Shown in pieces: positions 1-40,736 of a stretch of DNA of 40,736 nt. The position numbers and the translations under genes were made by a program. Within the stretch, counting starts at the first letter, position 1; each line of letters starts with the position of its first letter. Where the stretch lies: IMG/VR virus record IMGVR_UViG_3300025652_000164, positions 1 through 40,736 of that record; one strand, written 5' to 3'. The stretch comes from a virus. The notes below the pieces were generated by a model. That model ran no database searches, was not told the origin of the DNA, and worked only from the letters and a program-made list of their open reading frames with translations.

Positions 1-366
1 TCTATTAAGATGTATACCTAAATCAGTTGCGTCAACTTTATAATCGTCTGCATCTAGACTATTTATATCTTCGATAATAGCCTTAAAGTCATTAAGGATA
101 GGTGTTAACTCTTGTTCTGCTTCAAGGTTATTGTATATAAAAGCTTCAAGTCTTTCAAAAATACTGCCTTCATCCTCTTCATCTTCTGCATCTCTACGAT
201 CGACATCATCCGGATCTGGTCCGATTTCTGCTGCTATTTCGTTTCTTCTTTCTTCTTCTTGAGCTCTACGGTCAGCTTCAACTTCTTGCATATCTTCATA
301 ACCTTCGTTAAGAGGCTTTGATTTAGCGTAAGCTTCGAATATTAAATTTGTTTCTGTTGTATTCAT
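1..366 (-). CDS. Acidic virion-associated-type protein, 3' end cut by window
   Basis: The frame is open for 122 codons from ATG at 366 to the window edge, so the C-terminus is missing. I do not recognise the family. The N-terminus has a short amphipathic stretch (NLIFEAYAKSKPLNE, then Gly) like those of several other small genes here, followed by a very acidic and arginine-rich linker (EEDEEDEG type, about residues 25-70) and a helical segment. A late-promoter-like element ATTAAATA lies exactly 5 bases before the ATG and overlaps the stop codon of the gene upstream. The LNE|G site resembles a T4 prohead-protease site. A capsid-internal or core role is inference only. Confidence 0.7.
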   Translation of the reverse strand, partial: MNTTETNLIFEAYAKSKPLNEGYEDMQEVEADRRAQEEERRNEIAAEIGPDPDDVDRRDAEDEEDEGSIFERLEAFIYNNLEAEQELTPILNDFKAIIEDINSLDADDYKVDATDLGIHLNR

Positions 367-371
367 ATTAT

Positions 372-379
372 TATTTAAT
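372..379 (-). promoter_or_regulatory. Late promoter element ATTAAATA, 5 bases before ATG
   Basis: Read on the minus strand this is ATTAAATA, then ATAAT, then the ATG at 366. It is a one- or two-base variant of T4 late TATAAATA. It overlaps the stop codon of the upstream minus gene (375-377). No Shine-Dalgarno is present. Confidence 0.6.
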
Positions 380-788
380 TAAATCTATATTTAGGATCAT
401 TAGCTCCTGCTAAGTAACCTTTAAGTATTTCACTTAACGATGAAACTTCCATTGCTACTCTAGCAATCTTCTTTGTTTCTGAATTTGAAATGCTATCAAA
501 AATCGTATCAGCTTCTGCAGAATTTAAAGATGTTTGAATACTATCTGTAGTACCGTTAAGGTAATTAGAAAATTCATCCATTCTATTAATCCACTCACTT
601 AACTCATCATACATCTCTCTTTGTTGAGAATTAACAGGACTACCATCAGCTGTTTCAGGTACATCAATATCAAAATCACCAGCATCTGTTTCTGGCTCTA
701 AAGTTGATTGCATTGCTTCTGGATCGGTAAGACCCTCATCATCTTGCTCATTAAGAAACTTAATAAATTTTTTACTATATAAACTCAT
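375..788 (-). CDS. Small acidic protein with capsid-targeting-like N-terminus
   Basis: 137 residues, family not recognised. The N-terminus SKKFIKFLNE is a basic amphipathic helix ending in LxE, the form of a T4 capsid-targeting peptide and prohead-protease site. It is followed by an acidic, low-complexity linker (about residues 15-55) and a predicted helical C-terminal half (about 60-130) ending in a segment rich in Leu, Ala and Ser. The start is set by the late element TATAAATA exactly 5 bases upstream. The gene is divergent from the one at 811 and shares its promoter palindrome. It could be an internal head or prohead core protein, which is inference. Confidence 0.75.
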   Translation of the reverse strand: MSLYSKKFIKFLNEQDDEGLTDPEAMQSTLEPETDAGDFDIDVPETADGSPVNSQQREMYDELSEWINRMDEFSNYLNGTTDSIQTSLNSAEADTIFDSISNSETKKIARVAMEVSSLSEILKGYLAGANDPKYRFN

Positions 789-793
789 ATTAT

Positions 794-805
794 TATTTAT
801 AAATA
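794..805. promoter_or_regulatory. Bidirectional late promoter (overlapping TATAAATA on both strands)
   Basis: The 22 bases between the divergent start codons at 788 (-) and 811 (+) contain TATAAATA on the plus strand (798-805) and on the minus strand (794-801). Each ends exactly 5 bases before its ATG. The plus copy lies in the 12-base palindrome ATAAATATTTAT (799-810). There is no room for a ribosome binding site on either side. Confidence 0.75.
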
Positions 806-810
806 TTTAT

Positions 811-1182
811 ATGCAAAACAAAGGAAAACTAAAAATGTTTGTTGAACATTTATTGAGTGAAGATCAAATACCGGATTCACAACGGCAAGTTAACGGTATA
901 TCTTCAGAATCACCACCACAGCAAGTAGATGTTAATGGTCTCCTTAAAAGACAGTCATCAGATGATACAGCTCCGAAATTAGAACAATACCCTTTAAATG
1001 CATTTAATGAAATATCATCTGATTTATTTATAAATGTACAAAATCTTATGAGTATGCTTAAATCAGCTTACAATAATCCGAGTATTAAAGATAAAAAAGG
1101 TGTAGCAGAGTGTTATAATATAGCTAACTCAATAGATCAAACAGTAGTTGATTTAGCTAAAAAGGTCGGTAAAATCAAATAA
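811..1182 (+). CDS. Small protein with capsid-targeting-like N-terminus
   Basis: 123 residues, unrecognised. The N-terminal helix KLKMFVEHLLSE ends in LSE, matching the LxE pattern of the neighbouring minus-strand proteins. A Pro/Ser/Gln-rich linker follows (about 20-55), then a helical C-terminal half (about 60-120). Overall design matches the gene at 375-788 although the sequences differ. It begins 5 bases after a TATAAATA element. Its stop codon overlaps the next ATG (TAATG), so it heads a five-gene run of short coupled genes. A head-internal role is inferred from the N-terminus only. Confidence 0.75.
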   Translation: MQNKGKLKMFVEHLLSEDQIPDSQRQVNGISSESPPQQVDVNGLLKRQSSDDTAPKLEQYPLNAFNEISSDLFINVQNLMSMLKSAYNNPSIKDKKGVAECYNIANSIDQTVVDLAKKVGKIK

Positions 1183-1553
1183 TGATAAAAACAATAGTTT
1201 CATTAGTTTTAACGATATGTATTAGTACTCTTTTTAGTCTGATATTTATCGATAACTTTAAAGTAGTATTTGCTATTGCTACAATATTGCAATTTATTGG
1301 ATTTTATATTTTTAATAATATATATGAGAATTTTCTGAGAAAGAAAGCAATTGAGTTATCCGTAGAGTTTGAAAAGGAACGAGCTAAGAGTATGGTTACT
1401 GTTAGTTGCCCTTCATGTAATAATATACAACAGATTCAGATGGCAATTAATACTGATATATTATATGAATGCACAAAATGCAAAAGTGAAATAAAGGCAA
1501 GTAATAATACTAATACATTATTAACAACAAATCCTATATACACCCAACGATGA
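1182..1553 (+). CDS. Membrane-anchored zinc-ribbon protein
   Basis: 123 residues. Two hydrophobic segments (about 2-23 and 27-48) should span or enter the inner membrane. They are followed by a charged helix (about 50-72) and a four-cysteine zinc-ribbon-like module (CPSC at 76-79, CTKC at 97-100). The C-terminal tail is Asn/Thr rich. The start overlaps the previous stop and the end overlaps the next start, so translation is coupled. I know of no named family. A zinc ribbon facing the cytoplasm at the membrane could bind protein or nucleic acid. Function unknown. Confidence 0.75.
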   Translation: MIKTIVSLVLTICISTLFSLIFIDNFKVVFAIATILQFIGFYIFNNIYENFLRKKAIELSVEFEKERAKSMVTVSCPSCNNIQQIQMAINTDILYECTKCKSEIKASNNTNTLLTTNPIYTQR

Positions 1554-1954
1554 ACGAATTAGAAAAAAATACTATAACTAAACCAAGTTCAACATTAACA
1601 TCTCAACCTATACGAGCCGAATTTCCTTTTGATGAAATAAAACGTTCATTAAAGGATTCTTTAGAAATTGATAATTATGATGCTGTTATTCAAGGTATGG
1701 TAAAGCAAAAAAATAATAAAAAAATTGATATACTAAAGGTTTTTTTAGAGTCTGTATATAATGATATAAATGATATTAACAGTAAACATACCGGAGATGA
1801 TAAATCATTCTTTAATATCAATAAAAAAATCTTAATATCAAATTTACAAAACTCTCATGAAATTTTAAAAATATATGATATAGGTGATCGTAAGTTATTA
1901 TATACAATGTTAGGAACACTGATACAATATATATATGAAAGAAACGAACGATAA
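1550..1954 (+). CDS. Hypothetical protein, helical
   Basis: 134 residues, unrecognised. The first 25 residues are polar and probably disordered (Thr/Ser/Pro rich). The rest is rich in Ile, Lys, Asn and Asp and looks alpha-helical, with no cysteine motif or membrane segment. It overlaps the upstream stop by ATGA and overlaps the next gene by about 20 bases, so it belongs to the 811-2373 coupled run and has no promoter of its own. Confidence 0.65.
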   Translation: MNELEKNTITKPSSTLTSQPIRAEFPFDEIKRSLKDSLEIDNYDAVIQGMVKQKNNKKIDILKVFLESVYNDINDINSKHTGDDKSFFNINKKILISNLQNSHEILKIYDIGDRKLLYTMLGTLIQYIYERNER

Positions 1955-2198
1955 TAAAGAAGAGTATAGTTTAGATTATTTAGCTAGATTTGCATGCTTA
2001 TATGAAGGGGTTAATTTAGCATGTCAGCGAGCAGAACGAATTGGTTATAATTCAGAAAAAAGTAATGTTTGGATCAAACCAGGTGCATTTCAAAAGTATG
2101 TTGCTGAGAGATACGGTGATATGAAATATAATATGGAACAAGAACAACGAGGTGTACAAGTAGATGAAATTTATCCCTGGGACCAAGTTTACAAATAA
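1935..2198 (+). CDS. Hypothetical small protein
   Basis: 87 residues, unrecognised. It is a mixed charged sequence with aromatic residues spread through it (WIKPGAFQKYVAERYGDMKY in the middle), and it could be a small folded helical protein. It starts inside the end of the preceding gene and ends inside the beginning of the next (35-base overlap), which fits a tightly coupled operon. There is no late-promoter element at its start. Confidence 0.6.
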   Translation: MKETNDNKEEYSLDYLARFACLYEGVNLACQRAERIGYNSEKSNVWIKPGAFQKYVAERYGDMKYNMEQEQRGVQVDEIYPWDQVYK

Positions 2199-2373
2199 TA
2201 CTTCTAAAAATACTAAGTTTTTTAAACGAGGTGTTATTTATACATTAGCTAATATTAAATTAGTAGACGAAAAATATGAATATACATTCATATTGCCTGA
2301 TAAGACATTAAATATGGTAAAGTTTGAAAGCGTTGAAATAGCTGATAACTTTTTACAAACTATTTTAATTTAA
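2164..2373 (+). CDS. Hypothetical small beta-rich protein
   Basis: 69 residues, unrecognised. Its pattern of alternating hydrophobic residues (GVIYTLANIKLV, YEYTFILPDKTL) suggests a small beta-barrel or SH3-like fold, which is inference. It overlaps the previous gene by 35 bases in another frame. It is the last gene of the plus-strand run, and its TAA stop shares the palindrome TTAA with the stop of the convergent minus-strand gene. Confidence 0.6.
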   Translation: MKFIPGTKFTNNTSKNTKFFKRGVIYTLANIKLVDEKYEYTFILPDKTLNMVKFESVEIADNFLQTILI

Positions 2374-3155
2374 TAATAGTCGCCATATACATCAGTATCG
2401 TTAACTGACATGTTAAAAACATCTTCCTTACTAGTGCTATCTACATTATATAAATCGTAATTATCTTTTTTAGTTTGTGATTGTTCGTTAACACCACCGC
2501 TTAACCTACCAGCAAACGTATCTTCATAGATTTGACTATTACCTGATATATTACTAGTTAAATTATTAAACGGTATATTTGGTTCAAAGCTATAATCTAG
2601 ACGTTTAGCTTTTATTAAGAAGACGTAATGACCAGCTAAGTTATTGATTTGTGCAATATCTTCATCAAGCTTTTCAGTTATTTCAAAATACTTAGCTTGT
2701 CGATTGTTAGGTCTATCATCACCATATTCACTTAATTGAAATACGTCACCAGCTTTAGGTTCAACAATATTGTATTGAGTCTCCCAAACAGCACTTAAAG
2801 TATAAAATTCATCATAGAAAGATGATATATGGATATATGCAGTTATATCATCATCACTTTCAAATCCAAATTGAGATAATGTTATTGCATTTTCATTTAA
2901 AGTTGCAGCGATAATTATTTCTCTTGGATCTGCAAATACTTTTGTAGGTTCTTCGCCATATAAGTTATTTGCACTTAATGTATTGAATGTATTGACAAAA
3001 TATTTAACTTTAACACCGTATTGATTAATTTGTTCCCTCCACCAGTTACTAAATAAAAAGCGTTCAGATTCTTGAATACTTTTATCAGTAAATCTATAGC
3101 ATGCTTCATCAACTACTTGCATACCTGGGTAACAGTTATCGTAATCTATGCTCAT
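2370..3155 (-). CDS. gp14: Neck protein, T4 gp14-like
   Basis: 261 residues (T4 gp14 is of similar size). T4 gp14 is a head-completion neck protein that joins the DNA-filled head to the tail. Recognisable features in order are YGVKVKYFVNTF with LYGEEP (about residues 46-70), the run ENAITLSQFGFESDDDITAY (about 88-107), and GDVFQLSEYGDD followed by a segment like the gp14 middle domain (about 135-175). The C-terminal 60 residues are polar and probably flexible. The start overlaps the stop of the upstream gene by 4 bases, so translation is coupled. Assignment rests on remembered family patterns. Confidence 0.75.
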   Translation of the reverse strand: MSIDYDNCYPGMQVVDEACYRFTDKSIQESERFLFSNWWREQINQYGVKVKYFVNTFNTLSANNLYGEEPTKVFADPREIIIAATLNENAITLSQFGFESDDDITAYIHISSFYDEFYTLSAVWETQYNIVEPKAGDVFQLSEYGDDRPNNRQAKYFEITEKLDEDIAQINNLAGHYVFLIKAKRLDYSFEPNIPFNNLTSNISGNSQIYEDTFAGRLSGGVNEQSQTKKDNYDLYNVDSTSKEDVFNMSVNDTDVYGDYY

Positions 3156-3499
3156 CTTTTTATAATAAAGTTATTTGTTTTATCATCGTAATATAGCTGT
3201 ATACCAGTGCTTCCTAATTTTTTAATTTCACCTTTAATTGGTATAACATTGTATTCTGTTCTCATATATTCTAAGTCTTTACGATCACATACTCTCATAC
3301 CATGGCTATCTTTTAATGACTCTATTTTTGCATTCTTTGATGGATCAGCTTTAACATAGTCAGGTATAATTTTTTCACTATTATCCTTTCTTGTATAACC
3401 GTTACACGAAGCTTTAGGTATAGCTTTAAGATGTCTATGGTTAACACCTACTTGAGGCCCGCTATATTTATTTTCAAAAAACTTTTTGAAGAGTTGCAT
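3152..3499 (-). CDS. Hypothetical protein upstream of neck gene
   Basis: 115 residues, unrecognised. It begins with a short basic aromatic helix (MQLFKKFFENK) resembling the targeting-like N-termini of neighbours, then a basic stretch rich in His, Lys, Arg and Asn, and ends in a beta-rich segment (GIQLYYDDKTNNFIIKR). The start is fixed by TATAAATA 5 bases upstream. It is the first gene of a two-gene unit with gp14, so it may act at the head-tail neck, though that is only by position. Confidence 0.7.
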   Translation of the reverse strand: MQLFKKFFENKYSGPQVGVNHRHLKAIPKASCNGYTRKDNSEKIIPDYVKADPSKNAKIESLKDSHGMRVCDRKDLEYMRTEYNVIPIKGEIKKLGSTGIQLYYDDKTNNFIIKR

Positions 3500-3504
3500 A
3501 TTTA

Positions 3505-3512
3505 TATTTATA
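3505..3512 (-). promoter_or_regulatory. Late promoter TATAAATA, 5 bases before ATG
   Basis: A perfect T4 late octamer on the minus strand, then TAAAT, then the ATG at 3499. It starts one base after the T-tract of the terminator of the upstream minus gene, so one unit stops where the next starts. Confidence 0.75.
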
Positions 3513-3513
3513 C

Positions 3514-3550
3514 AAAAAAAAGCTGCAACAAGTAAAGTTGCAGCTTTTTT
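3514..3550. terminator. Rho-independent terminator, usable in both directions
   Basis: An 8-bp perfect stem GCTGCAAC/GTTGCAGC (3522-3529 with 3537-3544) encloses a 7-base loop and is flanked by eight A on the left and six T on the right. Read on the minus strand it gives a hairpin followed by eight U, correctly placed just after the stop of the gene ending at 3569. Confidence 0.85.
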
Positions 3551-3568
3551 AAATTTACTTTTTAGATC

Positions 3569-4072
3569 TTAAGCAAATAAGTCACCTGTTTGGTTATTTA
3601 CTTTATTTTGCTTTGATGTAAGCTTGCCTTTTCCATCTGCAAGTGGCTTACCTTTACCATCTACAGTCGTCTTAACTTGACCATGTGCTTTACCTTTCGA
3701 AGCTTTTACATTACCTACTGTATTCTTACGACTTGTAAGTGAATGACCAGCTGAAGCTGGAACTTCCTTTAATTCAGTAGCTTCTTCTAACTCTTCATCT
3801 TCATCATCTTCTTCAGCTTCTTCAGCTCCGAAAGCTTCAAAACCACCTTCGTCTTCACCTTCGTCTTCACCTTCGTCTTCATCACTCAATTGATCCATTA
3901 ACATATCATGAAGCTTTTGAGCTGTTTCACGATCCAAGGTTAATGTAATTTCGTCCGTTTCTTCAACTTCAACATCACCTTCATCACCTGCGTCAATACC
4001 GAGTGCTTCGAGTTCATTTTGGTCTTCTTCGTTCATTACCGATTCAAATAACTTATCAAATGTAGATTTCAT
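3569..4072 (-). CDS. Nested short form of the prohead-core-like protein
   Basis: In-frame internal ATG at 4072 gives 167 residues starting MKSTFDKLFESVMNE. A perfect TATAAATA (4078-4085) sits exactly 5 bases upstream, the spacing seen at true gene starts here, and encodes part of the sequence ESINNN of the long form. The short form would begin with its own targeting-like helix and carry the acidic block and basic tail but not the Lys/Gly-rich first 106 residues. Whether both forms are made cannot be decided from sequence. Confidence 0.55.
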   Translation of the reverse strand: MKSTFDKLFESVMNEEDQNELEALGIDAGDEGDVEVEETDEITLTLDRETAQKLHDMLMDQLSDEDEGEDEGEDEGGFEAFGAEEAEEDDEDEELEEATELKEVPASAGHSLTSRKNTVGNVKASKGKAHGQVKTTVDGKGKPLADGKGKLTSKQNKVNNQTGDLFA

Positions 4073-4390
4073 ATTATTATTTATAGATTCTTTTATCTTT
4101 TTTCCAACCTTTTCGTCATAAATTTCGGAAGAAAAATCTTTACTATCATATAATTCATCTTTTTTCTTTGATTTTTTAGGGTCAATTGGTTCTTTTAAAC
4201 CTTCTGCATTGTCAGGTCCTGTTGATTTCCCGTTTTGAAACTTCTTATTTTTATCGCTATTTAAATCAGCTGGACCTTTACCTGGTTTAGTGCCAAACTT
4301 AGCTGCTTTTTCTCCAGGTACGTTTTCTGATAAAATATTAGTGGAATATGTATCCCAAATTTCTGTGAGTGTATTTGCCCGACTTGTCAT
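3569..4390 (-). CDS. Acidic prohead-core/scaffold-like protein, long form
   Basis: 273 residues from the ATG at 4390. A longer frame from 4426 exists, but AATAAATA lies exactly 5 bases before 4390. Residues 1-22 end in ILSE, like a capsid-targeting peptide. Residues 25-105 are Lys/Gly/Asp/Pro rich and likely disordered. Residues 107-180 repeat a targeting-like helix (KSTFDKLFESVMNE) and a possible short helical domain. Residues 180-215 are almost wholly Glu/Asp (EDEG repeats), and the C-terminal 60 residues are basic, rich in Lys, Gly and Asn. Such charge blocks are typical of T4-group prohead core proteins (gp67/gp68 type). An internal start at 4072 has its own late promoter. Confidence 0.65.
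   Translation of the reverse strand: MTSRANTLTEIWDTYSTNILSENVPGEKAAKFGTKPGKGPADLNSDKNKKFQNGKSTGPDNAEGLKEPIDPKKSKKKDELYDSKDFSSEIYDEKVGKKIKESINNNMKSTFDKLFESVMNEEDQNELEALGIDAGDEGDVEVEETDEITLTLDRETAQKLHDMLMDQLSDEDEGEDEGEDEGGFEAFGAEEAEEDDEDEELEEATELKEVPASAGHSLTSRKNTVGNVKASKGKAHGQVKTTVDGKGKPLADGKGKLTSKQNKVNNQTGDLFA
3845..3880. repeat. Three tandem 12-base units in the acidic block
   Basis: Three perfect copies of ACCTTCGTCTTC (plus strand) encode the EDEG repeats of the prohead-core-like protein. It is a small in-frame minisatellite whose copy number could change without breaking the frame. Confidence 0.85.
4078..4085 (-). promoter_or_regulatory. Internal late promoter TATAAATA in a coding region
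   Basis: A perfect octamer on the minus strand, then ATAAT, then an in-frame ATG at 4072. Same spacing as the intergenic late promoters. Confidence 0.6.
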
Positions 4391-4403
4391 ATAAATATTT
4401 ATT
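4390..4403. promoter_or_regulatory. Bidirectional late promoter between core-like gene and terminase
   Basis: The same 12-base palindrome as at 799-810 (ATAAATATTTAT, 4391-4402). The minus strand reads AATAAATA, 5 bases, ATG at 4390. The plus strand reads TATAAATA (4390-4397), 8 bases, ATG at 4406. The plus element overlaps the minus-strand start codon by one base. Confidence 0.7.
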
Positions 4404-4405
4404 GG

Positions 4406-6100
4406 ATGGTAGCTAAAAATAAACAAAATTACATGAATAACCCGGATTTACCAAATGTCGGGGCTGAATTTGAGTATACACCTAAGATGATAAAAGAGCT
4501 TAAAAAGGCTCAAAACAACTTATTATATTTTGCTGAAAACTTTTTTCATATAATTTCACTGGATGATGGTAAACAAAAAATAAACTTACATTACTGTCAG
4601 AAACGAGCTTTACGTAAAATGCGGGATAATAGATTCTTTATATTATTAGCATCTCGACAAATTGGTAAGACTACAATGATGACAATCTATGCTTTATGGA
4701 TTGCTTGCTTTAATAATGATCAACGTATTCTAATTGTAGCTAATAAAGAAGGCACTGCTATTGAAATTATGAATAGAATTAGATTAGCATATGAAGAGCT
4801 ACCTAATTGGTTAAAACCAGGTGTTAAAGAATATGGTAAGACTGCAGTAACGTTAGCGAATGGTACGAGAATAGGTATATCAACTACCACAGGTACAGCA
4901 GCTCGTGGTCAATCTGTAAATTGTTTAATTCTAGACGAGCTAGCTTTTATTGAGCCTAATCTTGTTGATGATTTCTGGAAATCAGTATATCCCATCGTTT
5001 CAGCTTCTAAGAAGTCTAAGATTTTTATAGCTTCAACAGCAAATGGTACTGAAAATCTTTTCTATAAGTTATATTCAGGAGCTGAGTCTGGGGATTCTAA
5101 TTGGGCATACGATAAAATCTTATGGAATGAAATACCAGGTAGAAATGAAAAATGGAAACAAGATACTATAGCATCTATTGGTAGTACAGATGCATGGATG
5201 CAAGAGTTTGAATGTCAATTTATATCAACTGGTGAGAGTTCTTTAGATTTAGAACTTTTTGAAAAGTTATCTACACAAGCAAAGGACCCGAAATTTGTTT
5301 TTGATGATGGACACTATTTACTCTGGGATGAACCGAAAGATGATAGAATATATATAGCAAGCGTTGATACAGCAGAAGGTTTAGGTCGGGATGCTTCAGT
5401 TATACAGATATTAGATTATACTGATCTCACTAATATAGAACAAGTAGCTACATACCATAATAATATGATATCACCTTATAACTTCACTGAAAAGGTTTAT
5501 GAAATATTACAACACTGGGGTAATCCGTTAGTATGTATTGAAAGAAATAATAGTGGTGGTCAAGTTGTTGATATTCTTAAAAATACACACAATTATGAAA
5601 ACATAGTATCGTGGGGAGCAGCTACTGCAAGTAATAGAAAGAATAACCAACTAGGTATCGTAGCTCATACTAACACAAAATATAAAGGTGTTATGAATAT
5701 GAGATATTGGTTAAATGAACTTGAAGCGGTGAAGATAAACGATATACATCTGGTTAAAGAATTAAAGGACTTTACGAAACACCCAAATGGTACATGGAGT
5801 GCCAGGAAAGGCAAGCATGATGATAGAGTAACATCGATGATGTGGAATTTAATAATTCTTATAGATGATATAGTTACAACATATTTTGATGTTGTTAAAT
5901 ATGATTTAAATAATCGACCTTTAGAGTTACAGCAATTTGATTACGGTATTAAATATTTTATAGACCCTACTTCAATGTATACTAATGAAAAAGATACCGG
6001 CTATACACCGACTTTACCTGTTATAATAGGCAATGCTGAACAAGTAAATAATGATATGGGTAATTTAATTAATCAAGGGTATAAAATATGGCAAATGTAA
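4406..6100 (+). CDS. gp17: Terminase large subunit (DNA-packaging ATPase/nuclease), T4 gp17-like
   Basis: 564 residues (T4 gp17: 610). This is the motor that translocates DNA into the prohead and cuts the concatemer. The N-terminal ATPase shows Walker A SRQIGKTT (83-90), Walker B with catalytic Glu in CLILDE (173-178) and coupling motif STANG (210-214). The C-terminal RNase H-like nuclease has acidic residues in IASVDTAEG (Asp321), CIERNNSGG (Glu379) and KGKHDDR (near residue 474). All key residues are present, so the enzyme should be active. It starts 8 bases after a TATAAATA; the short leader contains GG but no clear ribosome site. It overlaps the next gene by 13 bases. Confidence 0.97.
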   Translation: MVAKNKQNYMNNPDLPNVGAEFEYTPKMIKELKKAQNNLLYFAENFFHIISLDDGKQKINLHYCQKRALRKMRDNRFFILLASRQIGKTTMMTIYALWIACFNNDQRILIVANKEGTAIEIMNRIRLAYEELPNWLKPGVKEYGKTAVTLANGTRIGISTTTGTAARGQSVNCLILDELAFIEPNLVDDFWKSVYPIVSASKKSKIFIASTANGTENLFYKLYSGAESGDSNWAYDKILWNEIPGRNEKWKQDTIASIGSTDAWMQEFECQFISTGESSLDLELFEKLSTQAKDPKFVFDDGHYLLWDEPKDDRIYIASVDTAEGLGRDASVIQILDYTDLTNIEQVATYHNNMISPYNFTEKVYEILQHWGNPLVCIERNNSGGQVVDILKNTHNYENIVSWGAATASNRKNNQLGIVAHTNTKYKGVMNMRYWLNELEAVKINDIHLVKELKDFTKHPNGTWSARKGKHDDRVTSMMWNLIILIDDIVTTYFDVVKYDLNNRPLELQQFDYGIKYFIDPTSMYTNEKDTGYTPTLPVIIGNAEQVNNDMGNLINQGYKIWQM

Positions 6101-6702
6101 ATCAATCACAATTAAATAAAGGTAGGTTAGATAAATTTCTTTTAGTCTTTACCTTACCTGAAGTTTTAAAAAAAATTAGTTCTAATAATTTAGATGCTAG
6201 AGGAAATACATCGATAATAGAAGATTCATTACAATTTTCAGTATACGGTGCTGTAACACCAAAAATTGTTGTACCAGCAATTGAACAAGGGTATGCTGGT
6301 CAGTTTTATAAAATATCCTCTCATACAAGACCTGTATATGATAATTTAGTTGTTAATTTCACTGTTGATAGTCTGTTTAATAATTACTGGGTTTTATATA
6401 AATGGTTAAATTTACTAAATGATGAAAAATCGTCAAGCTATGATGGCCAAAATTTATTAAACACTCCAAACATTGCAACAGCTAATAAAAATTTCAATGT
6501 TAGTGATGGTCCTCCAGTCCAATACCAAGCAGATATTACATTATACGGTAAAGATGAATTTGATAATAATATAATTAAATTTCTATATAAAAATGCATTC
6601 CCGGTATCTCTAGGTAACATTGATTTTAATTATAGATCTGCAGATGAGATAGAAACTACATTTGAATTCGGTTTTTCACAATTAAATGTAGAATTACTGT
6701 AG
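6088..6702 (+). CDS. Tail-tube-like (gp19-fold) structural protein
   Basis: 204 residues. The C-terminal half has the pattern of T4-type tube proteins: a helix (YWVLYKWLNLLND, about 90-102), then a strand pair around ITLYGKDEFDN and NAFPVSLGNIDFNYRSADEI, then a final strand (about 145-204). The N-terminus is a polar arm. It lies between terminase and sheath, where T4 has no gene, and its start overlaps the end of terminase. It could be a tail completion protein or a second tube paralogue alongside the clear gp19 at 10286. The fold call is moderate and the exact role unknown. Confidence 0.6.
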   Translation: MANVNQSQLNKGRLDKFLLVFTLPEVLKKISSNNLDARGNTSIIEDSLQFSVYGAVTPKIVVPAIEQGYAGQFYKISSHTRPVYDNLVVNFTVDSLFNNYWVLYKWLNLLNDEKSSSYDGQNLLNTPNIATANKNFNVSDGPPVQYQADITLYGKDEFDNNIIKFLYKNAFPVSLGNIDFNYRSADEIETTFEFGFSQLNVELL

Positions 6703-6718
6703 TTTTAGGTCGAGAAAA

Positions 6719-6726
6719 TATAAATA
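6719..6726 (+). promoter_or_regulatory. Late promoter TATAAATA before sheath gene
   Basis: A perfect octamer 7 bases before the ATG at 6734. There is no Shine-Dalgarno between them. Confidence 0.75.
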
Positions 6727-6733
6727 TTTGTAT

Positions 6734-9070
6734 ATGGCCAGAACAATACAATCTCCAGGTGTTGAAATTAAAGAATTTGACAGATCACAACGTACAGCAA
6801 TACCATCCGGTACTAACATACTTATTACCGGTTTTGCTGATAAAGGACCAACTGATGAAATAATTCAAGTAACAAGTTTAGGTGAATTTGAATCAATTTA
6901 CGGTATACCAACCACACCCGCTGAAAGATACTTTTATGGTACGGTTAAACCTTTATTTAACTCACCAGCAAATGTTATTGCTTATAGATTACCGTACGGT
7001 ACAGATGCCGGGGTAGGTTTCGGTAATAACTACAGTGCTTTAGTATATCCAATTACAGGTGTTAACAATATGGATGGTTCATTATTATCATCGTATCAAG
7101 AAACATCAGCTACTTATATTTTAGGTCAACCGGTACATCACGAGTTAACATTGACTCAATATAATAATATATTACAGTCAAATGGATTTAGTTGGAGTGA
7201 GGATTTTGGTACTCAAAAAGAGTTATCTGCGTATGATAATATCGGTAAAGCTGGTATGATTGTTCTTAATAAAGGTCGTACAACAGTTGATCAGAGATTT
7301 GAAGGATTTTACATCGGAGCAGTTGATAATACAAATTTAAACCCTGCAACAAATTTTGATGGTATTCAGAATGCTTATACTATAACAGCTTCTGCAAAAT
7401 CAACAACAGATTACACTCCATTACCAGCATCTAGATTAGATTTCTCTTTATCTTCTATAAGTGATAATTCTACTATAACATTTGGTCAAGACAATGATAG
7501 TGTTTCAGAAATAATGGAAAATTTAAGTGAATTTGATATTTCTAGTAGATCTTTTGATGATACACTTTCAATTGGATTGTTTAAATTAAGACAATCACCA
7601 TTTACACCAGATGTTATTAAATTAACTAATGTTTTAACTGAAAGCTATGTCGGTTCATTTGATTACCATAGACAACAGAATTCTCAACAAGGTGGTACAC
7701 CAATTAGTTTCTTTATGGAGACATCAGAAGGTGAATCACCAAACATTAGTATCTTAATTAATGAAAATCTTTCTAATAAGAATGGTGAAACTTATCTCAA
7801 TACAGATGGTTTACCAACTAATAAGATTAGATTAGCAAAAACTAATCTTGATGACGCTACATTTAATACCTTATCTGCAGAATATGCAGGGCCAGGGTTT
7901 GTTGGAACCATTAACACTCTTAGAACTAATATAGTAGCTGCAAATATAGCGATTGGTGAAGTTGATAATCTATACCCAATCGGTGTATTTAGTAATGCAA
8001 ATCTAAAATCTAAGATTATAGGTTCTGTACCGAAAAAGATTGATCGATTACTTGATTCGGTTGAAAATGTTGAAATATTTGATATCGATATTACAGTTGA
8101 TGGAGGTTTATCGACGATCTTTGCAAATAGTCAAATATTAAGTTCTCAATTCGATGATACAGCATCGGTACCAGCTATATCAGGTCTTAGACAATCTAAC
8201 ATATCTAATATAACAGATACAGGAGCAAGAGAATACATTTCATATTGGAAGGAGATTACAGATAGATTCACACAATTTGCTGAATTTAGAAGAAAGGATC
8301 ATATATATATTTCTGATTTACCGAGAAACTTATTTGTTGAAGGTGAGGATTTTCTTACATTGCAAGATCCAAATAAGAACTTTTCAAGAGATGTATTAAA
8401 TCCAATTAAAGTTTTTTCTAGTAAAGTTAATAGTAATTACGTTGCACAATATGCACAATGGGTTAGAACGTTTGATACATATCTAGATAATCTAGTTTAT
8501 ACACCGTTCTCAGGATTTGCAGCTCAAGCAATGGCAAATACAGATGCTAATTTCCAACCATGGTTTGCACCAGCTGGCTTTACCAGAGGTAGGGTAGCAG
8601 GAGCAAGTGATTTAGCATTATTTCCGACACAAAAACAAAGAGATCAGCTTTACAAGGTTGGTGTTAATCCAGTAGCATTCTTCCCAGGAGAAGGGTTTAC
8701 GATTTTTGGTCAAAAGACGATGCAAAAATTACCTAGTGCTTTTGATAGAATTAATGTACGTAGATTATTCTTATACCTTGAAAAAGCAACTAGACAATCG
8801 ACTAAATTCTATATATTTGAACCTAATACATTGCTTACACGAACCCGGGTTATCAATACATTGACACCGTTGTTTGAGAATGCTAAAAATACAGAAGGTT
8901 TATATGATTATTTACTAGTTTGTGATGAAAGAAATAATACACCAGATGTTATTGATCAAAATGAGCTAGTTGTTGATATATATCTAAAGCCTGTTAGAGC
9001 AGCAGAATTTATATTAGTTAATTTCTACGCGACAAGAACAGGTACTGATTTTAACGAATTAGTAAGTTAA
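6734..9070 (+). CDS. gp18: Contractile tail sheath protein, T4 gp18-like
   Basis: 778 residues from the ATG at 6734 (T4 gp18: 659). Its subunits form the sheath that contracts to drive the tube through the host envelope. The N-terminus TIQSPGVEIKEFD and then the GFADKGPTDEIIQVTS region are the conserved sheath start. The C-terminal part (about 495-778: REYISYWKEI, PWFAPAGFTRG, PVAFFPGEGFTIFGQKT, and the strand near VDIYLKPVRAAEFI) is the conserved core that contacts neighbouring subunits. The middle (about 100-480) is longer than in T4 and probably forms surface domains. It is followed by a strong terminator. Confidence 0.97.
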   Translation: MARTIQSPGVEIKEFDRSQRTAIPSGTNILITGFADKGPTDEIIQVTSLGEFESIYGIPTTPAERYFYGTVKPLFNSPANVIAYRLPYGTDAGVGFGNNYSALVYPITGVNNMDGSLLSSYQETSATYILGQPVHHELTLTQYNNILQSNGFSWSEDFGTQKELSAYDNIGKAGMIVLNKGRTTVDQRFEGFYIGAVDNTNLNPATNFDGIQNAYTITASAKSTTDYTPLPASRLDFSLSSISDNSTITFGQDNDSVSEIMENLSEFDISSRSFDDTLSIGLFKLRQSPFTPDVIKLTNVLTESYVGSFDYHRQQNSQQGGTPISFFMETSEGESPNISILINENLSNKNGETYLNTDGLPTNKIRLAKTNLDDATFNTLSAEYAGPGFVGTINTLRTNIVAANIAIGEVDNLYPIGVFSNANLKSKIIGSVPKKIDRLLDSVENVEIFDIDITVDGGLSTIFANSQILSSQFDDTASVPAISGLRQSNISNITDTGAREYISYWKEITDRFTQFAEFRRKDHIYISDLPRNLFVEGEDFLTLQDPNKNFSRDVLNPIKVFSSKVNSNYVAQYAQWVRTFDTYLDNLVYTPFSGFAAQAMANTDANFQPWFAPAGFTRGRVAGASDLALFPTQKQRDQLYKVGVNPVAFFPGEGFTIFGQKTMQKLPSAFDRINVRRLFLYLEKATRQSTKFYIFEPNTLLTRTRVINTLTPLFENAKNTEGLYDYLLVCDERNNTPDVIDQNELVVDIYLKPVRAAEFILVNFYATRTGTDFNELVS

Positions 9071-9088
9071 TTAAAATACCTTAAAATC

Positions 9089-9117
9089 AAGCCGATCCGA
9101 AAGGGTCGGCTTTTTTT
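9089..9117 (+). terminator. Rho-independent terminator after sheath gene
   Basis: AGCCGATCC/GGGTCGGCT stem (9090-9098 with 9103-9111, one T-G pair), GAAA tetraloop, then seven T. It separates abundant sheath transcription from the fibre and tube genes downstream. Confidence 0.92.
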
Positions 9118-9161
9118 GTCATTAATGATAGATTTTATACGTTGGTAAGGTTAGTTTATAT

Positions 9162-9169
9162 AATAAATA
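9162..9169 (+). promoter_or_regulatory. Late promoter element AATAAATA, 5 bases before ATG
   Basis: AATAAATA, then ATTGT, then ATG at 9175. This spacing selects 9175 over the longer frame from 9142. Confidence 0.65.
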
Positions 9170-9174
9170 ATTGT

Positions 9175-9591
9175 ATGGCAGATACCAAAGTATCAGATTT
9201 ACCAGCAATTCCATTACCGATAGATGTTAATGATATATTATATATCGGTGATATAAGTGCTAGCACGTCTAATAAAATAACTTATCAAAATTTATTCAGC
9301 ACAGTTAATAATGAAATTGTAACTTTAAATGATAATGTAAGTGATTACACTACAATAGTATTAGATTTATCAGCTACATTTGAGAATGCTAATTTAAATA
9401 TAGGACCGTTAACGACTGATGTATTAGAATTAAGCGGTCAAGTACTAGAATTAAGTGCCAATCAAGTCCAGTTTATTAGTGATACAGAAAATATAATCGA
9501 TTCTACTATTCAAGTAGGTTATACCGGTCCAGTCACTATTAGCGGTACAACGTTAACATTTTTAAGTGGAGTACTAATTACAGTAACATAA
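9175..9591 (+). CDS. Small fibre-like protein A
   Basis: 138 residues. The N-terminal module VSDLPAIPLPIDVNDILYIG followed by TSNKITYQNL is a short attachment module common at the start of phage fibre and appendage proteins. It is followed by a heptad-like, Leu/Ser-rich trimerisation-like segment containing LELSGQVLELSANQ (about 85-98) and a short beta-rich C-terminus. A 51-base stretch is nearly identical to one in the next gene, so the two are paralogues or have exchanged segments. Position between sheath and tube suggests a tail-associated appendage. Exact role unknown. Confidence 0.65.
   Translation: MADTKVSDLPAIPLPIDVNDILYIGDISASTSNKITYQNLFSTVNNEIVTLNDNVSDYTTIVLDLSATFENANLNIGPLTTDVLELSGQVLELSANQVQFISDTENIIDSTIQVGYTGPVTISGTTLTFLSGVLITVT
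9416..9466 (+). repeat. 51-base direct repeat, copy 1
   Basis: Matches 9953-10003 at 50 of 51 positions and is in frame in both genes. It encodes the LELS-QVLELSANQ coiled segment. Confidence 0.9.
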
Positions 9592-9594
9592 TAT

Positions 9595-10254
9595 ATGCCT
9601 AATCAAAGAATAACCGATTTACCAAATTTAGTTGCTAGTCAACTGGATGGTGATGATCTAATATATGTTGTAAATGTTCAGTCTGATACATCACATAAAA
9701 TAACTTTCAGTGCATTAGCTGGTGACAGTTTACTTACTTTATCAGCATATGATACTCAAAATACCTTAAATATAAATTACTTATCTGGTAGTATTGACTC
9801 AAATGCAACGGCCATATCGTTACTAGATCAAGGTGAAGAAAGCCTCGGTCAAGATATTAATTTCTTATCAGCATCTATAGATCAAAATACATCTGACATT
9901 CTAACAGTTTCCGCAATAGCAGAATCTGCAGGAGGTGTTGGTGATTTAACATCTGATGTATTAGAATTAAGCAGTCAAGTACTAGAATTAAGTGCCAATC
10001 AAGACCTTTCTGAAATTGAAATAACTGCTGTTTTCGACTATCTATCTGGGGAAATTGATGATAGATATAAATCAGGAGATAGTCCTACCTTTAATACTAT
10101 CAACGCGTCGACGATTACAACCACTGGTCAAGCTCAGGTTAACTCATTGAGAATTAATCAAACAGCCACCACCACGACGACGTTAACAGCCACACATTAT
10201 GTAAATGTTAATATTAGTGGTACGGTATATAAAATGTTGCTAGCACCTAACTAA
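9595..10254 (+). CDS. Small fibre-like protein B
   Basis: 219 residues, paralogue of the preceding protein. It has the same N-terminal module (RITDLPNLV, DDLIYVVNVQ, HKITFSAL), a longer Leu/Ser/Asp-rich segment (about 40-140) with the shared LELSSQVLELSANQ, and a beta-rich Thr-rich C-terminus (about 160-219, TTTTTLTATHYVNV) that might be a trimeric tip. It starts 3 bases after the stop of its neighbour with no own late element, so the two are co-transcribed and probably coupled. An appendage on the tail is the most likely role. Confidence 0.65.
   Translation: MPNQRITDLPNLVASQLDGDDLIYVVNVQSDTSHKITFSALAGDSLLTLSAYDTQNTLNINYLSGSIDSNATAISLLDQGEESLGQDINFLSASIDQNTSDILTVSAIAESAGGVGDLTSDVLELSSQVLELSANQDLSEIEITAVFDYLSGEIDDRYKSGDSPTFNTINASTITTTGQAQVNSLRINQTATTTTTLTATHYVNVNISGTVYKMLLAPN
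9953..10003 (+). repeat. 51-base direct repeat, copy 2
   Basis: Second copy of the repeat at 9416-9466. The single difference changes Gly to Ser. Confidence 0.9.
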
Positions 10255-10268
10255 AATATATAAAATTG

Positions 10269-10276
10269 AATAAATA
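10269..10276 (+). promoter_or_regulatory. Late promoter element AATAAATA before tube gene
   Basis: Lies 9 bases before the ATG at 10286, one of the wider spacings. The expected leader is about 4 bases. Confidence 0.55.
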
Positions 10277-10285
10277 ATTATAACC

Positions 10286-10843
10286 ATGGCAGACACAAGA
10301 CAAACAATACAGAATTTCTACACCCAAGCCCAATCAAAAGACTTTGCAAGATCTAATCTATTTAGAGTTTTGAATTTAGATTTCGGTGATGGTTCAACCG
10401 TTGATTTTAGTGAAGATGATCTAGTATATGTCACTACTGCTACATTACCTGATAAAGCTATTACTAGTACAGAAGTACCATACATGGGATTAAAATTTAA
10501 TGTACCCGGTGTTGTTGAATACCCTGGTAGCGGTTCATATACTTTAAAGTTTAGATGTGATGAGTCTTATGCTCTGAGAGATAAATTCTTACAGGTAATT
10601 AGTGATACGTTTAATGATGAAGATTCAACCGGTAACTACTTTATGCCTAATGCTAATGCAGTCATTGACCTATCTCTGCTTAATAAGCAGCTTGATAGAA
10701 TAGCTCAATTTCAATTAGTGGGTGTTGCTATTAAAAAGGTCGGGTCAATTGAGTATAACATGACAGAAGCTGGTAATGTAGTTGAGTTTGATGTTGAAGT
10801 ATCGTACCACTATTTTAAACAAACCGCAGGTAGTTTAACTTAA
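10286..10843 (+). CDS. gp19: Tail tube protein, T4 gp19-like
   Basis: 185 residues (T4 gp19: 163). It forms the rigid inner tube through which DNA passes. The segment SKDFARSNLFRV (about 17-28) matches the conserved DFARxNLF of T4 tube proteins. The body alternates strands, with a central helix (ALRDKFLQVISDTF, about 97-110) and the closing strands AIKKVGSIEYNMTEAGNVVEFDVEVSYHY, split here around residues 148-176. It is separated from the sheath gene by the terminator and the two fibre-like genes, unlike T4, where 18 and 19 adjoin. Confidence 0.88.
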   Translation: MADTRQTIQNFYTQAQSKDFARSNLFRVLNLDFGDGSTVDFSEDDLVYVTTATLPDKAITSTEVPYMGLKFNVPGVVEYPGSGSYTLKFRCDESYALRDKFLQVISDTFNDEDSTGNYFMPNANAVIDLSLLNKQLDRIAQFQLVGVAIKKVGSIEYNMTEAGNVVEFDVEVSYHYFKQTAGSLT

Positions 10844-10857
10844 GTATATACTTCGGT

Positions 10858-10865
10858 ATTAAATA
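10858..10865 (+). promoter_or_regulatory. Late promoter element ATTAAATA, 6 bases before ATG
   Basis: ATTAAATA, then TTCTTA, then ATG at 10872. No ribosome binding site. Confidence 0.55.
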
Positions 10866-10871
10866 TTCTTA

Positions 10872-11732
10872 ATGCCAGAAACAAAAATACTTAATTCCAT
10901 AAATAATGCTATCCAAGGAGCTGGTAGCATTGGTAATAGACTAGCAGGTGGTAGTATTTCTCAACCTGGTGTATCCCTTTTAGGTACAAATATACCACTA
11001 CAACCGTTAATCAGTACAAGAGACTTATTTCTTGATAGTATGTCCCAATGGACAAATTCTATACCCTTAAATACCCAGTTTATTGTGTTATTTGATTTCT
11101 TTCCTCCAGGTTTAAACACAACAATATTGCAAAAGTTGGAACCTAACGTTCAATCAACAGGTTTTGATATGAGTATACCTAAAAATGTGTTAACTAATTT
11201 TAAAAATCAATCAATTATAGGTTGTATTTTTACGCATGGATTTCAAATAGCTGGTGAAACTCTAGGATATTCTAATGCAACTATTCAAAATAATAGAGGA
11301 TTTATACCCGGTACAATATTAGGTAATAGAGGTGCTTTTTCTGAAAATGAGTTTCAAACAACCTTTAGAGAGACAAACACTTCATTTCTAGATTTTGTAA
11401 TAAGACCGTGGATGATTATGTCTAGTCATTTTGGTTATGTTGCAAGAGATGAATCTGACCCTATTGAAAGGTTAAAATCACCTAAAACTAACATAACTGT
11501 TGTTCAGTATACAAGGAGTAAGGAAGGGTTATCTCAAATACCAAGAAAAACCTGGAGATTTTATAATTGCGTTCCAACTAGTATAGATCAAAGACAAGGT
11601 CAATACGATGCTAGTAGTGAAGGTGTTAATAATTATAATGTTAAATGGGTCTACGATAAATATGAAGTTAGTAGTAATTTATATTTGAGTGTTTCAAATT
11701 TATTACAGTCAATTAACCCCTTTTCTTTCTAA
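10872..11732 (+). CDS. Tail-tube initiator-like protein (gp54-like candidate)
   Basis: 286 residues (T4 gp54: 320). It has a Gly/Ser/Asn-rich flexible N-terminal arm (about 1-45) and a gp19-like beta domain. The final part (TWRFYNCVPTSIDQRQG, then NYNVKWVYDKYEV, about 230-265) has the tube-protein pattern of a strand, a loop and an outward-facing long strand. In T4 gp54 polymerises on gp48 and starts the tube. The location next to gp19 and the tape measure fits. gp48 is an alternative. Confidence 0.55.
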   Translation: MPETKILNSINNAIQGAGSIGNRLAGGSISQPGVSLLGTNIPLQPLISTRDLFLDSMSQWTNSIPLNTQFIVLFDFFPPGLNTTILQKLEPNVQSTGFDMSIPKNVLTNFKNQSIIGCIFTHGFQIAGETLGYSNATIQNNRGFIPGTILGNRGAFSENEFQTTFRETNTSFLDFVIRPWMIMSSHFGYVARDESDPIERLKSPKTNITVVQYTRSKEGLSQIPRKTWRFYNCVPTSIDQRQGQYDASSEGVNNYNVKWVYDKYEVSSNLYLSVSNLLQSINPFSF

Positions 11733-11738
11733 TAAATA
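11731..11738 (+). promoter_or_regulatory. Late promoter element AATAAATA, 6 bases before ATG
   Basis: AATAAATA overlapping the stop of the previous gene, then ATATAT, then ATG at 11745. Confidence 0.65.
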
Positions 11739-11744
11739 ATATAT

Positions 11745-13688
11745 ATGGATGAAACACTATCAGATGCTTTACAGATGTTAACTAAGGTTAATAGTAAATT
11801 GGTCGACCGTGTTGTTAACATAGAAAAAAGACTCGATAAAGATAGCGGGGTTGATACAAAAGCAACATCTAAACCTGAAAAGCTTTATAAAAAACCGCAA
11901 TCAGTTATTATTGAGGATTTTAATAGAGATGCTATGCAAGATTTGTTTGCAGTTTTTGGTACATCTCAACAAAAAAGTGTTAAACCTGCAAATGTATCAC
12001 CGAAAGAGGGTGGTAGTGGTTTGATGAAAGCTTTAATGTCGGTAATGGGTATCGGAATTGGTATAGCTGGTCTCGGAGTTGCATTTGGAGCTGCTGATGT
12101 AGTAATTGGTAAATTAGGTGGTGGAGGCAATTTAAAGACGTTAATGCTAAATATTGGTGAAGGTTTATCAGGGTTTACAGGTAAAGGTCTTGTTGCAATT
12201 GGAGCATTACTTGGAGCTGGTGCATTATTCGGGGTAGTTGGTGGTTTAGGTGCTAGTTTTAAAGTTGCGGTGGGTATGACAGCTGTTGGTGCTGGTCTTG
12301 GAGGATTCTTTGCTGGTTTGGCTTTGGGTGATAAAGGAGCTGGTGCTCTTAAGAGTGATGGTTCAAGTATTAAAAATTTAATGATTAACCTTGCTGAAGG
12401 TTTAGGAGCTTTTACCAGTTCAAGTATGAAAACAATGGGAGTATTACTCGGAGCAGGCGCATTATTTGGAGTAGTTGGTGGAGCAAAGGTCGCTGGTAAA
12501 GCAGCAGTTGGAATGAGTTTAATAGGTTTAGGTATTGGTGGTTTTTTGGCTGGTTTAGCTGTAGGTGATAAAGGAGCTAGTGCTATCGGTAGTGATGGTT
12601 CAAGTATTAAAAATTTAATGATTAACCTTGCTGAAGGTTTAGGAGCTTTTTCAGGACCGAGTATGGTTGCATTAACTGTTTTACTTGGAGCTGGTGCATT
12701 ATTCGGTCCTGCTGCAGGTAGCGCAGCAGTAGGCATGGGTCTAATCGGACTCGGTTTAGGCGCTTTCTTTACCGGTCTAGCTGCAAATGATGCAGTTATA
12801 GGGTTTATATCTGATGGTGACCCAGGTGGTAGTATTAAAACGTTAATGATTAATATGGCTGATGGTTTAGCAGCTTTCGGTGAAGTAGGTAAAAGTCTTG
12901 ATATGACTGATATCCTTAAAGTTCCGACTGCAGCAATTGCTATATCAACTGCAATGGTTACATTAGGTGCTGGTAATTTAGCTGGAGCTGTATTAGATGG
13001 GTTAGCTAAAGTTGGTAGATTTCTTATGGGAGGTGATAACCCTTTCGATCAAATGATGCTAATTGGTGAAAAAGCAGATAAGCTCGATGCGGGCGCAACT
13101 GCAATAGAACGGTTAACTACAGCAATGGGTAAATTAAAAACATTTGCAGATTTTAAATTTAATTTCAAGCTTAAAGATTTTGCGGATGATCTTATGAGTT
13201 CATTACCGTTAATTGAAGCAGCAATTATGGGTGGGGTAGTTAAAGCAAAATGGAACCCATTCGGTGAAGATAAAACCTTTTTAGGTTTAGCATCTCCTGA
13301 TATAAAATTTAAGGAAGCTGCAGATAATATATCACTTTTAAAAACAGCATTTGACTCATCCTCATCAGGTAGCGAAGATGAGCAGGGTAGTTCATCAAAT
13401 TTAGATAATACGGTATTACAAGAAATGCAATCAACTAATTTAAACGGGTTTAGTCAATTGATAGATTCAAACGGTGGAATTGCTGATAATTTAAATACAA
13501 ATAATGATTTATCAAGCCAATTAAATGTATACCAACAGAAACAAATTGAATTATTGCAGCAAAACGTTGAGATTTTATCAAGAATTCAAAATGGATTTAA
13601 TCAATCAAGTAATACAGTTGATAATAGTAATGTTTCAGTATATAATACTGGTGGTGGTTTAAGAGATCTCCAGAGATCATATGTATAA
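11745..13688 (+). CDS. Tape measure protein with four tandem hydrophobic repeats
   Basis: 647 residues (T4 gp29: 590). The tape measure sets tail length and fills the tube until ejection. An N-terminal helical and charged part (1-90) is followed by Gly/Ala/Leu-rich hydrophobic repeats with a period of about 79 residues: 127-205, 206-284, 285-360 and a diverged 361-430. Each has a core of the type SIKNLMINLAEGLGAF, then LLGAGALFG, then a GLGxGGFxAGLA helix. The C-terminus is polar, with a Gln-rich helix (about 560-615). Repeats 2 and 3 share a perfect 60-base sequence. The amphiphilic helices could insert in the host inner membrane on ejection (inference). Confidence 0.85.
   Translation: MDETLSDALQMLTKVNSKLVDRVVNIEKRLDKDSGVDTKATSKPEKLYKKPQSVIIEDFNRDAMQDLFAVFGTSQQKSVKPANVSPKEGGSGLMKALMSVMGIGIGIAGLGVAFGAADVVIGKLGGGGNLKTLMLNIGEGLSGFTGKGLVAIGALLGAGALFGVVGGLGASFKVAVGMTAVGAGLGGFFAGLALGDKGAGALKSDGSSIKNLMINLAEGLGAFTSSSMKTMGVLLGAGALFGVVGGAKVAGKAAVGMSLIGLGIGGFLAGLAVGDKGASAIGSDGSSIKNLMINLAEGLGAFSGPSMVALTVLLGAGALFGPAAGSAAVGMGLIGLGLGAFFTGLAANDAVIGFISDGDPGGSIKTLMINMADGLAAFGEVGKSLDMTDILKVPTAAIAISTAMVTLGAGNLAGAVLDGLAKVGRFLMGGDNPFDQMMLIGEKADKLDAGATAIERLTTAMGKLKTFADFKFNFKLKDFADDLMSSLPLIEAAIMGGVVKAKWNPFGEDKTFLGLASPDIKFKEAADNISLLKTAFDSSSSGSEDEQGSSSNLDNTVLQEMQSTNLNGFSQLIDSNGGIADNLNTNNDLSSQLNVYQQKQIELLQQNVEILSRIQNGFNQSSNTVDNSNVSVYNTGGGLRDLQRSYV
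12354..12413 (+). repeat. 60-base perfect direct repeat in tape measure gene, copy 1
   Basis: Identical to 12591-12650, 237 bases (79 codons) apart, in the same frame. It encodes the start of repeat 2 of the tape measure protein. Confidence 0.93.
12591..12650 (+). repeat. 60-base perfect direct repeat in tape measure gene, copy 2
   Basis: Second copy of 12354-12413, encoding the start of repeat 3. Identity at silent positions points to recent duplication or gene conversion. Confidence 0.93.
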
Positions 13689-14445
13689 GAACACGATAAA
13701 CGTAGATATATTAAATCAAAAAATTCCAATTAAAGAACCATCATTTTTTGTTTTTAAATCTTTTATTAAAAATTTAATTAATACTGATGAGTCAAAGGAA
13801 GCTTTTGACAATTTGTTGCAAAGTGTATACCCAGGTAAATTGAATTATTATCAGAAAATAATTTTATTACTTAATTTAAGGGGTCTTATATTTGGTAATA
13901 ATATTGAATTTGAATATAAAGATAAACGAGCAATTATTGATGTTAATATGCTTATCGATTGTTATGATAATCTTTATGAAAAAGTTATATATAAATTTAA
14001 AGGTAATACATATACTTTTGACTATATTGATTCCTTTTATCTACAAGAAAATAAGATTAATTTTGTAGCTGATAGTTTAATAAAAATAAATGATAAAGAA
14101 ATTAATGGTGATTTCAATGATAAAGTAAATGTACTACCAGCTTTTAATTTTATAGAAATATTTGATATAATTATGTTACAATTATACAGTAAAGAATTTT
14201 ATATTAGTTTAGTGGATACTAAAATTGACCCTATAAATATCATTTATTTTTTAAAAACTATATTTAAAACAGATGCAAATGATTTATATGAAATGGAATA
14301 TACATTAAGAAAATATTTAAATTTTAATACAGAAGACTTAAAAACTTTATCATTACCGGAGTGTAAAATACTATTGAATTGTTATATTTCTGATCAGAAA
14401 AAACAAGAGCAACATAGTAAACAACAGTTGAAAAATAACAATTAA
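13681..14445 (+). CDS. Baseplate hub assembly-type protein (gp26/gp51-like candidate)
   Basis: 254 residues, very Asn/Ile/Lys/Phe rich. It begins with a short strand-rich segment (INVDILNQKIPIKEPS), then is mostly helical, with no cysteine motif or signal. It overlaps the tape measure stop by 8 bases, so translation is coupled. In tailed phages the gene directly after the tape measure is often its chaperone or a hub assembly factor. A weak overall resemblance to the T4-type hub subunit family (gp26/gp51) is my only family hint. The role is uncertain. Confidence 0.5.
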   Translation: MYKNTINVDILNQKIPIKEPSFFVFKSFIKNLINTDESKEAFDNLLQSVYPGKLNYYQKIILLLNLRGLIFGNNIEFEYKDKRAIIDVNMLIDCYDNLYEKVIYKFKGNTYTFDYIDSFYLQENKINFVADSLIKINDKEINGDFNDKVNVLPAFNFIEIFDIIMLQLYSKEFYISLVDTKIDPINIIYFLKTIFKTDANDLYEMEYTLRKYLNFNTEDLKTLSLPECKILLNCYISDQKKQEQHSKQQLKNNN

Positions 14446-14456
14446 AACGTAAATAA

Positions 14457-14464
14457 TATAAATA
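14457..14464 (+). promoter_or_regulatory. Late promoter-like TATAAATA abutting ATG
   Basis: A perfect octamer but only 1 base before the ATG at 14466. An alternative element CGTAAATA (14449-14456) lies 9 bases before it. This is the least regular of the set, and which one is used is unclear. Confidence 0.45.
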
Positions 14465-14465
14465 T

Positions 14466-15167
14466 ATGAATAATAATACCAACTTTTTAAATGAAATAAA
14501 AAATATTTCAAATGATATTAATGTATTCACACCATCGATTAAAAGTGATGTAAAGTGTAAGCCTCTAAATTTACTACAACAGAAAACTATTTTAGATGAT
14601 ATCAGTAATGATGCATCGTCAATATTAATGTTTTTTAATAATTCGTATAAAATTATAAAACAATGCATTGATAATTCTAAAGATCTGTTAGTTATAGATA
14701 GACCTAATATATTGATTTCTCTTAGAAATAATATTGACAATACATATAATAGTATTAATTTATCTGAACTTTTAGAAAAAAATAAAAAAATTGAAGTTAA
14801 TACAGAAAATAAAATTATCGAAACTAATGATTTTATATTTGAGGTTGGAATACCAACATTAGAACAGGATTATAAATCAAATGATTATTTAGTTAAAGCT
14901 TTTAAAGGTGAAACAAAGATATTAGGTAAGTTATATGTAAATGAATTAAGTAAATTTGTTAAAAAAATAACAATTAAAGCAAGTGAGAGTGAAATTGATT
15001 TTACCGAGGATAATATTAAAGATAAGTTTGATATAATTCAAAATATTGAAACTAACAACTTTAAAGATATTTATAAATTTATTACAAGTGTTAGAGACCT
15101 CGAAAAAGAGTTTGTAACATTAAATGAAGAAATGGTTGATATAGGACCAGAATTATTTGTATTATAG
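14466..15167 (+). CDS. Baseplate hub-position protein, unrecognised
   Basis: 233 residues. The N-terminal half is Asn/Ile/Lys rich and helical. The C-terminal half begins with a beta segment (IFEVGIPTLEQDY, about 127-140) and ends in helices (NFKDIYKFITSVRDLEKEFV, about 197-216). It sits between a hub-assembly-type gene and the tube-cap-like gene, so a hub or baseplate assembly role (gp26/gp28 type) is plausible by position and a weak C-terminal likeness. No catalytic motif seen. Confidence 0.5.
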   Translation: MNNNTNFLNEIKNISNDINVFTPSIKSDVKCKPLNLLQQKTILDDISNDASSILMFFNNSYKIIKQCIDNSKDLLVIDRPNILISLRNNIDNTYNSINLSELLEKNKKIEVNTENKIIETNDFIFEVGIPTLEQDYKSNDYLVKAFKGETKILGKLYVNELSKFVKKITIKASESEIDFTEDNIKDKFDIIQNIETNNFKDIYKFITSVRDLEKEFVTLNEEMVDIGPELFVL

Positions 15168-15180
15168 ATATAATATTGAC

Positions 15181-15188
15181 ATTAAATA
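15181..15188 (+). promoter_or_regulatory. Late promoter element ATTAAATA, 6 bases before ATG
   Basis: ATTAAATA, then ATTATA, then ATG at 15195. Confidence 0.55.
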
Positions 15189-15194
15189 ATTATA

Positions 15195-16466
15195 ATGTCA
15201 AATCTTTGGACTTTACGTTTCGATACAAATAAATCATTACCTCTCTTAGTTAGAGGTAACGCTAACGGTGACTTCAACTATAACACAGACGGCAAGATAT
15301 ACGGTAAGCTAACTAAAGGTAAACCACAGGATCCGATTAACGTTATACAAGATTTTCCATGGACAAAGAGTCCAAAATCATCACGTGATGATGTACCAAA
15401 AGCACAATTAATTGAGAAGAGATTACTTACAAATAGTACTTTGACTAATTTCTTTTATTCTATATTAGCTGGTGCAGATGTTGCATCATCAGTAGCTCAA
15501 AGAATTGAAGATGGTGTACCAATTCAAATAGGTGGTGCAAATTTTAATTTATTTCAATCTACTAGTGGTATACCTGGAGCTGGTACCCTTTTTACTACTC
15601 TGCAGAATGGAGCTGGTAAATTAGATAATACCCTACAGACTGCTAAAGAAGCAGCTAAAGAATTTCTAAGTGTAAATTCTTTTGATCAAAGTGTTTTAGA
15701 GCCATATGAAGGTTTGTATATTACTGAAGATACAGGGTTTAAATATATATTACCTTATTTTGATGATAAATACAATGATGTTAGTGTAGATATGGGTGGT
15801 GGTAGTAGTATTTTAGGTAACATGTCAAACGCAGTAGCAGGTAAGATAGATGAATTTGCTGCGTTTGCAGCTGTTGATAAACCTGGTGTTTATATTGAAG
15901 GTTCAAAACAATTTAATATGAAAGATCAAGGTAGAACGATTAATATTAAATTCCCGTTACTAAATACAGGTGAATACAGTGATATTGCTCGAAACTGGCA
16001 GCTTATATACGGTTTGATATATCAGAACAGACCTGGAAGAATTAATAGATCATTAATTGATGTACCTGTAATATACGAGTTATTTATTGAAGGGTTATCA
16101 TATATGCCATATGCGTATATGAGTAAAATGTCAGTTGACTTTTTAGGATCTAGAAGACGTATGAAAATAAAGGTACCTACTTTTATTATACCTGAAAGTA
16201 GGGAATCTAGTAGTTCTATACCATCAAAAAGTGAAGTTGTTATGACAATCCCAGATGCGTATATGGTAGATATACAGTTAACCGGTTTAAATGATGAGAC
16301 CAGAAACTTTCTATTTAGAAGTCTTGGTAATACTATTATTAATTCTACAGAAACAACCAACGAATTCACGTTAAATCCTAATACAAGTATTACAACTGGT
16401 GAGATTCCAATAACCACTCCAAATTCGAGATCTAATGTAACACCGAGATCTATAGCAAGAATTTAG
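15195..16466 (+). CDS. Tail-tube cap/baseplate protein (gp48-like candidate)
   Basis: 423 residues (T4 gp48: 364). A polar N-terminal region and a Gly/Ala-rich linker (about 95-160) lead to a beta domain (about 165-360) with a tube-family pattern: GVYIEGSKQFNM, RTINIKFPLLNT, VIYELFIEGLSYMPYAYMSK and a long strand GSRRRMKIKVPTFIIP. The C-terminal 60 residues are Thr/Asn/Ser rich and disordered. In T4 gp48 caps the baseplate hub and nucleates the tube with gp54. Neighbouring gp53 and hub genes support a baseplate role. The choice between gp48 and gp54 is not certain. Confidence 0.55.
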   Translation: MSNLWTLRFDTNKSLPLLVRGNANGDFNYNTDGKIYGKLTKGKPQDPINVIQDFPWTKSPKSSRDDVPKAQLIEKRLLTNSTLTNFFYSILAGADVASSVAQRIEDGVPIQIGGANFNLFQSTSGIPGAGTLFTTLQNGAGKLDNTLQTAKEAAKEFLSVNSFDQSVLEPYEGLYITEDTGFKYILPYFDDKYNDVSVDMGGGSSILGNMSNAVAGKIDEFAAFAAVDKPGVYIEGSKQFNMKDQGRTINIKFPLLNTGEYSDIARNWQLIYGLIYQNRPGRINRSLIDVPVIYELFIEGLSYMPYAYMSKMSVDFLGSRRRMKIKVPTFIIPESRESSSSIPSKSEVVMTIPDAYMVDIQLTGLNDETRNFLFRSLGNTIINSTETTNEFTLNPNTSITTGEIPITTPNSRSNVTPRSIARI

Positions 16467-16467
16467 A

Positions 16468-16479
16468 TATAAATAAATA
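16468..16479 (+). promoter_or_regulatory. Overlapping late elements TATAAATA and AATAAATA
   Basis: TATAAATA (16468-16475) and AATAAATA (16472-16479) overlap. The second ends 6 bases before the ATG at 16486 and fits the usual spacing. Confidence 0.65.
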
Positions 16480-16485
16480 TATAAT

Positions 16486-16851
16486 ATGCTCGGTAAATAT
16501 CAAAATAATATAAGTAACTTACCTAATCTAGAAAGTTATAGATATGAAAATATTTTTAAAATATCTGAAACTGGTGATAAAAATTTTTATTTTTATAATA
16601 TAATTAAAACGATATCTATACCAGATAATGTTGATCCTAATTTATTTGAATACATATCTTTACCTAGTACTTTACCTTTAACATCACTTTCATATGATAT
16701 TTACGGTACCCAACAACTATGGTGGTTATTATTAATAGTTAATAATATAGATAACCCAGTTAAAAAAATACCAAGAGGTGATAAAATTCGAATTGTTAAA
16801 CCAAAATACGTTGATGATGTTATAGAAAGTATCACAAGCCAATTACGATGA
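16486..16851 (+). CDS. gp53: Baseplate wedge protein, T4 gp53-like
   Basis: 121 residues (T4 gp53: 196, so this is a compact version). The diagnostic segment is SYDIYGTQQLWWLLLIVNN (about 70-88) followed by a turn and IPRGDKIRIVKP (about 95-106), which corresponds to the LysM-like IYGNPQLYWVLLMCND part of T4 gp53. gp53 binds wedges to the hub and helps them come together in a ring. Its stop overlaps the next start (ATGA), so it is coupled to the hub-like protein. Confidence 0.8.
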   Translation: MLGKYQNNISNLPNLESYRYENIFKISETGDKNFYFYNIIKTISIPDNVDPNLFEYISLPSTLPLTSLSYDIYGTQQLWWLLLIVNNIDNPVKKIPRGDKIRIVKPKYVDDVIESITSQLR

Positions 16852-18428
16852 GATCAGATTTTATATTCGATAGATTGAATGATAAGGAAGTAAAAAACTT
16901 CGAAATAAAAATAGATGAAGAAAATTATTTCTTCCGTGGTATTTTTATGAATCCTGATGCAAGTGTTGTAACTGTATCTAAACCGACCATTAAAAGACTT
17001 ACTATAAAAGATAACATATTTAAACCATTTTTAGATGCTAGTGTAATGATAACCGATCAAAGTAATTCTTTTGAACGGACAACTAAAGGGAGCATTAATA
17101 CTAGTAATAATGCAATACCCGATATCAATGGGTTTAAATATAGAGGTGATGGTCGCGATGTATTCTTCTTAGAAATTTTACCCGTTGAAGGCGATGTAAA
17201 CCCGCATAATAAAAACTCAGAAGAATTTAATAGAGTTTTTGGATTCAGAAACGTTTTTACATGTGATAATGATGAAACAATATATGAAGGTGGTAAAGAA
17301 TATAGAAAATTTGACCTCATAGATTTTGACGAAACAAGATTAAAACAAAGAAAGATTCAATATTCATCAGTTAATTCAATTACCCTTTCAAATGAGTTAA
17401 GCTCAATACCAGCTGTAAATTTAAGTAATGAACAGCGAGAATGTCAAACAGGTATTTCAATAAAAGATATACTTAAAAAAGCTTTAACTAAAACCGAGGA
17501 AGAATTATTCTTTAAAGAAGATGGTAATATATTAAACTTTGAAGATGGGTTATCAAAGATATTTTATACTTCTAATAGTTCAAGTTATGCTATAAATGAC
17601 TTACAATACATGTACCAACACCATGTAAGTGATGATAATAAGGATTTTTCATTTTTAAAAAAAGATAACTACGAAGGTAAGTATACATTGGAGAGTGCTG
17701 AATCTATATTTAACCGCGCATATATAAAAGCTAACGGTGGTGTTGATGCTGGTGGTGTATATAATATCGAAAAGGTTTTAATTACAGGTAGTAAAGATGG
17801 TTCAACACCAGATCAAAGATCTATTAAAACTCCTTCAATTGTAGCATCATTCGGTGAAAAAAGTAAAGTTCAAAGCTATCGGTTTTTTAATACTTCAGCT
17901 GATACATACAATGAAAAAATTAATACCAAAATCGTACACTCGTATGACAATAATGGTAAAAAATTCTTACTTAGACAAAATGAAAGTAATATAATAAATG
18001 CTAAAGATGTATTCACAACGAATTACGTCTCTAACATGAAAGGTAAAAATGATTCACCAGCACCATCGTTAATAACTACTCAAACTAAAACTGGTAATAT
18101 AAATTATCAAGATGTTTATTCTTTATATAAAAATGAGGATGTAATGTTAGGTAAAGGTTTGAATGAATTATTAAAAGATGGTATATTGACTAATATAGGA
18201 GTTGAATTAACGTTAAAAGGTCAACTTTTTAGACGATCTGGTAAATTTATAAGTATAGAAAGAGCTGAAAATTATGCTGATAACGATTTTGATAAGAAAT
18301 TTTTAGGTATATATTTTATACTTGAAGTTAACACAACTATTGAAGATGATAACAATTATACCAACAATATAATTGCTGTTAAAACGTACTTCTTTGATAA
18401 TCTTAATTATAACGAAAATGTTGAGTAA
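16848..18428 (+). CDS. Baseplate hub-like structural protein (gp27-type candidate)
   Basis: 526 residues. The early segment FFRGIFMNPDASV, then LTIKDNIFKPFLDASVMITD (about 28-70), is characteristic of hub-type proteins in marine T4-like phages, in which a beta domain of the gp27/VgrG family follows. The middle is mixed helix and strand (about 190-300), and the C-terminus is beta-rich (GVELTLKGQLFRRSGKFISI, about 445-465). It starts within the end of gp53. No gp5-type lysozyme domain is fused or nearby in this window. The gp27 call is by pattern and position. Confidence 0.5.
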   Translation: MRSDFIFDRLNDKEVKNFEIKIDEENYFFRGIFMNPDASVVTVSKPTIKRLTIKDNIFKPFLDASVMITDQSNSFERTTKGSINTSNNAIPDINGFKYRGDGRDVFFLEILPVEGDVNPHNKNSEEFNRVFGFRNVFTCDNDETIYEGGKEYRKFDLIDFDETRLKQRKIQYSSVNSITLSNELSSIPAVNLSNEQRECQTGISIKDILKKALTKTEEELFFKEDGNILNFEDGLSKIFYTSNSSSYAINDLQYMYQHHVSDDNKDFSFLKKDNYEGKYTLESAESIFNRAYIKANGGVDAGGVYNIEKVLITGSKDGSTPDQRSIKTPSIVASFGEKSKVQSYRFFNTSADTYNEKINTKIVHSYDNNGKKFLLRQNESNIINAKDVFTTNYVSNMKGKNDSPAPSLITTQTKTGNINYQDVYSLYKNEDVMLGKGLNELLKDGILTNIGVELTLKGQLFRRSGKFISIERAENYADNDFDKKFLGIYFILEVNTTIEDDNNYTNNIIAVKTYFFDNLNYNENVE

Positions 18429-18431
18429 TAT

Positions 18432-19307
18432 ATGTCTAATAAACAACAGTTAAATCCAAATTATGCTGATACTTTAGTAAATGGTACATTCGAGTTCTAT
18501 GAAACGACAATGGACTTACTTAATGTATTTGAAAGCAATCTTAACTTTATTAAATTTAATTTAGAAAATGAAAAAGCTAAAACATCAAATGATATTTTTA
18601 ATAATATTGTTAATTTGTATGTAAATTTAAATAACGATGAATTTAAATATGGTGATGCAGATTTTAACAATAATTTTAAATTATATATATTAGAAAGATT
18701 TGATGGTTTATTCGATTCAATTAAAATTAAAGTAAAAAAAGATACTGAATCAGATAAGTATAATGTATATCAAAATTTTACTGAAGATATAGGTTATACA
18801 TTAGATATTCAAAATAGAGCAGATATATCTAATACCCCATTTTATGATGTATTTTATTCGACATCTGAATACGGTATACCAACATATATACCAACAACTG
18901 TTTTTAATAAGACAGCAAATAACACTCGTTCAGTATCCTCAAAATTAGCGTTACATAATGACGCTGTTCTTAAGAAATGTTTAATTGGTGTTGCTGGTTA
19001 TGCTGACCCTGATCTATCACAAGCACCGGTAGCGCATGGGTATAATTTGATGTATGATTCTTATTATAATGAAGTTTTTGAACAAATTAAAGATATAAAA
19101 ACTACAAAAATTGTATCAAACTTTGGTGCAGTACTAGGCGATGTAATCACATTTTATAGAAATATTAATGTTAGACAACAACCGGAAGTTGAGAGTAAAT
19201 TCTTTACATTTAGAGCAAAAATCGAAGAAATAGAAAATATTCTTGATATTATGAATATCAATTCAACATCAACTGCATATACTGACAATACACCGCTTTT
19301 TAGTTAA
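18432..19307 (+). CDS. Hypothetical structural protein at end of hub operon
   Basis: 291 residues, unrecognised. The N-terminal half is helical and acidic (LNVFESNLNFIKFNLENEKAK), and the centre is more beta-like with aromatic residues (PFYDVFYSTSEYGIPTYIP, about 136-154). No membrane or catalytic motif. It starts 3 bases after the hub-like gene and is co-transcribed with it, so a baseplate role is likely. Its end overlaps the convergent minus-strand gene by 8 bases. Confidence 0.6.
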   Translation: MSNKQQLNPNYADTLVNGTFEFYETTMDLLNVFESNLNFIKFNLENEKAKTSNDIFNNIVNLYVNLNNDEFKYGDADFNNNFKLYILERFDGLFDSIKIKVKKDTESDKYNVYQNFTEDIGYTLDIQNRADISNTPFYDVFYSTSEYGIPTYIPTTVFNKTANNTRSVSSKLALHNDAVLKKCLIGVAGYADPDLSQAPVAHGYNLMYDSYYNEVFEQIKDIKTTKIVSNFGAVLGDVITFYRNINVRQQPEVESKFFTFRAKIEEIENILDIMNINSTSTAYTDNTPLFS

Positions 19308-19761
19308 TTGTATCAACATCAGCGTCAATTATCTGCGCATCACCGATTAACTGCTTCATTAATTCTTCTCGATTTAATAGTAATTTAGTTTCAGTATCTT
19401 GTTGTTGTAAAGCTTGTTTACTTTCAATATCCATTATCTTAAGCTCTTTTGTCGACTTTGCCTTTTGATCCGAGATATGAATCTTATTAAGAGTTTCAAT
19501 TGCAGCTGCTGCGGCACCTACTAGTTTACTTAAACTCTCGACATCTCTAGCATCTGGAGCAGATGTAATAAATTGCTTTACATCTTCAACGTAATCAACA
19601 CTACCTTTAATTAACTTACCAGAGTATTGTAAAAGGAAATTCTCTAAATCTTCTTTATCGAGTTTAAAATCATCTTGCTTTTCTACATCTCTAGCTATCT
19701 GAGTAGATGATTGTAGCTCTGAGAGTAAATCGTCAATTGAATCAGTCATATCGTCATCCAT
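19300..19761 (-). CDS. Small terminase-like coiled-coil protein (gp16 candidate)
   Basis: 153 residues (T4 gp16: 164). A polar acidic N-terminus (1-30) is followed by a helix-turn-helix-like pair. The segment APDARDVESLSKLVGAAAAAIETLNKIH (interrupted here at residues 68-95) resembles the gp16 coiled-coil oligomerisation region, where SPRHMEV precedes a long helix. A charged helix rich in Lys/Gln/Glu completes the protein. Small terminase recognises phage DNA and regulates gp17. The gene is monocistronic, apart from gp17, with AATAAATA 6 bases before the ATG at 19761. A second in-frame ATG lies 4 codons on. Confidence 0.5.
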   Translation of the reverse strand: MDDDMTDSIDDLLSELQSSTQIARDVEKQDDFKLDKEDLENFLLQYSGKLIKGSVDYVEDVKQFITSAPDARDVESLSKLVGAAAAAIETLNKIHISDQKAKSTKELKIMDIESKQALQQQDTETKLLLNREELMKQLIGDAQIIDADVDTIN

Positions 19762-19767
19762 ATAGAA

Positions 19768-19775
19768 TATTTATT
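19768..19775 (-). promoter_or_regulatory. Late promoter element AATAAATA, 6 bases before ATG
   Basis: Minus strand: AATAAATA, TTCTAT, ATG at 19761. It is divergent from the early promoter of the dUTPase gene. Confidence 0.6.
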
Positions 19776-19782
19776 AATATAG

Positions 19783-19810
19783 TTGAAAAAATAAACTAAT
19801 ACTGTATAAT
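19783..19810 (+). promoter_or_regulatory. Sigma70-type early promoter of dUTPase gene
   Basis: TTGAAA (19783-19788), 16-base spacer, TATAAT (19805-19810). Transcription would be expected to start at about 19817, one base before the ATG at 19818, which gives an essentially leaderless message. Confidence 0.75.
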
Positions 19811-19817
19811 ATGGTAT

Positions 19818-20285
19818 ATGGAACATAAAGTATTAATTAAATTTGTTAAAACACACGAAGATGCTAAACTACCTGAGAAGGCCCATAATGATGATAATTG
19901 TTATGATTTATTTGCAGTTGAAGATACAACTATACCTGGTGGTCGATCATCTCTTTTAGATGATGTTAAAGTTGGGAGTAATGTAGTACCGGTAGGTATT
20001 AAAGTAGGTTTCATCACACATGGATTTGGATTCGTTATTAAGCCTAAGTCTGGACTTGGTTTTAAAGCAGGGTTGCAACCGCATCTAGGAGAGATCGATA
20101 CCGGTTACCGAGGCGATTGCAGTGTAAAGATGTATAACTTCTCTAATGTAAGTTATAAATTTAAGAAAGGTGATAAAGTAGCTCAGATCAAGATTGAGAA
20201 GAATTATGATACTGATGTTGAATGGGCTGATGAGGTTGAGGTAGCTGAACGCGGTGAAGGCGGTTTTGGATCATCAGGTAAATAG
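19818..20285 (+). CDS. dut: dUTPase (dUTP nucleotidohydrolase)
   Basis: 155 residues, the usual length of trimeric dUTPases. It hydrolyses dUTP to dUMP and pyrophosphate, keeping uracil out of DNA and feeding dTMP synthesis. All five family motifs are present: CYDLFAVED (28-36, with the metal-binding Asp30), KPKSGLGFK (75-83), GEIDTGYRGD (91-100, catalytic Asp94), KKGDKVAQIKI (116-126) and RGEGGFGSSGK (145-155, the glycine-rich tail that closes over the active site). It has its own sigma70-type promoter and lies with other replication-type genes in a small island between late genes. Confidence 0.95.
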   Translation: MEHKVLIKFVKTHEDAKLPEKAHNDDNCYDLFAVEDTTIPGGRSSLLDDVKVGSNVVPVGIKVGFITHGFGFVIKPKSGLGFKAGLQPHLGEIDTGYRGDCSVKMYNFSNVSYKFKKGDKVAQIKIEKNYDTDVEWADEVEVAERGEGGFGSSGK

Positions 20286-20294
20286 GAACATTAA

Positions 20295-20300
20295 TATAAT
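20295..20300 (+). promoter_or_regulatory. Early -10 element TATAAT, 6 bases before ATG
   Basis: TATAAT followed by 6 bases and the ATG of the small basic gene at 20307. I see no convincing -35 at the right distance, so it may be weak or activator dependent. Confidence 0.45.
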
Positions 20301-20306
20301 ATAGAT

Positions 20307-20411
20307 ATGAAAAGTACAAGACAAAGAATAACGGAAAAAAAAGTAGGTAACGCGACAGTTCGCAAGACTGTTACAGTTACTGTTAAGAAACCGTCAAAAA
20401 GAAAAAGATAA
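20307..20411 (+). CDS. 34-residue highly basic peptide
   Basis: 34 residues starting MKSTRQRITEKKVG and ending KKPSKRKR, with 13 Lys/Arg and a single acidic residue. The middle alternates Thr and Val (TVTVTV), which could form a strand. Its stop overlaps the ATG of the clamp-loader gene (TAATG), so it is translationally coupled to it. The reading frame, the TATAAT 6 bases before its ATG and the coupling support it as real. Possible roles are nucleic-acid binding or a clamp-loader accessory peptide, both unproven. Confidence 0.6.
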   Translation: MKSTRQRITEKKVGNATVRKTVTVTVKKPSKRKR

Positions 20412-21325
20412 TGTTCGATAGCCTGTTTACAGAAAAGTATAGACCTAAAACGTTAACTGATTTAGTATTATCTGATAGTAATAGAAAGTATTTTGATTCT
20501 ATTACTGATGAGATACCTAATCTACTTTTCGTCGGTACTCCAGGTATCGGTAAGACTACTCTAGCGCGAATACTAGTTAATGATATTTTAGAATGTCAGT
20601 ATTTGTATATTAATGCATCTGATGAAAATGGTATTGATACTATTCGCTCTAAGGTAGTTGGCTTTGCGCAGACTAAGTCTCTCGACGGTAAAGTAAAGGT
20701 TGTTATACTTGATGAAGCAGACGGTATCACCATTGATGGACAAAGAGCTCTGCGCAATACGATGGAGGAATATAGTAGTGGTACCCGCTTCATCTTAACT
20801 GCTAACTATAAGCATAAGATTATACCTGCTATTCAAAGTAGAACTCAATTCTTCGATCTTAACCCGCCGTTTGATACTGTATTAAAGCTTATTGTAGGTA
20901 TTATAAAGCAAGAGGGTATTAAGATTACAGAAGATCAGAAAAGTAATTTTGTTAATGTAGTAAAGCAGAATTACCCAGATATCCGTAAGATTATCAATAG
21001 CGTCCAGAAAGCTACAGTTAAAGGTATCTTTGAAGTTAATGTAGCTTTAGATAGTAAAGAGATAGTAGAGAGAATTCATACTGAAATTCAATCTAAGAAT
21101 ACATTTGGTTTACGGAAGTATCTTATTGAGAATGAAAACGAGTTTCAAGGTGATTATCATAATCTAATGAAGCAGTATCTAAATTATGTATACGATTCTA
21201 GCTTAGATGACAATAAAAAACGTCAATATATTGTAACCATTTCAGATCACATGTATAAAGACGTATTTGTATTAGATAAAGAAATTAACGCGTTTGCGTG
21301 TTGGGTAAATCTTGAGAAGGTTTAA
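20411..21325 (+). CDS. gp44: Sliding-clamp loader ATPase, T4 gp44-like
   Basis: 304 residues (T4 gp44: 319). This AAA+ subunit opens and loads the sliding clamp for the phage DNA polymerase. Motifs are TEKYRPKTLTDLV (7-19), Walker A GTPGIGKTT (42-50), Walker B VVILDEAD (97-104), sensor 1 LTAN (129-132) and the SRT arginine-finger motif (143-145), then a helical collar. The start overlaps the basic peptide stop. No gp62-type partner is visible next to it. Codons use more AAG and CGN than the late genes, as in the other early genes of this window. It ends convergently with the next minus gene at a shared TTAA. Confidence 0.95.
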   Translation: MFDSLFTEKYRPKTLTDLVLSDSNRKYFDSITDEIPNLLFVGTPGIGKTTLARILVNDILECQYLYINASDENGIDTIRSKVVGFAQTKSLDGKVKVVILDEADGITIDGQRALRNTMEEYSSGTRFILTANYKHKIIPAIQSRTQFFDLNPPFDTVLKLIVGIIKQEGIKITEDQKSNFVNVVKQNYPDIRKIINSVQKATVKGIFEVNVALDSKEIVERIHTEIQSKNTFGLRKYLIENENEFQGDYHNLMKQYLNYVYDSSLDDNKKRQYIVTISDHMYKDVFVLDKEINAFACWVNLEKV

Positions 21326-21906
21326 CCATTAATTGGCATATACTGCGAAGTATAATTCTCATTAACTGCAGGAGATGGAGTAGCAGGTTTAGAAGGAATC
21401 TTCGTATTGCTTCTTGCGTTAGAAAGATTTGTCTTCTTAAGGCTATCACCTTGCTGAGTCATTGTTTGTTGCTGCTCTTCGTTTTCTTCTGCTTCGATAG
21501 GGTCAATTTGAACTTTATTTTTATATTTCCAATTATCTGGTACTTTATGTCCAAATTCTTCATCTTCTTCTGGAGACATTAAGCAATTACTTGGTAAAGC
21601 TACTTCAGTATTAGGGTCATGTAGACCAGTATTAAGTAGTTGTGCTACTATAGCTACAAATTCTAAACCTCTATTATCTGCATTACCTGGAGCTGTTGAA
21701 GGCATTTTTGTATTCATACCAACAATAGTAACTGGGTTACCACTTTTAAATAAATCTTCAATTTGTTGCTTAATAGCATCAGATAGATTTTTGTAATCTG
21801 GTACGGATTTATATTTTGGAGCTAATACAACACACTGCCCGGTTAAGAAACCTCCATTAGTGCCTTTATGGATGCTCTCGACTAACTTTAAAAACTTTTT
21901 TGACAT
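21322..21906 (-). CDS. Virion-associated-type protein with targeting-like N-terminus
   Basis: 194 residues from the ATG at 21906, chosen over the longer frame from 21933 because CATAAATA lies exactly 5 bases before it. The N-terminus MSKKFLKLVES is a basic amphipathic helix with LVE|S, a good match to a T4 prohead-protease site. Residues 12-115 look folded (GQCVVLAPKYKSVPDY, NPVTIVGMNTKMPS). The rest is Glu/Gln/Asn/Thr rich and disordered (about 130-194). No named family recognised. It is late-expressed by its promoter although it sits next to early genes. Confidence 0.65.
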   Translation of the reverse strand: MSKKFLKLVESIHKGTNGGFLTGQCVVLAPKYKSVPDYKNLSDAIKQQIEDLFKSGNPVTIVGMNTKMPSTAPGNADNRGLEFVAIVAQLLNTGLHDPNTEVALPSNCLMSPEEDEEFGHKVPDNWKYKNKVQIDPIEAEENEEQQQTMTQQGDSLKKTNLSNARSNTKIPSKPATPSPAVNENYTSQYMPING

Positions 21907-21911
21907 ATTAT

Positions 21912-21919
21912 TATTTATG
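21912..21919 (-). promoter_or_regulatory. Late promoter element CATAAATA, 5 bases before ATG
   Basis: Minus strand: CATAAATA, ATAAT, ATG at 21906. It lies head to head with the late element for the gene at 21955. Confidence 0.6.
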
Positions 21920-21941
21920 TTTTTAGTTAACATATTCTACA

Positions 21942-21949
21942 ACTAAATA
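21942..21949 (+). promoter_or_regulatory. Late promoter element ACTAAATA, 5 bases before ATG
   Basis: ACTAAATA, then ATAAT, then ATG at 21955. The 5-base spacer is the same as that of several minus-strand late genes. Confidence 0.5.
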
Positions 21950-21954
21950 ATAAT

Positions 21955-23469
21955 ATGTCACACCATGTAACAATTTTTGCTAACCCTGATTTAGGAGTAG
22001 TTAAAGATCCAGAAGCTACTTACTATAATATACCACAAAATGTGTATAGTGTTTTAAATGGTATTACTGAGAACATTTCATTACAAATAAATGACCCGAC
22101 ATACCCTGGTAGTAAGCTCGTTTTTACAGTTAATGGTATTGATGGGGTAGGGTATAAAGATGATACATTTAATTTAAATAAAATATATTATCAAGGTCAG
22201 AAAATTTACTTTTCTGTTAGATGTAATAGTGTTAGTGATTTTCCTATAAAATGGATACCTAGATTGACATTGAATAATACATCCTCTCTATCAGTAAATG
22301 AAATAACTATATCTGTTAAAGATGTAAATGATAATACTATAACTGATGATATTATAACTAATTTCGGTATACTAACTGCATCTGATATTGGTGGGTTTTA
22401 CAAAGGCTATTTTACAATAAATGCACCAATTGATAACATCCGTATTACCGGTAAAGCTAATATACTAGGGAATGGTAGTGCTTTAGGTGAATCTAACACA
22501 TTTAACATATACCCATCAGGTGGTTTATATAAATTTAGAAAAGTTAACGAAGATAACAATCAAAAGCAAAATTATAAAGATACCTTATACCAACCTAATT
22601 TAATTGCTCAAGATCAATTCTTTGATCAATTTTTAGGTCAAATCGTTGGTGATGACTCAGATGCTAATACTTTAGGTGTTAAAATATATGAAAAGATAGC
22701 AAATTTTGTTCGTAATAATTCAGATATACAATATTGCAATGTTGATAATTTAGTTAGTCACCTTAAAATGATTGATGATGATGTAGTTGTATTTGCAGAT
22801 AATTACCCTTCAAGCTTAAAGCGAATAATGGATTTTGTTTCAGTTAACATGAGTTTAATTAAAAGTTTTAAGAATTTATATCAATTTAACTTTGATTCAC
22901 GTGGTTTTATAACTAATCCAAAATACGGTAAAAATCTTGGAAGTGAAATAACGATTAATACAGTTTTATCTGGTGGTATTAACTTTAAACCTATAGTTGC
23001 ATATGAAAAATTCAGTGAAAGATATTTTTTCCTCAATACAGACCCTACAAGTGCAAATGATTTTAGATTCTTAGATGAAAGTGATAAACTATATACTCTA
23101 TCAGCTTATAATGTAAATTGGGGTTGGAGATTGGTATTACCAGATCAAATCGGTAATTATACATATTTCTTAAATGAATCTAGTGGATATTTCTTAGATG
23201 AACAGACATCTTATAGATTACTTGATGAATCATTTAACAGTAAAATAGGTAACGTTGAAAACATGTTTAAGTATTATACATTCTATAATTTTATCAGTAC
23301 ATTTGATGGTGGTTACATTCAAACATTTGTAGATGATGAATCACCTTATACTAGTATTGGAACGTTATCATCATATGCTAAATTTAATCAAAAAGATGGT
23401 ATAGTTGAGGAAATGATATTAAACAACCTGTATACACAGACTAATCTTATATCGGCTTTTAATATCTGA
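21955..23469 (+). CDS. Large tail/baseplate structural protein
   Basis: 504 residues, unrecognised as a whole. Residues 1-190 are beta-rich with alternating hydrophobic residues, perhaps one or two Ig-like domains. Residues 215-320 are helical (KIYEKIANFVRNN, RIMDFVSVNMSLIKSFKNLY). The last third repeats short units of the type RFLDES, YFLDEQ and RLLDES (about 364-425), a pattern suggesting a short-repeat beta structure. It opens the plus-strand fibre operon that runs to 31268 and precedes the 1383-residue protein. A baseplate-to-fibre connector is a reasonable guess. Confidence 0.6.
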   Translation: MSHHVTIFANPDLGVVKDPEATYYNIPQNVYSVLNGITENISLQINDPTYPGSKLVFTVNGIDGVGYKDDTFNLNKIYYQGQKIYFSVRCNSVSDFPIKWIPRLTLNNTSSLSVNEITISVKDVNDNTITDDIITNFGILTASDIGGFYKGYFTINAPIDNIRITGKANILGNGSALGESNTFNIYPSGGLYKFRKVNEDNNQKQNYKDTLYQPNLIAQDQFFDQFLGQIVGDDSDANTLGVKIYEKIANFVRNNSDIQYCNVDNLVSHLKMIDDDVVVFADNYPSSLKRIMDFVSVNMSLIKSFKNLYQFNFDSRGFITNPKYGKNLGSEITINTVLSGGINFKPIVAYEKFSERYFFLNTDPTSANDFRFLDESDKLYTLSAYNVNWGWRLVLPDQIGNYTYFLNESSGYFLDEQTSYRLLDESFNSKIGNVENMFKYYTFYNFISTFDGGYIQTFVDDESPYTSIGTLSSYAKFNQKDGIVEEMILNNLYTQTNLISAFNI

Positions 23470-23476
23470 ATCGTTG

Positions 23477-23484
23477 TATAAATA
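23477..23484 (+). promoter_or_regulatory. Late promoter TATAAATA, 6 bases before ATG
   Basis: A perfect octamer, then TAATAT, then ATG at 23491. Confidence 0.75.
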
Positions 23485-23490
23485 TAATAT

Positions 23491-26400
23491 ATGGCTGTAT
23501 TTATTGATACGTATGATAGTTTAAACCAAATTAACTTAACAGATAAAAATGAAAAGTTAGAGTTTAAAAATCAAACTTTTACAACAGATCAAGGGTTAAA
23601 CTTGAAAAGTTATAAACTGTTCTCAAATACAATCGATTCGTTAGAGAAAAACTATACATATAACAACCTTTCGGAAGATAAAAATATAGCTGATTTTGCT
23701 ATATTTGAAAAAACACCATTTACCCAAGACTTAAACACTAAGCTTGGATTTTATGCTACATCTCCGCAATTATCATCATCTAGATATATTAAAGTTATTT
23801 CAAATTTTAGAGATGACCCTAGTCAAATCATTTTAGATGGTGCAGCACCTGGTACACCAGATCAAAATTTATTAGTAGATTTTTTAAGTGAAGAATTTTG
23901 TGAAATTACATACGCAGATGGTAGACTAATTAAACATTTATATGTTAACGAAGGTAGTATTGATGGTGATTACTTAAATTTTACCTTTTTAAATAGCGAT
24001 ACTAGACCTTTAAGTAATCATATTTTTAAATATGCTTATGATAGTACAAATAAATACTTAACACTATTTAAGGAAGTCGCCGGAGAACAAACTGTTGTTA
24101 TACCATCTACAGTATATTTTAATAGTTTAACTGCTAGTTTTCTTACATTATCAGCAGCACCTATTAACACTGAAAATTTAGTAGCAGGGGTTATTGGTGT
24201 TAACTCGAAAATTCAGCTTGCAAATAGTGATTTTATTGATCAGTATATATATTATGATTTTGAAAATGGTAATAAATTATCAACAGATAGCGTTTCAGGT
24301 ATTAAGTATGACTTCATATCATATTTAACTTTTGAGGATTTATATTTAAGCGGTGGTAAAATATGCGGATATGCAGATTATTTTAATCTAAAAAATCATA
24401 TATCTAATGATAATGAAATACATGCTCCTTCAAAACTAGAAAATGGTATACAAAATCGCAAATATAATTCTATTCTTAATAATAGTAACACCGAAAAAGA
24501 AAATGAAAATTTAACTTTCAATTATAATTTTTATTCAAAGGAGTATAGGTTAATATCTGATAAGATAACTAAGTTTACTTTACCGGGTGATATTTTTCCG
24601 TATTCAAAGCTTAATGTAAACGATTCAACTATTAGTAAAAATGGAGCGTTTGCTGGTTTATCACCTTATTTTAGTGATAAAATATTTAAATTGCAGGATG
24701 TTAATGGTAATAATATACAAACAAGCTTCACAGAAGAAGAAGAATTTATTATTAATCAGGATGATTTATCTTTTGTTTTGTTACAGGATGGTGGGTTAAT
24801 AGGTTTACAAAATTACGGTCAGATTCAGGATAATGATATAACTGGTACTTATTTATGTACATGGTTAAAAGGTGATGGGGTGGGTGAAGGTAAATGGTTA
24901 GATAGGTATTATTTACCTTCTGAAAATAGTTATACAGCAGCATTTTCTGGTAATAAAAATCAGACATTTATTAGCTTATCACAAGCAAAAGAATATTTTA
25001 ATCAAAATGGTATAACAGATTCATTTTATGATATTGAAAGTAACATGACATTTGAACCAAATGCTACATATTTATATCAACGTGTAGGTGAGAAACAAAT
25101 TAAAACAGTTGTAGACTCACAAAGTGGTAATTTAGTTAAAGATACTTTAACAATTCAATTATCTAATCAGTATTTGTTTAATCAAAATACATTAAATTTA
25201 AATAGTCAAAATGGTTTTGATCAGACACCTTTTGAAACGTTTAATTCAAAAAACTTTAATATATCATTTGAACTTGAATTAGATAATTTATCTTCATTAA
25301 ATGCGTATCAATTATTTGGTAATTTATATGAAGATGGGATTTCTTTAAAGAATAATTTCTACTTTACACCATATATATATTTAGCTCAAGACAATCACTT
25401 GTTTATATATGATAAGAATTTAAATTTAATTCAAAAAAATACATATAACGTTCAAAAAATTATAGATACATTATATTTAGAACAGCATAATGATATTGTT
25501 TTAGTATGTAATGATAGGTTAATTAAAACTAATATATATGGTGAGATATCTGATGAAGTTGTTAACGGTGATGGATCTGGTCGTGAAATTAGAGAGCTTA
25601 TAAGATCGTATAAAGATAAAACATATATCGGTTATAATAACGTTACAATATTAGCAGATGATATAGATTTACCAGGCACGGTTAATCTGGATTTAAACAA
25701 TTTAATATCAATTAAAGAAATTAATGACCTCTCAGCTTTTAACTCAACTGTTTTTAATCTAACTGGTTTTGTAGGTTTAATCGGTAGTAGAGGTAAATTA
25801 ATGACAACAGATTTAGCAGTTAGTCTTGACGATGAAGAAAGATTTATTGTAGTTGAAAATGAACCAGGAGTTGCTGCTAACCCTATACCTGCTCTAACAT
25901 TTACAGGCACTCCTTTATCAGGTGTATATCCAGATGGTATACCTGCTAGGAGAACGTTTGATGAACCTCAGTATAATGAAATTGTTTTTTATGCTGAACG
26001 AGGTGCATTCCCAGATCCAAATATAGAATCTAAATTCGAAAAAGCAGGTACTAATCGAATAATATACGATGACCTAACTATTCAAAATGAAATAGAACCT
26101 ATTATTGATAGTATTGATAAAAGATTATATGATATAAACGTATTTGAGGAAAGGTTATATGTTCAATTTGTTAACTTACAATACCTATATAAATGTATTT
26201 CCAACCCTGGGATCTTAAGATCAGAGTTTCAAAGCACATCAGGTGAAGAACCTGACTTATATAATAAATACCTCAACGGTATACCAGAAAACTTTACAAT
26301 TGATAGAGGAGATTATAATGACATTATATCATTTAACATATCACTTAGTAGTGATTTTGAAGAGTTATTACAACCCGCAGACGGTAAAGTGCAAATATTC

Positions 26401-27642
26401 GACTCAGAAAGATATACATTATCATCGTTTAATTTAAATAGTGCAGTTGTATCAGGTTATAAAATAGATTTTATTAATGATGGTAATGAAATACAGTTAG
26501 TATCATTTGGTAAAAATAAAGTTGGTTCAATTATCGTTGATAAGTTTAGTTTAACTGATACTAAATTGTTGTGTACATATAATCTAGGTATATCAGGTAT
26601 AGATACACGTAAACAGACATATCATTTCTGTATTAATTCGATACCATCTTCAGTTACTAGTACTATATCTGAAATTTCAGCTACATACAAAAACGGTATT
26701 AATATAGATTATATATTAAATGATCAGGAGTATAATGCAGTTATAACTTATAGCAACTCTTTATCAGATAATTTTGATAGTGAAAGTGATAAAAGATTCC
26801 ATGTAGATCCAATTGGTATGCATCAGGTATATGAAAAGTATTTGGAATATCAAAATAAATTGCATTTTAAATTCAACTTAAATAGTTTTTTACCTTTAGG
26901 TTTAAATGGAGTTGAATGGCAGAATGCAGGACCACCAGCAATATCTAGTTTTACGTATGATAATCCTGCTGAAGGATTTAGCGGTTGGAATTCATTTACA
27001 GTACCAGCATCGGAAGATACAACCAATGTAGAATTATTTTTAAAAGTACCTCCCCTTAAAATTAATAATTTCTTCAATTTTAACTTTAATTTAGAAAATG
27101 GTGTTATATCACTTTACCTTAATGGGTTGAATTACGGGGCTATTAAATTCAATCCAAATTATTACCCAATCAATCGACTATTATATCCAAATTTATTTTT
27201 AAATTCACCTAATATTAAAAATGAAGCTGTTTCTAAATCTACAAAACAAAACGACTTTTTTAGTAGAGGTGGTACTATAAAGAATTATAGAATTTACAAT
27301 ACAAATTTAAATAGTGATATGATCAATTATTTGTATATGACTACATTAAAGTTGGATGATCTTAATTTTAACATAACATGCGGTACTAGGAATAATATTG
27401 AAGAAGTCAATAATTTATATAATTATAAAATACCTGGGTTTAAAAATGATACCACAAAGATTATTATAAAAAATATATCTTTAACAGATGATACTATTAA
27501 TGAACTGCTTGAATATTTAGATTTAAATATTGGCAATGCATTACCATTCAATGTACAAAAAACAGTATATAGTATCAACGGTTCTGAATATCAAGTAAGA
27601 AATAATAAAACTATTAAAATAAAAAATAACATTAATGAATAA
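23491..27642 (+). CDS. Giant tail protein with LamG/concanavalin-like domains
   Basis: 1383 residues, the largest gene in the window. A C-terminal domain (about 1140-1310) has the LamG/concanavalin A pattern: VISLYLNGLNYGAIKF, then GGTIKNYRIYNTNLNSDMIN leading to a Tyr/Met helix, as in LamG_3-type domains. A second similar beta-sandwich may lie at about 590-700 (NISFELELDNLSSLNAYQLF). A tryptophan motif (WLKGDGVGEGKWLDRYYLP, about 457-475) recurs in my memory of marine phage wedge or fibre proteins. Such domains bind glycans, so host surface recognition is likely but unproven. It overlaps the next gene by 8 bases. Confidence 0.65.
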   Translation: MAVFIDTYDSLNQINLTDKNEKLEFKNQTFTTDQGLNLKSYKLFSNTIDSLEKNYTYNNLSEDKNIADFAIFEKTPFTQDLNTKLGFYATSPQLSSSRYIKVISNFRDDPSQIILDGAAPGTPDQNLLVDFLSEEFCEITYADGRLIKHLYVNEGSIDGDYLNFTFLNSDTRPLSNHIFKYAYDSTNKYLTLFKEVAGEQTVVIPSTVYFNSLTASFLTLSAAPINTENLVAGVIGVNSKIQLANSDFIDQYIYYDFENGNKLSTDSVSGIKYDFISYLTFEDLYLSGGKICGYADYFNLKNHISNDNEIHAPSKLENGIQNRKYNSILNNSNTEKENENLTFNYNFYSKEYRLISDKITKFTLPGDIFPYSKLNVNDSTISKNGAFAGLSPYFSDKIFKLQDVNGNNIQTSFTEEEEFIINQDDLSFVLLQDGGLIGLQNYGQIQDNDITGTYLCTWLKGDGVGEGKWLDRYYLPSENSYTAAFSGNKNQTFISLSQAKEYFNQNGITDSFYDIESNMTFEPNATYLYQRVGEKQIKTVVDSQSGNLVKDTLTIQLSNQYLFNQNTLNLNSQNGFDQTPFETFNSKNFNISFELELDNLSSLNAYQLFGNLYEDGISLKNNFYFTPYIYLAQDNHLFIYDKNLNLIQKNTYNVQKIIDTLYLEQHNDIVLVCNDRLIKTNIYGEISDEVVNGDGSGREIRELIRSYKDKTYIGYNNVTILADDIDLPGTVNLDLNNLISIKEINDLSAFNSTVFNLTGFVGLIGSRGKLMTTDLAVSLDDEERFIVVENEPGVAANPIPALTFTGTPLSGVYPDGIPARRTFDEPQYNEIVFYAERGAFPDPNIESKFEKAGTNRIIYDDLTIQNEIEPIIDSIDKRLYDINVFEERLYVQFVNLQYLYKCISNPGILRSEFQSTSGEEPDLYNKYLNGIPENFTIDRGDYNDIISFNISLSSDFEELLQPADGKVQIFDSERYTLSSFNLNSAVVSGYKIDFINDGNEIQLVSFGKNKVGSIIVDKFSLTDTKLLCTYNLGISGIDTRKQTYHFCINSIPSSVTSTISEISATYKNGINIDYILNDQEYNAVITYSNSLSDNFDSESDKRFHVDPIGMHQVYEKYLEYQNKLHFKFNLNSFLPLGLNGVEWQNAGPPAISSFTYDNPAEGFSGWNSFTVPASEDTTNVELFLKVPPLKINNFFNFNFNLENGVISLYLNGLNYGAIKFNPNYYPINRLLYPNLFLNSPNIKNEAVSKSTKQNDFFSRGGTIKNYRIYNTNLNSDMINYLYMTTLKLDDLNFNITCGTRNNIEEVNNLYNYKIPGFKNDTTKIIIKNISLTDDTINELLEYLDLNIGNALPFNVQKTVYSINGSEYQVRNNKTIKIKNNINE

Positions 27643-29524
27643 CCTTAATTACAATAAACGGAAATTTAAATATACATATGGTGATGAATTTACATTATCA
27701 GGTGAAAGGTATATAGGTTATTACAATGTTGATATTGTTAAAGGCCAGGCATATCAAACACGGTACGATACAGATATTAAATTAACTAGTGTTAAAAATA
27801 TAAATTCTGAAATAAATCTTAGTGAGAAATATTTTGAACGAACCATTTTTACAGATATTAATATAACATATTCATTAGAGGACTTACTAATTAAACCAAA
27901 TGAAATAATTAATAAAAATTCATTAAATTATAAATTCAATTTAATATATGATAATTTTGTTGATTTATATAGACAAACAAAAATATGTGACCCTTTACTA
28001 CCAACCAATTTCAACGCGTTTGCTGCAGTTTCAGCAGTTGGAGATAGTATAGAATTTGAATGGTATAGTACTACCACTCAATTTATATGTGGTGATCGAA
28101 CACCAGGTTTAGAAACTCTATCAGCTTTTAGTCCAGATTTCTTATCTAAAGATTTATCTACTGCTAGTATAGCGAGTAAAAAATATCCTGATAGTTATAC
28201 GTATATTATAGCTGCAAGTGCTAGTTTATTTTTATTCAATACAGATATAAATAATACATCATTTAATTTAGAATTAAGTACCAATTCTATCGGTTCGTTA
28301 GATAGTTTATTCTTTGGTAATATTACAAGTATTGCTACAGATGATGAAAGACACTTATATATTATCGATAGGTCGCGTAGTAGTCTATATAAGTTAGATA
28401 TTAATACAATTGTAAATAAAGATAGAACTGGTCAGCGACAGGTTAAACTTATAGAAACTATTGGCGGTACTGGTAATTTTAATAATAATCTAAACGATCC
28501 AACATATGTTGAATATGGTAATGGTAATATATTCGTCTATAGTGCTGGTGATAGTGGTATTAAAAAATACACCGATTCATTAAACTTTATCAGTGAATAT
28601 AGAAATGAAATATATTTTAATAAAAATCCTTTTAAATGTATTGCTTATAATCCAAATCAAAATTTATTGTACATATTATCTGAAAATTATAATGTATTAG
28701 TTCTCGACGCTGATACATTCAATAAAGTTGATGAATATACATTTAAAAAGAATCCATTTGATATTCAAATACCTTTTATTGATTTTTTCGAAACAGCTCA
28801 AAAATTAATTTTTTCTCAAAATAATAGTAATATATATTATTTACAAACTAATAAAAATATATATAAATACTTTGTTTCTAATAAAAATGATTTAATTGAA
28901 AGATTTACTATTGATTATAGTTTCGGTGATATACCTTTCTGGAATACAACATTTACAGCTTTCTCTGCTACAGAAGCAAAGTGGTCAGATTTACCAAATT
29001 TTGATAAATTTTACTTTACAACTGGTGGTACGACAATAGTACCGGGTAATGGTCCTTATGATCGGCTATTAGCATTAAGCAATACGAAGATTTTTGAGTT
29101 TCTTGAAACTGATGATTTTATATCTCTACTTAATAACGAGAATCCAAATTTTTATAATAAATCTTCAATTGAATTGAATAATGAATACTTCAATAATATA
29201 ACGTTGAATCAAAGTATATATAAATTAATTTATAATATCAATTTACTATCTGCTAATGTTAATAAGCAAATGTTTGCTGAATTCGATCTAGATACATATC
29301 TAAGATTCAAAGACTTTAATGAATTTGATTACTTTGATAAATCAGTGTTAGATATTGATGACATGAAACAGTTTTTTGTAGGAGTTAATGAAACAGTTAA
29401 CGGTAATACCCTTAACCGGGTTTTAACTGAGATATACGATTACCAAGAAAAATTCTTATATTTTGTTAGAACAAGGATACAAAATAAAAGAATACCATCT
29501 TTAGTTACTGTAGTTATACCATAA
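27635..29524 (+). CDS. Beta-propeller (NHL-like) tail protein
   Basis: 629 residues. Residues about 180-490 contain repeated units typical of NHL/6-bladed propellers: SIATDDERHLYIIDRSRSSL, then IFVYSAGDSGIKKYTDSL, then CIAYNPNQNLLYILSENYNV, then IYYLQTNKNIYKYF. The N-terminus (1-130) and the helical C-terminus (about 500-629, ending in a basic segment RIQNKRIPS) are not recognised. Its start overlaps the giant gene, so both are coupled and probably form one appendage. A propeller could bind a host ligand or act as a structural hub. Confidence 0.6.
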   Translation: MNNLNYNKRKFKYTYGDEFTLSGERYIGYYNVDIVKGQAYQTRYDTDIKLTSVKNINSEINLSEKYFERTIFTDINITYSLEDLLIKPNEIINKNSLNYKFNLIYDNFVDLYRQTKICDPLLPTNFNAFAAVSAVGDSIEFEWYSTTTQFICGDRTPGLETLSAFSPDFLSKDLSTASIASKKYPDSYTYIIAASASLFLFNTDINNTSFNLELSTNSIGSLDSLFFGNITSIATDDERHLYIIDRSRSSLYKLDINTIVNKDRTGQRQVKLIETIGGTGNFNNNLNDPTYVEYGNGNIFVYSAGDSGIKKYTDSLNFISEYRNEIYFNKNPFKCIAYNPNQNLLYILSENYNVLVLDADTFNKVDEYTFKKNPFDIQIPFIDFFETAQKLIFSQNNSNIYYLQTNKNIYKYFVSNKNDLIERFTIDYSFGDIPFWNTTFTAFSATEAKWSDLPNFDKFYFTTGGTTIVPGNGPYDRLLALSNTKIFEFLETDDFISLLNNENPNFYNKSSIELNNEYFNNITLNQSIYKLIYNINLLSANVNKQMFAEFDLDTYLRFKDFNEFDYFDKSVLDIDDMKQFFVGVNETVNGNTLNRVLTEIYDYQEKFLYFVRTRIQNKRIPSLVTVVIP

Positions 29525-29527
29525 ATA
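29520..29527 (+). promoter_or_regulatory. Late promoter element CATAAATA, 5 bases before ATG
   Basis: Overlaps the last codons of the previous gene; then AATAT and ATG at 29533. Confidence 0.6.
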
Positions 29528-29532
29528 AATAT

Positions 29533-30492
29533 ATGGGTGTTCCAATATATAAGGATTTAACAGGTAAGGTGATAGCTTTTAGTTATTACGGGTTATTAAA
29601 AACTGGAGATAATATCGAGATTCCAACACAAGCTGGAGGTGGTCGCGATGCCACTGTAGTAACACCTAACCCAGCTGCAAAAGGGGACGCTGACCCTAGA
29701 GCGGTTGTCGGTATTAGTGATGGTTGTGGTAATAGAACATCGTTGATGTTAGGTAGAAACCAAGCCGGCGCAACCATGTGTGGTCCATTTCTTATAAGTG
29801 ATGATGATAATTTTGGTTGTGTTGACACATTTAACTCAAATAGTACAATTGCTTTACAGGTAGATAATGGTGGTGCGTGTATTAAGGATGCTTTACATGT
29901 AGATGGTAGTGTTGGTACATTGACATCTACAATTAGAGGTGATTTTTGCAATATTGGTAATACATGTGTTGCTAACGATGGAGATACCGGTACCGGTAAT
30001 TTAAACGTACAATGCAATACAACTTTAGGTAGTACTAATGATAATTTTACTGTTTCATGCGGTGATTTTTTCGTCGGTGGTACCAGTGCCCCTAATGGTA
30101 GATGTGCATCTATAGATGCAGCGACCGGTAATACGTTTATTAAAGGTGTTTTAACAGTAGATGGAGATATAAGAGGGAAGAATGATATTATTGCTTTCTA
30201 TACTTCAGATGAAAGATTAAAAACTGATTTAAATAAAATTGAAAATTCTAATTCGATAATTAATAGTTTAACAGGTTATACATTTAACTGGGATAGCACT
30301 AAGATTGATAGAGAAGGTAGTGATATTGGTATAATGGCTCAAGATGCACAAAAGGTATTACCTGTTATAGTCAAAGAGAGAGATAATGGATATCTTGCAG
30401 TTGACTATATAAAATTGATACCGGTAATGATTGAAGAAATTAAGAGTTTAAATAACAGAATTATTACCTTAGAAGAGCAATTAAATAATTAA
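29533..30492 (+). CDS. Tail fibre with S74 chaperone domain, cysteine-rich shaft
   Basis: 319 residues. The C-terminal domain (about 217-319) is a peptidase S74 intramolecular chaperone: TSDERLKTDL with Ser225-Asp226, the expected self-cleavage point, then SLTGYTFNW, GIMAQDAQKVLP, YLAVDYIKLIPVMIEEI and a terminal coiled coil. The family trims itself after helping a trimeric beta shaft fold. The shaft has nine cysteines (65, 83, 96, 116, 139, 145, 161, 176, 191), unusual for a cytoplasmically assembled fibre. The N-terminal YYGLLKTGDNIEI is shared with the next gene. Confidence 0.85.
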   Translation: MGVPIYKDLTGKVIAFSYYGLLKTGDNIEIPTQAGGGRDATVVTPNPAAKGDADPRAVVGISDGCGNRTSLMLGRNQAGATMCGPFLISDDDNFGCVDTFNSNSTIALQVDNGGACIKDALHVDGSVGTLTSTIRGDFCNIGNTCVANDGDTGTGNLNVQCNTTLGSTNDNFTVSCGDFFVGGTSAPNGRCASIDAATGNTFIKGVLTVDGDIRGKNDIIAFYTSDERLKTDLNKIENSNSIINSLTGYTFNWDSTKIDREGSDIGIMAQDAQKVLPVIVKERDNGYLAVDYIKLIPVMIEEIKSLNNRIITLEEQLNN

Positions 30493-30495
30493 ATA
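30488..30495 (+). promoter_or_regulatory. Late promoter ATTAAATA followed by CTATT and ATG
   Basis: ATTAAATACTATT immediately precedes the ATG at 30501. It matches the extended T4 late consensus TATAAATACTATT at 12 of 13 positions. Confidence 0.7.
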
Positions 30496-30500
30496 CTATT

Positions 30501-31268
30501 ATGGGACTTAGCTTACAAAATAGAGACATTAATGCCACTTACGATGGGTTGTTAAAATTTACCGACAACCAAGAAATTTTATTAGGTCAAAAAATAGTCA
30601 CTGACGGGTTAGGTAATGAAACAGCTTTAACTCTTGGTGTGGATAACGCAGGTATTAAAATTAGCGGTCCGATTACATCAACAACGTGTATTGATGCATG
30701 TCTTGGTATTAGTACAAGCAGTACACTAGGTGTAGTAGGTGATGCAAATTTTCAAAGTGATGTTTATATTAATGGTGACCTTACAACGAGTTCAAATTTA
30801 ACAGCTAATAATTTTAAATTTACCGGGACTGGTACAGTCTTAGGCAATACAAGTCTAGAAGGAGCATTAAGCGTTGATGGATTTACAACTCTAAGTGATG
30901 ATACTACGGTTGATGGCACTTTAGATGTTACTGGTAACACTACAATTGGTGGTACATTAAATGTTACAGGTGATATTATAGCCTTTTCTACATCTGATAA
31001 CCGTAAAAAAGATAACTTAACTCAGTTAGATTTAGAGACTGTCTTTGAATCTATTACAGGTTATGAATTCGAATGGAATAAAAAATCAAATCAAACAGGT
31101 AAAAGCTACGGATTCATAGCTCAAGATGTTCAAAAGGTATTACCTGAATTGGTAAGAGAAGGTAAAGACGGTTATTTAGCTGTTGATTATATCAAGATTA
31201 TACCTTTCTTATTCGAAAAGGTAAAGCAACTGACTAGTGAGTTAGAAGATTTAAAAGCTAATAGTTAA
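30501..31268 (+). CDS. Tail fibre paralogue with S74 chaperone domain
   Basis: 255 residues. The S74 domain (about 157-255) has TSDNRKKDNL with Ser165-Asp166, SITGYEFEW, GFIAQDVQKVLPELV, YLAVDYIKIIPFLFE and a final coiled coil. The shaft (about 45-155) is a repeat-like triple-beta sequence rich in Thr, Gly and Asn (TLDVTGNTTIGGTLNVTGD). The N-terminal YDGLLKFTDNQEI matches the anchor of the preceding fibre, while the shafts differ in sequence. It is the last gene of the plus-strand fibre block and ends on a shared TTAA with the minus gene. Confidence 0.85.
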   Translation: MGLSLQNRDINATYDGLLKFTDNQEILLGQKIVTDGLGNETALTLGVDNAGIKISGPITSTTCIDACLGISTSSTLGVVGDANFQSDVYINGDLTTSSNLTANNFKFTGTGTVLGNTSLEGALSVDGFTTLSDDTTVDGTLDVTGNTTIGGTLNVTGDIIAFSTSDNRKKDNLTQLDLETVFESITGYEFEWNKKSNQTGKSYGFIAQDVQKVLPELVREGKDGYLAVDYIKIIPFLFEKVKQLTSELEDLKANS

Positions 31269-31762
31269 TTTATATCAGTCATAGTATAAGCATTATTATG
31301 CTTATCTTTAATAACCAATAAAGACTTTTCACCACTTAAACTGTAAGATTGTATACCTAATAAATTTAAATTTAAATCAGATACATTAAAGTCAGATTTA
31401 AAAATATTTAATATTATTGTCGCAGCATTACCATTACTATAGTAAAATTTAGCATACCCTTCAGCTGAAATACCTTGAAAATCTGAACCGTATAAATTAT
31501 TAACCGTTGCTGGTGGTACATATAGATAATTATCATTTACAGCTGATAAAGTACTATTAAAAAATTTAGTTTTAATACCATCAAAATTAAATTCTGTTTT
31601 GTATATACCAATATAGCCATTATTATCACCTCTATTTACATTTGTTAAGTTAAATGTAACATCTGTTAAATCGTTATATACAAACGTCTGAGATGTAGAT
31701 ACATCACCACCAGATGGGAATGTCTCTGAACTTAAATAAACTGTTAAGGTTTCTATGTTCAT
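31265..31762 (-). CDS. Small beta-rich baseplate/tail protein
   Basis: 165 residues from the ATG at 31762, 7 bases after the stop of the upstream gene; a longer frame from 31795 would overlap that gene. Unrecognised. Alternating hydrophobic and polar residues with Thr/Asn/Ser suggest a beta-sandwich (IETLTVYLSSETF, TFVYNDLTDVTFNLTNVNRG, SLLVIKDKHNNAYTM). It is the last gene of the leftward baseplate operon and could be a wedge-tip or fibre attachment protein. Confidence 0.6.
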   Translation of the reverse strand: MNIETLTVYLSSETFPSGGDVSTSQTFVYNDLTDVTFNLTNVNRGDNNGYIGIYKTEFNFDGIKTKFFNSTLSAVNDNYLYVPPATVNNLYGSDFQGISAEGYAKFYYSNGNAATIILNIFKSDFNVSDLNLNLLGIQSYSLSGEKSLLVIKDKHNNAYTMTDIN

Positions 31763-31769
31763 AATTATA

Positions 31770-34139
31770 TTAAAATTGTAACGATGCAAAAGCAAGGTTT
31801 ATTGTTGGGGTTGTTAGTATGCTTGATAATGAATACGCGGTTAAAGTTGATGCATCAGTAAAGACTGTCGTGAATACAGTGGTTGATGGTTTATATAATC
31901 TGTTATCTGTTATAATAAACTTATTATTTATTATATCGAATATTAATACATGAATGTATATTAACCCAGTCGAATCGCAATAATTAACAGCTAAATTATA
32001 TGAATCCAATTTACTATTATATGTAAGTTCAGCATTTTTTAATTGCGTTAATTTAACGTCAATATCAAATTTAGTTAAATCTTCAAAATAATCTAAATTG
32101 TAGATATTTCTATCAATAATAGTACTCGGTATATTTTTATTTAAATCATATAAATAAAATTCATAATAAAAGCAATTATTTAAATTAGAAAAACTAGGTA
32201 CTAGACTTATATTGCATTTAATTATATTATCATCAACCTGTAAGTCGTTAGTTATGAAACTCATATTATAGAAATTCATATCTCTTTCTAATATCATAGG
32301 TGCAAGAGATGTAGCTCTAAATTTACCATCAAAGCTATACCTATCTATAACATTATATGATGAGGTCTTGAATGAAAGAGTATCTTCATATATATTCACC
32401 TCTAATAAACTATTTTTTAGTTCATCATATAATATATTGTTTGATTTATATTTATCAAAAATAATAGAAAAATTTGACGAACTCAACGGTAAAAATGTAT
32501 TATTACTTACATCTTTTAGATAAACATGTTTCTTACTTTTCTTTATTTCTTCTAATGATTTTTTAGATACAACATCGCCATATCTATTTTGCGAAACATC
32601 TATAGTATTTCCTGATTTAAAAGGTGCGTTGATAACATTTGTTGCTTCAGAATCGTCTTGATTTTTTATAACACCAATATCATCAACGTAAGATACGAAT
32701 TCATTACCATAAATATCAGAATCTATCTTATGTATCATACCGAAATTAATTAAATCAGGGTAATGAACTCTGAATGAACTTAAAGAATTGTCGGTAATTC
32801 TATTTTGTTGGTAACTAGTATATGAATGAAAATAATGATCTTTTTTATTACTTTTAACTATTCGTCTACCGTATGATGATGATGCATTTTTATATGAACT
32901 CTCATCAAAGAAAAAGTTATATGGAGTATCTCTTTTATCTGTACCAGTACCTATAATATCTCCATATTTACTTGGGTCTGGGTATACATATAACCCTGGT
33001 GATATATCAGTTTTTAATTTAGTTATATAACTACCGTTAACTCTCAAAATCGAGAAGTTAGTTGGTTTATAATATAAGCCTACTTGTCGTTCAAAATCTG
33101 TTTCCGTTGATGGTTCTACAATTGATGTCGGGTAATTTATATTTAAAGCATTTTCAATTTCATTTTCAGCAGTAAATAGCTTACCAGATAGCATTATACC
33201 TTCTGTTGTAGCACTTAAAAAGTAATAATCAGTACCGGTAAGTTTCTGGGATAATTCTGCTTCATATAATATTTTTAATGTATCTCGTGGGGTATTATTT
33301 ATAATATCACCTGTAGAATTAACTGATAGATCTATATTATAATCTATATAATCTTCACGTTGTAAAAACTGCTCTTCTGGTGAATCAAAATCAACAGTCA
33401 ATTTAAACGGTAACAATTCTTCAATATATATACCATTCTCAGTTATAGTATCAGCAATTGCAGCATCTAAATTTATAAATGTTGTAGCTGGTATATTATT
33501 AGCATTAGATGTCTGTGTTGTATCGGTCGGATCAACATCATAATAATCATTGAATATATCATAACCTTCTTCAAGTTCAATCTTTAAATTACGTTGTATA
33601 CTCGTTAAAGGTTGTAACAGAGTGATACTACTAATATCACTTTCTAGAAAGTTAAGTATAGTATTTTTAGTAAAGTTTTTAACACTTTCAACGCTACCTT
33701 TATTCTTATATTCTCTTAGATCCTTTTTAAATGTATTTCTTTTATCTCTATAATAATTTACTATTTCATTTATTTTACGAGTAAAGAAAGGTATAGCATT
33801 TGTTAAACTTTCAACATCATTTAAATCTAAATTAGAGAAATATCTTTTTTCTTCACTAGTGCTATATACAAGTAACAATTCATTAAAGAAATTAATATAC
33901 TGTCCTCTTAAAGATATTGCATTTTCTCTATTATTTTTTGTATCAATTAACTCCCAATTTTTTAAGTATAATTTAAATTGTTCAAAATTCTCAGTGTTAT
34001 CATCATCTAATACTTTAACGTAATTTAAAAACTCTACGAAAGAAAAAGCTTTAGTTATATCATACTTCTCATCAGCTAATTCATTTGTAACGCTATTGTA
34101 AACAATTAGATCACTAAACTTTTTTTGAATTTCAGACAT
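31770..34139 (-). CDS. Large baseplate wedge-position protein
   Basis: 789 residues, not recognised by family. The N-terminal 190 residues are helical and charged (long segments such as EIVNYYRDKRNTFKKDLREY, about 126-145). The remainder is beta-rich and has a Tyr/Ser/Asp-rich middle (about 370-460). It lies downstream of gp25, gp6 and the PKD protein, in the place of T4 genes 7-10, so a wedge arm or peripheral baseplate role is likely by position. It has its own late element 6 bases before the ATG. Confidence 0.55.
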   Translation of the reverse strand: MSEIQKKFSDLIVYNSVTNELADEKYDITKAFSFVEFLNYVKVLDDDNTENFEQFKLYLKNWELIDTKNNRENAISLRGQYINFFNELLLVYSTSEEKRYFSNLDLNDVESLTNAIPFFTRKINEIVNYYRDKRNTFKKDLREYKNKGSVESVKNFTKNTILNFLESDISSITLLQPLTSIQRNLKIELEEGYDIFNDYYDVDPTDTTQTSNANNIPATTFINLDAAIADTITENGIYIEELLPFKLTVDFDSPEEQFLQREDYIDYNIDLSVNSTGDIINNTPRDTLKILYEAELSQKLTGTDYYFLSATTEGIMLSGKLFTAENEIENALNINYPTSIVEPSTETDFERQVGLYYKPTNFSILRVNGSYITKLKTDISPGLYVYPDPSKYGDIIGTGTDKRDTPYNFFFDESSYKNASSSYGRRIVKSNKKDHYFHSYTSYQQNRITDNSLSSFRVHYPDLINFGMIHKIDSDIYGNEFVSYVDDIGVIKNQDDSEATNVINAPFKSGNTIDVSQNRYGDVVSKKSLEEIKKSKKHVYLKDVSNNTFLPLSSSNFSIIFDKYKSNNILYDELKNSLLEVNIYEDTLSFKTSSYNVIDRYSFDGKFRATSLAPMILERDMNFYNMSFITNDLQVDDNIIKCNISLVPSFSNLNNCFYYEFYLYDLNKNIPSTIIDRNIYNLDYFEDLTKFDIDVKLTQLKNAELTYNSKLDSYNLAVNYCDSTGLIYIHVLIFDIINNKFIITDNRLYKPSTTVFTTVFTDASTLTAYSLSSILTTPTINLAFASLQF

Positions 34140-34145
34140 TTATAA

Positions 34146-34153
34146 TATTTATC
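34146..34153 (-). promoter_or_regulatory. Late promoter element GATAAATA, 6 bases before ATG
   Basis: Minus strand: GATAAATA, TTATAA, ATG at 34139. Confidence 0.55.
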
Positions 34154-34178
34154 ACACCAATCGATATATTCTATGCGT

Positions 34179-34949
34179 TTAATTTTCAATATAGTAGAAA
34201 GAACCGTACCCCGACGTACCAACAAATTCATTTGTTGCTGTGGATATAGTTTCTAATACTATATCTATACCTTCATATTTTGCATATATATTAGTCGAGT
34301 TCGTTTTAACAGAATTAATAACTTCAAAATTTTCATCTGGTGATGTCACAAAATAACTTCCAGGTTTAAATTGAAAATATTCATCATCTATATACTTTTC
34401 TTGTCTTATTAAAGGAGCTTCATTACCATTAACTGCTAAATTAATACTATAATCATTTGCTGAAAGATATGGTGATGTTAACGCGCTATTAAATCTTGTT
34501 ATAAATATTTTACTTGTAGCTTCTGATCTATTTTGTTGATTTGGTCCTTCAAACGTTAAGTAAACTCTATCTGGAATAACATTTCTTACTTTAGCAATAT
34601 ATTTACTTGAACTCTTAAAGAAACTACCTGCACTTGTTGTTACAACTAATGTTATTAGGTAATCTCCTGTCGAATTATATGTATGACTTGCTGATAAATT
34701 TTCTCTTATTATTGTACCATCTCCAAAGTCGATATAAAAGTCATTATCACTAACAATTAGCGGAGCAGCATTAAATATAGGGTATATAGTTATACCACCA
34801 AAATTACCAGTATATATATCACTACCAGTTACTGCAGATAAACTAGTATTATATAAATTATTACCAAATCTATCATTTACAATAAAAGGTATATCAATAG
34901 CAGATAAATTACTATAATCACTCTGAAAACTGTAATCAATACTAGACAT
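34179..34949 (-). CDS. PKD-domain baseplate/tail protein
   Basis: 256 residues. Residues about 52-121 form a PKD (Ig-like) domain: FYIDFGDGTIIRENLSASHT, then YNSTGDYLITLVV, the classical PKD signature of FGDG followed by HxY and a Gly-Asp-Tyr turn. The flanks are beta-rich and not recognised. It overlaps the end of gp6 by 8 bases, so it is co-translated with the wedge protein. PKD domains in tail proteins usually mediate protein-protein or surface contacts. A wedge-associated adhesive arm is plausible. Confidence 0.7.
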   Translation of the reverse strand: MSSIDYSFQSDYSNLSAIDIPFIVNDRFGNNLYNTSLSAVTGSDIYTGNFGGITIYPIFNAAPLIVSDNDFYIDFGDGTIIRENLSASHTYNSTGDYLITLVVTTSAGSFFKSSSKYIAKVRNVIPDRVYLTFEGPNQQNRSEATSKIFITRFNSALTSPYLSANDYSINLAVNGNEAPLIRQEKYIDDEYFQFKPGSYFVTSPDENFEVINSVKTNSTNIYAKYEGIDIVLETISTATNEFVGTSGYGSFYYIEN

Positions 34950-36765
34950 TTTCTACAATAATTTGATTTAAAATGCTCTTATTATATAAAAACGGGAATT
35001 TAAAGAAAGGTAGTTGATAATCACCGGTAATAATTCTAATATCATTTTGTTCATATATCGGGTTAAAAACTAACATAGATATATTTGGAATTTCATACAT
35101 TTTACCATTAACTGTTCTTCTCGTAAATACATTAATAACACCTGGTAAACTAAATATTTCAACTAAAAGATCATTAACACTGAAAAGATTACCTAACTCT
35201 AAAGTTTCAAAATAATTTTTAAATATATTATTAACTCTTTGTTTTAAATTTTCAGCACTTACATTTGTTAGGACATCTCTTTTAATTACTAATTGTGTTT
35301 GATCTATAATACCTGACGTTAATTCATTATCTTCACCAATTGATAAACCTAAACCAAAAGCTGTATAAACCGGATCTTGTGGTAAAATTTCTATATTTAA
35401 TAATTTTTTATCAGCTAAAGAATTTATAATTGATGATTTTTGAGGAGTTGAAACATAATAAAAATTATTATCTTCATCGACACTTAAAAATTTAGGTACC
35501 ATAAATAAAAATACATTATTTAGCTGGCTAGATGTTGCAAATTTAACTTGATTAAATAATAGTCTTGAATCATCATTAGGTTTATTTAACCCAATATCAT
35601 AAAAATATTTTATATATTCATTAATATATGTCTTATTATTAACAACGTTAACTGATTTAAGAACATTTGAATAATTAACTTCTATATCACTTTTAAAATC
35701 TGCTACGGTTACTAATCTATTTTGTAATTGTAAATTCTTTGCAGCATTAATTCTAATTTCATCAACACTTTCTATATCTTTAGGATTAGATGAGTCAACT
35801 GTATTAGAAAACGCTAATGTAGACACCTGCGATGGTAAAAGAAATGTAAATGTATCATCATATATACTGTTACTTATATCAGTGAATTTTGGTGTAATAA
35901 AGAAATTTAACGTTCTACCATCTAATTGACCTCGAGATACTACACCACCTTCACCATCACTCGTTATATAAAAGATTGAAACTTCATCACCTTCATTTAA
36001 ACTCTTACCGAAAACACCATTACCAAATTTTATTTCAAATAAACCATTTTCATTTAACCGTTTTTCATATTTTGGCGATTCAGGAGATTCAAGAAACATA
36101 TTATTAGTTTCAGTATAATTAACATACTTACCTGTATTTACATCCTTAATATACACGTCTATTGAACCACCATCTATTTTTAAATTAGTGTTGGTGTTAG
36201 CTACCTTTAAAGAAAGTATAATAGTTTCAAAATCTTCACCTGTTGAAAATTGTGGTGGATATTCAAAATACTGACCCTGTCTTAATAGATTAGTATCAGA
36301 AAAATCTACTAAAGATTCATCACCTGGTAAACTTTTAGTAAATGTTATGTCGTTCGCAAATGAATATATTGTACCATCTATACTAAAATATGAATATCTT
36401 TTAATTGTATATGTACCTATAGGTAAACTACTATTAACATCAACATTAAAAGGTAGTAAAGATGTTTGATAACCTTTAGGTTTATAATCAACTAACTTTA
36501 CAATCCTATTCATGTTTTCATATATAGTTGCATCTGTAAACATTGTTTCAGCGGATGTCCTATTCAAGTAGAATAATAAAGTATGATATGAAAATGCTAT
36601 TACATCTATAATAGATGACATATTACTACCTTCAAACGTTTGATCTGTATATACACCACCATCATTTAGGCGTTGCTTCATTAGCTGTTTTAATGTCAGT
36701 GCATCAAATGAAGCATAGCTATCTTGCTGTAATGTAAAATCTGTCTCTGTTGTTATGTTAGCCAT
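34942..36765 (-). CDS. gp6: Baseplate wedge protein, T4 gp6-like (baseplate J family)
   Basis: 607 residues (T4 gp6: 660). gp6 forms the inner ring of wedge dimers that holds the baseplate together and rearranges on contraction. The N-terminus has DGGVYTDQTFEGSNMSSIID (about 35-54), matching the YDFEGSRLNVLCDLLAY region of T4 gp6. The middle has GNGVFGKSLNEGDEVSIFYI (about 248-267), the baseplate J signature, and the later segment SVDEIRINAAKNLQLQNRLVT (near 328-348). It precedes the PKD gene with an 8-base overlap and follows gp25. Confidence 0.88.
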   Translation of the reverse strand: MANITTETDFTLQQDSYASFDALTLKQLMKQRLNDGGVYTDQTFEGSNMSSIIDVIAFSYHTLLFYLNRTSAETMFTDATIYENMNRIVKLVDYKPKGYQTSLLPFNVDVNSSLPIGTYTIKRYSYFSIDGTIYSFANDITFTKSLPGDESLVDFSDTNLLRQGQYFEYPPQFSTGEDFETIILSLKVANTNTNLKIDGGSIDVYIKDVNTGKYVNYTETNNMFLESPESPKYEKRLNENGLFEIKFGNGVFGKSLNEGDEVSIFYITSDGEGGVVSRGQLDGRTLNFFITPKFTDISNSIYDDTFTFLLPSQVSTLAFSNTVDSSNPKDIESVDEIRINAAKNLQLQNRLVTVADFKSDIEVNYSNVLKSVNVVNNKTYINEYIKYFYDIGLNKPNDDSRLLFNQVKFATSSQLNNVFLFMVPKFLSVDEDNNFYYVSTPQKSSIINSLADKKLLNIEILPQDPVYTAFGLGLSIGEDNELTSGIIDQTQLVIKRDVLTNVSAENLKQRVNNIFKNYFETLELGNLFSVNDLLVEIFSLPGVINVFTRRTVNGKMYEIPNISMLVFNPIYEQNDIRIITGDYQLPFFKFPFLYNKSILNQIIVENV

Positions 36766-36771
36766 TTATAA

Positions 36772-36779
36772 TATTTAAT
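36772..36779 (-). promoter_or_regulatory. Late promoter element ATTAAATA, 6 bases before ATG
   Basis: Minus strand: ATTAAATA, TTATAA, ATG at 36765. It shares its spacer sequence with the promoter at 34146-34153. Confidence 0.55.
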
Positions 36780-36781
36780 AC

Positions 36782-37249
36782 TTAAACGTAAAAACCTGTC
36801 TTATCTAAATCACCTTTCAATTTAAGCGGATTGTAATCAAAAGCGGGTACGTTATATGTGATGTCTATAACATATTGTTGTAATTCTATGTTGGCAACAA
36901 TATCAAAATTTACTATATTAACTCTAGATTCATACTTTTTAAATGCATTTAATATAGTTTGAGCTATAACTTCACCTCTTTCCATTGATACCGGTAAGAA
37001 TAATAAATCACCAAAACTGATACCAAACTGCGGGTTGAGTATTTTCTGACCAGGTGATGTACTTATCAAATTAATAAGAGAATTTCGTATAGCATCTAGA
37101 TTATCACTCGTCTTTAGATCTTGTATTAAATTATTCTTATTAAGTTCAGTACTATTTGGAAAACCAACTGACATTTTCAAGTTAATATCTTTGTAGATTA
37201 TTTTCTCTTCAATGGGTGGTCTTTCTAAAATATTAAGTTTAATAGCCAT
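36782..37249 (-). CDS. gp25: Baseplate wedge protein, T4 gp25-like
   Basis: 155 residues (T4 gp25: 132). gp25 binds gp6 and forms the first sheath-docking strand of the baseplate. Recognisable pieces are DLKTSDNLDAIRNSLINLIS (44-63), SPGQKILNPQFGISFGDLLF (65-84) and KYESRVNIVNFDI (105-117). In the family the last piece carries a conserved EPR motif; here it reads ESR (107-109), so the proline is replaced. It is followed 16 bases later by gp6. Confidence 0.88.
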   Translation of the reverse strand: MAIKLNILERPPIEEKIIYKDINLKMSVGFPNSTELNKNNLIQDLKTSDNLDAIRNSLINLISTSPGQKILNPQFGISFGDLLFLPVSMERGEVIAQTILNAFKKYESRVNIVNFDIVANIELQQYVIDITYNVPAFDYNPLKLKGDLDKTGFYV

Positions 37250-37258
37250 TTACTCATA

Positions 37259-37266
37259 TATTTACA
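37259..37266 (-). promoter_or_regulatory. Late promoter-like TGTAAATA, 9 bases before ATG
   Basis: Minus strand: TGTAAATA, nine bases, ATG at 37249. A weaker match with wider spacing than most. Confidence 0.4.
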
Positions 37267-37267
37267 C

Positions 37268-37891
37268 TCAAATACTAATTTGACCTGAATATGTTATATC
37301 TTTTAAACCTAGCTCATTCAAACCATAATACGAAAATCCAATTTGACCAAATCTTGGAATATCACTTATATCTACGTTAGTAGACAATTCGTAGATATTA
37401 ATATATTCATCACCTTGTAAACTATCGATATATACTTTATTCAAATAACCTTTAAATCTAACCCTATACTTATTAGAAGCAGTTGATGTCAATGTTTCAA
37501 TCGTTGTTGAAGTATTTAAATGAGTAAAAGGTATACTATTTCTCAATGCTCGGGTTGTTATTGAAAGTGGAATTGAATCAGTTAAACCTGTATTGTTTGT
37601 ACCTATAAATGTATCTTTTAGACCATATTCACCAATACCATCTAAAGCAATAGATAGTAAATGACCGGTAATGTAACTAACCCCTGGAGATAATTTAGCT
37701 AATACACCTAAACCTGCACCGCTTAATAAATTATTGACAGTTGTTATATTATCATTAACTGCTGGGTTGGTTGCATATATAACTAATCCATTATTAATAT
37801 TAATAGGGATTGTTGTTTCAAAACTTACATTAATATCCTTATATAAATCGAAAACATCTTTTAAAACAAATCTACTACAAATTTCATTCAC
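37268..37891 (-). CDS. Hypothetical baseplate-operon protein, GTG start
   Basis: 207 residues, unrecognised. The start is GTG at 37891, placed exactly 5 bases after ATTAAATA; the nearby ATG codons (37893, 37887) are out of frame. The sequence is beta-rich with two similar short units (GIGEYGLKDTFIG at about 85-97 and GLNELGLKDITYSG at about 190-203). It is the first gene of the leftward baseplate operon, before gp25, so a wedge or spike-associated role is likely by position only. Confidence 0.6.
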   Translation of the reverse strand: MNEICSRFVLKDVFDLYKDINVSFETTIPININNGLVIYATNPAVNDNITTVNNLLSGAGLGVLAKLSPGVSYITGHLLSIALDGIGEYGLKDTFIGTNNTGLTDSIPLSITTRALRNSIPFTHLNTSTTIETLTSTASNKYRVRFKGYLNKVYIDSLQGDEYINIYELSTNVDISDIPRFGQIGFSYYGLNELGLKDITYSGQISI

Positions 37892-37896
37892 ATTAA

Positions 37897-37904
37897 TATT
37901 TAAT
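37897..37904 (-). promoter_or_regulatory. Late promoter ATTAAATA, 5 bases before a GTG start
   Basis: Minus strand: ATTAAATA, TTAAT, GTG at 37891. It lies 9 bases from the -35 of the divergent early promoter. Confidence 0.6.
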
Positions 37905-37912
37905 TTTAAAAC

Positions 37913-37941
37913 TTGATATATAAACCATCTTATATTATAAT
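37913..37941 (+). promoter_or_regulatory. Sigma70-type early promoter
   Basis: TTGATA (37913-37918), a 17-base spacer, TATAAT (37936-37941). Transcription is expected to start near 37948, the A of the ATG chosen for the next gene. Confidence 0.8.
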
Positions 37942-37947
37942 ATGATT

Positions 37948-38145
37948 ATGGGTAAGTATAATACTATAAGAGAGCAATTACGGGTGGAGGCCGCTGATAA
38001 ATATCAAGGTACAATTGAAACCTATCTACTTGATATTGAGCGTAGAAGTATGCAAGATGAATTCTGTACACAATATATTAAATTACTAGATGTAGGGTTC
38101 CATCCATATGACTGTTTAATTGCATTTATGAAAGGAGTTAAATAA
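37948..38145 (+). CDS. Hypothetical 65-residue early protein
   Basis: 65 residues starting MGKYNTIREQLRVEA, mostly helical and charged, with two cysteines. Unrecognised. An ATG two codons earlier (37942) is in frame, but it directly abuts the -10 box and would lie upstream of the expected transcript start, so 37948 is preferred. Its last codons carry an AGGAG that serves the next gene. It is the first gene of an early operon with GMP reductase and a glycosyltransferase. Confidence 0.7.
   Translation: MGKYNTIREQLRVEAADKYQGTIETYLLDIERRSMQDEFCTQYIKLLDVGFHPYDCLIAFMKGVK
38133..38137 (+). promoter_or_regulatory. Shine-Dalgarno AGGAG for the GMP reductase gene
   Basis: AGGAG 9 bases before the ATG at 38147. 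It stands out because gene heads in this window have none; this gene is internal to an operon. Confidence 0.6.
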
Positions 38146-38146
38146 T

Positions 38147-39172
38147 ATGCACGGTGGAACAGCTTACAGTTATAATGATATCGTCCTACAACCAGCTTAC
38201 TCAGATATTAAATCTCGATCTAGCTTAGATGCGTCAGTAGATTTTTTAGGTTATAAATTTGAGAGTGCAGCTATTCCAGCTAATATGAAATGCACTATAG
38301 ACTTTAAAAAAGCTAAAGAATTAAGTGAAGCTGGTTATTTTTATGTATTGCATAGATTCTATGAATATGATGATATCTTAGATTGGGTTCAAAATAATCA
38401 AGACCTTAAAACTATTTCAATTTCTATCGGAGTTAACAAGAAAGATTATAAACTGATTGATAAATTAGTAGAGAAAAAATTATATGTCGATTTTATTACC
38501 ATTGACGTCGCTCACGGTCATCATGTATTAGTAAAAAATATGATTACATACATTAAAAATAAATGGAATGTAAAGATTATTGCAGGTAATGTAGGGACAT
38601 ATGAAGCTGCTCGAGACTTATACGACTGGGGAGCTGATGCTGTTAAAATTGGATTGTCAATGGGTAAGAGCTGTACGACATATAACTGTACAGGTGTTGG
38701 TACTCCTATGTTTAGCGCAGTATTCTCTGCAGCACGTAAGAAATTTGCTAAGTATGTAGTTAAGCATCACGGCGGTATTGCTGGTGAGACTAAAGAGGTA
38801 TCGATTCCAGTTATTGCTGATGGTCAGATTAGAGAAGTTGGTGATGTCTGTAAGGCTCTAGTGGCTGGGGCAGATATGGTAATGATTGGTTCTGAATTTG
38901 CTAAGTGCTCTGATAGCCCTGCAGATATTCTAGGAGGACCAGCATTTAATAATGAAAATAAAAAAGTATTCTTTGGTAGTGCTTCATCGACTAATAAGGG
39001 TCATAATGGTTTTGTAGAAGGTCAGACAGTTTTGTTGGATATGAGAGATGAAACATACTTACAATATTTGAATCGTATTAATGAAGGTGTTCAGAGCTGT
39101 ATGAGTTATGCAGGCATTCGTGAAATTAATGACCTAACTACTATGGATTTTAAGTACCGTTTTAGTAATTAA
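38147..39172 (+). CDS. guaC: GMP reductase-like (IMPDH/GMPR family) enzyme
   Basis: 341 residues with no CBS insert, the length of GMP reductases rather than IMP dehydrogenases. GMP reductase converts GMP to IMP and ammonia using NADPH. It has a TIM-barrel with YNDIVLQPAYSD (9-20), ITIDVAHGHH (118-127), KIIAGNVGT (143-151), the catalytic loop GKSCTTYNCTGVGTP (173-187, Cys176), IPVIADGQIREVGDVCKAL (220-238), GADMVMIGSEFA (241-252) and the C-terminal SYAGIREINDL. The usual Arg after CTT is Tyr here. It is co-transcribed with the upstream early gene. Confidence 0.82.
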   Translation: MHGGTAYSYNDIVLQPAYSDIKSRSSLDASVDFLGYKFESAAIPANMKCTIDFKKAKELSEAGYFYVLHRFYEYDDILDWVQNNQDLKTISISIGVNKKDYKLIDKLVEKKLYVDFITIDVAHGHHVLVKNMITYIKNKWNVKIIAGNVGTYEAARDLYDWGADAVKIGLSMGKSCTTYNCTGVGTPMFSAVFSAARKKFAKYVVKHHGGIAGETKEVSIPVIADGQIREVGDVCKALVAGADMVMIGSEFAKCSDSPADILGGPAFNNENKKVFFGSASSTNKGHNGFVEGQTVLLDMRDETYLQYLNRINEGVQSCMSYAGIREINDLTTMDFKYRFSN

Positions 39173-39177
39173 TATAT

Positions 39178-40077
39178 ATGTCAAAAAAGGATAATTACGT
39201 AATCTTTAACCCTGAAGGCGGGTTAGGTAAAATTATTGCATCTACTGCAGTTATTAAATACATACAAAAAGAATATCCCGATCATAAAATCGTGGTTATA
39301 ACACCATGGCCGGAAATTTATATAAACAATCCACGAATACATAGAGTATTTAGATCAGGTAATACACCATATTTCTATAAAGATTATTTACGAGACCGTG
39401 AAAGTGTAGTTCTTAAAGGTGAACCATACTTTAATACATCACATTTATATGGTAAACAGCATCTAATTAAATCATGGTGTGAGTTGTTTAATTTACCTTT
39501 TGATGGTGATGTTACACCTGAGTTATATTTTACATTAAATGAAAAGGAAATATATACAGATTTAACTAAAAGAGATAAACCAACTTTAGTTATGCAAACA
39601 AACGGTGGATTATATAATAGTAATAAATCATATTCATGGACACGAGATATGCCTTATAAACAAGCGCAAATTTTAGCAGATGAACTCCATAAACAATACC
39701 ATATTTTGCATGTTGGTAATAAGAATTGCAAAAAACTCAACAATGTTGAGATGTATAATGAAATTCCTAATAAAAGATCTCTAATTGGTATATTACTAAA
39801 TTCATCTAAACGTTTATTAATTGATAGCTGTTTACAGCATGCAGCAGCAGCATTTGATTTAAAATCGACAGTATGCTGGGTAAGTACTGAATCAAAAGTT
39901 TTTGGATATGAAATGCATAATAATATTAAATCTGTTTTACCTTTCAATGATGTAGATGTAAATGGTATAGATAGTTTATTCTTTGATTATGATTTCAACG
40001 GACCAGAGCATGAATACCCATTTGATACAGACGATGTTTTTAACTTACAGGAAGTTTATGATAGTATAATTAAATGA
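39178..40077 (+). CDS. Glycosyltransferase family 9-like (heptosyltransferase-type)
   Basis: 299 residues, GT-B fold. The N-terminal domain starts YVIFNPEGGLGKIIASTAVI (7-26) and continues HKIVVITPWPEI, as in family 9 transferases. The C-terminal sugar-nucleotide domain has LLIDSCLQHAAAAFDLKSTV (about 213-232), matching the D-x-x-x-x-H-x-A-A-A pattern. Family members add heptose or related sugars to LPS. In a phage it could alter the host surface or make a virion or DNA modification; the target is unknown. It starts 5 bases after the GMP reductase stop and ends directly against the stop of the next minus gene. Confidence 0.75.
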   Translation: MSKKDNYVIFNPEGGLGKIIASTAVIKYIQKEYPDHKIVVITPWPEIYINNPRIHRVFRSGNTPYFYKDYLRDRESVVLKGEPYFNTSHLYGKQHLIKSWCELFNLPFDGDVTPELYFTLNEKEIYTDLTKRDKPTLVMQTNGGLYNSNKSYSWTRDMPYKQAQILADELHKQYHILHVGNKNCKKLNNVEMYNEIPNKRSLIGILLNSSKRLLIDSCLQHAAAAFDLKSTVCWVSTESKVFGYEMHNNIKSVLPFNDVDVNGIDSLFFDYDFNGPEHEYPFDTDDVFNLQEVYDSIIK

Positions 40078-40353
40078 TCAATCTTCATATTCACCACTAT
40101 CTTCATCTAAATCTCCTATATAGGTATCGATAAATTGAGGTGAGCTAGCTACAACTGTCATTATACCAGGTTTTAGCTCCTTTACAAACGTGATATCCAG
40201 CAGTAAGATGTCAGATTTTAAAATCTTGAAAATTTCATCCAAATAATCTACCTGTACCTCTAATAGAATTGTATCTCTCTCGTAATCAACGAAATAATCA
40301 TCGGTAAATTCACTAATATTACCCTTGACGTCAAAAAATATATCTTCAACCAT
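40078..40353 (-). CDS. Small acidic hypothetical protein, late
   Basis: 91 residues, strongly acidic (Asp/Glu in clusters, ending DLDEDSGEYED), unrecognised. The middle has alternating hydrophobic residues (DTILLEVQVDYLDEIFKILK), so it may be a small alpha/beta domain. GATAAATA lies exactly 5 bases before the ATG, so it should be late-expressed, between two early units. An acidic DNA-mimic role is one possibility, unsupported beyond composition. Confidence 0.6.
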   Translation of the reverse strand: MVEDIFFDVKGNISEFTDDYFVDYERDTILLEVQVDYLDEIFKILKSDILLLDITFVKELKPGIMTVVASSPQFIDTYIGDLDEDSGEYED

Positions 40354-40358
40354 ATAGA

Positions 40359-40366
40359 TATTTATC
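40359..40366 (-). promoter_or_regulatory. Late promoter element GATAAATA, 5 bases before ATG
   Basis: Minus strand: GATAAATA, TCTAT, ATG at 40353. Confidence 0.6.
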
Positions 40367-40376
40367 GGAACTATGA

Positions 40377-40382
40377 TATAAT
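40377..40382 (+). promoter_or_regulatory. Early -10 element TATAAT, 5 bases before ATG
   Basis: TATAAT followed by 5 bases and the ATG at 40388. I do not see a good -35 at 16-18 bases, so the call is tentative. Confidence 0.45.
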
Positions 40383-40387
40383 AATGT

Positions 40388-40736
40388 ATGGCTAGAAAGA
40401 AAAAGATATATAATTACGAGTTTATTGATTGCAAGCAATCTTTACCGAGTTCTGTTTTGGTTAAATGTTCCAAGACAGGCGAACAGGTAAGGATGTACCA
40501 TAAGCAATTAATTAAGCTTATACAAAATAAGTATCGCAATAACTGGAGCTTATTCAAAGCGTCTTATATTAAGAAGGGTAACAAGACTGATCCTGATGTA
40601 GATACAAGCGAAGAGTATAATACACGCCCGGAAGGGTATCGTAAGTATCTCATTACTAGCTATATGTGGTTCAAGCAAGAGTTAAGTCTAGATGAATCAC
40701 AAAAAGCAGCAAAGTTAGAATTTCTAGATAAGTGCT
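40388..40736 (+). CDS. Unknown early protein, 3' end cut by window
   Basis: 116 codons are open to the window edge. It starts MARKKKIYNYEFIDC, is basic, and has CSKTGEQVRMYHKQLIKLIQ followed by an aromatic helix (about 28-60), with only a few cysteines, so no obvious zinc finger in the visible part. Family not recognised. Codon use (AAG, CGC, CGT) is like that of the early clamp-loader gene. It reads divergently from the late acidic gene. Confidence 0.6.
   Translation, partial: MARKKKIYNYEFIDCKQSLPSSVLVKCSKTGEQVRMYHKQLIKLIQNKYRNNWSLFKASYIKKGNKTDPDVDTSEEYNTRPEGYRKYLITSYMWFKQELSLDESQKAAKLEFLDKC

Follow-up and report, generated by a model that had tools for sequence, protein, structure and literature searches.

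A conserved late promoter-like octamer within an open reading frame of an uncultured T4-like myovirus predicts a nested second product

The window (the whole stretch of DNA analyzed, 40,736 nt) is a 40.7-kb fragment from the virus record of an uncultured T4-like myovirus, with a GC content of 0.30 and homologues of terminase, tail tube, sheath, gp25, and gp6. A 273-amino-acid open frame on the minus strand begins with the ATG at position 4390, ends with a stop codon at 3571-3569, and diverges from the terminase gene, which starts at 4406 on the other side (Table 1). The presence of a perfect TATAAATA octamer 5 nt before an in-frame ATG at 4072, noted originally from the sequence of this frame, was confirmed on the minus strand. 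The spacer ATAAT (4077-4073) separates the octamer (4085-4078) from the ATG (4072-4070), which is codon 107 of the 273-amino-acid frame, in frame with and 106 codons on from the ATG at 4390. The predicted short product begins with MKSTFDKLFESVMNEEDQ and, as had been stated, includes the acidic block. Glutamate 22, which ends the first leader, was retained in at least 90% of 29 aligned rows.

Table 1. Features of the 273-amino-acid open frame and its surroundings (window coordinates)
Feature	Position	Strand	Remarks
Long open frame, full product, 273 aa	3569..4390	-	Full length kept in relatives
Putative late-promoter octamer AATAAATA, long form	4396..4403	-	5 nt before ATG 4390; equivalent at gene start in most relatives
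Leader 1, residues 1-22 (...NILSE), helix ending hydrophobic-x-E	4325..4390	-	Low-confidence AF2 helix 8-20
N-body, residues 23-106, basic, pI 9.2	4073..4324	-	Poorly conserved in sequence and length
Putative internal late-promoter octamer TATAAATA, -13..-6 of ATG 4072	4078..4085	-	Conserved in relatives
Nested open frame, predicted short product, 167 aa, pI 4.2	3569..4072	-	M107 invariant in 29 aligned representatives
Leader 2, MKSTFDKLFE, capsid-targeting-like, LxE at residues 8-10	4043..4072	-	
C-body, residues 117-207, pI 4.05	3770..4042	-	ELxALGID motif, VTLTLDRxxAxxL helix, acidic block
Basic C-terminal tail, residues 208-273, pI 10.3	3572..3769	-	
Bidirectional terminator-like hairpin, 14 bp	3516..3550	not assigned	3' of stop

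The ATG nearest to a NATAAATA octamer lay 5 to 6 nt away in 16 of 48 cases in the window, compared with 1 of 25 in T4, 0 of 11 in the cyanophage P-RSM4, and 0 of 4 in phiM9. In the T4 late region, the octamer-ATG distance peaks near 21 to 28 nt. Across 11 long relatives, the pattern ATAAATAN5ATG had 164 matches, versus 15 for a reversed control pattern. Motifs resembling Shine-Dalgarno (SD) sequences preceded 2 of 39 ORFs in the window, versus 27 of 37 in T4. A late sigma factor of the gp55 class (phrog_234) was found in 10 of 12 long relatives; gp55-like matches in L273 and in G001 (77775-78176) are each interrupted by a single stop codon (TAA, TAG). On this layout, an octamer followed after 5 or 6 nt by ATG is the predicted normal late gene start of the clade, and the internal box is laid out like such a putative ordinary start. 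The T4 octamer begins at -13 (PMC2988020); with a 5-nt spacer, +1 would therefore fall on the A of the ATG, and by this T4 geometry, together with the near absence of SD-like motifs, late mRNAs of the clade look leaderless.

The same spacing was observed at other gene starts in the window, including those at 788 (minus), 811 (plus), 3499 (minus), 9175 (plus), 23491 (plus), and 29533 (plus). If octamer spacing is used as a guide, three genes probably start at 21906 (minus), 9175 (plus), and 6734 (plus) rather than at the first start codons of the corresponding ORFs (21933, 9142, and 6728). A divergent gene pair at 788-811, with a gap of 22 nt, has overlapping, oppositely oriented TATAAATA octamers. 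In one relative (L106, 15841, plus strand), an in-frame TTTAAATA-N5-ATG lies within the gp23-like major capsid gene (RLNTAM); this is a weaker octamer variant and is probably due to chance.

The two halves of the 273-amino-acid frame differ in charge (pI 9.2 versus 4.2) and in conservation, mean column identity being 51% in the C-core versus 31% in the N-half, a level too low to permit an alignment scan of the N-half. Each half has the same anatomy of putative promoter, leader, cut site, and body. This arrangement is compatible with an in-frame fusion of two genes that kept both promoters, as raised in the original prediction. In such an origin, the loss of a stop codon would have joined two targeting-leader genes, each with its own late promoter, and both products would have been kept; it is also compatible with the nested-gene explanation favored below. 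However, every relative retrieved is fused, with neither the first 106 codons nor the C-half found among them as a separate gene, and the gain of an internal promoter within a single gene fits equally well. Fusion is regarded as a possible but somewhat doubtful origin.

No family match for the protein was found in Pfam or PHROGs, which returned weak low-complexity hits only. Searches of 50,697 phage records by tblastn with four queries yielded no relative of the protein or of its C-core, and a scan of bacterial genomes likewise yielded none. An AF2 model (pLDDT, 52; pTM, 0.14) was mostly disordered, with helices at residues 8 to 20, 93 to 119, and 154 to 169, and was too poor for a fold search. 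Identity with the gp22 scaffold was considered and rejected, given the lack of a PHROG or Pfam match and the presence in relatives of a separate, gp22-like gene between the protease and the major capsid protein. In long relatives, the gene lies far from this head cluster (protease/gp22-like/capsid) and adjoins terminase and tail tube/sheath genes. This location, the missing family match, and the commonness of short hydrophobic-x-E motifs would all fit a reading in which the promoter and nested product are real and the protein has a role outside the head or core (for example, as a chaperone, tail, or regulatory protein), with its leader resembling head-targeting leaders by coincidence.

The leaders themselves argue against such a coincidence. 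Both end in hydrophobic-x-E (...NILSE in the long form and MKSTFDKLFE in the short form), and T4 gp21 cleaves after L/I-x-E (PMC9026906). The first ten residues of T4 IPIII suffice for targeting, and residues 8 and 10 are required for processing (PMC9026906); the T4 IPII/IPIII leader is MKTYQEFIAE. Leader positions that are important in T4 differ, with threonine 4 and lysine 7 here versus tyrosine 4 and phenylalanine 7 in T4. Of 63 distinct sequences, 62 retain the LxE of the short leader (L8-F9-E10); one relative, L097, has LYD in place of LFE/LYE, and the leader is 1 to 2 residues longer in some relatives. Neighboring leaderless-type genes have the same leader style. Hydrophobic-x-E leaders were counted in 20 of 21 leaderless-type genes of head-side or unknown class and in 2 of 23 genes of tail, neck, or portal class, the classes having been set post hoc and some orthologues counted twice. 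N-terminal sites of the same kind also occur near the starts of gp22 and gp21 in relatives. A protein outside the head is accordingly considered unlikely. A prohead protease of the gp21 type (PF03420) was found in 4 of 10 long relatives, all of which are genome fragments. The earlier description of the protein as prohead-core-like finds support on one side and not on the other: its two N-termini resemble prohead-targeting leaders with hydrophobic-x-E, but there is no family match, and the true homologues of gp22, gp21, and gp20 lie elsewhere in relatives, so that this protein is not the main scaffold. On the strength of the leaders, the products would be targeted to the head and cleaved there.

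Six unknown genes in the window that start with an octamer (366, 788, 3499, 21906, and 19761 on the minus strand and 811 on the plus strand) have hydrophobic-x-E within 9 to 17 residues and are candidates for head-packaged proteins.

In the window alone, the internal box is within chance expectation. The TATAAATA octamer was seen 22 times, versus 19 expected from shuffles, and is not overrepresented; an in-frame internal NATAAATA-N5/6-ATG occurred once across all window genes, where synonymous resampling expects 0.38 (P[≥1] = 0.38). Because chance is not rejectable in the window, the case rests on relatives, which carry the argument. The IMG/VR scans that retrieved them were protein based, using peptide patterns derived from the protein and not the box; they found 380 to 389 relatives of the C-terminal core, from which the best 80 per scan were read. 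The original prediction named lack of conservation of the octamer in relatives as a result that would refute it, and the octamer proved to be conserved. Among these best 80 per scan, NATAAATA or NCTAAATA, that is, (A/C)TAAATA, preceded the corresponding in-frame ATG at a distance of exactly 5 nt in all 152 distinct frames. The sole relative seen without the box, L240 (about position 3000), has lost the internal octamer (GTTAACACAATG) and kept the ATG. From the synonymous codon usage of the sequences themselves, carriers expected at three redundancy levels were 18.6 of 79, 8.6 of 41, and 5.0 of 23 representatives; in the most divergent set the box was present in 23 of 23, with the qualification that relatives share ancestry, and the 152, 79, 41, and 23 sequences are not independent trials.

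An octamer might still be conserved as the by-product of an amino acid motif, S/T-I-N-N-x-M, with no promoter role and with the long protein alone being made. INN-M is conserved at the amino acid level, the window by itself is compatible with chance, and 7 of 56 conserved columns, mainly AAA, GAA, and TTT codons, also showed no synonymous change. Codon choice within the box, however, points strongly the other way. Of the distinct sequences, all 49 with isoleucine at this position used ATA (background, 28%), and all 11 with leucine used CTA (background, 12%); both are minority codons yet invariant at the box, whereas other conserved isoleucine columns use ATT or a mixture of ATA, ATT, and ATC. 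Residues in the box vary (I/L and N/T/K/I) while the DNA stays TAAATA. The distance from box to ATG is unchanged across relatives, and in L019, where the ATG lies two codons further from FDKLF (two extra residues), the box shifts along with it. The N5 following the octamer is AT rich in nearly all relatives. Boxes at the first ATG, that of the long form, are weaker in two relatives (L086 and L094). A by-product of the protein motif is therefore highly improbable, and the putative internal start signal is conserved beyond protein need. The promoter bases do encode ESINNN, as noted originally, but they do not simply encode it, since the codons are held at ATA/CTA-AAT-A far beyond what the amino acids require. 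Conservation in this way lends strong support to the central proposal of a late promoter inside the frame from which a shorter nested product would be made.

A role of the internal octamer in serving the downstream gene on the same strand (3499-3152) rather than a nested product was rejected as scarcely credible, as the 14-bp terminator-like hairpin intervenes, a separate TATAAATA lies 5 nt upstream of the ATG of that gene, and there would be no explanation for a spacing of exactly 5 nt to the in-frame ATG. The hairpin has T/A runs on either side (z = -5.9); given its place after the stop codon and the separate octamer of the next gene, the 3' end of the long and short transcripts would be common.

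The explanation favored here, and judged probable from the sequence comparisons, is a nested gene under a leaderless late promoter of its own, predicted to give a 167-amino-acid product with a leader of the head-targeting type beside the 273-amino-acid form. The internal octamer would be a working T4-type late promoter of the gp55 class, and conservation together with the clade-wide layout argues strongly that RNA polymerase of the gp55 type would initiate at both octamers. The second mRNA would be leaderless, with ATG 4072 as its first codon, and its leaderless translation, for which the case is also strong, would give the 167-amino-acid protein. Late infection would then produce long (273-amino-acid) and nested short (167-amino-acid) forms with the C terminus in common. 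Both forms would probably enter the prohead and be trimmed there by a gp21-type protease. The short form may enter by its own leader of the T4 internal-protein type and be trimmed after E116; cleavage of the long form at E22 as well as at E116 may yield an identical mature C-piece. Such an arrangement could conceivably serve to provide more C-body than basic N-body and to make the supply of the one independent of the other. A fuller version is held more tentatively, at slightly below even confidence: a clade-wide leaderless late program would nest a second head-targeted gene such that one frame has two late promoters, two leaders, and two protease sites, and maturation of the long and short precursors would yield an identical C-terminal piece, the amounts differing between the two.

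Putative promoter information at this locus lies inside a coding frame and appears to be held for its own sake, conserved over about 150 distinct sequences. Two products from one gene are predicted for a widespread group of aquatic phages. The clade-wide layout points to altered late expression in a T4 lineage, with neither leader nor SD sequence. For annotation, an octamer followed by 5 to 6 nt and ATG may be taken to mark the true start, and LxE leaders provide a list of probable head-packaged proteins.

Among known systems, T4 gene 17 (17'A, 17'B, and 17'') and gene 21 (21') likewise have an in-frame internal start and a shared C terminus (AF158101). The phage is of the T4 type in both cases, internal transcription is annotated for T4 gene 17 (AF158101), and gene 21 functions within the core of the prohead. 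The T4 cases differ in involving other genes, and no T4 internal start is preceded by a perfect octamer at a distance of 5 nt. The herpesvirus UL26/UL26.5 pair, a protease-scaffold gene and a nested scaffold gene whose products are trimmed by the maturation protease (PMC4498786, citing Liu and Roizman 1991), is similar in that a 3'-coterminal, in-frame nested gene has its own promoter inside a longer capsid assembly gene. Its sequence is unrelated, and the part unique to the long form here is short and basic rather than a protease.

The T4 internal proteins IPII and IPIII share a 10-residue leader with an MK start and a hydrophobic-x-E end (MKTYQEFIAE versus MKSTFDKLFE). They are small basic products of separate genes, whereas the predicted short product has an acidic C-body and a basic tail and is also the end of a longer protein. 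Like the T4 prohead core proteins gp22, gp67, and gp68, the protein is acidic and of low complexity, with probable prohead protease sites; no homology to these proteins was found, and in relatives a gp22-like gene lies between those for the protease and the major capsid protein. The same NATAAATA octamer is present in late promoters of T4 and of cyanomyoviruses (PMC2984593, PMC2988020), and the conserved octamer, the AT-rich sequence downstream, and the gp55-class sigma factor in relatives are what would be expected of a T4-type late promoter. T4 late genes differ in mostly having leaders with SD sequences, and the 5- to 6-nt distance from octamer to ATG, which implies leaderless mRNA, is not the layout of the T4, P-RSM4, or phiM9 stretches. 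A paper on the phage AR9 notes that transcripts of phages are often leaderless (PMC5312081); in the literature searched, no paper was found that describes leaderless late transcription for T4-like phages. Late products nested in frame within a longer one are thus known. The gene family appears to be new, as do the leaderless late layout and how deeply the internal box is conserved.
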